Positions 1-64,000 of a stretch of 64,000 nt of DNA are shown one piece after another. The DNA lies in NCBI GenBank assembly GCA_026417415.1, contig JAOADG010000024.1, forward strand, positions 1 through 64,000. The letters are read 5' to 3'. The position numbers and the translations under genes were made by a program. The notes below the pieces were generated by a model that was not told the DNA's origin, did not search any database, and saw nothing but the letters and a program-made list of their open reading frames with translations. Origin of the DNA: a bacterium (GTDB lineage Bacteria > Electryoneota > JAOADG01). How positions within the stretch are numbered: the stretch's first letter is position 1; each line of letters opens with the position of its first letter.

Positions 1-171
1 TCAGTGTATGATATTCAAGGTAGAGAAGTAGCCCAATTAACCAAAGCGAGATTAAATGCAGGGAAGTACAGTGTGAACTTTAATGCAAAGGATCTACCCA
101 GTGGAATCTACTTTGCAAAACTTACTTCCAATGGAATGACATTGACGCATAAATTGACGTTAATCAAGTAA
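1..171 (+). CDS. T9SS type A C-terminal sorting domain (3' end of a secreted protein)
   Basis: Only the last 56 codons lie in the window; the frame is open from base 1 to the TAA at 169-171. The peptide has the usual end of a type IX secretion sorting domain: a beta-strand with VYDIQGREV, then LNAGKYSV, then LPSGIYFAKL, ending in a basic LIK. The same pattern ends the proteins at 6794-9898, 27599-29017 and 31864-34317. Such domains carry cargo through the T9SS and are normally removed or modified at the cell surface. The function of the missing upstream part cannot be known. A terminator follows 24 bases later. Confidence 0.8.
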   Translation, partial: SVYDIQGREVAQLTKARLNAGKYSVNFNAKDLPSGIYFAKLTSNGMTLTHKLTLIK

Positions 172-194
172 TCTCTTTTGAATAGAATTCATCC

Positions 195-230
195 AAAAAC
201 CGATTTTCAACAGAGAATCGGTTTTTTGTT
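195..230 (+). terminator. Rho-independent terminator
   Basis: An 11-bp stem pairs 195-205 (AAAAACCGATT) with 216-226 (AATCGGTTTTT) around a 10-base loop, and its 3' arm runs into a T tract. It lies just after the stop codon of the T9SS protein tail and before the asparaginase gene. Confidence 0.75.
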
Positions 231-276
231 TATACAGATGCCTTTTGTAATTTAGAAAAAATAAATTGGAGTACCC

Positions 277-1320
277 TTGAAAGAGCAACCACCTATCCTT
301 CTTGAAGTTACTCGCAACCATCAGGTTGAAATGTATCATTGTGCTTCTATTGCAATGGCTAACGCAAATGGCGAACTACTTTTTCATCTTGGTGATCCTG
401 AAGCAAAACCATTTACAAGATCATCCATGAAACCCTTTCAAGCCCTACCATTTGTAGAAGAGTGGAAGGATGAAATTACATTAGAAGAAATTGCGATAGC
501 TGCAGCTTCACATTCTGGAGAAATATTTCACCGACGTGCGGTTGCTAAAATTCTAGATCGATTCAATGGTTCAATGAATCTGTTACAATGTGGAATTCAT
601 CCGCCATTAGATAAAGAGGTACGTCGTGATTTAGAGCGTGAGGGAAAAACACCTGATGTACTGCATCACAATTGTTCTGGAAAACATGCTGCAATGTTGG
701 CAACTGCATTCAAGAAAAAAGAGACGCTTGAAGGATATTATGAATTGCATCATCCAGTGCAACAACGAATACTATCTAGAATTGCAAGGTTCTGTGATGA
801 AAAAATGAACGAGATTGAAACAGGAATGGATGGCTGTTCTGTGGTAACGTTCGGACCAACATTAAGAGGAATGGCTACCGCATTTGCAAGGTTAGCAGAA
901 AACACGACTAGATTTGGAAAAGAATTATCAAGAATTCGTGACGCGATGCTCACCTTACCGGAATACATTGCAGGCACACATGAACGAATTGATACAGATC
1001 TAATGAAAGCCGCTAAAGGGCTTATCGCAAAAGCAGGTGCTGCTGGGTATTATACTGTTGGATGGCATGATCAAGCAACCAATACCGGTGTAGGAGTTGC
1101 TTTCAAAGTTTGGTCAGGCGATCAATCGGCGAGGGATGCTATCGTTGTGATTCTGCTTGAAGCACTCGGATTGTTGCCCGAAAATTGGGGCAGTAAAAGC
1201 GGTTGGGGTGCAAGGACTTTGAAGAATTGGGCAGGTAGAACCGTTGGTGTTATTCGACCTTCACATATTTATAAACAAGCGCTAAGTCAATTGAATTCAC
1301 CTGTACGTTATGAGTTGTAA
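277..1320 (+). CDS. L-asparaginase II family protein (Rhizobium ReAV type)
   Basis: This 347-aa cytoplasmic protein belongs to the asparaginase II family (PF06089), which hydrolyses L-asparagine to aspartate and ammonia and is unrelated to the E. coli AnsA/AnsB fold. An SxxK pair (S49, K52), S80 in the ASHSGE motif and K275 match the Ser-Lys dyads described for R. etli ReAV. C133, K136 and C187 match its zinc-binding set. The start is TTG, supported by GGAG at 268-271 five bases upstream; no in-frame ATG fits better. It is monocistronic, convergent with yidC. No signal peptide is seen. Family assignment is firm; the in vivo substrate is inferred. Confidence 0.88.
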   Translation: MKEQPPILLEVTRNHQVEMYHCASIAMANANGELLFHLGDPEAKPFTRSSMKPFQALPFVEEWKDEITLEEIAIAAASHSGEIFHRRAVAKILDRFNGSMNLLQCGIHPPLDKEVRRDLEREGKTPDVLHHNCSGKHAAMLATAFKKKETLEGYYELHHPVQQRILSRIARFCDEKMNEIETGMDGCSVVTFGPTLRGMATAFARLAENTTRFGKELSRIRDAMLTLPEYIAGTHERIDTDLMKAAKGLIAKAGAAGYYTVGWHDQATNTGVGVAFKVWSGDQSARDAIVVILLEALGLLPENWGSKSGWGARTLKNWAGRTVGVIRPSHIYKQALSQLNSPVRYEL

Positions 1321-1353
1321 TACAGGGAACTTCAAATCCATTGATCTATCTTC

Positions 1354-3126
1354 TTATGCCTTTTTGATCTCTGGGATTTTCTTATCTGTAGTGCCTTTAA
1401 TGAAATGTTGCTGAACCATTGTGGCGATATTGTATAAGAAGTAGTACAATACCAAACCACTGGGAAAACTATTAAAAATCACAGTCATAAAGATTGGGAA
1501 GAAATACATCATAAATTTTTGGTTGGGATCCGGGCTACTCGTTTGTTTTGTCATATAAAACTGTGAGATACCCATTAAAATTGGAAGCAGTGCAACATTA
1601 GAACCGTATAAGGGAATAGAAAAATTTAAATAGAAAATGGCTTCCGGTTGGGATAAATCCTTTATCCATAAAATGAAAGGTGCTTCGCGCAATTCTATTG
1701 TTGAACGAAACACAATAAACAAAGCATATAAAATGGGCATTTGCAACAACATCGGCAGACATCCTGCTGCAGGATTTACTTTATATTCAGCATAAAGTTT
1801 AAACATTTCTTCCTGCATCTTTTTAGGATTATCCTTATATTTGGTGCGTATTTCTTGCATCAACGGTTGTAACAAAGCCATCTCTTTCATGCTGCGAAAT
1901 TGTTTAGCAGTTAAGGGCCATAAAACAATTTTAATAATGATGGTGAACACCAAGATTACTAAACCATAATTCGGAATGACAGAATAAAGTGTAGTAAGAA
2001 TCCAAAGTACACCTTTGGAAATGGGTCGTATAATTGCCCAACCCCAATTCATTACAATATCTAAATTTTCTGCAAATGAACTCACATAACTTTGTTTTAA
2101 TGGTCCCCAAAATACTCGTGTAGTATATTGATACTCCAAATTGTCTGAAGGAACGGTAATTTGTACTCGTTGTGTTTTCCATTTTGGTACAGGACCAATA
2201 TCGGAATTCATTTGTACACTCAAACCATTTTTAATTGGAGATAGTGCTACTAAAAAGTATTTGCTTCGTTGAGCAACCCACAAGGTAACCCCTGTTGCTT
2301 CAAACTTTTCCATTTTATCTGCATTGGGAGAAAATTCTTCATGAGTTCCATTTGATGGTGTCCCTAACCAAACATGGCTCCCGACAAAGTATTCTTCACC
2401 AGTTTGAATCATTTTTGCGATTGCAGTCGCACGAGCATCTTCAGTGGGATATAAACCGGGCGAAAGAATCCAAACCCCGTTACCACTTGTCAATTGTGGG
2501 TTCGCTTGAAATGAGGAAGTCACTTGGAACTCAAAATGACCATCTTGAAATGTATAAGCTAACTTAACTGCACCAACTTCATTTAAATAACCTTCAAGAA
2601 ACAATTGACCTTTTTCTTTATTTTTTAGTGTAATTAAAGTATCTGAACCTTTGTAGATGACATAGTCAGCACTTCTTACACCGCCATCACGAAAAACAAT
2701 TCCAGGAGTAATGGAATATCCTTCAGGACGAACTGTTTCCACACTATCTTTTAAATATTTTCCGTTGGGATGTAATTTCCAACTAACAAAACGTGCTCCA
2801 TCCCAAGCAATAATCGCCGTATAAAGGGAAGTAATTACTTTTGTCTTTCCAAAACTAAGATCAGTGGTTCTTTTATTCCAAGGAATCGATTCGCGTAATG
2901 GTGTGGTTGCTTGCGTAACAGTGGTATCTAATGCACGTAAAATCGGTTTGGTTAAGATAGCAGCACTATCCTTTGTTGCAATTGAATCCGTTGATTTCGT
3001 TGTGAGTGTATCGGAGAACCGTTCTACTTTAGGTGGTGGTTTAGGATAAAAAAGATCTTGCAAATAGGATGATAAAAATAATACTAGACCTATGAGTAAT
3101 ACGGCTATCCAAGCATTACGATCCAT
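1354..3126 (-). CDS. yidC: Membrane protein insertase YidC
   Basis: This 590-aa inner-membrane protein inserts and folds membrane proteins with or without SecYEG. It has an N-terminal transmembrane helix (about residues 5-22), a large periplasmic beta-domain (about 60-345) and the Oxa1/Alb3 core with five helices (about 360-575), including the cytoplasmic loop with QPLMQEIRTKYKDNP. In the first core helix the conserved basic residue of the hydrophilic groove is Lys (TIIIKIVLWPLT), where E. coli has Arg; Lys is usual in Bacteroidota-type proteins. GGAG sits 5 bases before the ATG. It stands alone here, without the rpmH-rnpA-mnmE genes that often flank yidC. Confidence 0.96.
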   Translation of the reverse strand: MDRNAWIAVLLIGLVLFLSSYLQDLFYPKPPPKVERFSDTLTTKSTDSIATKDSAAILTKPILRALDTTVTQATTPLRESIPWNKRTTDLSFGKTKVITSLYTAIIAWDGARFVSWKLHPNGKYLKDSVETVRPEGYSITPGIVFRDGGVRSADYVIYKGSDTLITLKNKEKGQLFLEGYLNEVGAVKLAYTFQDGHFEFQVTSSFQANPQLTSGNGVWILSPGLYPTEDARATAIAKMIQTGEEYFVGSHVWLGTPSNGTHEEFSPNADKMEKFEATGVTLWVAQRSKYFLVALSPIKNGLSVQMNSDIGPVPKWKTQRVQITVPSDNLEYQYTTRVFWGPLKQSYVSSFAENLDIVMNWGWAIIRPISKGVLWILTTLYSVIPNYGLVILVFTIIIKIVLWPLTAKQFRSMKEMALLQPLMQEIRTKYKDNPKKMQEEMFKLYAEYKVNPAAGCLPMLLQMPILYALFIVFRSTIELREAPFILWIKDLSQPEAIFYLNFSIPLYGSNVALLPILMGISQFYMTKQTSSPDPNQKFMMYFFPIFMTVIFNSFPSGLVLYYFLYNIATMVQQHFIKGTTDKKIPEIKKA

Positions 3127-3204
3127 GCTTCTCCAAAGTTGTTTTAATAAAAATAAAGGTACTTGACGATTTTCTTACACGCAACTTCTTAGGGATTACA
3201 TACA

Positions 3205-3235
3205 AAGGGGTGCTTGTTCTATAAAAGCACCCCTT
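3205..3235 (-). terminator. Hairpin after the lamin-tail-domain gene
   Basis: A perfect 11-bp inverted repeat, AAGGGGTGCTT at 3205-3215 and AAGCACCCCTT at 3225-3235, lies 20 bases beyond the stop of the minus-strand gene. The T run after the stem is short, so it may be a weak or Rho-assisted terminator. Confidence 0.6.
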
Positions 3236-3254
3236 GATATACATCAATCTAAGT

Positions 3255-5987
3255 TTAGTTAACAGCAGTTACCCGATAATACCTTCGTGGTGTATTCGTA
3301 ATAACGTTTGTATCGGTATAAGAAGTTCCATTTATAGTGTCTAACAATTCCCAAGGTCCTGTTTGTAAAGATGCACGGTACACACGATAGAAGACAGCAC
3401 CTTGAACGGGACTCCAGCTGATAGTGATATCACTACCACTTCTTGTAACCACCACTCCTGTAGGAGCACTAGGAGGTGTGGTTGCAGTGTAGGTGATTTG
3501 TACTGTTTGAGGTGTTGCTACATTATTATGAACATCAGCAATGTTACTTGCCACAACAGTGTAGGTAATACCATCTTGAAGTGGTAATGGTCCTACAGTT
3601 AAATACACTTCAGTGCCATTGGGTTGTAATGCAGCAGAAATGATTTGACGATTTCCGTCTATACTATAATTAGAAGCATTATTGGCTACTGTTTCAAGTA
3701 ACGCTTCATTAAACTGTAAAGAAATTGTCGTCGCATTTATCGCACTACCGTTTAATAGTGATGGCGGTGTAGTATCGCCACCTAAATGCGGCAAGCCAGG
3801 GCTTCCATATTCACCATTAGCCATTAATACCGGTGAGTATTCCCAAGATGTTGGCAAAGTATTATCTAAACTTGGATCAATTAAAGAAATGGATCGCCCA
3901 TTCATACTTACTGGCCATGGTGCTGTTCCGCTATATGTGACGCTATCCACCATTTCTCCATTCGCATTGTAGATGACTATCCGATCTGTTCCATTGGCCA
4001 ATTGAATACCATTGACGTAGTCAAAGTGAGCAGTAATTCCATACGTTGCTAAGGTATCTACGTTGTAAGCAAATACTCGATATTGTCCAGGTTGAATCAC
4101 GAAACTTGTTCGGATAGTATCACGTGCTGAATTGTCATTGAACGTCCAACCCTGTAAATCAATTGGTGCATTAGTGGAATTGTAAATTTCAAACCATTCC
4201 CCTTGTGGATCTGCAGGTGTTCCCGGATTGTACATAATTTCAGTAATCACAATAGGAGGTATTGGCGGTGCTGTATAGGTAACAGTAGTTGTATGGCTTG
4301 TCAACGTATTTCCACTAACATCTTGGATATTGCTAATCGTTAATGAATACGGTGTACCACTTATCAAGGGAGTTGCAGAATTTAACATTAAAATTACCGT
4401 AACATTATCTGCCTGTAACGTTGCAGAAGCAAGAGTTCTGTTTGGTGAAAACGAATAATTTGCCAAATTGTTCGCAGACGAAGCAAGAATCGGTTCATTA
4501 AAAATCAAATCTACACGTGTTGAAGTGATTACTGTAGCACTTACTAAATTTGGTGGTGTGACATCGCCACCACTATTGAGTGCTCCCGGTGTTCCGTGTA
4601 ATGAGTTTGATGAATGCCAACTCGTTCCAAGGTTATTATCCATAGAAGGTGATGTCAATTCAATACTATAACCGCTTTGTATCACCGGCCAAGGGGCGGC
4701 ATTCGAATACGCTACACTATCTATCAAATTCCGATTGGCATCGTAGATACGAATCTGATCTCCACCGTCATCCAAACCAAAACCAAATGAAGGTCCAATT
4801 AAACCAGTATAGTTTGGAAATGCATTTCTAAATGCCGCACTATCCTGAGCAAGTACCATATAACCGCCGGCTGGAAGAATAGTACCATAGCGTAAATAGT
4901 AAGTGCGATTTTGGTTATCTTGAACTAAAAAATAAGACAAATTTTGGTTGCTGCTGGTGTTATTGTACAATTCAAACCAATCAGTACTTCCGTTAGTCGG
5001 AGTGTACATAATTTCGTTTACTACCAAAGAAAGATCACCTAATACAGAATTTTGCACTCGATACCATAGATATCCTGATGCTGGAAAACGTGATGTAGTG
5101 GAACCGGGATTAGATGCTTCAACATAGAATTCTACAATACTTCCGTCAGCAAATGGTGGTACTTGTGCTACATAATTATTTCCAGACGATAGCGTCATTT
5201 GGACGTTGTTGGTAGGAAGCATTTGATTCACTAAGTAATACAATGTAACAGTACCATTATTAACATTGTTGACAGTGGCTGTAATTGTTACGGGGTCTGT
5301 GCTAGATGGATTTTGAATGTTTCGTACAACACCAACAATAGAAGGGGGACTTACCTGTCCACGTAAAGATGCAATCCAGTTACTATTTTCAGTGTTGTTG
5401 CCCACCCCAGGAGTGGCATCAGTGCTGGTGACACGGGTCCAATTGGTAGCATTGGATACACCAGCTGCAGTATTGGAATTATAAAATACTGCTTGATTAG
5501 AACCCGGTCGTAAAGTGTTCGCTATAAATGCAGCATTATCTCCTTGATCCCAATCGTGTACAATTGTATTTGATGCATTACGTAAAATTGGGTTATCGGT
5601 ATTAGTCGTGTTGCTAAAATTTATCCAAGCTGTTTGGGCGAGATTACCAGCTGAGTTACTAGGCATAATAACTCGATAATCTGAACCAATAGTCAAATCA
5701 TCTTCTGGTAACAAAGGATCACGTCCGCCATTGTTGTAAATTACAATCAATGTTCCTGCAGGAACACTTTGCCACATTGTACCAGAAAAGGTAATCACAC
5801 CACTTCCGCCACCATCGCGAAGTGTCCAGTTTTGCATATTGAGGTTATCTTGAATCACTAAAATTTCTACCCACTCATTGGTTGTACCAGTTCCCCCTTG
5901 AGACCATTCATTGATAATGGCAGGTTGTCCATAAGTGATGCTAAAAGTGAAAGCAATCCACAGAAAAACGATAAAAATTCTTTTCAT
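3255..5987 (-). CDS. Secreted protein with three lamin-tail domains, Ig-like domains and a C-terminal FN3
   Basis: This 910-aa protein starts with a Sec signal peptide (residues 1-20, MKRIFIVFLW then a hydrophobic stretch ending before Gln). The visible order is a lamin-tail domain (LTD, PF00932; about 20-160), a linker, LTD 2 (about 320-475, VVNEIMYTP and DWFELYN), an Ig-like SwmB/Big_5-type domain opening with DVTPPNLVSA, LTD 3 (about 580-740, ITEIMYNPG and EWFEIYN), a second such Ig-like domain and a final FN3 domain. It lacks a T9SS sorting domain. An upstream TTG at 5999 is in frame, but the strong GGAGG (5992-5996) overlaps it and serves the ATG at 5987. LTD proteins of this kind are surface or secreted adhesion or nuclease-associated proteins; the function here is unknown. 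Confidence 0.85.
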   Translation of the reverse strand: MKRIFIVFLWIAFTFSITYGQPAIINEWSQGGTGTTNEWVEILVIQDNLNMQNWTLRDGGGSGVITFSGTMWQSVPAGTLIVIYNNGGRDPLLPEDDLTIGSDYRVIMPSNSAGNLAQTAWINFSNTTNTDNPILRNASNTIVHDWDQGDNAAFIANTLRPGSNQAVFYNSNTAAGVSNATNWTRVTSTDATPGVGNNTENSNWIASLRGQVSPPSIVGVVRNIQNPSSTDPVTITATVNNVNNGTVTLYYLVNQMLPTNNVQMTLSSGNNYVAQVPPFADGSIVEFYVEASNPGSTTSRFPASGYLWYRVQNSVLGDLSLVVNEIMYTPTNGSTDWFELYNNTSSNQNLSYFLVQDNQNRTYYLRYGTILPAGGYMVLAQDSAAFRNAFPNYTGLIGPSFGFGLDDGGDQIRIYDANRNLIDSVAYSNAAPWPVIQSGYSIELTSPSMDNNLGTSWHSSNSLHGTPGALNSGGDVTPPNLVSATVITSTRVDLIFNEPILASSANNLANYSFSPNRTLASATLQADNVTVILMLNSATPLISGTPYSLTISNIQDVSGNTLTSHTTTVTYTAPPIPPIVITEIMYNPGTPADPQGEWFEIYNSTNAPIDLQGWTFNDNSARDTIRTSFVIQPGQYRVFAYNVDTLATYGITAHFDYVNGIQLANGTDRIVIYNANGEMVDSVTYSGTAPWPVSMNGRSISLIDPSLDNTLPTSWEYSPVLMANGEYGSPGLPHLGGDTTPPSLLNGSAINATTISLQFNEALLETVANNASNYSIDGNRQIISAALQPNGTEVYLTVGPLPLQDGITYTVVASNIADVHNNVATPQTVQITYTATTPPSAPTGVVVTRSGSDITISWSPVQGAVFYRVYRASLQTGPWELLDTINGTSYTDTNVITNTPRRYYRVTAVN
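3487..5034 (-). repeat. Tandem LTD plus Ig-like unit, two copies
   Basis: Within the lamin-tail protein, a unit of about 255 codons occurs twice in tandem (about 4263-5034 and 3487-4262). Both copies begin with a V(V/I)xEIMY strand, carry APWPV about 30 residues before a (D/G)TTPP or DVTPP linker, and end in a VTYTA strand. The copies are divergent at the DNA level, so this is an old duplication. Confidence 0.65.
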
Positions 5988-6114
5988 AAAATCCTCCAAA
6001 AATCAAAGGCGAGTATAAGGATAATGAATTAAAATGATATGAATGCTAATTCTAAGATATTCAAATGTACTTCAATAAATCACATTAGAGAAAAGTGATT
6101 AGATTACCAAAATA

Positions 6115-6678
6115 CTACTTACTGATTCGTTTGATGGTACATCCAAAGGGACGTGTTTCAATACCATTGACAGCTTTACCGTGAATCAATTTTTCTATAG
6201 CATTCCGCAAATCATTTGACTTAACTTTATCAACCTCTTGATTGTCATCTATCCTTCCACGGTAAATCAACTTACCATTGGTATCTATTAAAAACACTTC
6301 AGGGGTTACTTTTACTTTCCAACTATTTACCAATTTAAACTCAGGATCACGATAAATAGGAAAACTAAACTGGTTGGTAACGGAATGATTTTTTACCTCT
6401 TCATCGCTTTCGGTTTCGTTCGGATTGACTCCTACGATGATCAGTTGATCTTTGTAATCCTGTGCAATGGCTTCCATACGTTGATTATAAGCATTGGAAA
6501 CCGGACAACGGGTTGCAAGAATAAAAATCAACTGCGGTTTATCGTTTTTATCTCCAACCAATACTTCTTTTCCATCCAAACTTCGTACGATTACCGGTTT
6601 AATTTCAGCCAACGCTAAACTGCAAGAAAGTCCTAAATAGAAAACAAAAATAAATAATCTACTTGCAAAGTTCTGCAT
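6115..6678 (-). CDS. Secreted thioredoxin-fold redoxin with a single CPVS motif
   Basis: This 187-aa protein has a signal peptide (about 1-24) and a peroxiredoxin/TlpA-like thioredoxin fold. Instead of CxxC it has one cysteine, C58 in TRCPVSN, and a second conserved cysteine near the C-terminus, C180 in RPFGCTIK. This pairing of CPVSN with a C-terminal RPxGCxIK is typical of a redoxin subfamily found in Bacteroidota and Planctomycetota, probably a periplasmic thiol reductase or peroxidase. The substrate is unknown. It follows the large P-domain gene in the genome but is separated from it by a terminator, so it is probably transcribed alone. Confidence 0.78.
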   Translation of the reverse strand: MQNFASRLFIFVFYLGLSCSLALAEIKPVIVRSLDGKEVLVGDKNDKPQLIFILATRCPVSNAYNQRMEAIAQDYKDQLIIVGVNPNETESDEEVKNHSVTNQFSFPIYRDPEFKLVNSWKVKVTPEVFLIDTNGKLIYRGRIDDNQEVDKVKSNDLRNAIEKLIHGKAVNGIETRPFGCTIKRISK

Positions 6679-6743
6679 AGAGGGTTCCTTTTTAAACTTA
6701 CAAAAAACAGTACGTTCCTATAGATTGGATTATTGGAAGGGAT

Positions 6744-6771
6744 AAAAAAAGCGCCTTCCAAAGGAAGGCGC
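6744..6771 (-). terminator. Rho-independent terminator of the P-domain gene
   Basis: A 9-bp stem, GCGCCTTCC at 6751-6759 and GGAAGGCGC at 6763-6771, has a 3-base loop. On the minus strand it is followed by a run of seven T (6744-6750). It lies 22 bases after the stop of the 1034-aa gene. Confidence 0.88.
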
Positions 6772-6793
6772 CTCTCAGAGTGATAAAACATCT

Positions 6794-9700
6794 TTACTTG
6801 AGTAAAACGACCTTACTAACACCTACATATTTAGCAGTTTCCATACGGACAAAATAGGTACCTGTGGGTAAATCAATTGCACGAAGCCCAACAGTATGAA
6901 CACCTGCAGGCATTTCGGCATTAAAGAGTTCTGCTACCTTTTGTCCATTGATATTGTAAAGTGCAAGGTTCACTTGACTACGATCTGCAAGTGAGAATTT
7001 TACCTTGGTTTCTGAATTAAATGGGTTAGGATAGCTCCCCATCAGTTCATACTTCAGTGGTAGAGTAGTCGTGTTATCATTTGCAGAAGTAACTAAAGTG
7101 ACTTGAATTGGAATTGTAATGATATCATCTGTCGGGTTCCAAGTAATTCGCAAATCTGCATTATACAAACCACTTGGATCATTTTGTTGAGGAGTAAAGG
7201 TAACCGACAGGATATTATTTTGTCCAGGGTTAACACTACCAGAAGTAGGAGTTAAACTCCAGCGTGTATTGGAAACACCAAACTCATAGACAAAAACACG
7301 ATCTGGATTTCCTTGAACCAGTGCGACTAAAGTCCAGAAACCTGGAATCAATTCATCGCTAAGAGTTAATCCAGCACAGATATCTGTAGAGGCTGAACCG
7401 GGCAACGGAGAACGTAAAGTCAAAGTATCAAGGGTAGCCGTATTGTTTACATTCAATTTCGCCAAATGCGCTTGGTTAGCGCCATCCAACGCTACATACA
7501 ACTTGTAGCCACCTTGACCATTCGGATCCCAAGCCAAACCACCTACACCACCAATATTCCATGTTGCAAGTACCGTTCCAGTTCTTGTAATGCGCTTGAT
7601 ATAATTGTTGGACCAGTTTCCTACAAAGAAATGATCGGTTTCCGGATCGTAGGCAACGCCTCGTGGTAAAGCAAAAGTGGCTTGAGTAAGTGGGATATTT
7701 GCAGTACTTACTTGTGCACCCGTAGTCGGATTAAATGCACGTAAGAAAGAGGCATCCCAACCACCGTAGATATAATCGCCATCATATGCCATATCACGAA
7801 CGTTAAAGTTTGCAGCAGGTGCGCCACCAATAGTTAAACTATCAACTAAAGCGCCTTGAGCATTAAAGCGATAGAATTTTTGACCCGCACTGACATAGAT
7901 ATAACCATTTACAACTTCAACACCATAATTGTATTGGCTACCATTCAAAGGATCCACATTAATGGTTAATAATGGTTGCCATAAAGTATCAGGTTCATCT
8001 ACTTCTGGAGGTGTTGTTGGTCTGGAAGAAAACGGCAAAGCAAACTCAGTTACCAAACGGAGTTGCTCATCACTCATCTGAGTAACGTTATTGGGTACAG
8101 ACGGATTAGAAGACAAACTATTCCCCGGGTGAATTGCAGCATTCCAAGAAAGTGGTCCATCACCATTGTTTGTTAAAGTAACATTTGCAGAACCTGAATT
8201 TGGATAGTTCACTTGCATTTCAATAGAGGTTGGACTTGCTACTGCAATTGGTCGTGTCATTACGATGTTGTAAGTGGTTGTATCTGCACCGATAGTTACA
8301 TTTCCTGTGAAAGTGTTATACCCCGGCTTGGTTACGGTTACAGGAAATTGACCTGTCAAGGATTGCATTCCATATTGTCCTAAAGTGTTGGTAAAGGTAA
8401 CATTTGCTCCGATTTGGACGCGTGCACTATCTACTGCTTGACCTGCACGTGTGACGGTTCCTCTTACATAACTACCAGTTCCCGTAGTGAAAGAAAGTGA
8501 AAACTGATTGATGGTTCCAATATCACCAGATGCACCATCATATACCAACAACCACCAAGTTCCTGCTGAATTTGAACCATCCAAAGCACTTAATGGATTG
8601 GCAGGAATAAATGAACCTGTAAATGGAGGGGTACCGGAAGCAATCGGGGTTGTTGCTTCATCATCAAAAATGGTTTGTGTGAAATTGTCTCCGCTTCCAC
8701 CCACGTTTTGTGCTAAGACAACATTAACACCAGTTGGCGAACGTAGAATAAGTGTCAAATCTGCATCCCATGTATGAGTAATATCTACAAGCACGTTCAC
8801 ATCTGCCACTAAAAATCCATTCGCGATCAAAATTTGTGCTCGTGCAGTATCATTATCTACTATATTGACTGGAACAGACGGTGAATTAAAACTTAAACCT
8901 TGTGTTGGCCAGTTGTGATTGCGGGTAGTCGTTTGCCCACCAGTAATGACGATTCCTGTATACACAGTATCAGGGTAACCAAATGCACTAAAACGAACGG
9001 AGTAAGTTCCCGGATCAACATTATTAATCGTATAATTCCCTTGATTATTAGTCATAGTGCTACGGTTGATACCCATAATGGTAACATTTGCTCCTGCTAA
9101 TGGATTATTTGCTGCAGTAACAATACCAGTCAAGGTTCCATAATTTTGTGGGTTTGCAAGATTGATACGAACTGCTCTACCAACAACTGCATAAGCAGCA
9201 TTGAAAGCAATCTGCAATCCTACAGTACCCGTAGCATTTTCAATTCCAATAGTGGCACTATTGGTTACTGAACCTAATGAATTATACTGGAAATAAATAT
9301 GCCCAGAAGAAGTTAGAATAACTTGGAAAGTAAAGGTACCCGTTACTGAAGATGAAAATGCGCGTGTATTCCAAGTTACTACAAGTGTATCTGTTCCAAA
9401 ATTTTGATAGCGGATATAATGTCCTACGGTATTATCAACATATAGGTCATCCCAAAATGGAGCAATTAATAAATTGGGTGTAGCAGCATTTGGAATTGCT
9501 ACATTTGAATATGCGACAGAAGTTTCATTCGCATTCAATGTCATCCATCCATTGGTACAAACTTTAAATGAAGTATAATTCGTTCCGTAGAAACTAAAGT
9601 TAAAACCGATTGGATGAGCAGTCGTAGAAATTGCATCATCACCAGTAACATTGGTATTCGTACCAGTAGTAGAAATATCCCGCCAATTGTACACTGGTCC

Positions 9701-9898
9701 AGTTGGTTCGTTATCATTATCACGCCAAACATAACCAAAACCATCGGGTCCGCCTGAGGCATCTACAACCGGTGGATTAACAATTTCAGGTTCAATAACC
9801 TTTGCTTTGGAGGCAAAACTCACTGAACATAGACCCAATGTCAAAGCAAACAAGATTGTAAGCAAAGAACCTCGGTAAAAAAATTTGCGAAATTCCAT
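6794..9898 (-). CDS. T9SS cargo protein with P-domain and carboxypeptidase-regulatory-like domains
   Basis: This 1034-aa secreted protein has a signal peptide (1-29), a beta-sandwich (about 60-245) with a CTNGWMTLN strand, and a carboxypeptidase-regulatory-like domain (about 255-330). Next comes a proprotein-convertase P-domain (about 340-478: HTWDADLTLIL, then GTWWLLVYD). A second regulatory-like domain follows (about 483-555), then an Ig-like choice-of-anchor segment and an NHL-type propeller-like region (about 650-880). It ends with a T9SS type A sorting domain (about 955-1034, SYPNPFNSETKVKF then LPTGTYFVRM). GGAGG lies 7 bases before the ATG. P-domains usually accompany a protease, but none is visible in this chain, so it is more likely an adhesin or structural surface protein. 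Confidence 0.85.
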   Translation of the reverse strand: MEFRKFFYRGSLLTILFALTLGLCSVSFASKAKVIEPEIVNPPVVDASGGPDGFGYVWRDNDNEPTGPVYNWRDISTTGTNTNVTGDDAISTTAHPIGFNFSFYGTNYTSFKVCTNGWMTLNANETSVAYSNVAIPNAATPNLLIAPFWDDLYVDNTVGHYIRYQNFGTDTLVVTWNTRAFSSSVTGTFTFQVILTSSGHIYFQYNSLGSVTNSATIGIENATGTVGLQIAFNAAYAVVGRAVRINLANPQNYGTLTGIVTAANNPLAGANVTIMGINRSTMTNNQGNYTINNVDPGTYSVRFSAFGYPDTVYTGIVITGGQTTTRNHNWPTQGLSFNSPSVPVNIVDNDTARAQILIANGFLVADVNVLVDITHTWDADLTLILRSPTGVNVVLAQNVGGSGDNFTQTIFDDEATTPIASGTPPFTGSFIPANPLSALDGSNSAGTWWLLVYDGASGDIGTINQFSLSFTTGTGSYVRGTVTRAGQAVDSARVQIGANVTFTNTLGQYGMQSLTGQFPVTVTKPGYNTFTGNVTIGADTTTYNIVMTRPIAVASPTSIEMQVNYPNSGSANVTLTNNGDGPLSWNAAIHPGNSLSSNPSVPNNVTQMSDEQLRLVTEFALPFSSRPTTPPEVDEPDTLWQPLLTINVDPLNGSQYNYGVEVVNGYIYVSAGQKFYRFNAQGALVDSLTIGGAPAANFNVRDMAYDGDYIYGGWDASFLRAFNPTTGAQVSTANIPLTQATFALPRGVAYDPETDHFFVGNWSNNYIKRITRTGTVLATWNIGGVGGLAWDPNGQGGYKLYVALDGANQAHLAKLNVNNTATLDTLTLRSPLPGSASTDICAGLTLSDELIPGFWTLVALVQGNPDRVFVYEFGVSNTRWSLTPTSGSVNPGQNNILSVTFTPQQNDPSGLYNADLRITWNPTDDIITIPIQVTLVTSANDNTTTLPLKYELMGSYPNPFNSETKVKFSLADRSQVNLALYNINGQKVAELFNAEMPAGVHTVGLRAIDLPTGTYFVRMETAKYVGVSKVVLLK

Positions 9899-10098
9899 AG
9901 AAAAACCTCCGAAAAAAATGAGAAACTAAGCAAAATGGGATAGTTGTGAGTCAAAAAAAGAAATCAAGACAAAGCCATTTCGTCTTAAGTAAAAAGATAA
10001 GTTCTTAATCTGATAGAAACAAATTCAGGTTAGGTGTTAAGCAATTTCTTTTCAATAGTTTCGTTATTATCTTATTTTGTTGAGTTGTATGGGTTCTA

Positions 10099-11292
10099 AT
10101 GCTTAAGAAATTCATGAAAATTTCGTTTTCTTTACCAATAAAGTGGATGATATTCCTTTTCATTCTCATTCTTATGGGATGTGTTTCTAAAAAATACACA
10201 ATTGAAGGAAAATTAGTTGCACTTTCAAGTGATTCACCATTAGCCAATGTTCCTCTTAAAATTATTCACTTAACTGAAAATAGTTCATTTATCGTAGTAA
10301 CTGATTCTGATGGTAAATTTACTACAGAAAAAGTTCCCATAGGTAAATACAGAATTGAATCTGCCGACTCAACGGCATATTTGGTCTCTATAGATACTTT
10401 TGAGATTACAAAGAAATCCTCTCTTACCGTGAACCGTGGAACGATTCGTGGGCTTGTTGCACCGCCTAAAGTCGGTCTATTCGCTTGGATAAAAGGAATT
10501 TGGAGAGAGCTCGGTGGTGTTTTGATTTACGGTGATGTGATTGCCATTAGTATGAAAGAAGCAAGAAACGCGCTTTCTGTTCCAGAATCAGCATCATTGT
10601 TGGCTTACTTTCCCAAGCGTGAATGGAAAAAAAATAATGGAATCGATTGGGTGATGGCGGTATCTTCTGATTCTGTGATTCGATTAGGAGAAGGAAAATT
10701 AAACGAACAAACACCTGAGAATGAACCTAAAACCATGGACCCCTATTCCTTTCGTGATTGGAATTTACCAGGTGTGTATCCATTACGTGGCCCCAACTTT
10801 GCAAACCTGTATGCGATCGTTGAACCGTTATTGCCTAACGATGAGGGAGCAAAATATCGCATATATCCTTTTTGGGTCATGTCACCACTCTCATCCGATC
10901 CAATCACACAATTCAATCAATCGGGTAACATTGGGACTATTCAAACTCAAAAAACGATCATCCAAGGTTCCATTTTGGATAGTGCTGTTCAAATGGATAT
11001 TTATCAACGTGCACTACGTTCGGCATTAGCCGCCTTAAATCTCCTTACCACTCCCATTCCGCAAGATACAGTTGCTGTAAAGATTGAGGAGAATGCACCC
11101 CATCAAAATCGTTTTACACAGGAACAGATTAATCGTTGGCGCGAAATGTTACGAAATTCAAGAACCGACAAAGATACTTTTCGCAGAAGACAACTATGGC
11201 GTGCGATACGAGATAGTGCAGAAGGTACAGATGTTGCAATGGAGGCAGATCGTTTATTGATGAGAGACATCAACAATTTACCACTTAAGTAA
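10099..11292 (+). CDS. Lipoprotein with carboxypeptidase-regulatory-like domain, function unknown
   Basis: This 397-aa protein has a clear lipobox (LMGC, C28) after a hydrophobic signal, so it is a membrane-anchored lipoprotein. Residues about 34-105 form a carboxypeptidase-regulatory-like beta-sandwich (TDSDGKFTTEKVPIGKY). I do not recognise the rest; it has a WIKGIWRELGG segment and a charged C-terminal helix. The ATG at 10099 is preceded only by GGG at 10091-10093, so a start at 10114 is possible. The next gene encodes another lipoprotein, starting 72 bases downstream on the same strand; the two may act together in the envelope. Confidence 0.7.
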   Translation: MLKKFMKISFSLPIKWMIFLFILILMGCVSKKYTIEGKLVALSSDSPLANVPLKIIHLTENSSFIVVTDSDGKFTTEKVPIGKYRIESADSTAYLVSIDTFEITKKSSLTVNRGTIRGLVAPPKVGLFAWIKGIWRELGGVLIYGDVIAISMKEARNALSVPESASLLAYFPKREWKKNNGIDWVMAVSSDSVIRLGEGKLNEQTPENEPKTMDPYSFRDWNLPGVYPLRGPNFANLYAIVEPLLPNDEGAKYRIYPFWVMSPLSSDPITQFNQSGNIGTIQTQKTIIQGSILDSAVQMDIYQRALRSALAALNLLTTPIPQDTVAVKIEENAPHQNRFTQEQINRWREMLRNSRTDKDTFRRRQLWRAIRDSAEGTDVAMEADRLLMRDINNLPLK

Positions 11293-11364
11293 ATCAAATC
11301 ACTTAGTAGGAAAAAACATTTATTTCGTATATTGTAAATCGGTAAAACATAGGAGATTGCTTTC

Positions 11365-12522
11365 GTGAGAAAAAAAATCATTCTTTTCATACTATTGTTT
11401 TCTTTGGTTCTCTTTTTGTTGAGTTGTTCTTCGCAATCTTCAGCAGAACGTGAATTTCATACATTGGTTGGCAAGGTAGAAAAAATCAATGTTGAGTTAA
11501 GAAACAAACATTCTAAATTGATGGAGCAAATTAGAGAATTCAACAAAAAGCATCCCGATATCGTGATTGACACCTTAGCAAAATCGGTTTACGGTTTATC
11601 GGATGAAGAATCAAAAATTTTAGCAGAAAGAATTAAACAAGAACAAGACATCACAACCAAAGGGCTACTTTCTGAAATCGTTGCATTGAACAAGCAGATA
11701 GAAGAGTTAAACAAAAAGATGGAGGAAATGAGCGAAGCACTTCCACCGCCCCATGTGGTTGCGAAAGGCGAATCGCATTTCCAAATTTGTTTAGATTATT
11801 TAACTAAAGAAGCAGGTTTTTCAAAAGACAGTGCAATCGCAGTATTAGAAAAAGTAGCACAATTTGACGAACTAATTCCCGGTTTTTATGTATGGCATTT
11901 TATTGATAAAAAAACGGGGACTTATTTAACGACGGTTACTCAAGGGGAAGCCAAAATTTCACCCAATCAACTCAAGCGTATCACCAAACGAAAAATCGCA
12001 CAAGAACGTCAAGCGTTGCTTCAATCAAAATCTGAATTAGAAGCACAAGTAGCGGAATTAGAACAAAGAAAACAAAAACTGCAACGCCAGTTGGAAGCAA
12101 TGGGTAAAGAACTCGGTGAGACCCAAGAACAGGTTCGTACCGTCACTGCAGAAAAAGAAAAAGTCACTCAAGAACGTGAAGAACTCCAAACACGTTTGAA
12201 TACTATGTACTATACCGTTGGTAGCGAAACAGAACTGAAAAAATCTGGTGCATTGAAACGCCCCTTTTTAGGAAAGTTAAAAGAAGCTGATCTACAAAAA
12301 GTAGAGTACTCGAAATCTCAAGATTTATCTAAAACAAATATCGTTTGGATACGTGCAGAAGATGTACGACTAAATGCCATCCAAAAGGTAACTGTTTATC
12401 CTACGGCGATGTATCAAATCAATCGGGATTACAAAGTGACTATTGAAGGCAAACAAGCCAAAGTTGAAATCATTAACCTTGATCGTTTCAAAGGCGCAAA
12501 CGTAATTTTTGCTGTTCAATAA
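11365..12522 (+). CDS. Coiled-coil lipoprotein with a LysM-like segment
   Basis: This 385-aa lipoprotein (lipobox LLSC, C21) has coiled coils at about 25-125 and, very strongly, 208-285 (Q/E/K-rich heptads). Between them a segment starting VVAKGESHFQI resembles a LysM motif and is followed by a conserved-looking LIPGFYVWHF and TQGEAKISPNQL. The C-terminal 110 residues (YYTVGSETELKKSG onward) form a beta-rich domain similar in pattern to Bacteroidota collagen-binding (Cbp1-like) coiled-coil lipoproteins. GTG start with AGGAGA at 11351-11356. It is probably an envelope spacer or peptidoglycan-linked protein; this is inference. A strong terminator follows. Confidence 0.72.
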   Translation: MRKKIILFILLFSLVLFLLSCSSQSSAEREFHTLVGKVEKINVELRNKHSKLMEQIREFNKKHPDIVIDTLAKSVYGLSDEESKILAERIKQEQDITTKGLLSEIVALNKQIEELNKKMEEMSEALPPPHVVAKGESHFQICLDYLTKEAGFSKDSAIAVLEKVAQFDELIPGFYVWHFIDKKTGTYLTTVTQGEAKISPNQLKRITKRKIAQERQALLQSKSELEAQVAELEQRKQKLQRQLEAMGKELGETQEQVRTVTAEKEKVTQEREELQTRLNTMYYTVGSETELKKSGALKRPFLGKLKEADLQKVEYSKSQDLSKTNIVWIRAEDVRLNAIQKVTVYPTAMYQINRDYKVTIEGKQAKVEIINLDRFKGANVIFAVQ

Positions 12523-12545
12523 CATTGTTGTAACTTTACGAAATG

Positions 12546-12572
12546 AAACAGGGGATTTGTCCCCTGTTTTTT
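12546..12572 (+). terminator. Rho-independent terminator
   Basis: Stem AAACAGGGG (12546-12554) and CCCCTGTTT (12561-12569) with a 6-base loop, ending in a run of six T. It separates the coiled-coil lipoprotein gene from the cyclophilin gene. Confidence 0.88.
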
Positions 12573-12595
12573 ACAATCGTTTATAGGAGTGAAAA

Positions 12596-13315
12596 ATGAA
12601 TCATTTATTGAAAATACTCGTAGTAATCGTGCTTACAATCCATATGGGCTGTAAAGCCAAGCCGAAAGAGGAATCAAAAATGAACGAACCCAAACAAGCA
12701 AGCACCCAAGAACAAACCATTCAAAAAAACGAACCTTTTGAAGTCACTAAAATTAGCAAGATTGAAGCACCTGCCAATCAAATGCCAAAGTCCGACTCGG
12801 TTGCTATTATTGATGTGGAAAATTATGGGAGAATAGTCATTGGTTTCTTTCCTAATAAAGCACCTGAGCATGTGAAGAATTTTATCAAATTGGCAAAAGA
12901 AGGTTTTTACAATGGATGTACATTCCATCGGATCATTCCAGGTTTTATGATTCAAGGAGGTGATCCTAACAGTAAAGACGATGATCCTACCAATGATGGG
13001 ATGGGTGGTCCGCCACATCGTTTGAAAGCAGAATTTAATGATTTGAAGCATTTACCCGGTACTTTATCTATGGCAAGAACTATGGATCCTAACAGTGCCG
13101 GAAGTCAATTCTTTATTATGCACAAAGCAGCACCCCATTTAGATAAACAGTACTCAATCTTTGGGCAGGTACTAAGTGGAATGGATGTAGTGGATAAAAT
13201 TGCAAATGCTCCACGCGGTTCAAATGATAATCCTTTTGCAATGGATAGCCCAAAAAGACAGAAAATAATCATGAAAGTTCATATCGTACCGTGGTCAGAA
13301 GTAGTTCCAGAATAA
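12596..13315 (+). CDS. Cyclophilin-type peptidyl-prolyl isomerase, probable lipoprotein
   Basis: This 239-aa protein catalyses cis-trans isomerisation of proline bonds in secreted proteins. The N-terminus is hydrophobic and ends in HMGC (C19). That is a slightly non-canonical lipobox, but the +1 region (KAKPKEES) is a typical lipoprotein tether. The cyclophilin domain spans about 66-235, with FHRIIPGFMIQGGD, AGSQFFI and the closing VDKIA block all intact, including the FHR catalytic arginine. TAGGAG lies 6 bases before the ATG. Strong terminators lie on both sides, so it is a single-gene unit. Confidence 0.92.
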   Translation: MNHLLKILVVIVLTIHMGCKAKPKEESKMNEPKQASTQEQTIQKNEPFEVTKISKIEAPANQMPKSDSVAIIDVENYGRIVIGFFPNKAPEHVKNFIKLAKEGFYNGCTFHRIIPGFMIQGGDPNSKDDDPTNDGMGGPPHRLKAEFNDLKHLPGTLSMARTMDPNSAGSQFFIMHKAAPHLDKQYSIFGQVLSGMDVVDKIANAPRGSNDNPFAMDSPKRQKIIMKVHIVPWSEVVPE

Positions 13316-13323
13316 GATGAAAG

Positions 13324-13349
13324 AAAAGGGGCGTAAATGCCCCTTTTCA
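13324..13349 (+). terminator. Hairpin terminator after the cyclophilin gene
   Basis: A perfect 10-bp stem, GAAAAGGGGC (13324-13333) and GCCCCTTTTC (13340-13349), with a 6-base loop. The T run is inside the stem end, so efficiency is uncertain. Confidence 0.7.
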
Positions 13350-13362
13350 TTCCCTACGATCT

Positions 13363-14145
13363 ATGAAACATAAACCTTTAAGCAAACAAGCGCAAAAAGA
13401 AACCACCTCGTTGCTTGTTAAAAAATATCGACTTCAAAAAAATCAGACCTTAGCTGAAGGGTCTGTAGTTGTTAAAGAAGCACTAAATTCCAACTGGGTA
13501 ATCCATAAGATTATTGTTACTCAATCATGGCTTAAAACCAAAGAAACCCATGAACTTTTCCCACTTTTTTCAAAAAGAGGAGTGATATTCGAAACCATTG
13601 AGGATGAATTTGCAAAAAAAATTAGTGATTTGAAAACTCCTCCCCATGTATTTGCTATTCTTTCCCCTCCTGAAACTCAGAATGTCCCCAATCAGGGTTT
13701 GATTATAGCATTGGATCGGATCGCAGATCCAAACAATTTAGGAGCGATAGCAAGAAATGCTGTATTCTTCGGGGTTCAACAGATATGGCTCTCCGAAAAT
13801 TGCGTAGATTACCTTAATCCGAAAGCGATAAGAAGTTCAATGGGTGGCCTTTTTCATTTATCAATTACGGTTCAGAAATCTTTAGCGAATGCTTTAGTGG
13901 AAGCGAAAAAAAAGGGGAAAAAAATTGTCGTAGCAGATGCTAATCAAGGGACCAATGAAACCAATTTAGTTCAACCGAATCAAACTATCTTAGTTCTCGG
14001 AAGTGAATCTCAAGGTGTAACCAATTCTATTCTTGAAATTGCTGATATACGATGGAAAATTTCACCTTTAGGGCGTGATCTATCCTTAAATGTCGCTGCG
14101 ACGTCTGCGATTTTGTTAGATCGTTTACTGTCTAAATACCAATAA
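13363..14145 (+). CDS. TrmH/SpoU family RNA 2'-O-methyltransferase
   Basis: This 260-aa protein has an N-terminal substrate-binding domain (about 10-95) and a SPOUT knot methyltransferase domain (about 110-258). The three SpoU motifs are present: DPNNLGAIAR (N125, G127, R131), the LVLGSESQGV loop and the SAM-binding knot ISPLGRDLSLNVAA. Proteins of this size and layout methylate ribose 2'-OH in 23S rRNA (RlmB/TsnR type) or tRNA; the exact site cannot be told. It converges with the minus-strand zinc-ribbon gene with only one base between their stop codons. Confidence 0.88.
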   Translation: MKHKPLSKQAQKETTSLLVKKYRLQKNQTLAEGSVVVKEALNSNWVIHKIIVTQSWLKTKETHELFPLFSKRGVIFETIEDEFAKKISDLKTPPHVFAILSPPETQNVPNQGLIIALDRIADPNNLGAIARNAVFFGVQQIWLSENCVDYLNPKAIRSSMGGLFHLSITVQKSLANALVEAKKKGKKIVVADANQGTNETNLVQPNQTILVLGSESQGVTNSILEIADIRWKISPLGRDLSLNVAATSAILLDRLLSKYQ

Positions 14146-14146
14146 A

Positions 14147-14353
14147 TTAACCTAATCGCTTTACCGCATCTCGTACTGCTTCTACAATGGTTTCACGAGT
14201 AGGTGTGATGCCTAAAATGCTTTTACAATTGGAACAGCGTACAATAGCCACGGTAAATGCACCACCACTGGATGGTAGGTTACGAGCTTCTGATTCAATC
14301 CCGTGATTTTCTTTACAAAATGGACATATGCCTGTAAGGGGTAAACTAAACAT
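14147..14353 (-). CDS. Small zinc-ribbon-like protein
   Basis: This 68-aa protein has two CxxC knuckles (C10/C13 in CPFC, C40/C43 in CSNC), which suggests a zinc ribbon, and an amphipathic C-terminal helix (ETIVEAVRDAVKRLG). An AAGG lies before the ATG. It lies 12 bases downstream of the Sua5 gene and is probably co-transcribed with it. I do not recognise a named family. The CxxC spacing and good start signal favour a real gene over a chance frame. Confidence 0.65.
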   Translation of the reverse strand: MFSLPLTGICPFCKENHGIESEARNLPSSGGAFTVAIVRCSNCKSILGITPTRETIVEAVRDAVKRLG

Positions 14354-14365
14354 ACAAATCCTTTC

Positions 14366-15328
14366 TTAATGGGACGATGCACGTTCTAAACGGTCATTGA
14401 TCGCACGGCCAATACCGATGTTAGGAACTTTGATTGCCACCACCAATGGCAACTCCAATGTATCCAATTCGTGTAATATAGAAAAAAATTGTTTTGCCAT
14501 CTCTTGTAAATCGTTGGTTGAAGAAAGAATACGTGTAACCATTTGATGATCATCAAGAAACTTGAATTCCATTGGACTTGGTAAAAGAAGTCCGAATCGT
14601 TTTGGTAATGGTAGTGTTTTCAAATCATTCAAATTTTCTATTACCATAAGAGGCGTATTCGGCGAATAGTGATGTTTGAGTTGACCGGGTGATTTGGGAT
14701 TAGATGAAGCCACGATATCTTCTTGTACTTTTCCTAAAACCGCTTCAATTGCCTCAGTGCTTATACCACCGCGTCTTAAAATAGTTGGCGGTTCTGTGGT
14801 GATATCCAAAATGGTTGATTCGATTCCCACACTACTGGATGGTCCTTTCAGAATGAAAACACGATCACCAAAATTTTTAAATACATGTTCAAAATGTGTA
14901 GGAGATAATTTTCCAAACAAATTGGCAGAAGGTGCTGCAACAGGACCACCAAATTCTTGTAACAAAAGTTGAGCAATATCATTTGCAGGGATTCGGATAG
15001 CCACAGTATCTAAGCCAGAGGTGACTAAATCCGGTATGATGGGCTTTTTTTTACAAACTAAAGATAAGGGACCAGGTAGAAAATGTTTAGCTAATGTGTT
15101 TACCAGTTCTTCTTGAAATTCAGCATAATCGCTCATTTGATTCACATTTTGTAGATGCACAATAAGTGGATCAAATTTTGGCCGTTGTTTGAGTTCAAAG
15201 ATCTTTAGGACAGCATTAGGATTAAGAGCATCAGCCCCCAAACCATAAACTGTTTCGGTGGGAAAAGCGACCACTTCACCTTGTCGTAATAAATGTGCAG
15301 CATAAACAATGTCTGAATAAATACGCAT
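14366..15328 (-). CDS. tsaC: L-threonylcarbamoyladenylate synthase (Sua5/TsaC)
   Basis: This 320-aa protein makes threonylcarbamoyl-AMP from threonine, bicarbonate and ATP, the first step of the t6A37 modification of ANN-decoding tRNAs. The YrdC domain covers about 5-200, with FPTETVYGLG, the KxR motif (K48, R50) and SxN (S134, N136). It is followed by the Sua5-specific C-terminal domain (about 215-320), whose linker HHYSPNTPL is characteristic. The length is that of Sua5 rather than the short TsaC/YrdC. The small zinc-ribbon gene follows. Confidence 0.93.
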   Translation of the reverse strand: MRIYSDIVYAAHLLRQGEVVAFPTETVYGLGADALNPNAVLKIFELKQRPKFDPLIVHLQNVNQMSDYAEFQEELVNTLAKHFLPGPLSLVCKKKPIIPDLVTSGLDTVAIRIPANDIAQLLLQEFGGPVAAPSANLFGKLSPTHFEHVFKNFGDRVFILKGPSSSVGIESTILDITTEPPTILRRGGISTEAIEAVLGKVQEDIVASSNPKSPGQLKHHYSPNTPLMVIENLNDLKTLPLPKRFGLLLPSPMEFKFLDDHQMVTRILSSTNDLQEMAKQFFSILHELDTLELPLVVAIKVPNIGIGRAINDRLERASSH

Positions 15329-15519
15329 GGGAAAAGCATTTTCGTTTCAATTATCTGCAATAGTTAAATACTATTGAATCTATTATCCTTTTACTCTACG
15401 AACTTAAAATGATAGACAAAATGAAACAAGAAGAAACCAAATGCTATTTTATTCTTTAGTCATTTTCCGACACGAATCAAAAAATAAAAGTGCAGAGTAG
15501 TTTCTAACCTACAATCCGA

Positions 15520-16305
15520 TTATACCTTATGAAACCGGTTGATGAGCATTTCACCGCCGTTTGGACAAGGTGCAATTTGAAAGTCAAAAAATAAATTTGG
15601 TGCAATGTGTTGTAAATTTTTGAAAACTAAAATGGCTAACTTCCGTATTTCGGGTTCAGCACCTTCACTTCCACGTAACTCAAGAAAATGTCGCCAAGCA
15701 CGTGCATTTGCAGTAACAACGATTTTGGTCTCCGTGGCGTTTGGTAAAACACTTCGGGCGGCTTGTCTTGCTAATTTTCGTTTATCTGTTTTAGTTAGGT
15801 CAGGACGTTCTTTGTCAATTTTTTCAGTGATTGCTTTAGAAAGATGAATATAAGCCGCTTGAGCAGATTCTATCGCTTTTTCAAAAATACGAAAAAGTTC
15901 TGGATCCTCTGCAATGATGTCTGGGACAACAAATTCAGTTTCAGATTCATCTACATAACGTTGTGACAATTGGGAGTATCCAAAACCTGCTCGATGTCTA
16001 ACCAATTCGTGCGTTAAGGAGCGTGAAACTCCTGTGAAAAGAAACGTAAAAGAAGCATGCTCCAGGACCGATCCGTGTGCACTATCAAGGATATGTTCCA
16101 GATATTCTTTGTTCGTTTTACGTCCTTGTTTATTGCCAAAAGATTGATAACAGATTCGACCTGAAAATTCAGACAATTTTTCTGCATCAGAGGTGGCATC
16201 AGTATTCCATGAATCTGCTTCTTTTTCCAAAAAATCTTGAATGTTGGCTTGATGTAAACTGCTAAACGCAATTAGCCGAACGCGAGGTACTTGGTTAAAT
16301 TTCAC
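15520..16305 (-). CDS. thyX: Flavin-dependent thymidylate synthase ThyX
   Basis: This 261-aa enzyme methylates dUMP to dTMP using methylene-tetrahydrofolate, NADPH and FAD. The ThyX signature is at R103-H104-R105 with S114 (RHRAGFGYSQLSQRY). There are eight residues between RHR and the serine, the longer of the two spacings known for the family. Start is GTG with AGGAG six bases upstream. No thyA is seen in this window. The 190-base gap to tsaC shows no clear signal. Confidence 0.94.
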   Translation of the reverse strand: MKFNQVPRVRLIAFSSLHQANIQDFLEKEADSWNTDATSDAEKLSEFSGRICYQSFGNKQGRKTNKEYLEHILDSAHGSVLEHASFTFLFTGVSRSLTHELVRHRAGFGYSQLSQRYVDESETEFVVPDIIAEDPELFRIFEKAIESAQAAYIHLSKAITEKIDKERPDLTKTDKRKLARQAARSVLPNATETKIVVTANARAWRHFLELRGSEGAEPEIRKLAILVFKNLQHIAPNLFFDFQIAPCPNGGEMLINRFHKV

Positions 16306-16429
16306 AGATGCTCCTAAAAACGATTTAGAAGAAAAATAAACTTTGGTGAAACCAATTTATAGAATGGAATCGAAATTGTAAATCGTTTAAAAAGTGAACT
16401 AACTTAAATAAAGAAATCAAAGGACGAAA

Positions 16430-19231
16430 ATGAAACGACTCATGCTCATTGATGCAATGGCTTCCCTTTATCGCAGTTACTTTGCCATGGCAAAAAATCC
16501 TCTTACTGATGCACGTGGAATGAACGTTGCCGCATTATTTGGATTTATGAATACACTCTTATCACTTCTTGAAAAAGAAAAACCTGATTTTTTAGCCGTA
16601 TGTACAGATTCTTCTGAACCTACTTTCCGACATCAAATGTTTTCTGAATATAAAGCAACTCGTGATGTAATGCCGGATGAATTACAGCTTCAAGTACCAT
16701 ACCTATACAATTTACTGAAGGCAATGAATATCAAAGTTTTACAATCACAAGGTTATGAAGCGGACGACATTATCGCAACCATCGTCAATCTACTACCGAA
16801 ACATGAATGGGAAATCATTATTGTTTCGGGTGATAAAGATTTGGTCCAGTTGTTACAAGACAATGTCCGAATCCTGTCACCCGATAGAAAAACAGCTGGC
16901 GTATGGAATGAGGTGACGAAAGAAAAAGTAATTGAAAAGTTTGGAGTACCACCAGAACAATTGAAAGATTGGTTAGCCATTGTCGGAGATACCAGCGATA
17001 ATGTTCCGGGCATACCCAAGTTAGGACCCAAAGCAGCAACAGACCTACTGAAACAATACGGTAATTTAGAAAACATTCTTCAAAATGCACATACCATTGA
17101 CAAAAAAGGTTGGAAAGAAACCCTATTAGAAAATGTTGAACAAGCGAAACTTTCTAAATCGTTAGTAGAATTGGTTGCTAATGTTCCTCTTGAAATTTCC
17201 CCAACAGAACTTACTTTTGGACCTTTTAGCGGTGACGAACTTAGAGATCAATTAAACAAACTTGGTTTTCGTTCTATCTTAAAAAAGGTAATGTGCAATG
17301 AGAGTTCGTCTCATCAAGAACAAAGAAATTATCAACTGATTACTACGATTTCCCAGTTGGATGAAGTAATCCAACAGCTGGAACAGGCAAATATCGCAGC
17401 CATTGATACTGAAACCACAAGTGCAGATCCTAACCGTGCAATCTTAGTAGCAATTTCAATAAGTGTGAATGAAAGGCAAGGGTGGTGCATTCACCTTCCT
17501 TCTTTTCAAAATGAGAATCTTGGTCAACAACATGCTTCAAATGAAAACTTTTTAGAAGCACTTTTCCAAGAAAATTATGAAGCGGTAAAAATTGACCCAT
17601 CTGATCCGTATCCTGCACAAAGATTGGTTTTAACCAAATTAAAACCTTGGTTGGAAAACGAATCCAAACTTAAATGTGGTCAAAACATCAAGTATGACCA
17701 CATTGTACTTTCTCGCGCTGGAATAGAGGTAAAAGGATGGGCAGCGGATACAATGTTAATGAGTTATCTTATAGATCCCCTAAGTAGAAGTCACGGCTTG
17801 GATGTTCTTTCGCAAAAGTATTTATCCTTACCAAAAATTCCGATTACTGCTTTACTCAATAGCGGAAAATCACCAAAGACAATGGACCAAGTACCTAAGG
17901 AGTTGTTGGTCAATTATGCTTGTGAAGATGCGGATTACACCAGAAGATTATTTTTCATTCTTAAAGAAAAACTAATTGAACAGGATTTGCAGAAACTGCA
18001 TGATGAAATAGAATTGCCATTGGCTTTAGTATTAGCGAAAATGGAAATTGTAGGGATAAAAGTTGATCGAGAGGTACTAAAAAAATTATCTATTGAGTTT
18101 TCTCAAGAACAAAAAGAACTGGAAAAAGAAATTTTTAGATTGGTTGGTCATCCATTCAACCTATCCAGTCCTATTCAGTTATCAAAAGTACTATTTGAAG
18201 AATTACAATTAAAACCAGTTAAAAAAACAAAAACGGGTTATTCTACCAATGAAGAGGTTTTAGAAAAATTAGCAGAACTCGATCCCACTGTACCAGTGCC
18301 CAAACTATTACTGCGCTACAGAATGTTAGCAAAATTATTAAACACTTACATTGATGCTTTACCAAAAATTATCCATCCGATTACTCAAAGAGTTCATACC
18401 AACTTTAACCAAGCAGTGACCGCAACAGGACGATTGTCCAGTACAGAACCAAATCTGCAAAACATACCAATTCGAACGGAAGAAGGTGCAAAAATTAGGA
18501 CAGCATTTGTCGCTGGATATCCGAATTGGAAATTGATTTCTGCAGATTATTCTCAAATTGAATTAAGAATAATGGCACATTTATCCCAAGATGAGACCTT
18601 AATTCAAGCATTTCATCAAGGACAAGACATTCATACCTTAACCGCATCAAAAGTGTACAATGTACCCATTGAAGAAGTTACTCCAGCCATGAGGCGAAGT
18701 GCGAAAGCTGTGAATTTTGGGATGATATACGGTCAAACCGATTTTGGTCTATCTACTACCTTGGATATTCCATTAGAAGAGGCACAATCCTTTCGCAATC
18801 AGTATTTCCAAACATATCCCGGTGTGCAAGAATACATGCAGAAAACCATTGCTTTTGCTCGAGAAAAAAATTATGTACAGACCATGTTTAATCGTAAAAG
18901 GGCTATCCCTGAGATCAATTCTGATCAAAGAGTTGCCAGAGAGTTTGCAGAGCGTACTGCCATCAATACACCTATACAAGGAACTGCTGCAGATATAATC
19001 AAAGTTGCAATGATACGATTGGACCAAGCATTTGAAAAAGAGCGAAAACAAAATGGATTGAAAGCACAACTTCTCTTGCAAGTACATGACGAATTGCTTT
19101 TTGAAGCCCCGTCAGAGGAGATTGAATGGGTGACGAAAATGGTAAAAGAGTGTATGGAAAATGTAATTGAATTATCAGTCCCCTTGGTTGTGGACATTGG
19201 AATAGGCAATAATTGGTTGGAAGCACATTAA
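16430..19231 (+). CDS. polA: DNA polymerase I
   Basis: This 933-aa enzyme performs repair and Okazaki-fragment processing. Domains are an N-terminal 5'-3' nuclease (about 1-290, with YEADDIIATI and a helix-hairpin-helix, GDTSDNVPGIPKLGPKAA), a 3'-5' exonuclease (about 310-510) and a family A polymerase (about 530-933). The proofreading residues are intact: DTET, NIKYD and the YACED of Exo III. Polymerase motifs A (SADYSQIELR), B (RRSAKAVNFGMIYG) and C (QVHDELLFE) are complete. AAGGAC lies before the ATG. Convergent with nothing; the next gene follows on the same strand after 66 bases. Confidence 0.97.
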   Translation: MKRLMLIDAMASLYRSYFAMAKNPLTDARGMNVAALFGFMNTLLSLLEKEKPDFLAVCTDSSEPTFRHQMFSEYKATRDVMPDELQLQVPYLYNLLKAMNIKVLQSQGYEADDIIATIVNLLPKHEWEIIIVSGDKDLVQLLQDNVRILSPDRKTAGVWNEVTKEKVIEKFGVPPEQLKDWLAIVGDTSDNVPGIPKLGPKAATDLLKQYGNLENILQNAHTIDKKGWKETLLENVEQAKLSKSLVELVANVPLEISPTELTFGPFSGDELRDQLNKLGFRSILKKVMCNESSSHQEQRNYQLITTISQLDEVIQQLEQANIAAIDTETTSADPNRAILVAISISVNERQGWCIHLPSFQNENLGQQHASNENFLEALFQENYEAVKIDPSDPYPAQRLVLTKLKPWLENESKLKCGQNIKYDHIVLSRAGIEVKGWAADTMLMSYLIDPLSRSHGLDVLSQKYLSLPKIPITALLNSGKSPKTMDQVPKELLVNYACEDADYTRRLFFILKEKLIEQDLQKLHDEIELPLALVLAKMEIVGIKVDREVLKKLSIEFSQEQKELEKEIFRLVGHPFNLSSPIQLSKVLFEELQLKPVKKTKTGYSTNEEVLEKLAELDPTVPVPKLLLRYRMLAKLLNTYIDALPKIIHPITQRVHTNFNQAVTATGRLSSTEPNLQNIPIRTEEGAKIRTAFVAGYPNWKLISADYSQIELRIMAHLSQDETLIQAFHQGQDIHTLTASKVYNVPIEEVTPAMRRSAKAVNFGMIYGQTDFGLSTTLDIPLEEAQSFRNQYFQTYPGVQEYMQKTIAFAREKNYVQTMFNRKRAIPEINSDQRVAREFAERTAINTPIQGTAADIIKVAMIRLDQAFEKERKQNGLKAQLLLQVHDELLFEAPSEEIEWVTKMVKECMENVIELSVPLVVDIGIGNNWLEAH

Positions 19232-19297
19232 CAAGTTTGCATTTTACTACTTCTGCATTTACGTTATTAAAAACTATCCTATGAAAAAGGAGATATT

Positions 19298-19666
19298 ATG
19301 CCTTTAACTGCGATGACGGGTGGAAACGAATCCCTGTTTGCAAGAATACCGTGGATAATTGCGAGGCAGGTACGACGATACAAGGGCTATCCTTTCTTAG
19401 TAGAAAGAGATGCTACAGGAAAAATTACCAATATTATCGGAAAGATGAAAATTATACCGATGCAAGGTGTAGAAGGGCTGATCAAAGATGGACGAGATGT
19501 ACGAACCTATCGTGGAAGAATTGTACTAATCATCCGTTTAGGTTCATCTGAACAAAAGGAATTTATGATTTCTGAAATGAATGAAGAGATCGAAAGAATG
19601 AGAAGAAAACAGAGAGTCACAGCCACACAACCACCACCCAAATCAACTGCTGTAACCGATGATTAA
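19298..19666 (+). CDS. Conserved-looking 122-aa protein, function unknown
   Basis: I do not recognise this protein. It has no signal peptide or membrane helix. A compact alpha/beta core (about 10-90) includes RQVRRYKGYPFLVERD, GKMKIIPMQG and YRGRIVLIIRLG, followed by an acidic-basic helix (MNEEIERMRRKQR) and a disordered P/T-rich tail. A textbook AAGGAG lies 6-7 bases before the ATG. It follows polA by 66 bases and ends at a strong terminator, so it may be read with polA or from its own promoter. Confidence 0.7.
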   Translation: MPLTAMTGGNESLFARIPWIIARQVRRYKGYPFLVERDATGKITNIIGKMKIIPMQGVEGLIKDGRDVRTYRGRIVLIIRLGSSEQKEFMISEMNEEIERMRRKQRVTATQPPPKSTAVTDD

Positions 19667-19693
19667 AAGATTTGAGAAAAAATCAAAGAAAAT

Positions 19694-19718
19694 GGGCGCA
19701 AAATGCGCCCCTTTTTTG
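19694..19718 (+). terminator. Rho-independent terminator between the 122-aa gene and tRNA-Ser
   Basis: Stem GGGCGC (19694-19699) and GCGCCC (19705-19710), a 5-base AAAAT loop, then C and six T. On the opposite strand the stem is followed by ATTTTCTTT, so it may also end the minus-strand tRNA transcript. Confidence 0.8.
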
Positions 19719-19804
19719 CGGAGAGTGAGGGATTCGAACCCCCGGTAGGCGAAGCCTACAACGGTTTTCGAGACCGCCCCGTTCGACCACTCCGGCAACT
19801 CTCC
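19719..19804 (-). tRNA. tRNA-Ser(CGA)
   Basis: The 86-base gene folds as a class II tRNA. The acceptor arms are GGAGAGT and ACTCTCC with discriminator G. The anticodon loop is CTCGAAA (anticodon CGA, reading UCG). A long variable arm contains TAGGCTTCGCCTA, and the T-loop is TTCGAAT. The 3' CCA is not encoded and must be added by CCA transferase. Confidence 0.95.
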
Positions 19805-19876
19805 TAAAATCAAAAGTATAGCGAAAATGATAATCAACTGCAAATGAATGAATTCAAAGAACAGGAGAGGACGAGA

Positions 19877-20989
19877 TTGAAAGAAAGAAAATTTGTTCAA
19901 AGTGAACTGGTAAAGACGGATTGCTTGCATTACAAAGGTCATATTCCTTGTGCTCCACATAAACAACATAATGTACACTGCTCCGATTGTACCCATTACC
20001 TTAAAACAAAAGGACATCTATTGGTAATAAAACTTGGAGCAATGGGTGATGTTATGCGAACAACTCCACTTCTTTTTCCAATACGAACTCATTATCCTCA
20101 GCATTTTATACACTGGATTACCGATTATCCCGAAGCATTACCCCGTGAACCATGGATTAATCGTGTATACAAATATGATGCGAAAAGTGTGGTTACACTT
20201 TCCCAAATTTCTTTCGACAGTATCTATTGCTTGGATAAAGATATTGAAGCTGCTGCACTTGCCTCATCCTTGAAAGCCCATCAAGTATATGGTTACATCT
20301 TTGAAGAGGGTGCTGTTATCCCGTCAACAAAAAACATCAATTCATCTTCCATAGCAGCAGAGCAACACAAATGGATTACAGGTCTTTTTGATGATATCAG
20401 TAAACAAAATCAATTGTCGTATCAAGAAGAAATTTTTCATATATCGGGCTGGGATTATCAAAAAGAAGAATACATAATGCCTCCACTTAAGTCCTATGAT
20501 TTTTCATTACCTCTGAATAAGAAAAAAGTAGGATTAAATACAGGTTGTGGGGGTAGGTGGTCCACCAGATTGTGGCCCTATGATTATTGGAAAAAATTAA
20601 TTGAACTTTTACAGTATAACAATTTTGATCCGATCCTATTGGGTGGTCCAGAAGAGGATGAGAAAAATCAATCCTTATCTAAGGAAACCGATACCGTCTA
20701 TTTTGGAGTAATGCCGTTAGATCAATTTGATGCTTTAATTTCACAAATGGATATTGTGGTTACTGCAGTGACGATGGCATTACATCTTGCTATAGGTAGG
20801 AAAAGAAAAGTGATCGTATTGAACAACATTTTTAATAAAAATGAGTTTGAACTCTATGATCGAGGAGTCATTCTCGAACCGGATCCTCCTTGTAAGTGCT
20901 ATTATGCTACAACCTGTCCGTATGGTGGTTGTATGGATCGAATCTCTGTAGAAAGGGTGTTCCAATCTATCGTAAACTTCATTGGTTAA
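19877..20989 (+). CDS. GT9 (heptosyltransferase-like) glycosyltransferase with two Cys clusters
   Basis: This 370-aa protein carries the GT9/ADP-heptose:LPS heptosyltransferase fold. The N-lobe has LLVIKLGAMGDVMRTTPLL, and the C-lobe has LNTGCGGRWSTRLWP, LLGGPEE and a DIVVTAVTMALHLAI donor site. Before the fold are C16, C25, C35 and C38 with several His; near the C-terminus are C339, C341, C347 and C352. It probably adds a sugar to a cell-surface glycan or lipid. I chose the TTG at 19877 because AGGAGAGG (19863-19870) lies six bases upstream. An in-frame ATG at 19844 has no ribosome site and would add 11 residues. Confidence 0.82.
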   Translation: MKERKFVQSELVKTDCLHYKGHIPCAPHKQHNVHCSDCTHYLKTKGHLLVIKLGAMGDVMRTTPLLFPIRTHYPQHFIHWITDYPEALPREPWINRVYKYDAKSVVTLSQISFDSIYCLDKDIEAAALASSLKAHQVYGYIFEEGAVIPSTKNINSSSIAAEQHKWITGLFDDISKQNQLSYQEEIFHISGWDYQKEEYIMPPLKSYDFSLPLNKKKVGLNTGCGGRWSTRLWPYDYWKKLIELLQYNNFDPILLGGPEEDEKNQSLSKETDTVYFGVMPLDQFDALISQMDIVVTAVTMALHLAIGRKRKVIVLNNIFNKNEFELYDRGVILEPDPPCKCYYATTCPYGGCMDRISVERVFQSIVNFIG

Positions 20990-21062
20990 CGATATGCAAA
21001 GATCATTTTATTGTATTGGTGGGAATTTCATTTTATTCAATGTCAATATCTAAGGAGAGATT

Positions 21063-21953
21063 ATGGTACCTGTCTTACTATTCTTACTCTTTCTTGTGAT
21101 TTTTATCTTTAGTTTTATTGCCTATAAAAAGCGTGTTGGAAGAGCATTTACTTCAGAATCGGGAGGACTATTGTGGAAGATTTCGCTTGCTTTATCACTG
21201 CTCTTTCTTGTTTTATCCAGTACGACCATTGTTCCGGCTGGGCATGTCGGTGTCATTGATTTTGTTGGTCATGTATATCCACGTCCATTACCATCAGGGT
21301 TGCATCTTGTCAATCCTTTTGCAAAAGTGATTAAAATGAGCATCAAAACCCAAGAAATTAAAGAGGATATGACAGCACCGACTTTAGAAGGATTGACTGT
21401 CAATTTAGAAGTTTCAACAATTTATCATCTGGATCCAGAAAAAGCCCCTGAAATGTATAGAACAGTCGGATTACAATACGTTAGAATTTTACTTGAGCCC
21501 AATATCCGCGCTAGTGTACGTGATATCACCGCAAGTTACAATGCTCAAGCGCTTTACTCACCAGCAAGAGGAAAACTATCCAAAGAAATCCAAGAAAGAA
21601 TTATGAGTACTGTAGGTCCCAGAGGTATCGTTATAGAAGAGGTTCCTTTAAGAAAGTTAGTATTACCTCAACAATTGCAAGAAGCGATAGCTGCCAAGTT
21701 GACTGCAGAGCAACAAAGTCAACAAATGCAGTTTATCTTACAAAAAGAAGAACAAGAAGCTGAACGAAAAAGAATCGAGGCAAAAGGTATTGCAGATTTT
21801 CAACAAACCGTTATGAAAGGGATTGATCGAAACTTTTTAATCTGGAAAGCGATTGATGCATCCAAAGAATTAGCCAGTTCACCCAATACGAAAATTGTAG
21901 TATTTGGTGGTACTGAAAAATCAATGCCTTTAATCATCAATCCGGATAAGTAA
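21063..21953 (+). CDS. SPFH/prohibitin-family membrane protein
   Basis: This 296-aa protein has a first hydrophobic helix (about 3-20), a second (about 37-58), then an SPFH/Band 7 domain (about 58-230: VPAGHVGVIDFVG, then PSGLHLVNPF). An A/E/Q/K-rich coiled helix follows (about 215-255). Prohibitin-like proteins scaffold membrane microdomains and regulate membrane proteases such as FtsH; the role here is unknown. AAGGAGAG lies before the ATG. Its last 24 bases overlap, tail to tail, the 3' end of the minus-strand DUF2079 gene. Confidence 0.85.
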   Translation: MVPVLLFLLFLVIFIFSFIAYKKRVGRAFTSESGGLLWKISLALSLLFLVLSSTTIVPAGHVGVIDFVGHVYPRPLPSGLHLVNPFAKVIKMSIKTQEIKEDMTAPTLEGLTVNLEVSTIYHLDPEKAPEMYRTVGLQYVRILLEPNIRASVRDITASYNAQALYSPARGKLSKEIQERIMSTVGPRGIVIEEVPLRKLVLPQQLQEAIAAKLTAEQQSQQMQFILQKEEQEAERKRIEAKGIADFQQTVMKGIDRNFLIWKAIDASKELASSPNTKIVVFGGTEKSMPLIINPDK

Positions 21954-23402
21954 ACGAAACTGGCTAGCGAACTGTGGCTTTACAAACAATTCCACTTTTG
22001 AATGTAGTGATATCTTTTCATAAAATTGTTCAAATGCTTCGAATTGTTTTTTTAACATTATTTCATTTTTTGTACTTGGAAAAAAATCTCCATCCATATC
22101 CCAAAGCCAAACATCAATAGATAAAGGTGTATTAGAATCAATGCTATAAGCAAGATTAAAAACATTAGTATTTGCAGAAAGATGTGGTAACCAATTGTTC
22201 GGAGCTGCAACCGTATAATTGGATTTAGTTAAAGATTCTGCAATAACTGAATAACGTTGAAACTTCTCTCTGTTTTTAGAATACTGTAAAATGCTTGAAA
22301 AAGGATGTTGAAAAGGATGAGCTTGCCAGATTTGTCCAATAAAGATTAAGATTAAGAATTGAATTCCGATTCGTTTGATTAAATGAAATTGATTTTCTAA
22401 AATGCTAAGAAAAATAAATAGTATAATTGGAACAAAAATAGCACTATAATGGAATTGAAATGCTGTTGTTTTTAAGCAGAAAACGCGAAGTAAAAATGGA
22501 ACGATAGCGATTAAAAGAAACAAGAACGACTTTTTATTATAAGGAACTAGAAAAAAGGGAATTAATAAAATCAATGATTTAAGAAATGTACCGGAGCTAA
22601 TCGTTACAACAAATTTTTGAAAATACTCGTTTGGTGAATGAAAGAATAAACCAATAAAATTTGTGTAATCTGCAACTTCGCCTAACCAAAGAGGTCTAGT
22701 AAGAAAAATCAAAATCCAAAGAACTCCGAATACTATCAAAAAAATAGCCAACACTCTTTTTTTCGATTGGAATAATATCAATGAAAGCGGGAATGCTATA
22801 AAAGGAAATTCTTCTTTGCAACTAAATAATAAAAGGATGTTAAGAAAAAAACCTATTCCAAATTTTCCAATGAAGACAAAATAGCAAATCCAAGACATAA
22901 ATCCCATTGCCCAGTGTGTAGGGTGGGATGGAAAATAAATTGCAGACCATAAAAAATCTGAAAAAAGATAAACAATAGATACACTGAATCTAAGAAATGT
23001 CGCTTGTGATGGTGATTTCCCTTGAACGATTTTTTCTGTCGCCAATACAATAGGAATTAAACCTAATACTGTAAAGAATTGATCGAGTATGAGCAATAAA
23101 ACCGCAGAATTCCAAAGTCTAAAAATGAAAGAGATGGGAATAAGCAAAAGATCGAAATGATCTTGAAAAATATGAAGCATTCGAATAGAAACCAGTGGAT
23201 TAAGATTTTCTAATTTTGACAATGCGGAAAGTGCTTGATGATAAATTCCTAAATCCCAACCAGATGTCCGAAAAGTTAAGTGGCGAAAGTAAATTTCAAC
23301 TGGGACAATAATGGAATAAATAAGAAACACAATCAAATAGGGTTGATACTTTTTAAGTAGAGAAAAAATTAGTTTTTTATCCAAAGAGTAATTACTCAGC
23401 AT
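21930..23402 (-). CDS. DUF2079 multi-pass membrane protein
   Basis: This 490-aa protein has about ten hydrophobic helices. Its N-terminal region (SGWDLGIYHQALSAL, then HFDLLLIP) is the DUF2079 signature, a family related in layout to membrane GT-C glycosyltransferases. The substrate is unknown. The ATG at 23402 overlaps the stop of the kinase gene by 11 bases. An in-frame TTG at 23414 is possible, but neither has a clear Shine-Dalgarno, which suggests translational coupling. It is last in the order sigma-54 activator, kinase, DUF2079, so it may be under their control. Confidence 0.82.
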   Translation of the reverse strand: MLSNYSLDKKLIFSLLKKYQPYLIVFLIYSIIVPVEIYFRHLTFRTSGWDLGIYHQALSALSKLENLNPLVSIRMLHIFQDHFDLLLIPISFIFRLWNSAVLLLILDQFFTVLGLIPIVLATEKIVQGKSPSQATFLRFSVSIVYLFSDFLWSAIYFPSHPTHWAMGFMSWICYFVFIGKFGIGFFLNILLLFSCKEEFPFIAFPLSLILFQSKKRVLAIFLIVFGVLWILIFLTRPLWLGEVADYTNFIGLFFHSPNEYFQKFVVTISSGTFLKSLILLIPFFLVPYNKKSFLFLLIAIVPFLLRVFCLKTTAFQFHYSAIFVPIILFIFLSILENQFHLIKRIGIQFLILIFIGQIWQAHPFQHPFSSILQYSKNREKFQRYSVIAESLTKSNYTVAAPNNWLPHLSANTNVFNLAYSIDSNTPLSIDVWLWDMDGDFFPSTKNEIMLKKQFEAFEQFYEKISLHSKVELFVKPQFASQFRLLIRIDD

Positions 23403-25047
23403 GATTTTTTTCAAAATTCCACTGAATTGTAGGAGTAGATTGACCTTTCATTAGATTGAATTGAAAGGTTTTCATTCCAAAGGTAGGATGGACAAGTTTT
23501 ATTTCAATCGGTCCAGGTTGCACTGGTATAGGTTTTGAGAATGGAGTGACACCTACATTTTTTTGGTTGATAAATACATCTGCCCATGGCTCTACTAACC
23601 CAATTCTGACTAAACTGACTTCGTCCCATAAATTTATAAAAATACGTGCAGTATCATTCTTAGGAACATTCACCATTTTACGAATAATAGGAAATTCCGG
23701 ATGATAGAATTCTAAGGTTTGATTGCCTGAAGGAATTTCAAGAGTGGATGCAATTGGCAACAGAACTTCTTTTCGTGGATCACCATAACGTAAATAGGCC
23801 CATGGTTCGCAATTCACTTTCAGATAACCAATACCAGGTTTTGTAATGTTTGTTATAGATGGAGTTACCGTATCTTTCTGCAGCATTGGCTTCCAGGTAG
23901 TTTGTTCAATTCCTTTTTCAACATCTTTTGTATCCGTGTCTTGAATTGCAAGTGTATCAAGCGTTTGAACATGTTGGGTGGTTAAGGTGTCAATCTGTCG
24001 TAAGCGTGTAATCGTAGTAAACTGATGATGTAAAATAAAACCGACCATAACTAAAAAAATAAGTACCAATACATACGATAAAATGGTTCGTGTTCTTCTA
24101 ATTGGTTTACGTCTGGTCAATTCGATCCGAAATCCAGAAGGGTCAGAAATGTAATGGCTAATGATGGTCGGATCTGTACTCCAATGATAAACATCCATGA
24201 TTTTGTGGATTGATTTAACAATTTCTTCTCCTGTTTGTGGACGTTTACGTGGATCTTTTTCTAACATTTTTAAAATGAGTTTATCCACTTCAGGGGGAAT
24301 TGTGCGTACAATACTTGACGGTTTATCGGGTTGTTTACTAAGAACCAAATGAAGCACTTCAGAAAAAGTATTACCTGTAAAAACACGTGTGTTCGTAACC
24401 AATTCATAAAAGGTAGCACCCAATGCAAAAAAATCGGTACGTTTATCCACCTGACCACCAGTGATGGTTTCGGGTGCCATAAAGGATGGTGTACCAATTA
24501 CTGTTCCCGGTCTAGTAATAGCAGGTGCTTGTTCATAAATTGCAAGTCCAAAATCAGTGATTTTGATTCGTCCATCTCGACTGATTAAAACATTCTCAGG
24601 TTTGATATCACGGTGGATAATTCCATGGTAATGTGCAGCATCAAGTCCTTTAAGAATTTCTAAAAGAATTACACAAGCGACTGGTACAGGAATGCTACCA
24701 CCGCGTTTTAGGAGTTGGTGTAAGTTTTGTCCTTCTACCCATTCCATAACCAAAAAGGGATTCTGACGGTCATCCGACATATCAAAAACCTGAACCAGAT
24801 TTTCGTGCCTGACTCTGGCAAGTGCTTTACCTTCCCTTGTAAAACGGTTGAAGATGTCTGTTTCTTGTGCTAACTGCGGATGTAACTGTTTGATTAAAAC
24901 ATAGCGGTTAAGGGTGGGTTGCCAAGCTTTATAGACAGTAGTTACAACAGATCGGGACAATACTTGGATTAACTCATAGCCACCTAATCGTCCAATAGGT
25001 TCAACAGGATTATTAGGATTTTCAGTCGGATTCAATGTGCCATTCAT
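23392..25047 (-). CDS. Transmembrane Ser/Thr protein kinase with two PEGA domains and an altered glycine loop
   Basis: This 551-aa protein has a Hanks-type kinase domain (about 24-290), a single transmembrane helix (about 325-345) and two extracytoplasmic PEGA-type beta domains (about 410-475 and 485-548). Catalytic residues are present: K53 (VLIK), E70, H143-R144-D145 (IIHRDIKPEN), D163-F-G and the APE at 189-191. The nucleotide loop, expected as GxGxxGxV, reads S31-R-S33-V-V-T36-T-V38, so no glycine remains. It may still be active or may be a slow or scaffolding kinase. The gene overlaps the sigma-54 activator by 26 bases upstream and DUF2079 by 11 bases downstream. Confidence 0.88.
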   Translation of the reverse strand: MNGTLNPTENPNNPVEPIGRLGGYELIQVLSRSVVTTVYKAWQPTLNRYVLIKQLHPQLAQETDIFNRFTREGKALARVRHENLVQVFDMSDDRQNPFLVMEWVEGQNLHQLLKRGGSIPVPVACVILLEILKGLDAAHYHGIIHRDIKPENVLISRDGRIKITDFGLAIYEQAPAITRPGTVIGTPSFMAPETITGGQVDKRTDFFALGATFYELVTNTRVFTGNTFSEVLHLVLSKQPDKPSSIVRTIPPEVDKLILKMLEKDPRKRPQTGEEIVKSIHKIMDVYHWSTDPTIISHYISDPSGFRIELTRRKPIRRTRTILSYVLVLIFLVMVGFILHHQFTTITRLRQIDTLTTQHVQTLDTLAIQDTDTKDVEKGIEQTTWKPMLQKDTVTPSITNITKPGIGYLKVNCEPWAYLRYGDPRKEVLLPIASTLEIPSGNQTLEFYHPEFPIIRKMVNVPKNDTARIFINLWDEVSLVRIGLVEPWADVFINQKNVGVTPFSKPIPVQPGPIEIKLVHPTFGMKTFQFNLMKGQSTPTIQWNFEKNHAE

Positions 25048-26518
25048 TGAGTTTATAGTGCAACCATCTTAAAGATACATCCAATAGTTCAGCTGCTTTT
25101 TTCTTATTTCCTTCGCAATCTTTCAACACTTTTAACACATGTTGTTTGGTGATATGACGAAGTGTTTGATCAGGATCTGTTTCAAAGTGAGGTGAAATCA
25201 AATCTTCAGGTTCAATTTGCGAAGTACTTGATAATACATAAGCTCGTTCAATGGTATTTTCTAATTCACGAATGTTACCCGGCCAGTGATAACTTTGAAG
25301 TTGTCGCAATGCTTCAGGTGATATTCGCTTGGGTGTAGGATCACCGTGTCGTTGTGCGTTTTTCTTAAGAAAATGATGCACCAAAAGAGGAATATCGGAC
25401 TTACGTTCACGAAGTGGAGGTAGTGTAATCGTAACAACATTCAGACGATAATATAAATCTTCTCGAAAGCTTCCTTTTTCAACTTCTTTTTTAAGTGATC
25501 GATTGGTTGCAGAAACAATACGAACATCCACTTTACGTTCTAAAGTGTCACCTACGCGCCGAATGACACCATCTTGTAACACACGAAGCAATTTCGCTTG
25601 AATTGTTGGGCTAATATCAGCAATTTCATCTAAGAAGAAAGTACCGCCGTCAGCAATTTCAAGAAGTCCTTTTTTATCTTGGTGCGCCCCGGTAAATGAT
25701 CCACGTTTATGTCCGAACAATTCGGATTCAAGTAAATTTTCAGATAAATTTCCACAATACTGCGCGATAAATGGTTTACTTCTACGTGTGGAAGAGTAAT
25801 GCAAAGCACGTGCAACCAATTCCTTACCAGTACCACTTTCTCCTTCTATTAAAACAGATATATTGCTGTCTTTAATTTTCTCAAGGAGTTTAAAAATTTC
25901 AATCATCTTTGGATGATTGCCAATAATTTCACTAAAAGCATAAGTCCGTTCTACTTCACTTTGTAGGCGAACCTTTTCAAGTGCCAAGCCCTCAAAATAT
26001 CTTGCATTTTGAATTGCAATCGCACTGATGTTGGCTAATATCTTCAGAAAATCCAAACTTTCATTGGTAAATTGGGTCCGATTCTGTTTTGCATCCAGGT
26101 AAATTGCACCCTCGACGTGGTCCTTCACTACCAAAGGAACACAAATCACCGAGGTAATTTGTTTAATAATTACGGATTGTGCATCACTGAATCTTGGATC
26201 CGTTTGGGCATCATGAGTCAATATAGCAACATTATCTGTCATAGCTCTGCGAACGATTGAGCGAGAATAATCCACCAAATCCTCTTCATCATTATGAATT
26301 GAACGTGCTACAGCAACACGAAAATCATCATTTTCTTTAATCACAAGTAAACCACGTTCAGCTTGCACCGGTGCTAAAGCAACATCCATAATTTTTGGAA
26401 GAAGCGTTGCTAAATCGTGGATGCTGTTTAGTAACGAACTAATTTCTACTAGTGATTGAACTTGTTCACTGCTGAAGGTATTTGAAGGATTACTTTGATT
26501 CAAATCTTGAAACACCAT
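25022..26518 (-). CDS. Sigma-54-dependent activator with GAF sensor
   Basis: This 498-aa transcription activator has an N-terminal GAF domain (about 20-175), an AAA+ sigma-54 interaction domain (about 190-420) and a C-terminal Fis-type helix-turn-helix (about 450-495, GNKKKAAELLDVSLRWLHYKL). Walker A is GESGTGKE. The sigma-54 contact loop is GSFTGA, a common variant of GAFTGA. Walker B is GGTFFLDEI. It lacks a receiver domain, so the signal is probably a small ligand of GAF or the overlapping downstream kinase. The first gene of an overlapping three-gene set; the lipoprotein gene upstream is 28 bases away. Confidence 0.93.
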   Translation of the reverse strand: MVFQDLNQSNPSNTFSSEQVQSLVEISSLLNSIHDLATLLPKIMDVALAPVQAERGLLVIKENDDFRVAVARSIHNDEEDLVDYSRSIVRRAMTDNVAILTHDAQTDPRFSDAQSVIIKQITSVICVPLVVKDHVEGAIYLDAKQNRTQFTNESLDFLKILANISAIAIQNARYFEGLALEKVRLQSEVERTYAFSEIIGNHPKMIEIFKLLEKIKDSNISVLIEGESGTGKELVARALHYSSTRRSKPFIAQYCGNLSENLLESELFGHKRGSFTGAHQDKKGLLEIADGGTFFLDEIADISPTIQAKLLRVLQDGVIRRVGDTLERKVDVRIVSATNRSLKKEVEKGSFREDLYYRLNVVTITLPPLRERKSDIPLLVHHFLKKNAQRHGDPTPKRISPEALRQLQSYHWPGNIRELENTIERAYVLSSTSQIEPEDLISPHFETDPDQTLRHITKQHVLKVLKDCEGNKKKAAELLDVSLRWLHYKLNEWHIESD

Positions 26519-26546
26519 AAAAAAACCTAACCGATAATCACGATTA

Positions 26547-27503
26547 CTATTTTGCTGAATTGATTAACTGAAATGCATTACGATTGGAACGAGAAAAGTT
26601 TCCAAATGAATCTACTTCATGGACTTCAACAAAATAAAATCCAGGCGAAAGAGTATTGTATAAATTCAAACGATATTGATTTTGTGGGATGCGGTCCACA
26701 CGTAAAATTTCAGTTCCATTTGAAAAGTTAAAGATGATCACGCGGAAATGAAAAGAAAAATAATCATTCGAACTTGCAAACCATTCAACATAAAATTCTG
26801 AAACAAGGTCGGTTGCATTATTTAGTGGTGCTAAGATAAATGGTGATCCATGAAAAATTCTTGCGAGTGTTCGAATTGTTTGGCTAATGCCACCATCATT
26901 ATCAACAGCAACAAAATTTAATGGATGTCCTACAAGATTATGAAGGGATTGTCCATTGGGCAATGTATCAATACTGTACCGATAAGTCGAATCTGGAGAA
27001 CTTGCTAAATGAATATTGCCGTACGGAGTAACGACGTAAACTGAATCCACATCATACCGTCCATCTAAATCGTAACATTTAGCATAAAAATGACAACGTG
27101 CATTATAAATTCCACTTGTTCGTAATTCACTAATCACCGACACACTGTCAAAAATTGGAAGACGATTCACTTGAAATTGTTGACGAACAATGGAAGATGG
27201 GGGAACAATAATGTTGATAGTATCACTTGCAATATCAATACCATAAATACAGATTTGGTATGTATCAGGCACAACTTCATAAAATTCAACTATTCCTTCT
27301 TGATTGCTAACTTGTACAGTTTCGCCTAAACGAACGTGAACTGAACTTTTCGGTTGATTTTGAAAAGTGAGTATCTGAAGAATGACCGTTGAATGAACTC
27401 GATAAAAAAGACTTTTGGGATCAAGTGGGTTAGTGCGTTCAGGATCTTTACAGGATCCAAGGAGAATAAATATCCCGCATAAAAACAATTTTAGTCGTTG
27501 CAT
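26547..27503 (-). CDS. Lipoprotein with Ig-like beta domains, function unknown
   Basis: This 318-aa protein has a canonical lipobox (LGSC, C18) followed by DPERTNPLDPKS, a start shared by many FCB lipoproteins. The rest is beta-rich: a regulatory-like module (about 38-110), an Ig-like region (about 115-215) and a C-terminal FN3-like module (about 220-310) ending in EVDSFGNFSRSN. I cannot assign a function. It lies 28 bases before the sigma-54 activator gene on the same strand and may be in its operon. Confidence 0.68.
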   Translation of the reverse strand: MQRLKLFLCGIFILLGSCKDPERTNPLDPKSLFYRVHSTVILQILTFQNQPKSSVHVRLGETVQVSNQEGIVEFYEVVPDTYQICIYGIDIASDTINIIVPPSSIVRQQFQVNRLPIFDSVSVISELRTSGIYNARCHFYAKCYDLDGRYDVDSVYVVTPYGNIHLASSPDSTYRYSIDTLPNGQSLHNLVGHPLNFVAVDNDGGISQTIRTLARIFHGSPFILAPLNNATDLVSEFYVEWFASSNDYFSFHFRVIIFNFSNGTEILRVDRIPQNQYRLNLYNTLSPGFYFVEVHEVDSFGNFSRSNRNAFQLINSAK

Positions 27504-27545
27504 ACAAAAAAATACACCATTTCAACCAATTCTTCAACTTTAGTA

Positions 27546-27571
27546 AAATGGGCGAACCACAGGGCTCGCCC
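27546..27571 (-). terminator. Probable terminator after the beta-helix gene
   Basis: Stem GGGCGA (27550-27555) and TCGCCC (27566-27571) with a 10-base loop, followed on the minus strand by ATTTTA. It lies 27 bases after the stop of the T9SS beta-helix gene and before the lipoprotein gene. Confidence 0.6.
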
Positions 27572-27598
27572 TTGTCATTCCAATGTAAAACCACACGA

Positions 27599-29017
27599 TC
27601 ACTTTAAGTAAATTAGAGAGCGTCTAATGACAAAATCTTCGGAAGCTAATTCTACAATATAGATTCCCGATACTTTCAAATGCGGAGTCCAGCTGGTAGA
27701 AACCATTTCATTGAATCGATTATAGGTTGCAGAAAATACTGATTGACCTATGGAATTATAGATAGTTAAATGAACAGGTTTTGTTGAGACATGAAAACGA
27801 AACTGTACACTTGAATTAAAAGGATTAGGATAACAATAAAAATCAAATCGTTCAGGATTGAATACATCTCTCGTTTCTATTTTCGTAAAAGAGTAATAAA
27901 AAGCACCAATATCTGCAACGGTTCCATCTGGATCATATGGCAAAGTTGGATCACCAGCATTGATTACGGGTGAGTTAATTGTGGGATAATAGGTTTGCTC
28001 ATCTAATAGGGGATCGCTATTTATATCATTCGGTCCCGCTGTCCCATTTAAATAATTTTCCGTGAACCCGTAAACAACATTGTAATTCCAAAATACAACA
28101 CCGCTCAGGATTTGTCTTCCTATACCCAATCCACGTCCCCAAAAAATGTTGTTGCGAAGATCTACATTCCTACAAGTATAGATCAGTACACCATTAAAAG
28201 AACTTCCGTTAATCATTGAGCGGAAAGTATTATGATGGATTTGCACATTGGCTGCTACATCAGAAAGTTCCAATCCACTATTTTCTAATTGTGAATACAG
28301 TTTCACCAAATTCCGTTTAATTAAACCTACATTCTGATTTTGTAAAATGAACCCTGTTGCTGTAGAGGTCGCGTTAATGGTGATGATATTGAATTGTATG
28401 TTTGGTGAACCACTGTTAATCTGAAAACCAATGGCGTTTTGTGCAAAACCGGACGACTGCACATCTAAAACATTATTGTGAAAATAAACATCACTTTCTA
28501 CACTATACATTCCAATACCATATGATCCACGAATTGTTATATTGCAAGAATTTATTTGAACAACAGAACGAACTAAGGTCAAACCAGTGCTCAGACCTTC
28601 AAACGATGAATTGGTAACCTGTAAAGTGGAAAGTTGAACAACTAATGGTGTGTTGGCATTTCTAACAATTACATAGTTTAGGAGATTCGATGTGAAATTT
28701 GAATTTTGAAATCTTAGGCCATCCCACGTACTTCCGTAATATCCAGAAAACTCAATGGTTTGTTGATACGTACCGTTCGCAATGAGAATTCCATAAACAG
28801 TCAAAGATGCACCAGCAGTAAACCGTACTTGAACACCGGCCTCAATGAAAAGCTGCCGATCAGCGGGTACGTATGATTCACCAGTAACAATATAGGGGGA
28901 TTGTGATAGTGTCCAGTGACCGAAGACAGCACCAGAAACTGCACCACCAAAAGCGAAGTTAACAGTGAAGATGAAAAGAAATAAATTTGCGACTACTAAT
29001 TGAATGCGTGAAAGCAT
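27599..29017 (-). CDS. T9SS-secreted right-handed beta-helix protein
   Basis: This 472-aa protein has a signal peptide (about 1-24), a long stretch of short repeated strands with N/I/V ladders (about 40-370), typical of a parallel beta-helix (pectate-lyase-like or DUF1565-like), and a T9SS sorting domain (about 395-472, CYPNPFNSSVQFRF then VSGIYIVEL). The motif GDPTLPYDPDGTVADIGAFYY, shortened here to its GDP and DIGAFYY ends, is a usual closing element of FCB beta-helix proteins. No catalytic residues can be picked out; it could bind or cleave polysaccharide. GGGAG precedes the ATG. Confidence 0.82.
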   Translation of the reverse strand: MLSRIQLVVANLFLFIFTVNFAFGGAVSGAVFGHWTLSQSPYIVTGESYVPADRQLFIEAGVQVRFTAGASLTVYGILIANGTYQQTIEFSGYYGSTWDGLRFQNSNFTSNLLNYVIVRNANTPLVVQLSTLQVTNSSFEGLSTGLTLVRSVVQINSCNITIRGSYGIGMYSVESDVYFHNNVLDVQSSGFAQNAIGFQINSGSPNIQFNIITINATSTATGFILQNQNVGLIKRNLVKLYSQLENSGLELSDVAANVQIHHNTFRSMINGSSFNGVLIYTCRNVDLRNNIFWGRGLGIGRQILSGVVFWNYNVVYGFTENYLNGTAGPNDINSDPLLDEQTYYPTINSPVINAGDPTLPYDPDGTVADIGAFYYSFTKIETRDVFNPERFDFYCYPNPFNSSVQFRFHVSTKPVHLTIYNSIGQSVFSATYNRFNEMVSTSWTPHLKVSGIYIVELASEDFVIRRSLIYLK

Positions 29018-29228
29018 TCTATACTCCCTTTGAAATTGATAAAATTAGTAGAGTATCTTTGCGAGTCGCACTAAGTTTTCAATTCTGATATCTATTATAC
29101 AAGATAAAGTCAATGAAATCAAGAATTAGTCGTTCATTCGTAAAATTTTTGTAATATTGTCCGATAACCAAATTGTATTCAAAGTAAATTATTCAAAATC
29201 CAATAAATCTTGATTTGAATCGTATTAA

Positions 29229-29258
29229 TTGGAAATCGGTCAATTACGACCTTATATT
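29229..29258 (+). promoter_or_regulatory. Candidate promoter of the TPP riboswitch transcript
   Basis: TTGGAA (29229-29234) and TATATT (29253-29258) are separated by 18 bases and lie about 30 bases before the riboswitch. This is a plausible housekeeping-type promoter by position and spacing, but AT-rich DNA makes chance matches common. The rest of the 29018-29280 gap shows no gene. Confidence 0.35.
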
Positions 29259-29285
29259 AAAATGTTCTTTCTTTAGAAATTTCGC

Positions 29286-29362
29286 GCTCAGGGGTGGTTC
29301 CATTGGAACCTGAGATTATACCCTCGGAACCTGATCCGGATAATACCGGCGTAGGAAGAAGG
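29286..29362 (+). ncRNA. TPP (THI-element) riboswitch aptamer
   Basis: All conserved parts are present: GGGGTG (29291-29296), a minimal P3 hairpin (GGTTCC 29296-29301 and GGAACC 29305-29310, loop ATT), CTGAGA (29310-29315), ACCCTCGGAACCTGATC (29320-29336), the P5 hairpin CCGG-ATAATA-CCGG (29336-29349) and GCGTAGGAA (29349-29357). It binds thiamin pyrophosphate. Outer helix P1 is weak and I could not fix its ends. It lies 109 bases before a TonB receptor gene and is followed by a terminator that it can control. Confidence 0.95.
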
Positions 29363-29390
29363 CGTGGATGCGTACCTCACACTTTTTCCT

Positions 29391-29418
29391 ATGCCTCGCT
29401 TTGCGAGGCATTTTTGTT
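29391..29418 (+). terminator. Riboswitch-controlled terminator
   Basis: Stem ATGCCTCGC (29391-29399) and GCGAGGCAT (29403-29411), 3-base loop, then a T-rich tail. TTCCTATGC (29386-29394) can instead pair with the aptamer's GCGTAGGAA (29349-29357) over 9 bp including one G-U. That antiterminator and the terminator cannot form together. With TPP bound the aptamer holds GCGTAGGAA, so the terminator forms: an OFF switch. Confidence 0.88.
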
Positions 29419-29470
29419 TCCGAGACCCTAGAGACAATTTGTTAACATTTGTCAATAGAAAGGGTTATCT

Positions 29471-31747
29471 ATGAAACATCGCTATTTTATCATCCTACTT
29501 TGTCTTTTGAATGGCATCGTATATCCAATTTTTGCTCGTGATGATTATGCAATGAAAGTTGAACACGATACTACCGAAGTGACTAAGTCCGTTTTAATGC
29601 CAGAAATTGTTGTTTCAGCGGGTCGTGTCGGACAAAGATCTTCGGTCACCTATACCAATATGGATGCGAATGAAATTTCCAAAAACCACACAGTAACCGA
29701 TTTACCATTGGTTCTTAATACCATCCCTAATTTATTTAGTTATTCGGAAGCAGGTAGTTTGATGGGATACAGTTACTTGCGATTACGTGGTTTCGATCAG
29801 TCCAAAGTTGCAGTGTTGGTGAATGGAATGCCGCTGAATGATCCTGAATCTCATTTTGTGTATTGGGTGGATTTGCCTGATATTGCAAGTTCAGCACAAG
29901 ACATTCAAGTCCAAAGAGGGGCAGGACAAAGTGGTCTCGGTTTTTCTCCATTTGGTGGTGCAATCAATATCGCTACCCTTCAATCTTCCCCTTGGAATTT
30001 GAAATTAGAAATGGGTTATGGAAACTGGAACACACGAAAACGATCCATTCAATATTACAGTGGGTTAATCAACAATCAATGGAGTTTTATCGGGCGGTAT
30101 TCTAAACTTAATAGTGATGGGTATCGTGATGACAGTTGGTCAGAACTTTGGAGTGCTTATTTATCAATCATCAGAAAACATTCAAAAGGTGAAGACCAAT
30201 TCAACGTCATTCTTGGTAATGAAAGGTTACATCTGGCCTATTATGGAGTACCAATTGATAGTATTTATGCAAGATCAAAGTACAATCCACTTACTGCACC
30301 AATTCCACAAACTGACCAATTTTACCAACCTCATTACCAATGGGTCAATTCTTTCCAAATATCCGAAAACATCAAATATGAACACACATTTTATCTCTCT
30401 CAAGGAAAAGGCAGTTACGTGCAGTGGAAACCACAAACAAGGTTGTCGCGATATGGGTTAGGACCGTTTACGGTTCGTAGTTCAAGTGGAACCGATTCGA
30501 CCATTTCAAAAGCAGATTTAATCACTGAAAAATGGGTTGCAATGGAACAAATAGGATATTTTCCATCGTTACACCTCAAAAACGAAATGGGGGATTGGAT
30601 TGGTGATGTTGAAATTCGAAAAAATGTTGCAAGTCATTGGGGAGTGGTAAATTGGGCAAATCTTGTTCCACCTGATGCAGAACCAACACCCGAATGGTAT
30701 AGATGGCGAAGTGTAAAAGAATATCTGGGGTTAGGGTTACGAGCCGATATCAAACTTACTGATCATTTGATGTTTAGTCCTTCAGTCACTTCACGTTATA
30801 TCAGTTACTCCATTGATCAAAGAGTAGGACGAAATGTCCAACTTTATCCTGGCCACAATACACAAGCCAATTGGTTTTTCTTTTTACCGAAAATTGGGTT
30901 AACTTTTGAACGCCCAGAAGTGAACCTAATTTCACGGTTTAGTATTTCAAAGAGCGCACGTGAGCCCAATCAATCTCAATTGTTTGAAGCAAGCGATGGC
31001 GTACCACCAAACTTTAAGAAAAACAATGGCCGTTATTGGGAAGACCCCATCGCGAAACCAGAAGAATTAACATCAATCGAGTTGGGTGTCAAATGGCTTC
31101 CAAATCCAAAAGTATTTCTAGATGTAGCGATATACCATCACTTATTCCAGAATGAAATTGTACCGATTGGTGGGTTAAATGAATTGGGTGAACCCATTGT
31201 AGGGAATGCAAAATCTTCTTATCAAACTGGGATTGAAATCGAAGGAGCAGTTCAACTTAATCCGCAACTCGTCTGGAAAGGGAACATTAGCGCAGCACAA
31301 GCCAAGTTTTCTGATTTTACCGTGTATGATCAACAATTGGATGCGAACTGGGATCCAGTAAATACAGTAGCCACAAAATTAGATGGAAATGATGTTCCCT
31401 ATGTTCCCAAGATGATTACCAATTCTACTTTTGAATACAACTTAAAACAGTTAACCATCTGGACTTCTACTCGATATGTAGGTAAGATACCTATGAACAT
31501 GAGAGGGGATAAAAAACTTGTACAACCCCCTTATAGTACTACAGGGATTGGAGTACAATACAATGTAAATATCAGCAAAGAATTGCAACTAACATTTGAT
31601 ACAAGAGTAAACAATGTGTTTGATAGAAAATATGCCGCAGGAGGATATTTCTATGAGTATCCTTCACCTGACGGTGTTGTGCAGGTAGTTGATTACTTCC
31701 CCGGTACACCGAGGAATTATTGGTTAGGTGTTTCAATCAAACTTTAA
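29471..31747 (+). CDS. TonB-dependent outer-membrane receptor, probable thiamin uptake (OMR1-like)
   Basis: This 758-aa protein has a signal peptide (1-22), a TonB-box-like and linker region (about 30-50), a plug domain (about 50-165, with LRLRGFDQSKVAVLVNGMPLNDPES and GFSPFGGAINIA, quoted here as RGFDQS and GGAINI) and a 22-strand-type beta-barrel to the C-terminus. It is controlled by the TPP riboswitch just upstream. Thiamin-regulated TonB receptors (OMR1) are known from Bacteroidetes THI-element studies, which makes thiamin or a phosphorylated or precursor form the likely substrate. No inner-membrane thiamin transporter gene is next to it. A terminator follows. Confidence 0.9.
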   Translation: MKHRYFIILLCLLNGIVYPIFARDDYAMKVEHDTTEVTKSVLMPEIVVSAGRVGQRSSVTYTNMDANEISKNHTVTDLPLVLNTIPNLFSYSEAGSLMGYSYLRLRGFDQSKVAVLVNGMPLNDPESHFVYWVDLPDIASSAQDIQVQRGAGQSGLGFSPFGGAINIATLQSSPWNLKLEMGYGNWNTRKRSIQYYSGLINNQWSFIGRYSKLNSDGYRDDSWSELWSAYLSIIRKHSKGEDQFNVILGNERLHLAYYGVPIDSIYARSKYNPLTAPIPQTDQFYQPHYQWVNSFQISENIKYEHTFYLSQGKGSYVQWKPQTRLSRYGLGPFTVRSSSGTDSTISKADLITEKWVAMEQIGYFPSLHLKNEMGDWIGDVEIRKNVASHWGVVNWANLVPPDAEPTPEWYRWRSVKEYLGLGLRADIKLTDHLMFSPSVTSRYISYSIDQRVGRNVQLYPGHNTQANWFFFLPKIGLTFERPEVNLISRFSISKSAREPNQSQLFEASDGVPPNFKKNNGRYWEDPIAKPEELTSIELGVKWLPNPKVFLDVAIYHHLFQNEIVPIGGLNELGEPIVGNAKSSYQTGIEIEGAVQLNPQLVWKGNISAAQAKFSDFTVYDQQLDANWDPVNTVATKLDGNDVPYVPKMITNSTFEYNLKQLTIWTSTRYVGKIPMNMRGDKKLVQPPYSTTGIGVQYNVNISKELQLTFDTRVNNVFDRKYAAGGYFYEYPSPDGVVQVVDYFPGTPRNYWLGVSIKL

Positions 31748-31765
31748 TGAACGTATGGTAAGGAG

Positions 31766-31797
31766 AAAAGGACGGTCAAAAAACCGTCCTTTTTGTT
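31766..31797 (+). terminator. Rho-independent terminator of the TonB receptor gene
   Basis: An 11-bp stem AAAAGGACGGT (31766-31776) and ACCGTCCTTTT (31783-31793), loop of 6, followed by TGTTT. Confidence 0.88.
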
Positions 31798-31863
31798 TGT
31801 ATAGTGGAATTCAAACAAAGAACAATTTAAATTACTACAAAATTGTAGCACAATGAGGCACAA

Positions 31864-34317
31864 ATGATAAACATCAAACAAGGACTTCTTTTGTTTGTTT
31901 ACCTCCTATCCATTTCTTTTGCTTGGGCAACTATCAATGAAAAACTTCTTATCGGAACCAAAAGGTATCGCTTTTATGCAGATCATAAATTGATCCAACG
32001 TTTAGAACTAGATTACAAAGGTGTCATAGTTGATGAAGCCACTCGGTTCGGTGAAGCAGTGATCTGGGCAGATCCAATATCCTATCAACAATTGACAGCA
32101 GCAGGTTTTGCTTTAGAGGAATATCCAGAAGAACCTTTGCCATTTGACTGGTGGACCGTTTATCCCACAATCCAACAAGTATCTGATTCGTTAGTTGCAT
32201 TAGCACAAAGACACCCGAATCGTGCCAGAGTAGATACCATTGGCATCTCCATACAAAATCGTCCTTTGGTTGCAATAACACTTGGCGACAACATCAATCA
32301 ACCGAATTTTCAAAACCGTCCTACCATCATGTTCATTGGTTGTATTCATGGGAATGAAAAACCAGGTGCTCCGTTGTTGTTGAATTATGCAGAGTTTTTA
32401 CTGGATTCGTCAGAATATCATGCAACAGCAAATCGAATTATGGCTGAGTGTAGAACCTTAATTTTACCTGTTGCGAATCCTGATGGATACAATGCACATA
32501 CTCGCGGTAACGCAGCAGGAAGTGACTTAAATCGAAATTTCCCTTGTAAAACCACAGCAGATAGTATCGATTCAGAAGATGGAAGACAACCTGAAACCAG
32601 AGCATTGATGAGATGGAGTCATCAACAAAAACCTTTATTATCATTGAATTTTCACACTGGTGCACTGGTTGTCAACTGGCCTTATGATAGTGATATAGAT
32701 GCTGGAGCGGCAGCATCTTATCCACCATTTCCAGATAAACCATGGTATCAAGCAGCAGCTGATAGTTATGCTTTTTATAATCCACCCATGTGGGCAAACA
32801 ACGGAAGTGGATTTCGGAATGGGACTGTGAACGGAGTGGCATGGTATCAAGCACCCGGAAGTTTACAAGATTATCATTGCCGTTATGTGAATACCAGACA
32901 CATGACCATAGAACTTAACAGTACCTCAACACCACCGGCAACTTGGTTACCAACGATGTGGGAAACCAATCGGAACAGCATTCTGGTATTCAGTTCACTT
33001 ATCTGGCAAGGGATTGACTTGGTGGTACCTAACCTATCATTGCAAATGGATAATCTGTATTGTGATGTTGGGTTTGGAACTGCACAATACTTGCGAATTG
33101 GCAATACCAATACCTTCCGCTTATTGTTGTTAGAAGGTTCGTATTTACCAAGACTTTACAGACCTTTGCGTTGGAGCACCGTATCTATTAATGAACTTAA
33201 TCGTGTACAGGTGAATCGAAATCAATTGATGGTGATAACACGTAACTTGCAAGAAAGGAATCTCGCAAATTCTGGTTTATTTCAAGTTTATTTACCCAAT
33301 GGAGAACTATTCGGGTCAAGCAATTTTAATGAAAATCAATATTTATTATTTCAAGAAAACAATGCTACTTGGTCCACCTATTCAATGCAAAACTTAGGAT
33401 TAAATTTGGTTGACTCGGTTGGAAACATTGCAGAAAGAAGTTGGTTGTTAAGAGAAAATATTCCCAATGGAAGTTTAATTTGTATTCCAAATGCTACAGG
33501 AGATATTGGCAATAGCGGATATTTTAACGCTTTAATTGTTTCGCGATCCTTCAACGATACTGCTCGTTTTGGTTCAGGTGATGCTTTACAAATCACTACC
33601 AATGGAAGACAGTCCAACGGATTGTCTGAATCTCCTGTTGGAAATTATGGTAACAATTGGAACAGAAGATTTTATTTTAATCCCTTTATCGTACCCACAT
33701 CAGCAAGTATAGGAATACCTAATACTTTAGCCGATTGTTTCGATACAATTCCGAAAGTAAGAGTATCCTTTCAATATCGTGGAAATATGGAAACCTATTT
33801 TGATTATTGGGTAGTGGTCTATACCATTAACAACGGACCAAACATAGTTGCAGATACCTTGACAGGAATTGTACCAAATTGGAAAACCTTTTACTTTGAT
33901 ATTCCTATTCAAGTTCCTTCACCAACCATACGTGTGGGTATTGTGGTTTCAACAGATGGATCTGTAACCAGAGATGGATTTACATTAGATGATTTTTCTG
34001 TTACAGCAATGTACACTTATACTACAGAAACAAGAGAATCGGATGAGTTATTACCCCATGAATTTTCAATCCAATGTTTTCCAAACCCATTTAACAATAC
34101 AGCAAAAGTTCTTTTCACACTTCCTGTTTATGGAGAACTGAACATTCAGTTATACGATCCGCTGGGTAGAGTAGTAAGAAATTTCAATAGTGGTTATCAA
34201 AATGCTGGGACTTATGGGTACCATCTGAACTCGGATGATTTGAGCAGTGGTGTCTATTTTTTACGAGCCCAGCACAATGAGAAAATAAAAGTCCAAAAAA
34301 TTGCTATTCTTAAGTAA
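31864..34317 (+). CDS. Secreted M14 zinc carboxypeptidase with T9SS sorting domain
   Basis: This 817-aa protein has a signal peptide (1-22), a pro-region (about 25-105), an M14 metallocarboxypeptidase domain (about 110-390), a beta-sandwich region (about 400-735) and a T9SS type A sorting domain (about 740-817, CFPNPFNNTAKVLF then SSGVYFLRA). The zinc ligands are H162 and E165 (HGNE) and H264 (FHTG); the catalytic glutamate is E350 (TIELN). NPDGYNAHTRGNAAGSDLNRN, of which NPDGY and DLNRN are the key parts, is the substrate-binding block. It probably trims C-terminal residues from environmental peptides at the cell surface. GAGG precedes the ATG. Confidence 0.92.
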   Translation: MINIKQGLLLFVYLLSISFAWATINEKLLIGTKRYRFYADHKLIQRLELDYKGVIVDEATRFGEAVIWADPISYQQLTAAGFALEEYPEEPLPFDWWTVYPTIQQVSDSLVALAQRHPNRARVDTIGISIQNRPLVAITLGDNINQPNFQNRPTIMFIGCIHGNEKPGAPLLLNYAEFLLDSSEYHATANRIMAECRTLILPVANPDGYNAHTRGNAAGSDLNRNFPCKTTADSIDSEDGRQPETRALMRWSHQQKPLLSLNFHTGALVVNWPYDSDIDAGAAASYPPFPDKPWYQAAADSYAFYNPPMWANNGSGFRNGTVNGVAWYQAPGSLQDYHCRYVNTRHMTIELNSTSTPPATWLPTMWETNRNSILVFSSLIWQGIDLVVPNLSLQMDNLYCDVGFGTAQYLRIGNTNTFRLLLLEGSYLPRLYRPLRWSTVSINELNRVQVNRNQLMVITRNLQERNLANSGLFQVYLPNGELFGSSNFNENQYLLFQENNATWSTYSMQNLGLNLVDSVGNIAERSWLLRENIPNGSLICIPNATGDIGNSGYFNALIVSRSFNDTARFGSGDALQITTNGRQSNGLSESPVGNYGNNWNRRFYFNPFIVPTSASIGIPNTLADCFDTIPKVRVSFQYRGNMETYFDYWVVVYTINNGPNIVADTLTGIVPNWKTFYFDIPIQVPSPTIRVGIVVSTDGSVTRDGFTLDDFSVTAMYTYTTETRESDELLPHEFSIQCFPNPFNNTAKVLFTLPVYGELNIQLYDPLGRVVRNFNSGYQNAGTYGYHLNSDDLSSGVYFLRAQHNEKIKVQKIAILK

Positions 34318-34359
34318 CGTAAACCATTTCTAAAAAAGAAAAAAACAAGTGAGATGAAA

Positions 34360-34398
34360 TAAAAAAGCCGAATGGAACACCATTCGGCTTTCTGTTTC
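34360..34398. terminator. Bidirectional terminator between convergent genes
   Basis: A 10-bp stem AGCCGAATGG (34366-34375) and CCATTCGGCT (34380-34389) with a 4-base loop. It has T-rich sequence after it on the plus strand and six A before it (six T on the minus strand), so it serves both the carboxypeptidase gene and the malic enzyme gene. Confidence 0.88.
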
Positions 34399-34412
34399 AA
34401 AAACTAAAAAAT

Positions 34413-36692
34413 TTACAACGTTGCGTCAACAGCCGCAAATGCAGCGATATTAACAATCTCGCTAACTTCGCAACTTCGTTGCAATACGTGAACACTTTTA
34501 CCCATTCCCATTAAAATTGGACCAATGGGTTCTGCTCTTCCTAAGCGAATTAGTAACTTGTAAGCGATATTTCCACTGGTCATATCCGGGAAAATCAGAG
34601 TATTCGGTTCACTGCCATTTAAGAATGAAAACGGATAGGTTCTAGATAGTAGTTCTGGAGTGGTTGCGGTATCTGCTTGCATTTCACCATCAATAACGAT
34701 ATCGGGACGACGTTCACGGACAATATTGACTGCAGTACGTACCATTTTCGCTTTCGGATGAACAACACTACCAAAGTTTGAAAAGCTTAGCATCGCCACT
34801 TTTGGTTCTATATTGAAATGCTTTTTCACAGTATCTGCAGCTAAAATTGCAATCTCTGCTAAATCTTCAGGTGTATTAAGGTCAATGTTTACAGTGGTAT
34901 CTGCTAAAAAGAACGTTTTATCCTTAAACACCAAGGCATAGAGTCCTGAAACATTTTTCACTCCCTCTTTCTTGGGTAATAATTGTAACGCTGGACGCAA
35001 GGTATCTGGATAATGTTGTGAGACACCAGCAACCATCGCATCAGCTTTTCCTAAACGAACCAAGATAGCAGCCAAATAGTTGGGATTTTCAAGGAGTCGT
35101 TTGGCTTCATAAAGCGTCACACCGCGACGTTGACGTTTTGCCCAAAGCTCGTGAACATATTGATCCAATTCTTCCTGTGGCAATTGCTTGTAATCAATGA
35201 TGGTACAACCATTTAAATTGAGATTCATTTTTTCTTGTTTAGTTCGGATGATATCCGAGTCACCAATTAAAACTGGAATACAAATTTTTTCATCAATCAA
35301 TTGAGCAGCTGCTCTTAAGATTTTATCGTGTTCACCTTCTGGGAATACCACTTTTTTAAGGTGTAATTTCGCTCGATTGACAAACATTCTTGTAATTTCG
35401 CGACTGTGTCCTAATAAGCTTTCCAAATGGTCGCGATACTTATCAAAATCTTCTATTGGTTTACGAGCAACTCCACTTTCACAAGCTGCTTTTGCCACCG
35501 CTACTGCTTCCCATAGTAAGACACGATGATCCAACGGTTTTGGAATTAAATAATCTTTCCCAAAGGTCAATTTTTCAACACCATATGCTGCACAAACATA
35601 ATCCGGTACGTCTTGTTTCGCTAAAGCAGCCAGTGAATAGGTTGCTGCAATTTTCATCTCTTCGTTAATTTGAGAAGCATGGCAATCCAAAGCACCACGG
35701 AAGATAAAAGGAAATCCTAATACATTGTTTACTTGATTGGGATAATCGCTACGTCCGGTGGCCATAATGACGTCGGATCGTGCGTCCAATGCATCTGGAT
35801 AAGAAATTTCTGGATTTGGGTTAGCCATTGCCATGATGATTGGATCTTTAGCCATGGAACGAGCCATTTCTTTTGACACTACATTGGCAACTGAACAACC
35901 ACAAAATACATCCGAATCTTTCATAGCATCTGCTAAAGTCCTAGCATTGGTATCGTTGGCAAAATAGGCCTTGTATTTATTGTACTTTGGATGAGAAGGA
36001 TCCAAATCTTCGCGGCCTTTATACAAGACCCCTTTAGTATCACAAAGAATGATATTTTCTAATTTGACTCCTAATGCTTCATACATTTTTGCACATGCAA
36101 TTCCGGAAGCACCTGCACCATTAACGACCAACTTGATTTTGGTAATATCTTTTCCAACAAGTTCCAATCCATTGATTAACGCTGCACCGGAAATGATTGC
36201 TGTTCCATGTTGATCATCATGAAAAACCGGAATCTTCATCGTTGCCTTAAGCGTTTCTTCTATATAAAAACAAGCAGGAGCAGCAATGTCTTCTAAATTA
36301 ATTCCGCCAAAAGTGGGCTCTAACAATTGACAAACTTTAATCACTTCATCTGGATCGCGGCTATCAATTTCTATATCAAACACATCTACATCCGCAAACC
36401 GCTTAAATAAAACCCCTTTCCCTTCCATAACCGGCTTACCGGCTAATGCTCCAATATCACCTAAACCCAATACTGCAGTTCCGTTTGAAACCACGGCAAC
36501 TAAGTTTCCTTTTGCAGTATATAAATAAGCAAGTGAAGGGTCCTTTTCTATCCGTAAACACGGTTCTGCAACGCCAGGTGAATATGCCAAGGTGAGGTCA
36601 CGTTGAGTCAAGCAAGGTTTCGTGGGAATGACTTCAATTTTGCCTTTTCTACCGCGGGCATGGTATTCTAATGCTTCTTGAAACAAATCCAT
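34413..36692 (-). CDS. maeB: NADP-dependent malic enzyme fused to a phosphotransacetylase domain (MaeB type)
   Basis: This 759-aa cytoplasmic enzyme decarboxylates malate to pyruvate and reduces NADP. Residues about 1-400 hold the malic enzyme catalytic and NAD-binding domains, with Y37 (AYSPGVAEP) and K92 (GKGVLFKRF) as the expected acid-base pair, EDIAAPACF and the [12 protein letters not shown] dinucleotide loop. Residues about 430-759 form a phosphate acetyltransferase-like domain. In MaeB this domain is regulatory, binding acetyl-CoA, and usually not active. GGAG precedes the ATG. A stand-alone receiver gene lies upstream on the same strand but 128 bases away. Confidence 0.95.
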
Positions 36693-36820
36693 AAGATACT
36701 CCAGAGTAAATTTGTGAAACGTCCTTATAGAAGAATATTGAGAATCTAATCAGTGTGAAATTAAGTAGATAAAACAAAATAGTGAATACTTACACAAACT
36801 CCAAAGCGAAAGAGTAGAAA

Positions 36821-37189
36821 TTATTGACGATGGCTATGTTCATACAAAAAATCGGCTAAATATTTAAGATCGATCGGTTTCGTGATATAATCGGTGGCAC
36901 CAATTTTAATGGCATCTCTTGCTACACTTAGATCATGTAATGCAGTAATCATCAGAACAGTTACATGTGAATCAATCTCCCGAATTTCTCGAAGTGTCTC
37001 AAGTCCACTCATTTCAGGCATGATGATGTCAAGTAAGATATAATGAGGTGAAAATTCTTTGGTTATTTCAATAGCACTCTTTCCATTATAAGCCGTTTTT
37101 ACCTCATAACCGTGTTCTTTTAGGAATCGACTTAAAATTTCACAAATATCAGGTTCATCGTCAACGACAAGAATGCGTTTAGTGTTCAT
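36821..37189 (-). CDS. Stand-alone response-regulator receiver domain
   Basis: This 122-aa protein is only a CheY-like receiver: acidic pair D10-D11, phospho-acceptor D54 (LLDIIMPEM), T82 (MITALHD) and K104 (TKPID) are all present. It has no output domain, so it must act on a partner protein or on a phosphorelay. The longer frame starting at a TTG (37234) is unlikely; the ATG at 37189 begins the fold directly (MNTKRILVVDDEPD). No histidine kinase gene is next to it. Confidence 0.88.
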   Translation of the reverse strand: MNTKRILVVDDEPDICEILSRFLKEHGYEVKTAYNGKSAIEITKEFSPHYILLDIIMPEMSGLETLREIREIDSHVTVLMITALHDLSVARDAIKIGATDYITKPIDLKYLADFLYEHSHRQ

Positions 37190-37284
37190 AAAGAAACCCA
37201 ATTGATTTGGACAATACAAAAACAAAATAAACAATTAGGTTTATAATGGCAAACAAATTTAACCCAAATACAATTTGAGTACAT

Positions 37285-38931
37285 CTATTGTGAAGCCCAC
37301 CATGCCATGATAAACAGACATTGTGCGTTGTTTCCAATCGTGGGTTCATTGGTCAAAAAGTCCTGATAATCATCATAATAAACAACGGTGTCATTTTGAA
37401 AAGCGGCAAATCTATCTTTACTCTCACGTACAATTTGAAAAGGCGCATAAGCACTTTTAGAAATAAACCCTCCCATAATCGCTGCAGGCAAAGAGATCTT
37501 TTTTAGGTAAGCAATTTGGTGGTGAGGATATTTTGGATATTCATTCCCTGAATTGGTAATGAAAGAAACACCTAAATGATTACACCCTAAAATAAAATCG
37601 CGTTGTTTACTTGCCAAACCAAGAAATGATCGTTTTCCAGTGGCTTTGGCGTACAAGATAGATAGTAAAGCGACTCCTGTTTGTACAGAAGCAGAACCCC
37701 AAGGATAAACAGAAAGTGGGTAACCGAATGGATTCGAATTTGACATATTTAAAAACTCATTTAGTACATTTTCTACACGTTCTGCGCTCTTACTATCATA
37801 TTCAGCAAACCGTGCATCAGCAAGCACAGTCAAATCCCCCCAAGAAAACCAAGTAATCATCGGCAAAGTATCTAAAATAGATTTTGCTAAAGAAAAATAC
37901 TCGCGGTTTTTCGTTGCACGATAGAGCTCCACTGCGGCCAATGCTAAATTGTCAGAAAAAGTATTATCCACATAAGCAGAATCTGCTTCAGATGTATAAT
38001 TCGGAATGTTGGTAGAACACATTTGAAACAAACTTTGAGCGCGTGAAAGATACTCCTTTGCGATTTGATCTTCACCCATTTGCCGAAAAACGCTGCTTGC
38101 AAGAGCAAACGTTGCAGAACTATAAGCACAATGAACTTTAGAAGGACGATTGTAACCAAATCTCGGGTGACTATCTTGTTCTGGTAAACGCCAATTTGTT
38201 CCTTTATCATTGGGATCACTAACTTGAGTGATGATTTGTAGATCTTGAAAGTGCGCTTTTTGTAACCATCGCAAGCCCACCATTGCTTCATCTAGTATAT
38301 CTGCACGATGGTTGCTATTTCCATCATAAAACACCCTCGGAAAATATTGATAACTAAGTAGTAACAAATATGTAGTATGAGCAATCGTTAAGGTAAATTT
38401 TCTATAATCTCCTGCATCATGCCAACCACCTGTTAAATCCAATTGAAGCGGATTGTTACTTGAACCTATTACGGAAGGTACATCGGTAAGATGGCAGGGT
38501 TGGTGATAATTTGAGAGTTCCGTTCCACAACGTTGGACCTCAAAAAATTTAAGTAGAGAATCAACTAACGGAAGGTAAAGCGAATTTTCAATTCGAAACT
38601 CATTTGAACGAATGCGACCGATGCGGATATGAAAGACACCATCTGATTGAAAATTTGAAAAATCAATGTGGTAGTGATGTGGAAATCCTAAGTAAGATCC
38701 CAAATCGTTGCTCAACAATCCCTCATAAACCGTTTTACGTTGCTGAAAAATTTTGAATTCTGTGGTTCGTATTGGAGTACGTGACATCAACACAGCAATT
38801 TTACTATCGTATGGTAAATAGCCAATTTGGTTGACCCGTATCCAAGCATCTTCTTTTGATACTACGGCACCACAACCATTGAGTAAGAAAAAGAAGATGA
38901 ATAAAAAATTGAATGTATATTTCAATGACAT
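37285..38931 (-). CDS. Glycoside hydrolase family 9 lipoprotein (cellulase-type)
   Basis: This 548-aa protein has a lipobox (LNGC, C20), an N-terminal Ig-like cellulase domain (CelD_N, about 28-115: IRVNQIGYLP) and a GH9 (alpha/alpha)6 barrel (about 120-545). The catalytic base motif is GGWHDAGDYRKF (D172, D175). The late GH9 block SFITNSGNEYPKYPHH is recognisable, and the catalytic acid is E529 in NEPTIGNNA. It probably cleaves beta-1,4-glucans or related oligosaccharides, or trims an endogenous glycan. The ATG at 38931 lies 7 bases after the preceding stop; a GTG at 38970 would overlap that gene. Last gene of a four-gene operon. Confidence 0.88.
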   Translation of the reverse strand: MSLKYTFNFLFIFFFLLNGCGAVVSKEDAWIRVNQIGYLPYDSKIAVLMSRTPIRTTEFKIFQQRKTVYEGLLSNDLGSYLGFPHHYHIDFSNFQSDGVFHIRIGRIRSNEFRIENSLYLPLVDSLLKFFEVQRCGTELSNYHQPCHLTDVPSVIGSSNNPLQLDLTGGWHDAGDYRKFTLTIAHTTYLLLLSYQYFPRVFYDGNSNHRADILDEAMVGLRWLQKAHFQDLQIITQVSDPNDKGTNWRLPEQDSHPRFGYNRPSKVHCAYSSATFALASSVFRQMGEDQIAKEYLSRAQSLFQMCSTNIPNYTSEADSAYVDNTFSDNLALAAVELYRATKNREYFSLAKSILDTLPMITWFSWGDLTVLADARFAEYDSKSAERVENVLNEFLNMSNSNPFGYPLSVYPWGSASVQTGVALLSILYAKATGKRSFLGLASKQRDFILGCNHLGVSFITNSGNEYPKYPHHQIAYLKKISLPAAIMGGFISKSAYAPFQIVRESKDRFAAFQNDTVVYYDDYQDFLTNEPTIGNNAQCLFIMAWWASQ

Positions 38932-38938
38932 ACTGTTA

Positions 38939-39682
38939 TCACTTCTTGTTTGTTTGTTTAACGATGCCACCTAATTGATAAAGTGGATGATCAAATTCAG
39001 TCAAAACCATTTTTTCCCATCTAATGCGTTGGGGATATCCAGTATCTTTAGGAAATTCCCAACGTGATTCAAGCAATCTTGCCATTGGAGAGCGGATTTC
39101 AGTGGGCTCCTTGACAATTGCCACAGAATACCACAAAGAATCACATCGAGTAGTCGGATTGTACTCCCACAATGGAATGGGTCTCGTTTCTCGAAATGGA
39201 TAGAAAAGTACGGATTTTCCCCATACAATTTCAATTCTAGGAAAAAAAGTAGAATCGCTAATAAAATGTTCTCCTGAAGCTAAAATGGGTTGCTCAATCC
39301 ATCGTTGTATCGTATGCTGCTGGAAATACAATTTGAAACTATCTATCCAATGGAGTTGAGCTGTATTGGCCAATCGTTCCGACATTCGTATCCGATCGAA
39401 ACAGATGGAATGCAATTGGGTAAGAATCTGAAAATACTCTTCTTGTTTATTTGTCAATTCCTTCTTGGTGAAAAAGCAATTCCACTCTGCAATTTTACAT
39501 TGCCAATAAGCAATTGCAATTCCTAAACGGTACATTTCTGCAACAAATTCTTTTTCAGACAGTTGCAAATCTTCCCAACGTAGAAAATCATTTGCTACTT
39601 GTTTTGGAGGTTTTTTAGAACAAGAAAAAAGCAGAATTGAAAGGATAAACCAACAAAGAATAGTTTTTTCTGATCGCTTCAT
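38939..39682 (-). CDS. Lipoprotein of unknown function
   Basis: This 247-aa protein has a lipobox (LFSC, C21) and then a mostly helical region (about 28-125, rich in W, C and Q) and a beta-rich C-terminal half (about 130-245). I do not recognise the family. The ATG overlaps the stop of the upstream methyltransferase gene (ATGA), so translation is coupled, and the GH9 gene follows after 7 bases. Confidence 0.68.
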   Translation of the reverse strand: MKRSEKTILCWFILSILLFSCSKKPPKQVANDFLRWEDLQLSEKEFVAEMYRLGIAIAYWQCKIAEWNCFFTKKELTNKQEEYFQILTQLHSICFDRIRMSERLANTAQLHWIDSFKLYFQQHTIQRWIEQPILASGEHFISDSTFFPRIEIVWGKSVLFYPFRETRPIPLWEYNPTTRCDSLWYSVAIVKEPTEIRSPMARLLESRWEFPKDTGYPQRIRWEKMVLTEFDHPLYQLGGIVKQTNKK

Positions 39683-40416
39683 TTAGTTTTTGATAAGACA
39701 AGAAAATGGCTTATTGCAAGTAAAGGACAATGTGTATAGTCATTACGAAAAATCGTTTGACGTAAACATTTTTGAAGAAACGTCCAACGAATTACATCCA
39801 TTGTAGCGGTAACATAAACGTGTTGATCTACTTTTAATCCTACCGATTGTACCAATTGGATTATTCTTCTTTTTGAATAAATTCTTGCATTTGCAACTTT
39901 TTCGTGAATCGAGGTAGGTAACCAACTAACTAAATACGGAATCCGATTCCATGGTACTTTCTTTAGCAAACCTTGGCTTTTACAACCGTGAGTTTCAAAT
40001 ATCCACCATTTATTGGGTACAGTAAGAATAATTTTTCCCTGATCTTTCAATACACGTTTCATTTCTAACATTGCTTTTTGATCATTGGTCACATGTTCCA
40101 ACACTTCAAAGCAAGTAATTAAATCAAAGGTTGAATCAGAGAAAGGGATTTTTTCTGCTGATCCATATTGCACGTCAACTGATGGAAGTAACTGCTTTGC
40201 AATTTGTATATTCTCTAAAGATAGATCAATCGCTGTTACAAAAGAGGATTGTTTTAATAAATACGCAGTTTGTGCGCCATTCCCACACCCAACATCCAAA
40301 ACACTTCCCCAATCTGTGTGGGGTAAAAAAAGACGCATTAAGTTCCATCGCCTCTCTAAAATAAACCATCCCCTATTTGCTGGTTGACCCAATGCAAATG
40401 TTGGTGAATATCTCAT
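39679..40416 (-). CDS. SAM-dependent methyltransferase (class I)
   Basis: This 245-aa protein has motif I VLDVGCGNGAQTAYL, the acidic end of strand 2 (TAIDLS), motif II FDLITCFEVLEHV and IILTVPNKWWIFETHG after it, giving a Methyltransf_11/UbiE-like fold (about 30-150). The C-terminal third (about 150-245) is basic and may hold the acceptor site. It overlaps its neighbours by ATGA on both sides. The acceptor may be a lipid or glycan, judging from the nearby envelope genes. Confidence 0.82.
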   Translation of the reverse strand: MRYSPTFALGQPANRGWFILERRWNLMRLFLPHTDWGSVLDVGCGNGAQTAYLLKQSSFVTAIDLSLENIQIAKQLLPSVDVQYGSAEKIPFSDSTFDLITCFEVLEHVTNDQKAMLEMKRVLKDQGKIILTVPNKWWIFETHGCKSQGLLKKVPWNRIPYLVSWLPTSIHEKVANARIYSKRRIIQLVQSVGLKVDQHVYVTATMDVIRWTFLQKCLRQTIFRNDYTHCPLLAISHFLVLSKTK

Positions 40417-41219
40417 TCTTTTTTTGCGATGGCTAATATCCCTCGTCCTTCTTTTAGTGGAACATACAAATCACGTAACCACAAAGGAATTCCAAGAGGA
40501 TAAGCAAGAAGGAACCAAAACGGCAATAGGAAGAAACCAAACCATCCTAAGTTTGCAATATGTAAAGGTACGTATTGCCACAAACGCCACAACCATTGTC
40601 CTGTAATCGGATGGTAAGTAGGGAATAGTTGAACTTTTTGAAAACCTGCTGTGAATAGTTTTTCTTCTAATTCCGGTGGATAATACCCCGCTCGAACATG
40701 TTCTTCTACTTGGTATTTGGGGTTTACAGTAGTTATTCGCGAATCTTCTTTTGCACCGGGAGTGTGTACAACTAAATATCCACCCTTTTTCAAGGCATTA
40801 TAGAAACGTTTGAATACATCAACATCATCTTCAATATGTTCCATAATATCTACCGCTAAAATACAATCATAAAGTTGCTTTTCTTCTAAGGTTAACAAAT
40901 CTTTGGGTACAAACTTCAAATTTTGTAAACCTTTTTTACGTGCATGGAAATTGCCGCTATCTAAAAAATGTTGTTTGACATCAGCACCGACAATATGGCT
41001 TTTCGGGAATTTTTTGGCTAACCAAAAAGAATACTGACCTAAACCACAGCCTGCATCTAAAAAATTTGATGTTTTAGGAAGAGAGAGTGATAAAAGATGG
41101 CGCTTTACGTGTGCTTCTCGTAAAAATAATTTTCCAATTACAAAGAACAGAGCATCACGTAGAATCGTGCTATCTTTAGTTAGTAAATAAAGTCGGTCTT
41201 TGATTGGATCGTATTCCAT
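40413..41219 (-). CDS. SAM-dependent methyltransferase (class I), possibly membrane associated
   Basis: This 268-aa protein has motif I FLDAGCGLGQYSFWLAKKF (GCGLGQYS is the core), a VGADVK acidic loop and motif II YDCILAVDIMEHIEDD. The C-terminal region (about 205-250) is rich in W, L and F and could dip into the membrane. It is the first gene of a coupled four-gene operon (two methyltransferases, a lipoprotein, GH9) and is divergent from the dehydratase gene, with a 121-base gap that must hold both promoters. No Shine-Dalgarno is seen. Confidence 0.82.
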   Translation of the reverse strand: MEYDPIKDRLYLLTKDSTILRDALFFVIGKLFLREAHVKRHLLSLSLPKTSNFLDAGCGLGQYSFWLAKKFPKSHIVGADVKQHFLDSGNFHARKKGLQNLKFVPKDLLTLEEKQLYDCILAVDIMEHIEDDVDVFKRFYNALKKGGYLVVHTPGAKEDSRITTVNPKYQVEEHVRAGYYPPELEEKLFTAGFQKVQLFPTYHPITGQWLWRLWQYVPLHIANLGWFGFFLLPFWFLLAYPLGIPLWLRDLYVPLKEGRGILAIAKKE

Positions 41220-41340
41220 AGTAGAAAAAAGTTATAGGTTGATTTCAAATCTTGCAAACTTCACATTTGTAATCCCACAATTCACATACTACTTTTAATC
41301 AAGTATCTAATAATAGTTTGAAGTTAGAAATAACAGAAAT

Positions 41341-43197
41341 ATGTATAAAAAATTAAATTCAACGACGCGTTTAGCAATAAAATTGTTGATTGATGCGTTT
41401 CTATTTTTATTGGCGATCATTTTAAGTTATTTCCTCCGTTTTAATACTTGGGATGATTCGATCATTTGGTTAAAAAAAGTCATCCATTTTGTTCCATTAT
41501 TTATTTTAATTCGTTTATGTTGTTTTTATTTCTTTCGCCTTTATTCCACAATGTGGCGTTATTCTGCTTTACATACCTTTTTCTCCATAGTTAAAGCAGA
41601 TGCGCTGGGTACAGTGCTAATTATCTTAACCGACACATTTTACATAGAAACCAATTTACCAAGAGGGATCATCGTTTTGGACTTTTTCTTGGTCTTGGTG
41701 TTTACGGGAGGTATAAGATTATTTGTTCGTTGGTTAAATACTGTTGAAATTTCAAAATCAAAAGAACATAAAGAAACTAAACGTGTCCTAATTTACGGCG
41801 CAGGTGATGCTGGGGAACAATTGTTAAGAAGCATATTAAGCACGAAAGATGCAGGATTGCATGTGGTTGGTTTTGTGGACGATGATAAAACAAAATTAGG
41901 TCAATACATCCATAGTAAAAAGGTTTTAGGAACACGGTCGGATATTGGAAATATTGTAAAAAATCATAATGTAGATGCAATTTATTTTTGTGTACCATCC
42001 TTATCCGGTGCAGAAACAAGAGGAATTTTATCTTCCATAAAACAACAGATTAATGAAAACATTGAAGTAAAAACCATACCGGGGCTATCCGATATTGTTA
42101 CCAATGAAATTACCATCAGCCATTTAAGAAAGTTTGAAATCAAAGATTTATTAAGACGGAAGCAAATTCATCTTGATACGACCCCTGTGAGACAAATGAT
42201 TCAAACTAAAAATGTATTGGTAGTCGGTGGTGGTGGAAGTATAGGATTAGAACTTTGTCGGCAAATTGCATCCTTTCAACCCAATGTATTAATCGTTTCA
42301 GATTCCAGCGAATACAATGTGTATCGAGCAGAATTGGAGTTAAAACAGCAGTATCCAAAAATTGAAATTATTCCGATGGTAGCAGATGCTTGTAATGAAA
42401 CTTTGATGCAGACCATCTTCCGAAAATTCAATCCAGAACTGGTTTTCCACGCTGCTGCCTATAAGCATGTTCCTTTGATGGAAATGAACCCTTGGGCTGC
42501 CATTTATAACAATGTAAAAAGCACGTTAGTATTAACAGATTTAGCTAACCAATTCGAGGTAAAACGGTTCATTTTAATTTCTTCCGATAAAGCAGTAAAC
42601 CCAACCAGCATTATGGGTGCAACCAAGCGAATGTGTGAAATTATTTGCCTTTTAAAACAAAACGCAGGGAATACAGATTTCATTTCGGTGCGATTTGGAA
42701 ATGTATTAGGAAGTTCTGGAAGTGTGATTCCTTTGTTTAAAGAACAAATTGAAAAAGGCGGTCCTGTTACCGTTACGCATCCTGATATTACACGGTTCTT
42801 TATGCTTATTTCAGAAGCAGTAGAATTGGTTTTACAAGCAGGTGCTATTGGCGAGCGTGGAAAAATTTATGTTCTTGATATGGGAGAACCCATTCGGATT
42901 GCAGATTTGGCGGAATATATGATCACGTTATCTGGATTAAGACCTAATGTGGACATACAAATTGTTTATACGGGGCTACGTCCCGGTGAAAAAATGTACG
43001 AAGATTTGTATTTGGGTGGGAATGAAGTTCCAACCAAAATACCCAATGTTTTTGTGATCCATCCATCTTTAAACTTCCATTTGACCTACCTTGAAGAAGT
43101 AGAAAAATTATTGCAAAATCAGTATTCATTAAGCATTGATCAACTCAAGCAAGAAATAAAAAAGTTTGTACCCGAGTACCAGCTGAAAACCGCTTAA
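41341..43197 (+). CDS. FlaA1/CapD-type nucleotide-sugar 4,6-dehydratase, membrane bound
   Basis: This 618-aa protein has four N-terminal transmembrane helices (about 10-120), a first Rossmann domain (about 147-260, LIYGAGDAGEQLL) and a second catalytic SDR domain (about 285-590, VVGGGGSIGLELC). The catalytic block SSDKAVNPTSIMGATK places Met425 where ordinary SDRs have Tyr, with K429 four residues on, as in PglF/FlaA1 UDP-GlcNAc dehydratases. It makes 4-keto-6-deoxy sugar nucleotides for surface glycans. It heads a long plus-strand run in which the DUF2723 gene follows after 19 bases. Confidence 0.92.
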   Translation: MYKKLNSTTRLAIKLLIDAFLFLLAIILSYFLRFNTWDDSIIWLKKVIHFVPLFILIRLCCFYFFRLYSTMWRYSALHTFFSIVKADALGTVLIILTDTFYIETNLPRGIIVLDFFLVLVFTGGIRLFVRWLNTVEISKSKEHKETKRVLIYGAGDAGEQLLRSILSTKDAGLHVVGFVDDDKTKLGQYIHSKKVLGTRSDIGNIVKNHNVDAIYFCVPSLSGAETRGILSSIKQQINENIEVKTIPGLSDIVTNEITISHLRKFEIKDLLRRKQIHLDTTPVRQMIQTKNVLVVGGGGSIGLELCRQIASFQPNVLIVSDSSEYNVYRAELELKQQYPKIEIIPMVADACNETLMQTIFRKFNPELVFHAAAYKHVPLMEMNPWAAIYNNVKSTLVLTDLANQFEVKRFILISSDKAVNPTSIMGATKRMCEIICLLKQNAGNTDFISVRFGNVLGSSGSVIPLFKEQIEKGGPVTVTHPDITRFFMLISEAVELVLQAGAIGERGKIYVLDMGEPIRIADLAEYMITLSGLRPNVDIQIVYTGLRPGEKMYEDLYLGGNEVPTKIPNVFVIHPSLNFHLTYLEEVEKLLQNQYSLSIDQLKQEIKKFVPEYQLKTA

Positions 43198-43216
43198 ACT
43201 GCTATATTAATCAAAG

Positions 43217-45349
43217 ATGGAAAAAATAACACGCGCATTATTTAAAGAGAAACTTCCGTTCTTTTTACTCTTTGTATTAATAGCTTTGTTCGTACTCATC
43301 GTGATGTGGATTGGGAACTATGGTATCCAATCGGGTGATGGCGCTGAACTTGGGACTGTAGCAAGGTTTTATGGAATCCCTCATCCAACTGGTTATCCAC
43401 TGTTTATATCCATCGTGCGATTGTTCTTTTTATTTTGCCAAGATGGACAAATGGCAGTAGCCATTTTTTCGCGCTTGTGTTGGATCGTGGGGTTACTTGT
43501 TTTAACACTACCCAATTCAATTCGGACGTTAGATATAACGAAAGTATTCTTTCATCTAAGCATTTTAATTCTTTTGTACACTTGGACATCCAAATCAATG
43601 AGTGCAGAGACCGCAGAAGTGTATTCATTTCTGTTTTTGTTCCTTGCAATCATTTTAAGAATCTATTCTCAAAATCCTTTATTAACCTCATACATTACCG
43701 GATTAGCCATTTCACATCATTGGTTAGCATTGGGAATCATTCCAATTTGGCTTTCCAGTTTGTATAAAATACAAAAAGCTAGAACATTCAAATTGACTGT
43801 AGTTTACCTAACATTTTTTATTTTGGGTTTATCTACTTGGCTCATTCTATTTATTCGTGCAGACGCTGCGATTCCAGTGTCTTGGAATGCTGTTGAAGGA
43901 ATGCAAAATGTGTGGGCTCATATTACAGGAAGATCTTACCTTACCACGATAGGTTGGTCTTTATCCAATCTAAAAACTCAATCGTATTGGATACCACAAA
44001 TATTTTTTCCCTTAGGAATTCTATTTTTTATTCTTTCAGTTGTCTATGGGTATTGGACTTATCGTAAGTATAAACATCAGAACGATGATCATCAACGAAC
44101 TATAACCGTAATCGTTGAAGGGGGTTCATTGTTTGTCTTTTTGTTGCTAACATTGGGCTATCCAATACCGGATAAACAGGGATATTTTCTTGCTACTGCA
44201 GCATTCTTTGGATATTGGAGCCATCAAGCCGTTGAACTAATATCCGATAGATTGGAGCAAAAAAGATCGTTCCTTTTGATTTCGATGATAGTACTTATTG
44301 TCTCAATTGTGTATTCATCAAGAGTGATACAAAACCAAGTAATGGATGCAAAGTTGAGCAATGATTTAAGAAACCAATATACCCAATCATTTTTGAATGC
44401 ATTACCCAATGGAACGATTGTATTTGCAGGTGGGGATCATACCTCTTTCCCTTTGATAGCCGCTGAACTATCAAAAGGTGAAGGGAAGCCAATTACCATT
44501 CTTTCAGCAAAACTGAGAAAAAAAGAGTTAAACCGACTTCTTGAAAAGTACAACGGCGGAAGAGTTGATGTACCAGATGTACGTCTCCAATTGGGATTGG
44601 TATATCCCAGACCAGTGGTAATCGTTATTGATCCATTTTCAAGTCAACACGATGCAGTGCACCTTGCGTTTCGTGTAGCACAGTTAAGGTTGAATCACCC
44701 AGACACATTGAGAAATATTGAACTGGTTCCAAGAGGAAGTGTCTATCAATTAAGACGGAACAACGAACCTCTCATTCCTGAAGTTCAAATACCAAAATGG
44801 CAAAAGGAGATTCCAAATGATCCACTTTGGTCCATTGTTGAATGGTTAAACACACAAAAAACGGGTAAAATCAATGAAACAGCCCAAAAAATTGTATCTA
44901 AGTTAATTGAACAAAAACGGTGGGATTTAGTTGCTGAATTTGGAATTCATTTACGTTCTTTACAATTTTGGGAACTGGCTGAATGGTGCTATCGTCTTGC
45001 TTTGCAACATTTTCCTACTGGAAGTAAAGAGCAAGAGAAATTATTAAAAGCCATCGCGAATATCTATCGCGATCGTGCGAATTTAGCAATGGCAAAGAAC
45101 AATGAAACATTGGCACTAACTTTGTTTGAAAAATCGTTACAATTGGATCCGTATCATCCTCAAACTTTGAAAACGGTGGGTTTGTTATACATCGGTAGAA
45201 ATGATTATGAAAATGGGATTATCAAGTTGCGTAAGTACCTTGAACTTCAAGAAGATCCGATGATCCGAAGCTTGTTGGATGAAGGGGGTAAAATTCGTGT
45301 GAAATTACCAAGCAAAGAAAATCAATTGAGTCAACCCAATGTTCATTGA
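43217..45349 (+). CDS. DUF2723 multi-pass membrane protein with C-terminal TPR repeats
   Basis: This 710-aa protein has about ten transmembrane helices (about 17-380). The DUF2723 signature SGDGAELGTVARFYGIPHPTGYPLF (core PHPTGYPLF) is in the first periplasmic loop, as in GT-C-like transferases that glycosylate proteins or lipids in FCB bacteria. The soluble C-terminal half ends in TPR helices (about 590-695, LEKSLQLDPYHPQTLKTVGLLY, core LQLDPYHP). Its last 11 bases overlap the start of obgE. Confidence 0.85.
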   Translation: MEKITRALFKEKLPFFLLFVLIALFVLIVMWIGNYGIQSGDGAELGTVARFYGIPHPTGYPLFISIVRLFFLFCQDGQMAVAIFSRLCWIVGLLVLTLPNSIRTLDITKVFFHLSILILLYTWTSKSMSAETAEVYSFLFLFLAIILRIYSQNPLLTSYITGLAISHHWLALGIIPIWLSSLYKIQKARTFKLTVVYLTFFILGLSTWLILFIRADAAIPVSWNAVEGMQNVWAHITGRSYLTTIGWSLSNLKTQSYWIPQIFFPLGILFFILSVVYGYWTYRKYKHQNDDHQRTITVIVEGGSLFVFLLLTLGYPIPDKQGYFLATAAFFGYWSHQAVELISDRLEQKRSFLLISMIVLIVSIVYSSRVIQNQVMDAKLSNDLRNQYTQSFLNALPNGTIVFAGGDHTSFPLIAAELSKGEGKPITILSAKLRKKELNRLLEKYNGGRVDVPDVRLQLGLVYPRPVVIVIDPFSSQHDAVHLAFRVAQLRLNHPDTLRNIELVPRGSVYQLRRNNEPLIPEVQIPKWQKEIPNDPLWSIVEWLNTQKTGKINETAQKIVSKLIEQKRWDLVAEFGIHLRSLQFWELAEWCYRLALQHFPTGSKEQEKLLKAIANIYRDRANLAMAKNNETLALTLFEKSLQLDPYHPQTLKTVGLLYIGRNDYENGIIKLRKYLELQEDPMIRSLLDEGGKIRVKLPSKENQLSQPNVH

Positions 45350-46361
45350 TTATGCTACTTTGACCATCAAAGCTGGACGTGGTGGAGATGGATGTGTAAG
45401 TTTTAGAAGAGAAAAATTTGTACCCAAAGGTGGTCCAGATGGTGGTGATGGCGGCAAAGGGGGAGATGTCATTTTTGTTGTTGATCCCAATCGTACAACT
45501 CTTTTAGATTTTCGCTATGTCCATCATTTTGAAGCAGAAAACGGGATGCATGGAAGTGGAAATAAAATGACGGGAAGAAATGGAAAAGATTGTATCATTC
45601 CCGTTCCCCAAGGTACATTGGTGAAAGATAAAGAAACAGGTGAAATTTTAGCCGATCTAACAAGTATTGGACAAAAATGGATTGCTGCAAAAGGCGGAAA
45701 AGGGGGAAAAGGAAATAGTAATTTTGCAACCTCTGTAAATCGTGCACCAAGAAAAGCAACCCCCGGAAAAGAAGGTGAAGAAAAGTCGCTTATTTTAGAA
45801 CTTAAACTTATTGCAGATGTAGGATTGGTGGGAAAACCAAATGCAGGAAAGTCCACGTTATTGGCTACAGTTACTGCAGCAAGACCCAAGATTGCAGATT
45901 ATCCTTTTACTACACTCGAACCAAACTTGGGAATTGTTCCACTCCCAGAATTTCGCTCGTTTGTCATGGCAGATATTCCCGGTTTAATTGAGGGTGCGAG
46001 CCAAGGAAAAGGATTAGGGTATCGGTTTTTAAGACACATTGAACGTACCAGATTGCTGCTCATTTTAATTCCAATGGATAGCGAAAACCCAAAAGAAGAA
46101 TTGATGATGTTACTCAATGAGTTAAATCATTATTCAGAGGAATTGGTAAAGAAACCTAGATTGGTGGTCCGTTCAAAAAGTGATTTAATCTCGCAAAGTT
46201 CAATAGAATTAGAAGAAGCGATTTTATCTTTTTCAGCAGTTACACATCACAACATCAAAGAGTTAATTTATCGTATTGACCAAGAACTAAAAACCATTCC
46301 CCAAACACGGTTTCCAATCACTACCTTTGAAAATGAATCGGGTCAAGAGTTGTATGGATGA
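45339..46361 (+). CDS. obgE: GTPase ObgE/CgtA
   Basis: This 340-aa GTPase works in late 50S ribosome assembly and stress control. It has the Gly-rich Obg domain (1-158, KGGPDGGDGGKGGDV and similar) and the G domain (159-330): G1 GKPNAGKST, G2 with YPFTT, G3 DIPG, G4 SKSD and G5 SAVT. The G4 motif is SKSD rather than the usual NKxD; SKSD is common in Bacteroidota Obg. There is no C-terminal OCT domain beyond about residue 335. It overlaps the DUF2723 gene by 11 bases and dprA by 8. Confidence 0.96.
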   Translation: MFIDYATLTIKAGRGGDGCVSFRREKFVPKGGPDGGDGGKGGDVIFVVDPNRTTLLDFRYVHHFEAENGMHGSGNKMTGRNGKDCIIPVPQGTLVKDKETGEILADLTSIGQKWIAAKGGKGGKGNSNFATSVNRAPRKATPGKEGEEKSLILELKLIADVGLVGKPNAGKSTLLATVTAARPKIADYPFTTLEPNLGIVPLPEFRSFVMADIPGLIEGASQGKGLGYRFLRHIERTRLLLILIPMDSENPKEELMMLLNELNHYSEELVKKPRLVVRSKSDLISQSSIELEEAILSFSAVTHHNIKELIYRIDQELKTIPQTRFPITTFENESGQELYG

Positions 46362-47451
46362 AAATCATTTCTATCTTATCGCATTGTTAAGTGCGGATGG
46401 AATTGGTCCAAAGAGAGCTAAAACGCTAATTGATTTTTTTGGAACGCCTCAGAAGGCATTGCAAGGTACATCAAAGGATTGGCTTCAAGTTACAGATATC
46501 GGAGAAAACATAGCCAAAGCGTTGTATCAAAAAGAAAAATTATTTCAAGAAGCAGAAAAGATTTTACAGTTTTGTGTGAAAAACAATATTCACATTTTAA
46601 CTTTAGAGGATGCAGATTATCCAAATTTATTGAAAGAAATCCATGATCCTCCTCTTTTACTTTATCAAAAGGGCACATTGAAGCCGGTTTGGGAAAAATC
46701 CATTTCTATTGTGGGAACACGATTGGCTACAGAATACGGTAAAAAAGTAGCCAATCAATTTGCAAAAGAGTTATCCTGTAATGGATGGACAGTTGTAAGT
46801 GGATTAGCAATTGGGATTGATGGAGCTGCTCATAAAGGTGCTTTAGCAGGAGGTGTCGGGTCAACAGTTGGAGTATTGGGTTGTGGAATCAACGTTTACT
46901 ACCCTCCTCAACACAAGAACCTGACAGAAGCAATTGTTGAACAAGGATTATTGCTGTCGGAATACCCTCCTAACGTACAACCTGATGCTAGATATTTTCC
47001 ACAAAGAAATCGTATCATAAGTGGTTTAACCAAAGGGACGGTGGTGATAGAAGCAGGCGATCATTCTGGAGCATTAATTACGAGCGAATTGGCTATTGAA
47101 CAAAATCGCGATGTGTTTGCTGTACCCGGAATGATTACTTCACCTTATTCCAAAGGCACCAATCAATTAATTCAAAAGGGTGCAAAGTTAGTGACTTCGG
47201 TCAATGACATTCTCAATGAATATGAACCTTACAATCATTTACCAAAAGCAGATCCGAATCAATTAGAGAATTTATCTACCGAAGAGAAAAAACTGTTTGA
47301 AGAATTGGCATATGGACCTTTTAGTGCAGATATTTTAGCTGAAAAGTTAAATTGGGACATCGGAAACGTGCTTAGTGTCCTAACTACTTTACAGTTAAAA
47401 GGCCTATTGGTGAATATGGCAGGTGAATACCATAGAACGGTGAGGGATTAA
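46354..47451 (+). CDS. dprA: DNA-processing protein DprA
   Basis: This 365-aa protein binds single-stranded DNA and loads RecA in natural transformation. Order: SAM/helix-hairpin-helix-like N-terminus (about 5-60), Rossmann DprA domain (about 70-285, SGLAIGIDGAAHKGAL and the GTHxxL-type loop at GSTVGVLGCGINV), and a C-terminal winged-helix domain (about 305-362). I chose the ATG at 46354, which overlaps the obgE stop as ATGGATGA. A TTG at 46327 and an ATG at 46333 are also in frame. One base separates its stop from ctpA. Confidence 0.93.
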   Translation: MDENHFYLIALLSADGIGPKRAKTLIDFFGTPQKALQGTSKDWLQVTDIGENIAKALYQKEKLFQEAEKILQFCVKNNIHILTLEDADYPNLLKEIHDPPLLLYQKGTLKPVWEKSISIVGTRLATEYGKKVANQFAKELSCNGWTVVSGLAIGIDGAAHKGALAGGVGSTVGVLGCGINVYYPPQHKNLTEAIVEQGLLLSEYPPNVQPDARYFPQRNRIISGLTKGTVVIEAGDHSGALITSELAIEQNRDVFAVPGMITSPYSKGTNQLIQKGAKLVTSVNDILNEYEPYNHLPKADPNQLENLSTEEKKLFEELAYGPFSADILAEKLNWDIGNVLSVLTTLQLKGLLVNMAGEYHRTVRD

Positions 47452-47452
47452 A

Positions 47453-49084
47453 ATGAAAACTCATAATCAAAATCAAAATGTAAATGTAAAAAAGCTTGTG
47501 TGGTTTGGCTGTATCGCAATTGCGGTTTTACTGGCATTTTTTACAGGATACAAACTCGCTCATAGTCAAGTATCACAAGGAGAATCCTTAACCTTTCATT
47601 TGCAAAAATTTTCTGAAGTAATTGCTAACATTAGAAATTCTTACGTAGAAGTGCCGGATATGGCGGATGTAATTGAGGGCGCGATTGTAGGAGCTTTGGA
47701 ACAGCTGGATCCTCATTCGGTGTATATCCCTCCAGAAGAGGAAGAAAGGATAGAAGAACAATTTTCTGGTTCGTTTGAAGGAATCGGTATCCAATTTATT
47801 ATTTATGAAAAAGTGATCACTGTTGTTTCACCTATTCCCGGAACGCCAGCAGAAAGAATGGGATTAAGAACAGGCGATAAAATCACTCACATTGATGACA
47901 AAAGTGCTTATGGGATTAAAGAAGAAGAGGTATTTAAACGAATTAGAGGACCAAAAGGGACAAAGGTAAAATTAACAGTACGAAGGGCAGGCATAGATGA
48001 ACCTTTAATTTTTATCATAACCAGAGATAGAATTCCTATCTATTCTATTGAAACAGCATTAATGGTAGATAATCAAACTGGGTACATCTTACTTAATCAG
48101 TTCACTTCTACCACCAGCGATGAATTAGAGGCAGCAATCGACTCATTACAAAAAGTTGGAATGAAACGTTTAATTTTTGATTTAAGAAACAACAGCGGTG
48201 GACTATTGACTCAAGCAGTTTTAGTTGCATCCAAGTTTATTCCCAGCGGAAAATTAATTGTTTACACAAAAGGCAGAATTCCCAATTCAAACTTGGAATA
48301 CCGAAGTTTATCAAGCGGCAAACATAGAAATTTCCCTTTGATTATTCTGGTAAATAACGGTTCTGCTTCTGCTTCTGAAATCGTGGCAGGTGCAATTCAA
48401 GATTTGGATCGGGGATTAGTCATTGGGACCACAACCTTTGGAAAAGGGTTGGTTCAATCTCAAATTCCATTAAAAGACGGATCGGTTTTACGATTAACTA
48501 CTGCGCGTTACTATACTCCTTCAGGTCGCTTAATACAAAGACCCTACAAATTAGGAGACCGAAGTGGGTATATTGATGATATCCTAATGGATGAAACTCA
48601 GGATACAACTGAGGTAGATACTGTAAAAAGAGAAAAATTCAAAACTTCAGCAGGTAGAATCGTGTACGGAGGTGGTGGAATTACACCAGATGTGAAGATT
48701 CAACCCACAAAATTATCGCTATCTTCTGCAAGGTTGAGAAATTCTAGAGTGATGATTGACCTTGCGCAACAGAAGGCGCCAGAATTGATTAAAAAATATG
48801 GTTCAAATTTTGAACAGTTTCAAAAGGAAGTTACAATCACAGATGAGATGTTATTGGAATTGGTAAAAGAAGCAAGAAGAATTGATCCAAAAATTGAGAT
48901 TAAAGAAGAAGATGTATTAAAAGATCGAGAGTTCTTAGCATTGACCTATAAAGGCGAGTTGGCACAAGCAGTTTTCAATTCTCGACAATCAAGATATCAA
49001 GTGGTAGTCCCTGAAGATGAATTGGTTAAGCAAGCACTTCAATTGTTTCCAAAAGCAGAAGAGATTGCTTCACTGCCGCGCTAA
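47453..49084 (+). CDS. ctpA: Carboxy-terminal processing protease (S41 family)
   Basis: This 543-aa periplasmic protease has an N-terminal transmembrane anchor (about 14-35), a helical region (about 42-90), a PDZ domain (about 95-180, GIGIQF then GLRTGDKI) and an S41 core (about 190-390). The catalytic serine is S306 in NGSASASE and the lysine is K331 in TFGKGLVQ, the 25-residue spacing seen in Prc and CtpB. A C-terminal extension (about 400-543) is charged and helical. It trims or degrades envelope proteins. It is the fifth gene in the plus-strand run starting at 41341. Confidence 0.94.
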   Translation: MKTHNQNQNVNVKKLVWFGCIAIAVLLAFFTGYKLAHSQVSQGESLTFHLQKFSEVIANIRNSYVEVPDMADVIEGAIVGALEQLDPHSVYIPPEEEERIEEQFSGSFEGIGIQFIIYEKVITVVSPIPGTPAERMGLRTGDKITHIDDKSAYGIKEEEVFKRIRGPKGTKVKLTVRRAGIDEPLIFIITRDRIPIYSIETALMVDNQTGYILLNQFTSTTSDELEAAIDSLQKVGMKRLIFDLRNNSGGLLTQAVLVASKFIPSGKLIVYTKGRIPNSNLEYRSLSSGKHRNFPLIILVNNGSASASEIVAGAIQDLDRGLVIGTTTFGKGLVQSQIPLKDGSVLRLTTARYYTPSGRLIQRPYKLGDRSGYIDDILMDETQDTTEVDTVKREKFKTSAGRIVYGGGGITPDVKIQPTKLSLSSARLRNSRVMIDLAQQKAPELIKKYGSNFEQFQKEVTITDEMLLELVKEARRIDPKIEIKEEDVLKDREFLALTYKGELAQAVFNSRQSRYQVVVPEDELVKQALQLFPKAEEIASLPR

Positions 49085-49120
49085 CTACATTATCAATTGA
49101 ATTATTGATAATTAGACACA

Positions 49121-49879
49121 ATGTACAAACAAAGCGGCTGGATATTCTTTTGTTTGCTTGTACTCATAGTAGTTACAAATGCGGCCGAGTATAGTAAAAA
49201 ACAGAAACATCAACAGATTGTCGATTCGCTAAAAAAAAGAGAAGCGAAACTTCCAACAAAACCCGATCCAGTTTCTTATTTGGATGATGCTACTGCAGGC
49301 ACCTTCAAACCTAACACACCACCGAAGGGATTAGATCAACCGTTGGATGAACATAAAACTTTAGTGTTGGGTTACAGAATTTTAGTGTATCAGACCAACG
49401 ATGAAACAGATGCCAAAAAGTGGTTCAACAAGTTTATACATATGTATCAGACAAAAGTTTCTTTACGCTTTGAAAATGACTCTTATTCCATTTTACTTGG
49501 GAATTTTCAAGATTCTATCCAAGCCCAACAATTTCTAAAACAAAATAAAGAAATCCATTCTTACCATCCAAAAATCATTCCATCACGCATTCTTAAAAAT
49601 GAAAGTACCCGTAAACAGAATCCTATACCTATCGGTGAAAAAATACGTTGGACGATTCAAGTAGCCGTTTTATCCGATTACCAGAAAGCACAAGAGTTTA
49701 GAAACCAATTAGACAATCAACTTCCCTTTCCGGTATTTATAAAAACTCAAAGTGCACACAAATGGACAATCCACGTGGGAGAGTTTTCAAATTTACAAGA
49801 AGCAGAGAATGCCACACAGAAATTAAAAAACTTAGGTTACCAACAACTCTGGATCAAACAATCAAAGGAAGAATTATGA
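49121..49879 (+). CDS. Secreted protein with two SPOR-like repeats
   Basis: This 252-aa protein has a signal peptide (about 1-22) and a P/K-rich linker, followed by two SPOR-like modules. The first is at about 86-155 (YRILVYQTNDETDAKKW, then YSILLGNFQD). The second is at about 175-248 (WTIQVAVLSDYQKAQEF, then WTIHVGEFSNLQEAENA). SPOR domains bind denuded peptidoglycan, so it may work at the cell wall during division. Its stop overlaps the dsbD start by ATGA, which ties its translation to dsbD. Confidence 0.8.
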   Translation: MYKQSGWIFFCLLVLIVVTNAAEYSKKQKHQQIVDSLKKREAKLPTKPDPVSYLDDATAGTFKPNTPPKGLDQPLDEHKTLVLGYRILVYQTNDETDAKKWFNKFIHMYQTKVSLRFENDSYSILLGNFQDSIQAQQFLKQNKEIHSYHPKIIPSRILKNESTRKQNPIPIGEKIRWTIQVAVLSDYQKAQEFRNQLDNQLPFPVFIKTQSAHKWTIHVGEFSNLQEAENATQKLKNLGYQQLWIKQSKEEL

Positions 49880-51759
49880 AAAGAATAATCTATTGTTTTC
49901 TACTTTCTTTTTCCATCATTTTTCCAATAGTTGCTTTTTCTGAACCAATTCCTATTGATCAATTTGATCCAGAAAAAGATATCTCTGTTTCTTTTCAACC
50001 AAAAAAGTTAGAAAACAAGCCAATAGATACATTGCTGATCCAAATCCATGTTCCCAAAGGATATCACATCACCAGTATAGATAACGGGTTCTTTTTCGTT
50101 CAAGTAAAAGAACAAGATGGCTTTCACTTTCAAAATCCAATTTACCCAAATCCAGTTTCTTTTGAGGGTGAGAAAGTATTCCAAGGTTTAGTTAAGGTGA
50201 AAATCCCATTTCAACTACCGACCGAAATCAAAAAGAATAAATTCATTTTTGATGTAACGGTAGGGTATCAAATATGTGCGGAATTTGGTGCGAAAACTTG
50301 TTTTATGCCAGTTGAACGCGCTCTTAACTGGTCGGTTGAATTAATCAAAATAACCAATCTTCAAGTTCAAGAAAATAAACATGAAGAACCCACCAAACCA
50401 GACACAACGATCATCCAACAACCCCTTACCGAAAACACCATCCAAGCAACTCAAGTATCAAAAAACAACTCATCAACCTCTCAAAGTTCTTTAGAAAATA
50501 GGTTCGTTGATGCACTACAGAAAGGGAGTGTGATTGCGTTCTTACTTGTGTTTTTAGGTGGCATATTGGCTTCTTTAACTCCTTGTGTGTATCCCATCAT
50601 TCCTATTACGATGGGCTATATTGGAAGTAAAAGTGGTGGGAAAAAACTAAGAGGGTTTACGCTCTCTTTGGCATTTGTATTAGGACTGGCAATTATCTAT
50701 TCTCTGCTTGGACTATTTGCTGCATCTACAGGTGCATTATTTGGTGCATTTACACAAACCCCTGTGTTCTTAGCAATCATCGGTACCATCATTGCAGTGA
50801 TGGGAATATCCATGTTAGGCGTGTTTGATATACCTATTCCCGGATTTGCTGCTGAAGCACAAGCAAATCCCAAAGGTGGATATTGGGGTGCAATACTGAT
50901 GGGAGGTTTAAGTGGATTGGTTGCTGCTCCATGTGTCGGTCCCATATTAGTAGCGTTGCTTGCTTGGGTAGCAAAAACAGGAAGTATGGTATTAGGTTTC
51001 TTTCTTTTATTTACCTTTTCAATGGGGATGGGACTGCTTTTTATTGTGATTGGAACGTTTAGCGGTTTGCTCCAATCGTTACCAAAAGCAGGTGAATGGA
51101 TGGTCGCTATTAAAAAAGCGTTTGGGATTGCAATGATTGCCGGGGCAGTGTTTATTGTACGATCCATTTTACCTGAAACAATCTATCATCTGGCATGGGC
51201 TTTGATCTTAGCATTTACAGCCATTTTATTGTGGGGAAAACCGATTCAACCAGAAGATGAACTTTCCATTGGAATTGCATTCAGACGAGCGCTTGCCTTG
51301 ATAGCAGCAGTACTAGCAATCTTATTTTTGACGTCTTCCTTTCCGATAGGAATAGCAAGTAAACAATTTTCAAATGAATTCAAAAACGCTGAATCCATCC
51401 CTTCCCCAAAATCAGAAATGGCATGGAAAATCAATCAAGAAGAACAAGTATTCAATTCTGCAAAACAAAACAATAAACGAATATTGATAGATTTTTATGC
51501 CGATTGGTGTGCTGCATGTGTTGAACTGGATCACTACACATGGGTTGATCCTAAAGTCCAAAGTGCGGTAAGCGATTATGAATTGCTTAAATTTGATTTT
51601 ACAAAACAGAGTCAACAAACCAAAGAACTTATGAAAAAATACAACATCTTGGGTTTGCCTACGGTGTTAGTTCTGGATCCGAATGGAAAAGAGTTAAGCC
51701 GTTTTACTGGATTCAAATCCGCAAATGAATTTTTAACTTGGTTAGAAAGCGTTCAGTAA
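49876..51759 (+). CDS. dsbD: Thiol:disulfide interchange protein DsbD
   Basis: This 627-aa protein moves electrons from cytoplasmic thioredoxin to periplasmic thiol proteins. It has a signal peptide (about 1-20), an N-terminal DsbD-alpha domain with C134 and C142, an eight-helix membrane domain (about 215-500) with C237 (LTPCVYP) and C353 (APCVGP), and a C-terminal thioredoxin domain with C545-A-A-C548. All six cysteines are present. Start at 49876 is preceded by AAGGAAG. An upstream in-frame ATG at 49762 lies inside the SPOR gene and is rejected. Thioredoxin and a ResA-like gene follow, completing the path. Confidence 0.95.
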   Translation: MKRIIYCFLLSFSIIFPIVAFSEPIPIDQFDPEKDISVSFQPKKLENKPIDTLLIQIHVPKGYHITSIDNGFFFVQVKEQDGFHFQNPIYPNPVSFEGEKVFQGLVKVKIPFQLPTEIKKNKFIFDVTVGYQICAEFGAKTCFMPVERALNWSVELIKITNLQVQENKHEEPTKPDTTIIQQPLTENTIQATQVSKNNSSTSQSSLENRFVDALQKGSVIAFLLVFLGGILASLTPCVYPIIPITMGYIGSKSGGKKLRGFTLSLAFVLGLAIIYSLLGLFAASTGALFGAFTQTPVFLAIIGTIIAVMGISMLGVFDIPIPGFAAEAQANPKGGYWGAILMGGLSGLVAAPCVGPILVALLAWVAKTGSMVLGFFLLFTFSMGMGLLFIVIGTFSGLLQSLPKAGEWMVAIKKAFGIAMIAGAVFIVRSILPETIYHLAWALILAFTAILLWGKPIQPEDELSIGIAFRRALALIAAVLAILFLTSSFPIGIASKQFSNEFKNAESIPSPKSEMAWKINQEEQVFNSAKQNNKRILIDFYADWCAACVELDHYTWVDPKVQSAVSDYELLKFDFTKQSQQTKELMKKYNILGLPTVLVLDPNGKELSRFTGFKSANEFLTWLESVQ

Positions 51760-51797
51760 TCTATTCGTATCACTTAATTAGCAATTGAGGAATCAAT

Positions 51798-52118
51798 ATG
51801 GCACTACAACAATGGAATGACGAACAATTTGAACAAGGCATTCTATCGGAAATGTTGACGGTTGTTGATTTTAGCGCAACATGGTGTGGACCTTGTAAAA
51901 AACTTCATCCTATCATTGAAGAGTTAGCCAAAGAATATGAAGGAAAAATACAAGCAGTTGAAGTAGATGTTGGTATTGCACAAAAAACAGCTGCGAAATA
52001 TAACGTGTTTAGTGTTCCTCAAATTATATTTTTCCGTGCAGGCGAGCGTTTAGCAACGATGAATGGTTTGCAGTCAAAAGGAAAAATTGCTGAACAAATA
52101 GAGAGATTGTTGGTTTAA
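51798..52118 (+). CDS. trxA: Thioredoxin
   Basis: This 106-aa cytoplasmic protein has the thioredoxin fold with C30-G-P-C33 (ATWCGPCKK) and cis-Pro P74 (SVPQI). It reduces cytoplasmic disulfides and is the electron donor for DsbD, whose gene ends 38 bases upstream. Thioredoxin reductase is encoded about 8 kb away at 60257-61210. GAGG lies before the ATG. Confidence 0.95.
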   Translation: MALQQWNDEQFEQGILSEMLTVVDFSATWCGPCKKLHPIIEELAKEYEGKIQAVEVDVGIAQKTAAKYNVFSVPQIIFFRAGERLATMNGLQSKGKIAEQIERLLV

Positions 52119-52134
52119 TCATTAAGAGGATAAT

Positions 52135-52668
52135 ATGAAATATTTCAACCAATTCACTTATGTTTTGGGTACCCTATTGATCATTTTATTACTGGTTATA
52201 GGGAATTTTAATTTTGCTTGTTCGTCAACTAAATCAAACGAGTTTCCTCATTTCAAAGTGACCACATTAGATGGTAAAGAACTCGATTCGAAAAAGTTAA
52301 CAGAAGGAAAAGTTGCAATTATCAATTTCTGGGCGACTTGGTGTCCACCTTGTAGAGAGGAAATTCCTCATTTTATTGATTTGCAGAAAAAGTATGATGA
52401 TAAAGTTCAATTTATTGGCATTTCTGTAGATCGTGATCCACCTGAGAAAGTGAAACAATGGACGGATAAAAACAAGGTCAATTACCCAGTTGCAAGAGTA
52501 GAAATGAATTTTCAGCAACCCTATCAACAATTGCTGCCAAAAGAGATGAGAGGTGGCATCCCATATACTTTTATCCTTGACAAAAATGGAAAAATTGTTG
52601 AGCGATTGGTTGGCTATCGAGATTATGAGTATTGGGAAAAAATGATCAAACGGTTATCTGCAAATTAG
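52135..52668 (+). CDS. TlpA/ResA-like membrane-anchored thiol-disulfide oxidoreductase
   Basis: This 177-aa protein has an N-terminal hydrophobic anchor (about 8-29) and a TlpA-like thioredoxin fold with C70-P-P-C73 (FWATWCPPCREEIP) and cis-Pro in GGIPYTF. It faces the periplasm and reduces substrates such as apocytochrome c or metallo-centre proteins. It lies 16 bases after trxA and shortly after dsbD, its likely electron donor. A terminator ends this unit. Confidence 0.9.
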   Translation: MKYFNQFTYVLGTLLIILLLVIGNFNFACSSTKSNEFPHFKVTTLDGKELDSKKLTEGKVAIINFWATWCPPCREEIPHFIDLQKKYDDKVQFIGISVDRDPPEKVKQWTDKNKVNYPVARVEMNFQQPYQQLLPKEMRGGIPYTFILDKNGKIVERLVGYRDYEYWEKMIKRLSAN

Positions 52669-52672
52669 TTTT

Positions 52673-52700
52673 AATGGGTGGTGAAAGCCACCCATTCTTT
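52673..52700 (+). terminator. Rho-independent terminator ending the dsbD unit
   Basis: A 9-bp stem AATGGGTGG (52673-52681) and CCACCCATT (52688-52696), loop of 6, then CTTTTG. It lies just after the ResA-like stop and before the DarT-like gene. Confidence 0.85.
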
Positions 52701-52720
52701 TGAACCACTGGATTTCTCAA

Positions 52721-53434
52721 ATGTGGAAAAAGTTTTGGCTACTATTCAATAGACCACACAACCATCTTGAATTGGATATCCATCTATATCATTTTACACA
52801 TCTTCGTATCAACCTATCCTCAATTTTAAAGGACCGATCTATTTTATCTTTTCAGAGGTTAACCGAACAATACGGTTATGAAAAAGCCATTACCTTTATG
52901 CATGATTTAAAACGATACGATTTTTATACGAGTGGTAAAAAATATGTCAATTGTGTGATAGGTCGTGCACCTGCCAATTATTTGTATCGTTTAAGTGGAA
53001 AGAACTGGAAAAACGAATGGATAGCATTTGAGATTGATACCAAACTCTTACATTGGAAAACATTTATCATTGCACCAAGCGGTGCAGCATCACTTGATGC
53101 AACATGCATACACGTTCATCCAGAAAATTGGAAAAAAGATATTCAAGTGTGCTTTCAAAAAACAATCCAAAATATAGAAAGACCAGTTGTGGAATTTGAT
53201 TATGCTAAAGAAAGAAAATTTCCAAACGATGTTCCTACTCATCCCAATTGTGAGTTGTTAATACCCAATGAAATTGAATCCACTTATTGGAAAAAAGTGA
53301 TTACATATGATTATGCTGTCAGACAAACCGTACGTATTCTTTTTGAAAAGTGTGGTTGGAAAGAATTTCCCATCCAGGTAAACAAAGAAATTTTTCGTTT
53401 TCACCCCATAAAACTCGCAAAAGAAGTTGTATAG
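52721..53434 (+). CDS. DarT-like ADP-ribosyltransferase (DUF4433), orphan
   Basis: This 237-aa protein matches the layout of DarT, which ADP-ribosylates thymidine in single-stranded DNA using NAD. Residues H24-F-T-H27 with NLSSIL fit DarT's YHITH...NLxxIL start. GRAPANYLYRL (R82) fits the RNPMLYR block, FIIAPSGAAS the TDGNAA loop, and NCELLIPNEI (E178) the QAEFLV block that carries the catalytic Glu. FPIQVNKEIF fits the closing PVEVRPxWYF strand. No macrodomain DarG gene is adjacent; the neighbour is a SIMPL protein. I chose the ATG at 52721. A TTG at 52700 overlaps the preceding terminator. Activity and DNA target are inferred. Confidence 0.6.
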   Translation: MWKKFWLLFNRPHNHLELDIHLYHFTHLRINLSSILKDRSILSFQRLTEQYGYEKAITFMHDLKRYDFYTSGKKYVNCVIGRAPANYLYRLSGKNWKNEWIAFEIDTKLLHWKTFIIAPSGAASLDATCIHVHPENWKKDIQVCFQKTIQNIERPVVEFDYAKERKFPNDVPTHPNCELLIPNEIESTYWKKVITYDYAVRQTVRILFEKCGWKEFPIQVNKEIFRFHPIKLAKEVV

Positions 53435-53446
53435 AGGAATCATTAC

Positions 53447-54172
53447 ATGAACGAAAAATCAAACAAAATAGGAATGCTTATCCTAGGAATATCTTTTATC
53501 GTGAGTGCTATTATTATCGCAGGCGCGTTAAAAAATATCCGTGCAACTTCAGAGACCATTACTGTCACAGGTTCTGCAAGGAAACCAGTGATGTCAGATT
53601 TGATTGTTTGGAAAATGCAAGTCAATGTTTTTGCTTCTACCTTACCCAACGCTTATCAAGAGCTGCTTAGTGAACGAACGAAGGTAATGAACTTTTTAAG
53701 AGAGGCAGGCATTCCAGACACGAGCATTAACCTATCGCATCCTAACTCTTGGGTAGAGCGTCAATACTATGAAGGAAGAAACGAAAGTAGAGTGATAGGA
53801 TTTAGATATGTTCAAAACATTTCTGTGCAATCATACGATATAGACAAAATCGAAAAGATTATCCAATCAGCAGATAAATTGATCTTAAGTGGTGTCAGTA
53901 TTGAAATGCAACAACCGGAATATTTAGTCACAAAGTTGTCTGAGTATCGGTTGTCTTTATTAGGTGAAGCCACAAAAGATGCTCAAGAACGCGCACAGAA
54001 GATTGCATCCGGTATCGGCAGTAAAATTGGAGCAATTCGATCTGCAAGAGTCGGTGTGTTTCAAGTTAATGCCCCAAACTCAATGGAAATATCCGATTAT
54101 GGAGTGTATGATACATCTACACGTAAAAAAGAAATTACTGCAGTCGTTTCAGTGAGTTTTGCTATTCAATAG
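53447..54172 (+). CDS. SIMPL (DUF541) domain protein
   Basis: This 241-aa protein has an N-terminal transmembrane anchor (about 8-27) and a SIMPL/DUF541 domain (about 35-238: ITVTGSARKPVMSDL, GIPDTSINLSHP, AQERAQKIASGIGSKIG, the latter trimmed to its core). The family is periplasmic or membrane bound and linked to oxidative stress and bacterial signalling; the biochemical role is not settled. It starts 12 bases after the DarT-like gene, so they share a transcript. Its 3' end overlaps the GT2 gene tail to tail by 11 bases. Confidence 0.87.
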   Translation: MNEKSNKIGMLILGISFIVSAIIIAGALKNIRATSETITVTGSARKPVMSDLIVWKMQVNVFASTLPNAYQELLSERTKVMNFLREAGIPDTSINLSHPNSWVERQYYEGRNESRVIGFRYVQNISVQSYDIDKIEKIIQSADKLILSGVSIEMQQPEYLVTKLSEYRLSLLGEATKDAQERAQKIASGIGSKIGAIRSARVGVFQVNAPNSMEISDYGVYDTSTRKKEITAVVSVSFAIQ

Positions 54173-55028
54173 TCGCATCTTGGTCTTTATCGGCCAATCG
54201 TTTTTTAGCATCTTTTTCCGCTTGTAAAAAAAGTAGCCATAAAGCACGTAAAGAACGTTTCAAAATGCGAAATCGGTATCTCCAAACTACCCATTTAGAA
54301 AAGTGTTTTCTACTAAAGTAACTTTCACAGAAAAAGTACCAATAGTCCAAATAGGGCGTTTTTTGATGGGCTTCAACCCCCCCAGAGGTGGATCGCTTAT
54401 GATAAACCAGGGCTTTAGGTTCAAACCAAATACATAATCCTGCACGGTAAGCACGATAACCAAAATCGCTATCTTCTCGTATGGCTATTCCTTGAAAATT
54501 TTCATCAAACAGACCAATTTTTTCTATCGCTGCTCTTGACACAGAAAAATTGCAACCTGTTACAATGTTTGTCGGACCAGACCTTTCAGAAGTATCACTA
54601 CCACTAAACTTCAAAGTACGATGTAACCAAGATGGATTTTTGGCAATAGTTTTAGTATTCGGTTCAAGTACTCTACCTTGAACCAAATCTGCACCCAATT
54701 GATGGCGTGATACGTGATGATGGATGAAATCCGATGAAAAAGTTACATCATCATCAATAAATACTAAGATCTCTCCTTTTGATAGTTTTATTCCTAAATT
54801 TCTTGCTTTGGTCAATGAAGCAAATTCTGGTCGGTGGTATTGGATTTGATCAGCGTGCTGTTGAATAAATGCTAAGGTATTAGGCGAATGATGTTGGGTT
54901 TGGTCAATCAAGATAATTTCAAGCGGTTTGTAGGTTTGACGGATAGCACATTGTAACGTTTCAATCAACTCTTGTTCTCGTTGATAAGTAGGAATAATTA
55001 AGCTAACCAAAAGAGAATTCGGTTCCAT
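54162..55028 (-). CDS. Family 2 glycosyltransferase
   Basis: This 288-aa protein has a GT-A fold: SLIIPTYQREQELIETL at the start, an IEIL-type strand with LIDQTQ, and the DxD-type motif FIDDDVTF (about 90-98). Next come the GCNFSVSRAAIEKIGLFDE acceptor block (core CNFSV, GLFDE) and EDSDFGYRA with the catalytic acid. The C-terminal part is basic and may sit at the membrane. The sugar and acceptor are unknown. The ATG overlaps the stop of trkH by one base. Confidence 0.88.
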   Translation of the reverse strand: MEPNSLLVSLIIPTYQREQELIETLQCAIRQTYKPLEIILIDQTQHHSPNTLAFIQQHADQIQYHRPEFASLTKARNLGIKLSKGEILVFIDDDVTFSSDFIHHHVSRHQLGADLVQGRVLEPNTKTIAKNPSWLHRTLKFSGSDTSERSGPTNIVTGCNFSVSRAAIEKIGLFDENFQGIAIREDSDFGYRAYRAGLCIWFEPKALVYHKRSTSGGVEAHQKTPYLDYWYFFCESYFSRKHFSKWVVWRYRFRILKRSLRALWLLFLQAEKDAKKRLADKDQDATIE

Positions 55029-56695
55029 TATGCAATCAACAATGGTGGGGGTTCTTGGGTTTGTTTTCTACGAGAAAGATCTAACAAAGCCAATGGTCCA
55101 ATGCGCCCAAGGAACATAAAAATCATTAACACAATCTGACTACTTCGTTCTAAGGTAGAAGTTACATTCATAGATAAACCAACTGTGGACAGTGCAGATA
55201 CCGATTCAAAAAAGTAGGCAAAAGAAATTGAATTTTGAAAAAGGCAAATAAGAGAAAACCCGATAAATAGCGAAACAAAATAAGCAAAAAACATTCCTAA
55301 GGCTCGTTCTTTCATTTTATTAACCCAATCTTTTGGGTAACCTACGATTAGTAAGAGTCCTATTGCAATACTGGTCACTTTGAGTCCACCTGCTGTTGAT
55401 GAAGCTCCACCACCTATCATCATTAAAAAGACAGTCCATACTAATGGGACCGTGCCCAATTTTGAATAATCTAAGTCACTAAAACCAGCAGTCCTAGGAG
55501 TGATTGAACGAAAGATAGATCGAATTAAATGATCACCACTATCTGTTTGAATTGGAACAGAAAAATAAAAAAGGATGGTGCTCAGGATAATGATTATTAA
55601 AGTAGTGATGATAGTCACACGGGTATGAATATGACCACTGGACTGTCCTATGGACATTTTTGATACATCAAGGATAACAGGAAAACCAATTCCACCCACT
55701 AAAATTAATGCTGAAAAAACTATCAAAGTTCTCGGTGCAATGTTTGATACTGTAGCAAGGGAATCACCATAGAACCCTAAACCTGCATTACAGAATGCAC
55801 TGACAGAATGAAAAAGACAATTTCCTAACCGTTCAATAGGCAATAACGTTGGATCAGGCCAAATTTGAAAAAGCATATATGTACCGGTACTTACCGTAAT
55901 AATGGTAGATAACAGGACAGTTTTAAGCAGAGGAGCGACACGGACTTGAACATCTGCAAGGATATCTAAACCGATACTTTTTTGTTCATAGATCATGCGT
56001 TCACCGGATAATATGCGCATTAAACCGATAAACGTGACGGGTCCCCAACCACCTAATAGAATCAAAAATCCGATGATAGTTTTTCCGAATGGTGAAAACG
56101 TGATTCCGATATCAATCGTGGTTAAACCCGTTACAGCAGTCGCACTCACTGAAGTAAACAAGGCATCAAAAAAAGAAATTTGAGTAGTGGGAAGTACAGC
56201 ACCAGGACTAGATAAAAGAAACGCACCGATAAAAATGACCAAAAGGTAGGTTAATGCAAAGGTAGCAGAAAATTTATTTTGTAAAGAAAACAACCAGGTG
56301 GCTAAAAAACGAGTTTCAGTAACGGCAAAAGCAATAGGAATAGAAATTAATAAATACAAGGACCATTTTAATAAAATAGAACTGGTAGTAAGATCTAAAC
56401 GTTCATCGCTTGCTGCAAGTACCAGTGAAATAGACCAAAATAGCACCAACCCAAATAAAGACAATTCAAGTTTTCGTGATTTCAAATAACTACTTCTAAA
56501 CGGTCCTAAAATTCCATACAAATGAGTAAGTAAAGTTAAAATGACGGATAACGTACAGACGACTTGAACCAAAAGTAAACGAATGCCAAATTCAGGCCAT
56601 CCTGTGTGGATTAAAGCAAGAATCAAAGAAAGAAATGAAATCACTCGAACAAATCGAAGATTGCTTTCGCTACGATTCAGAGTTGTGCTGTTCAT
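55028..56695 (-). CDS. TrkH/KtrB-family potassium uptake protein
   Basis: This 555-aa multi-pass protein has four M1-P-M2 repeats. Filter-region motifs include SATAVTGLTTIDIGITF, HSVSAFCNAGLG, TPRTAGFSDLD and SALSTVGLSMNVT, each with the conserved glycine of the K+ filter. It is the translocating subunit; the TrkA/KtrA regulatory subunit is not in the window. The ATG at 56695 (a GTG at 56698 precedes it directly) overlaps the 3' end of the upstream membrane-protein gene by 26 bases. Confidence 0.9.
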   Translation of the reverse strand: MNSTTLNRSESNLRFVRVISFLSLILALIHTGWPEFGIRLLLVQVVCTLSVILTLLTHLYGILGPFRSSYLKSRKLELSLFGLVLFWSISLVLAASDERLDLTTSSILLKWSLYLLISIPIAFAVTETRFLATWLFSLQNKFSATFALTYLLVIFIGAFLLSSPGAVLPTTQISFFDALFTSVSATAVTGLTTIDIGITFSPFGKTIIGFLILLGGWGPVTFIGLMRILSGERMIYEQKSIGLDILADVQVRVAPLLKTVLLSTIITVSTGTYMLFQIWPDPTLLPIERLGNCLFHSVSAFCNAGLGFYGDSLATVSNIAPRTLIVFSALILVGGIGFPVILDVSKMSIGQSSGHIHTRVTIITTLIIIILSTILFYFSVPIQTDSGDHLIRSIFRSITPRTAGFSDLDYSKLGTVPLVWTVFLMMIGGGASSTAGGLKVTSIAIGLLLIVGYPKDWVNKMKERALGMFFAYFVSLFIGFSLICLFQNSISFAYFFESVSALSTVGLSMNVTSTLERSSQIVLMIFMFLGRIGPLALLDLSRRKQTQEPPPLLIA

Positions 56696-57860
56696 CACTT
56701 ACAGAATATTTCCGACTTACAATGTACAATGTTTCAGAATCGTTCAGAAACCAATGAAGTGGAATCATTGCTTCTTCGCCTTCGGAATTAATGATATGGG
56801 CGTTAATCCAGCGCAACTGATCCAATTTCCAATCTTTATCTTTCCAATGGATGACAATATCTTGGTGGGTAGGATCTAAAGGAAGAATGACACTTACAAT
56901 CAAACTCCTAACAATAGGAAGCGCTGCAAAAGCAACCACTAAAAATGTAGCGATAGGTAAAGCCCAAGCAATTGGTTCCGGTAATCCAATACCCATGGGT
57001 AATGAAAGAATGATTGCTAAAATCAATCCTAAACGATAAAGTTTTGCAAAACGTTTATCTAAGATCTCGCGTTCAAACTCTGGAGTTAAACGAATCTTGA
57101 TAAATCTCAAAAGTAAATAGATACCACCAAAAACAATTGCAAAATTTAAAATCCATTTTGCTAATGAACCAGTAACACTAATTAAATTGCCAAATATTGG
57201 GAAAAAATAGTTTAAGAGTGCACGTGTAGTTGAAAAAAGGTACATCCATCCTAAAATTGCAAATAATATCAGAACCACTACTCCTAAAGTGGTCAATATT
57301 TTCAAAGTAATTTCAATACTTTTTTTATTGTAATAACTTATTGATGTTTCAGAAAAACCTGAAGGGCTTTTGAAAATAATTGCGTTTAAGTAACGCATAA
57401 AGCGTATCCAAGCGGCAGATAAAATCACAAGCCCTAATGGGATCACTACCAAAGCAAGCATTAATTTAGAAAGTGGATCACGCGATTCTTTGACAGTTTC
57501 TTTGTTTAAAACGATTTCTCGCAAACGGAGTTCTGTTCGGTATGCTAACACCGAAGGATTATAGCCACTTTGTATTCCTTCGGAAGGTCCGAAAGCCCAT
57601 AGAATCTGATCATCAGCCATAACAAAAGCCGAATCACCAAATTGACTTACATGAAGTGTTGGTCGTGGATCTTTTTTATACCAATCATTAATACGCGCTT
57701 GAAACAATCGGGCGGATTCATCCAAACTTAAACCGGGTAAAGGTACAAAAATTGAACAGATGGTAGATGTTTCTAAGCGAACAGGGATACCGACTGAAAA
57801 CGCAACATTTTGAAACATTTGAAAAAAAACTACAACTAAAAAAAACCGAAGGAATTTCAT
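56670..57860 (-). CDS. Membrane protein with a possible MscS-like core, function uncertain
   Basis: This 396-aa protein has a signal peptide (about 1-24), a soluble N-terminal domain (about 25-130), then five or so transmembrane helices (about 135-340). A C-terminal segment follows with IVIHWKDKDWKLDQLRWINAHI, given here as WKLDQLRW, and MIPLHWFLN. That segment has some likeness to the MscS beta domain, where a channel wall is followed by an IPN motif, but I could not confirm it. The ATG at 57860 has GAGG seven bases upstream; the longer frame from 57920 starts inside a terminator hairpin. It is coupled to the trkH gene. Confidence 0.6.
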   Translation of the reverse strand: MKFLRFFLVVVFFQMFQNVAFSVGIPVRLETSTICSIFVPLPGLSLDESARLFQARINDWYKKDPRPTLHVSQFGDSAFVMADDQILWAFGPSEGIQSGYNPSVLAYRTELRLREIVLNKETVKESRDPLSKLMLALVVIPLGLVILSAAWIRFMRYLNAIIFKSPSGFSETSISYYNKKSIEITLKILTTLGVVVLILFAILGWMYLFSTTRALLNYFFPIFGNLISVTGSLAKWILNFAIVFGGIYLLLRFIKIRLTPEFEREILDKRFAKLYRLGLILAIILSLPMGIGLPEPIAWALPIATFLVVAFAALPIVRSLIVSVILPLDPTHQDIVIHWKDKDWKLDQLRWINAHIINSEGEEAMIPLHWFLNDSETLYIVSRKYSVSDEQHNSES

Positions 57861-57888
57861 AAATCGCCTCAGATAAAACGATAAGAAG

Positions 57889-57920
57889 TAAAATGACCAC
57901 TTACATGGGCAAGTGGTCAT
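57889..57920 (-). terminator. Rho-independent terminator after pepA
   Basis: A 10-bp stem ATGACCACTT (57893-57902) and AAGTGGTCAT (57911-57920), loop of 8, followed on the minus strand by TTTTAC. It separates pepA from the membrane-protein gene. Confidence 0.82.
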
Positions 57921-57947
57921 CTATAAACCCAATATAGAAAATTAGAT

Positions 57948-59450
57948 CTATTCCCAATTCCTAAACATTTCAACTAACAGTCGAACGCCAAATCCTGTCC
58001 CTAATTCTTTCTGATAATAAGGACTATTTTTGACATCTGCCGCAACTCCAGCAATATCAAGATGTACCCAAGGTGTTTCATCAACAAACTCTTTTAGGAA
58101 CATAGCTGCAGTAATTGAACCTCCTTCTCGACCACCGCTATTTTTAATATCCGCTACAGTGCTCTTGATTTGTTCACGATACTCTGAATACATCGGCAGT
58201 TTCCAACAGCGTTCACCTGTTCTTTCTCCGAATTCAATAATTTTTTGTGCAAACTCATCATTGTTCGTGAACAACCCCGCAGCTTGACGTCCCAAAGCAA
58301 TGGCAATCGCACCCGTTAAAGTAGCTAAATCTATTACTCCTTTGGGTTTAAAAGTTGAAATTGCATAATGTAAAGCATCAGCCAATACGATTCTACCTTC
58401 CGCATCTGTATTCACTACTTCAATGGTCTTACCGTTCATCATAGTAATCACATCATCTACATGGTAAGCCCCACCATCCGGCATATTTTCTACAGCAGGG
58501 ACAATGCTGATTAAGTTGATTGGAAGTTTCAAAGCCGATACGGTCTTAATCACTGAAATAACTACCGCTGCACCTGACATATCATATTTCATAAAGCGCA
58601 TATTTTCACTACTTTTCAAACTTAAACCACCACTATCAATACATAGTCCTTTTCCTATTAAACAAATGGGTGGATCTCCACGTTTGCCACCTAAATATTC
58701 TAAAACCAATAAATAGGGTGGTTCGGAAGAACCAGCACCTACCGCCAAGATACCATTCGCATTCATTTTTTGTAAATCATCTTTTCCAAATGCACGAAAA
58801 TTCAATTTATACTCTCGCGCAATCCCTTCGCAGGTTTTCATTAAATAAGTTGGTGTTACAATGTTGGGAGGGCCATTTTGTAAATCTCTTGCAAAAACAA
58901 TCCCGTCTAAAATTGTCTCGGCAATTTCACCACTTTCTTCTAACGGTTTACGGTCTTTTGCTTTTTCAACGTATAAGGTAACTTCTTCAATATCTTTAAT
59001 TTTATCCAAGTCCTGCGTTTTATACCGATTGAATTGATACAGTGCCATACCGGAACCAATCACAGCACCTTCTGTAAGTTCATTGGTACTGAGTTTATCT
59101 GCAGAACTTGGATCGATCAATATTGCAAATTTGCGTATCCCAGCATTTCGGGCATAAAGGGAAGCGCGTGCGACCTCTTTTCGCCAAATTTCAGGGGTTA
59201 AATTATCTTTTCCTAAACCCCACATCAAAAGTCGTTTGATTTTAGTGCCTCCGCGGCCGTAAACCATCATCCCTTCACCACTTTTACCCACAAAGTCACC
59301 TGTAGTTAGGGCAGGTTGTAAAGTACCGCCAATTAAATCATCCAGTTGTAAAAATAACCCCTTTTTAGGATTAGTACCTTCTTTCGAAAATACAACCAAT
59401 AATGGAGTGGCTAAATCTACTAATGCACCACACGCATAACGGTATTCCAT
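57948..59450 (-). CDS. pepA: Leucyl aminopeptidase (M17)
   Basis: This 500-aa enzyme removes N-terminal residues from cytosolic peptides and is a hexameric two-metal enzyme. The N-terminal macro-like domain spans about 1-170 and the catalytic domain about 185-495. The signature NTDAEGRIVLAD is intact, as are GKGLCIDSGGLSLK (metal and catalytic Lys), YDMSGAA and GGREGGSITAA. GGGAG lies before the ATG. Upstream is a thioredoxin-like gene, separated by a terminator. Confidence 0.96.
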   Translation of the reverse strand: MEYRYACGALVDLATPLLVVFSKEGTNPKKGLFLQLDDLIGGTLQPALTTGDFVGKSGEGMMVYGRGGTKIKRLLMWGLGKDNLTPEIWRKEVARASLYARNAGIRKFAILIDPSSADKLSTNELTEGAVIGSGMALYQFNRYKTQDLDKIKDIEEVTLYVEKAKDRKPLEESGEIAETILDGIVFARDLQNGPPNIVTPTYLMKTCEGIAREYKLNFRAFGKDDLQKMNANGILAVGAGSSEPPYLLVLEYLGGKRGDPPICLIGKGLCIDSGGLSLKSSENMRFMKYDMSGAAVVISVIKTVSALKLPINLISIVPAVENMPDGGAYHVDDVITMMNGKTIEVVNTDAEGRIVLADALHYAISTFKPKGVIDLATLTGAIAIALGRQAAGLFTNNDEFAQKIIEFGERTGERCWKLPMYSEYREQIKSTVADIKNSGGREGGSITAAMFLKEFVDETPWVHLDIAGVAADVKNSPYYQKELGTGFGVRLLVEMFRNWE

Positions 59451-59480
59451 TGTGTTCTCCCTATAAAAGAAGATGATGTT

Positions 59481-59501
59481 AAAAAGCGATAACTATCGCT
59501 T
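59481..59501 (-). terminator. Terminator after the thioredoxin-like gene
   Basis: A 7-bp stem AAGCGAT (59484-59490) and ATCGCTT (59495-59501) around a 4-base loop, with five T beginning at the stem end on the minus strand. It lies 13 bases after the stop codon. Confidence 0.7.
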
Positions 59502-59513
59502 ATTCAATGCTCC

Positions 59514-59975
59514 TCAACCAGGTTTGAAATCTAAAACACTTTCATTTGTTAAAAATAGATTTGAAATTGAGTAATTTTGGGCTAAAATTTCGTATTTTTT
59601 CTTATCAAAGGCCTCTATCCGATCATTAATTATTCCTCGATGGGTAAATGTGAAAATGGTAGGAACTACGCTTATGTTGTAAGCATTTGAATAGTGATAT
59701 CCATCACTTTCATTGATGCTTGGAAAATTAAGCCGAAATTCGCGTTCAAAGGTAACCTTTTTCTCCAATTGCGGATTTTGACAAATTCCTAATACAGGGA
59801 CGCCATTGAGAAAAAAGCGATTGATGAATGGGGCTGCATATTGACAAGTGGGGCAACTTACTTTATAGAAAAAGATCAATAGCCCTTTTTCAAGCTGTTC
59901 GGTACGATAGAACTTTTTTGATTTCTCAATGAGTTCTGAAAACAGTGGTCCTTCATCACCAATTTGTATATTCAT
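59514..59975 (-). CDS. Thioredoxin-like protein with CPTC motif
   Basis: This 153-aa protein has no signal peptide and a thioredoxin/AhpC-TSA-like fold. The redox pair is C41-P-T-C44 (SCPTCQYAAPF), and cis-Pro is in VVPTIF. It is probably a cytoplasmic thiol oxidoreductase or a peroxiredoxin relative of the kind found alone in FCB genomes. The 281-base gap to trxB upstream shows no gene or RNA that I can support, only AT-rich promoter-like sequence. Confidence 0.78.
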   Translation of the reverse strand: MNIQIGDEGPLFSELIEKSKKFYRTEQLEKGLLIFFYKVSCPTCQYAAPFINRFFLNGVPVLGICQNPQLEKKVTFEREFRLNFPSINESDGYHYSNAYNISVVPTIFTFTHRGIINDRIEAFDKKKYEILAQNYSISNLFLTNESVLDFKPG

Positions 59976-60256
59976 AACGACCTAAGTAAACTAAACTATA
60001 CAGAATGATTATTTAACAAATAAATATACGATTTTTTCTAAAATAATGCAAAGAAAAACAGACAATACTATTCTTAAATTAGAAAACATTGTCACTTTAG
60101 ATAAAACAGGAATTTGAAAAAAGCTTTCAGTTTTGTGGAATTCGTATTTTTCTATGTACCATTTTCCGTTAAGGTTGAAATAACATTTTCAAATTTTCAA
60201 TGGTTTAAACAATAGTTTCAAGAACAATCCATCTGCATAAAACCACGGAGTAAATC

Positions 60257-61210
60257 ATGTCAAAATCACTCAATGAACGTTACGTAGTCATTCTTGGTTC
60301 CGGTCCTGCAGGTTTGACTGCTGCATTGTACACTGCAAGAGCCAATTTAAAACCATTGGTTTTTGAGGGTCCACAACCGGGTGGTCAACTTACGATCACA
60401 ACAGATGTTGAAAATTTTCCCGGTTTTGAGCATGGGATATTAGGACCTGAACTTATGGATACCATGCACAGACAAGCTGAACGCTTTGGGGCTGAATTCA
60501 TCATGGATGAAGTGATTGATCTGGATATTGAACACGGTTTCCCGTTTACTGTAAGGACAAGAGAATTTGAAGTGAAAACCCAATCTTTAATCATCGCTAC
60601 TGGGGCATCTGCCAAATTACTTGGAATACCATCAGAAAAAGAGCTAATGGGGTATGGGGTTAGCGCCTGTGCAACCTGCGACGGTTTTTTCTTTAGAGAT
60701 AAAGAGATTGCTGTGGTCGGTGGGGGTGATACTGCGATGGAAGAAGCAATATTTTTAACCAAATTTGCCTCCAAAGTGACGATAATTCATAGGCGAGAGG
60801 TTTTTCGTGCTTCAAAAGTAATGTTAGAGCGTGCCAGAAATAATCCTAAAATCCAATGGTTGCTCAATTATACCATTGAAGAAATTTTAGGTACTAAAGA
60901 AAAAGGGGTACACGGGGTGATTCTGAAGAATACTAAAGACCATTCTACTATAGAGTACCCAATTCAAGGGCTATTCATTGGAATAGGGCACCAGCCAAAC
61001 ACGTCATTATTCAATGGAAAACTACCGATGGACGAAAACGGTTATTTAAAAGTTCAACCGTTTAGTACCCGTACTGTTATCCAAGGGGTATATGCTGCAG
61101 GAGATGTGGCGGATCACGTGTACCGTCAGGCGGTTACTGCTGCCGGGACTGGATGTATGGCTGCTATTGATTGTGAAAGAGATTTAGCAGCAAGAGGAAT
61201 CCCTGAATAA
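60257..61210 (+). CDS. trxB: Thioredoxin reductase
   Basis: This 317-aa flavoenzyme moves electrons from NADPH through FAD to thioredoxin. The FAD loop is GSGPAGLTAA, the redox pair is C138-A-T-C141 (ACATCDGFF), the NADPH loop is GGGDTAMEE and HRREVFRAS gives NADPH preference. The FAD-binding end is GDVADHVYRQA. GGAG lies before the ATG. The Rieske gene follows after 2 bases. Confidence 0.96.
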   Translation: MSKSLNERYVVILGSGPAGLTAALYTARANLKPLVFEGPQPGGQLTITTDVENFPGFEHGILGPELMDTMHRQAERFGAEFIMDEVIDLDIEHGFPFTVRTREFEVKTQSLIIATGASAKLLGIPSEKELMGYGVSACATCDGFFFRDKEIAVVGGGDTAMEEAIFLTKFASKVTIIHRREVFRASKVMLERARNNPKIQWLLNYTIEEILGTKEKGVHGVILKNTKDHSTIEYPIQGLFIGIGHQPNTSLFNGKLPMDENGYLKVQPFSTRTVIQGVYAAGDVADHVYRQAVTAAGTGCMAAIDCERDLAARGIPE

Positions 61211-61212
61211 AA

Positions 61213-61773
61213 ATGATTTTGGAAAAACCTAACGAAGGTCATTCTGAATCTGTCCCTCGAAATTGGATTCAGGAACAATTTGATCAAGACCCTTTGATAC
61301 AAGATGAAATTGAAATAGAAGGGGTTGCTAAAGATGAATATGAATCCATTGAAGATCCCTTTCATACGTTCGCCTTTGAAACCAAAAGTATCGCTAAGGA
61401 AAGATTGGCTGAAGAACTTGCACCGTGGTTGACTCAGCCCATTCCTCAAGATGGCTATTTCCCGACCATTCCAATAGAAGAGATAAAAGAAAACGTACCT
61501 ATTTCTTTGATGGTTTTCAATCGAAGGGTAGTGATTGTAAAATATGAACATTCAAAAATTGTTGTATTTGATGATGTTTGTCCTCATGCTGGTGCAATCT
61601 TAAGCAACGGTATCGTTGAAAAAAATACAATCACTTGTATATGGCACGGATGGGTATTTCAGTTAGATGACGGTTCAACAGAAAACCACAAAATCGCAAG
61701 ATTAAAAATTTATCCTTACGAGATTAGAAACGGAATTTTGTTTATCGGACTTTTGCTAAATTCTCAAAGTTAA
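61213..61773 (+). CDS. Rieske-type [2Fe-2S] protein with an acidic N-terminal extension
   Basis: This 186-aa protein has a Rieske ferredoxin-like domain (about 86-182). The ligands are C123-P-H125 and C142-I-W-H145, with 16 residues between H125 and C142. The first 85 residues are acidic and do not match a ferredoxin that I recognise. It lies 2 bases after trxB, so the two are probably translated together, and an O-methyltransferase gene follows after 13 bases. It could pass electrons to an unknown oxygenase; no oxygenase is next to it. Confidence 0.85.
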   Translation: MILEKPNEGHSESVPRNWIQEQFDQDPLIQDEIEIEGVAKDEYESIEDPFHTFAFETKSIAKERLAEELAPWLTQPIPQDGYFPTIPIEEIKENVPISLMVFNRRVVIVKYEHSKIVVFDDVCPHAGAILSNGIVEKNTITCIWHGWVFQLDDGSTENHKIARLKIYPYEIRNGILFIGLLLNSQS

Positions 61774-61786
61774 AAGGGGGTTGTGA

Positions 61787-62422
61787 ATGAATATTCTTCA
61801 TGAAAACATTGCAGAATACTTATTAAGTTTACATGAAAGCCAGTTTAGTAATCCAGTATTAAAAGAAATGGAGGACTTAGCAAAAGAAAAGAAATTTCCT
61901 ATCATCGGACCGATCGTTGGAAATTTATTGTCTATCTGTGCCAAAATGGTCCAAGCCCGAAAAATTCTTGAATTGGGAAGCGGTTACGGTTATTCTGCTT
62001 TTTGGTTTGCTTTAGCCATTGGAAAAAATGGTGAAATCCTTTGTACGGATGGTGAAGAAAAAAATAAAGAACTGGCGTTTCATTTTTTTCAAAAGGGAAA
62101 AATTGAAACCAAAATTGAGTACCGAATTGGAGATGCACTAACAATTGCAAAAAACCTAAAAGAAAAATTTGATTTGATTTTTTGTGATATAGACAAACAA
62201 GAGTACCATCTTGTGATTGATCTCGCTAATGATTTACTTGATACTGGAGGGCTTTTAATATTTGATAATGCACTTTGGTCGGGAAAAGTGTTAGATGAAT
62301 CGGCAAATGATGAGGCAACCCAAGGTGTAAAATTGCTCAATCAAACCATCTTTTCCGATACTCGTTTTCAATCTACCATTGTACCGATTCGAGATGGTGT
62401 ACTGATCGCAAGAAAGAATTAA
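61787..62422 (+). CDS. O-methyltransferase (class I, COMT-like)
   Basis: This 211-aa protein has the Methyltransf_3/COMT fold: LELGSGYGYSAFWFALAIG, then CTDGEEKNKELA, then FDLIFCDIDKQEY, then LLIFDNALWSGKV. The DxDK metal-binding motif (CDIDK) and D-N pair (FDNAL) suggest a Mg-dependent enzyme acting on a catechol-like or hydroxylated substrate. AGGGGG lies before the ATG. It ends the trxB-Rieske unit and overlaps the minus-strand YqgE gene by 4 bases. Confidence 0.88.
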   Translation: MNILHENIAEYLLSLHESQFSNPVLKEMEDLAKEKKFPIIGPIVGNLLSICAKMVQARKILELGSGYGYSAFWFALAIGKNGEILCTDGEEKNKELAFHFFQKGKIETKIEYRIGDALTIAKNLKEKFDLIFCDIDKQEYHLVIDLANDLLDTGGLLIFDNALWSGKVLDESANDEATQGVKLLNQTIFSDTRFQSTIVPIRDGVLIARKN

Positions 62423-62985
62423 TTCAATATCGGTGTGGGGGGATAGAAAGCCAAAGCGAAGTACTCACCTCCTAATGTTTTAAGTAATATCCGCCACAAA
62501 TCTTCTGCAGGAAGATCAAACAATTGGGAAAGATTGCAACGGATAAGAATCCAACCTCCAACCTCAATCTCTTTCAACAATTGTTTTTTACTCCAACCTG
62601 CATAACCTGCACAGAAGCGAATGTCATTTAGGGTCGCCTGCTGGGTTTGGAGGTATTCTGCAAATTCTTCCAATTCACCGCCCCAATACAATTTCTCTTT
62701 GACCAATTTGGATCCTGATATTTTTGGTCCTATCCGATGGAGGATATGTAAAGAATCTCGGCGTACAGGACCCCCTTCATAGAGAATTCCTTCAATAGGT
62801 GTACCTTCTAAAACTTCAGATAACGTATGATCTAAAGGTCGGTTGAGAATTAATCCATATGCTCCTTCATCATTGAATTCGCAGAGCAACACCACTGTAC
62901 GATAAAAATGAGGGTCTTCAATTATGGGATGTGCAATTAAAACACAACCATTTTCCGGATGTTCAATTTGTGTTACACGAATCAT
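62419..62985 (-). CDS. YqgE/AlgH family protein (DUF179)
   Basis: This 188-aa protein is a full-length DUF179 member: GCVLIAHPIIEDPHFYRTVV (core IAHP, DPHF), GAYGLILNRPLDH, ILYEGGPVRRDSLHILH, RFCAGYAGWSKKQL and EVGGWI are all present. It is widely conserved in Gram-negative bacteria with no settled function; AlgH in Pseudomonas influences alginate expression. No signal peptide. It is divergent from the following gene, with a 57-base gap. Confidence 0.9.
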   Translation of the reverse strand: MIRVTQIEHPENGCVLIAHPIIEDPHFYRTVVLLCEFNDEGAYGLILNRPLDHTLSEVLEGTPIEGILYEGGPVRRDSLHILHRIGPKISGSKLVKEKLYWGGELEEFAEYLQTQQATLNDIRFCAGYAGWSKKQLLKEIEVGGWILIRCNLSQLFDLPAEDLWRILLKTLGGEYFALAFYPPTPILN

Positions 62986-63042
62986 ACTTGGCTAAGAACC
63001 TCAAAAAGAATAAATTGAAAAAACCAAGACGACGGTTCCCAG

Positions 63043-64000
63043 ATGCTACCTCATTCTTTTATACGAAATTTACAAAAAACTTTTCATTTTTCCTTGTGTA
63101 GAAAAATAATCATCATTCTTTTAGCAAGTGCTGCTCCCTATCACATTTTTGCTCAAGGTGCTACCATTCCTATTTCTTCATCAATCTATCCATTTTTAGA
63201 AAGATTAGAAACATTCCAAACTGCAAAAAAAACTCTACCATCTCACCGTCCTTTGACCCGAATAGAAGCAGCGCAATTTTTATTATCCGTGGATACCACT
63301 CAACTAACGCCAATTGATAAACAGAAGTTCGCTCAATTTCTCAATGAACTGCATTTTGAAGTGAACCAATCATTTTCCAAAAAACACAGTAAAAAAACAA
63401 GTTGGACAAAAAAGAAACTATTTTTTTGGTTGCCTAAAGGGATTTATGAATCGCACAATGATTTTTTTCACTTCAAAAAGCAAGAATTTGCTATAAGAAT
63501 AAATCCGAGAATACGAATGGACTATACAAAAAGTCCGTCCAAAGATTGGAATCGTCAACAAAGGATAGGGTTAGGATGGTCGTTCCAAAGTCAATGGAAC
63601 GAAATAGGTGTAAGCTTTCGTTACTTAGATCATATGGATAAGGTTCCCTCTAAAAATGCGATGACTTTTCGTGAATGGAGAATCTTCGGAAATTCAGATA
63701 TAGCATTCCAAGGTGAATCAGAAAGTTATCTCACACGTAATCCACAAGATTGGACTAAAGAAAAAACAAGTGAAGAATACATAGTATCTACAGCATCTTT
63801 ATCCTACACATGGAAAACACTCAATTTTTTAATAGGGCGAGAAACAGTAGGTTGGGGACCGGGTGTACGACAAAAATTGATGTTAGGACAGCAAATTTCC
63901 CCTATTGACCAACTCCGTTTGGATTTTCAATTACTTGATAATCTGCGTTTTGTTTACTTACATGGTTGGTTGCTCAACGATCCACCCGTTACCGATACAA
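63043..64000 (+). CDS. Outer-membrane beta-barrel, Wzi-like (5' part, runs off the window)
   Basis: Open for 319 codons to the window end. A signal peptide is at about 1-38 (IIIILLASAAPYHIFA). A helical segment with LTRIEAAQFLL follows, then amphipathic beta-strands. The segment GRETVGWGPGVRQKLMLGQ (core GWGPG) and PIDQLRLDF matches the pattern of capsule-assembly Wzi-family porins in Bacteroidota. Wzi helps attach polysaccharide to the cell surface. The ATG at 63043 has no clear ribosome site. The 3' end is unknown. Confidence 0.65.
   Translation, partial: MLPHSFIRNLQKTFHFSLCRKIIIILLASAAPYHIFAQGATIPISSSIYPFLERLETFQTAKKTLPSHRPLTRIEAAQFLLSVDTTQLTPIDKQKFAQFLNELHFEVNQSFSKKHSKKTSWTKKKLFFWLPKGIYESHNDFFHFKKQEFAIRINPRIRMDYTKSPSKDWNRQQRIGLGWSFQSQWNEIGVSFRYLDHMDKVPSKNAMTFREWRIFGNSDIAFQGESESYLTRNPQDWTKEKTSEEYIVSTASLSYTWKTLNFLIGRETVGWGPGVRQKLMLGQQISPIDQLRLDFQLLDNLRFVYLHGWLLNDPPVTDT

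Follow-up and report, generated by a model that had tools for sequence, protein, structure and literature searches.

A chromosomal relative of the toxin DarT1 with a changed base-contact position and no known eraser found in its genome

The DarT enzymes characterised to date are toxins whose action is countered by an eraser, either DarG or NADAR. In an initial annotation of the window (the whole 64,000-nucleotide stretch of bacterial DNA analysed here), one gene was described as an orphan DarT-like ADP-ribosyltransferase with a SIMPL-domain gene, not DarG, as its direct partner. The features concerned are the following.

52673..52696, plus strand: hairpin of 10 bp followed by a U-rich stretch, between an upstream thioredoxin-like gene and the DarT1-like gene
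52721..53434, plus strand: DarT1-like ADP-ribosyltransferase gene, 237 aa, with H24, T26, D62, R65, D67 and E178 and with G121 at the base-coordinating position
53447..54172, plus strand: SIMPL (DUF541, YggE-like) gene, 241 aa, starting 12 bases downstream of the DarT1-like gene

The frame of the DarT1-like gene is open from ATG to TAG, and a TTG 21 bases 5' of the ATG is a possible but less likely start. The gene has an ordinary GC3, and no signal peptide was seen in the enzyme by inspection. The upstream hairpin is terminator-like and is absent from the consensus-scan list. The protein matched the Pfam DarT profile (PF14487) over residues 23-225 with 33.7 bits (E 3.8e-8; curated cut-off 22.5 bits) and PADLOC DarT weakly (1.6e-5). 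Its score for the NCBIfam DarT equivalog, 15 bits, fell short of that model's cut-off of 150, and no match was found in PHROGs. It was the only DarT match in the source genome, which has a size of 2.2 Mb and is rated 100% complete.

The predicted structure of the protein had a mean pLDDT of 75, a moderate confidence, with low values in residues 1-16, 158-164, and 229-237. With this model, Foldseek recovered eight DarT/DarTG chains (E 1.1e-9 to 1.1e-6) and VIA-align placed DarT/DarTG chains at Z 15.8-19.0. The top match by both methods was E. coli DarT1 with NAD+ (8baq; Foldseek E 1.1e-9; VIA-align Z 19.0, rmsd 3.3, 192 residues). The next fold match behind the DarTs was Tpt1/KptA (Z 6-8 over ~85-104 residues; best Z 7.7 over 104). 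Profile and structure agree on the DarT fold, and the DarT motifs quoted in the initial annotation are present in the protein. The gene is confirmed to encode a DarT-fold ADP-ribosyltransferase, a member of the DarT superfamily (PF14487).

Relatives of the gene are few. A first scan of genome contigs with the single window protein as query gave no match, and searches of plasmids, phages, and viral contigs found no relative. The gene was found in 10 of 61 genomes, namely the source genome, a genome of another genus in the same family (G001), and eight genomes of one other family (f3). A wider search of 386 genomes added just three further, weaker matches. All ten carriers belong to one candidate phylum (KSB1-related), and their genes are chromosomal. 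The G001 ortholog is 47% identical to the window protein and by itself falls below the Pfam DarT cut-off (16.7 bits against 22.5). Since nine further species carry orthologs whose frames are intact and whose catalytic residues are the same, the gene is far beyond a chance reading frame. In four pairs pN was far below pS, with synonymous sites near saturation. All this suggests a resident gene that is passed on vertically and kept by purifying selection.

The ten members are monophyletic (support 98/91). Their clade joins DarT1 and is parted from DarT2 by a 100/99 branch, while the tree fixes no order among the DarT1 lines. A profile of the ten members detected E. coli DarT1 with an E value of 4e-17, whereas the value for Thermus DarT2 was 0.92. 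Within the DarT family, the window protein falls on the DarT1 side. The phylum also has separate, true DarT2-DarG pairs (L038-L043), so mere loss of the partner from a local DarTG does not account for the window gene.

The residues of E. coli DarT1 have been tested by mutation, and toxicity was lost in each of N104A, R52A, D54A, and E152A (PMC11543638). H17, F18, T19, D49, R52, D54, and E152 of that enzyme correspond to H24, F25, T26, D62, R65, D67, and E178 of the window protein. All ten clade members have the equivalents of H17, T19, D49, R52, and E152 unchanged, and the D54 position holds either Asp or Glu. E178 is therefore the conserved catalytic glutamate that had been proposed. The proposed NAD-site alignment held for H24 and E178, which align with DarT residues. 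It failed for R82, as HMM and MAFFT alignments put R52 of DarT1 and R51 of DarT2 on R65. Moreover, R82 is confined to the window's family (two proteins), the eight f3 proteins having a different residue in that column.

The residue that contacts the target base is Asn104 in DarT1 and His119 in DarT2. The corresponding position is G121 in the window protein, an assignment that rests on sequence and HMM alignment at ~20% identity and for which an independent HMM alignment gave the same column. In this column, both members from the window's family have Gly and the eight f3 proteins have Ser, whereas the 24 further DarT1 and DarT2 sequences in the comparison invariably have Asn or His. Other positions have changed as well: M71 of DarT1 is Tyr in the window protein and Leu in f3, Q150 is Asn in the window protein, and F18 is lost in nine of the ten members. 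At the column of the DarT2 H-Y-E tyrosine (Y71), the window protein has V79. Judged from these alignments, the clade pattern is one of NAD+ chemistry kept and base recognition changed.

The absence of DarG, as noted initially, extends from the window to the whole source genome, where the Macro profile gave no match above its cut-off. However, DarG was not the antitoxin to expect. A protein on the DarT1 side of the family would be paired with NADAR-DarT1, which was absent too. The family searched for (PF22397) was checked on the neighbours of the fetched DarT1 genes; profile searches found no NADAR in the source genome and no NADAR-DarT1 in any of 39 genomes of the phylum. In published tests, ADP-ribosylation of guanosine in RNA was reversed by NADARs and by no other hydrolase (PMC11833690). 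Macro was present in 31 of the 39 genomes, but G001, like the source genome, had no match above cut-off. A weak match in the source genome (G000:C39; 14.8 bits, below cut-off) contains an internal stop. PepA was considered as a hidden eraser, and the Macro profile gave no match there. The sole ADP-ribosylglycohydrolase domain of the source genome is fused to a CysQ/inositol-phosphatase-like domain (L131:4114-6003). We rejected it as an eraser because both metal-binding Asp motifs, TDD and GGDTDT, are lost; its ortholog in G001 (L132:2803-4689) keeps them. PARG (PF10021) had no match, which is uninformative since control genomes had none either. Profile searches thus revealed no macrodomain, NADAR, or intact ADP-ribosylglycohydrolase in the source genome, although eraser types of an unrecognised kind could escape such searches.

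Because the NAD+ parts are kept, the base grip is changed, and no known antidote gene was found, the enzyme has probably been re-purposed for a different, non-toxic job. On balance, we lean towards domestication: a DarT1-type ADP-ribosyltransferase, inherited vertically, whose acceptor has changed and which has no antitoxin partner. An ancestor on the DarT1 side would have given rise to a chromosomal, NAD+-dependent mono-ADP-ribosyltransferase that lives without an antitoxin partner. NAD+ would be bound and split as in DarT1, with H24 and T26 holding it, R65 together with D67 acting at the phosphates and in proton transfer, and E178 serving as the ART glutamate. The pocket that positions the nucleobase would be altered by the replacements of N104 by Gly, M71 by Tyr, and Q150 by Asn. 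The acceptor of ADP-ribose would then most likely be neither guanine nor thymine in ssDNA but, for example, a small molecule, a protein, or an RNA. A non-DNA acceptor would explain why NADAR, a macrodomain, and an intact ADP-ribosylglycohydrolase are dispensable. Of the options that the initial annotation had left for an orphan enzyme, a different target is the best match, since every clade member has a replacement at the base-coordinating position. Three points run counter to this reading. Gly or Ser might permit base binding through other residues, the changes at M71 and F18 could mean reduced activity instead of a new target, and an antitoxin of an unrecognised type or DNA repair could guard a DNA-active enzyme.

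The last point leads to the main rival, in which the enzyme still modifies a DNA base (guanine, as DarT1 does), is harmless through low expression, low activity, or DNA repair, and serves defence or growth control without an antitoxin. The complete NAD and catalytic set, including the DarT1-type R-x-D pair, is in its favour. Unguarded DarT1-like genes also exist, as some plasmid genes keep N104 next to no recognisable NADAR gene. However, N104 is essential for DarT1 toxicity (PMC11543638) and is replaced in every clade member, the genome has no eraser of guanine ADP-ribosylation from a known family, and the resident, non-mobile distribution is unlike that of a defence gene. We regard this explanation as unlikely.

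The gene neighbourhood differs between the two families. The SIMPL protein matched Pfam PF04402 with 110 bits and has an N-terminal hydrophobic segment by inspection. Its position as direct partner of the DarT1-like gene was correctly described, and the pair recurs in G001 in the same order with a spacing of 7 bases, against 12 in the window. Within the 12 kb read, it is the lone adjacent pair common to both loci; an MFS gene lies near the pair in G001, and its relative is ~31 kb away on the window's contig. In both genomes the paired SIMPL gene is the only one. Co-occurrence of the two genes, which the initial annotation had suggested examining, holds in both genomes of the window's family but not across the clade: the eight f3 relatives have no SIMPL neighbour, and an MFS exporter gene (EntS/drug-efflux type) adjoins instead. 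In seven of these eight genomes the DarT1-like gene overlaps the end of the exporter gene by 1 or 4 bases. Upstream of both genes, several f3 genomes carry a gene for a conserved protein of ~550 aa (L031:3527-5215 and orthologs). It shows a GNAT-like stretch by eye, has no Pfam or NCBIfam match, and is found in 9 of 39 phylum genomes. Neither an orphan DarT1 clade nor a pairing of DarT with SIMPL was described in the literature searched.

The conserved pairing within the family, kept while the remaining neighbourhood is not shared in place and involving the only SIMPL gene of each genome, would suit a toxin-antitoxin or stress module of two genes, with the SIMPL protein as the restraint on the enzyme. 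However, YggE/BP26-type SIMPL proteins are periplasmic or anchored in the membrane, whereas the enzyme has no visible signal peptide. SIMPL genes also occur in genomes without the enzyme gene, and the f3 relatives dispense with the pairing, so that such a module seems improbable. We give an equally low chance to a modifier of small molecules (a metabolite or an antibiotic, as with Arr enzymes acting on rifampicin) that works with a membrane exporter. The overlap with the exporter gene in f3, often behind the gene with the GNAT-like stretch, is consistent with this possibility, but no MFS gene adjoins the window gene, the GNAT likeness was seen by eye only, and overlapping genes can differ in function. 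A catalytically dead DarT1 relic, decaying or kept for binding, would fit the losses of N104 and F18 and the change at M71, but it is very improbable given the catalytic residues retained in ten species, the intact frames throughout, and the low pN.

The domesticated ADP-ribosyltransferase remains our preferred reading, and a fuller form of it would account for the neighbours too. A DarT1-type toxin may have turned into a resident ADP-ribosyltransferase that requires no eraser, modifies a new acceptor (small molecule, RNA, or protein), and is linked to a different envelope protein in each family: SIMPL in that of the window and the MFS exporter in f3. We hold this wider version only tentatively, and consider it doubtful as a whole. 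If the preferred reading is true, the clade shows how a DNA-modifying toxin can become domesticated, and it supplies natural sequences that separate catalysis from target choice in DarT. The Pfam label 'DarT' alone is no proof of a toxin-antitoxin or defence system.

Other arrangements of DarT1-like genes were seen among the loci examined. In another phylum (G233), the stop of a DarT1-like gene (L109:1474-2139), which lies behind a helicase gene, overlaps the start of an ORF (L109:2139-3549) that appears ADP-ribosylglycohydrolase-like by eye and runs off the locus; this is possibly a DarT1 with a third type of eraser. In Poribacteria, a single frame (L050:5041-7938) combines two tandem DarT1 domains with what resembles, by eye, an RpoD-type sigma factor and adjoins a NADAR-like gene. 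By eye, another poribacterial gene (L049:4492-6690) fuses WD40-like repeats to a DarT1 domain and has a NADAR-like gene after it. Three plasmid DarT1-like genes (L116:3040-3693, L118:2974-3633, and L119:3016-3618) resemble DUF7002 weakly; they keep N104 and have no recognisable NADAR gene beside them.

Among known systems, the closest is DarT1 of DarTG1 (E. coli C7; 8baq), a guanine-specific ssDNA ADP-ribosyltransferase with a NADAR antitoxin. The window protein shares its fold over 192 residues, the H-x-T...D..R-x-D...E catalytic set, and a PTHPxxE motif common to most of the DarT1s fetched. It differs in the replacement of N104 by Gly and of M71 by Tyr and in a genome without a NADAR gene, and its clade is chromosomal, searches of plasmids and phages having given no relative. 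DarT2 of DarTG2 (Thermus sp., M. tuberculosis) is thymine-specific and has the macrodomain antitoxin DarG. It shares the DarT fold, and its R51 and E160 correspond to R65 and E178, but it lies on the opposite side of the tree, with a clade-profile E of 0.92, and the window protein has neither the H-Y-E tyrosine nor a DarG. The likeness to the RNA 2'-phosphotransferase Tpt1/KptA is one of fold and covers only ~85-104 residues. AcrIF11, an ADP-ribosyltransferase of phages and plasmids that modifies the CRISPR protein Csy1, offers a precedent for an enzyme from a mobile gene that acts on protein with no cognate antitoxin (PMC12421852), although the window protein belongs to a different ART family. 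Since N104 is replaced and the NADAR partner is absent, we do not file the window protein as DarT1 itself but place it, with its DarT1 catalytic set, in the wider DarT superfamily.
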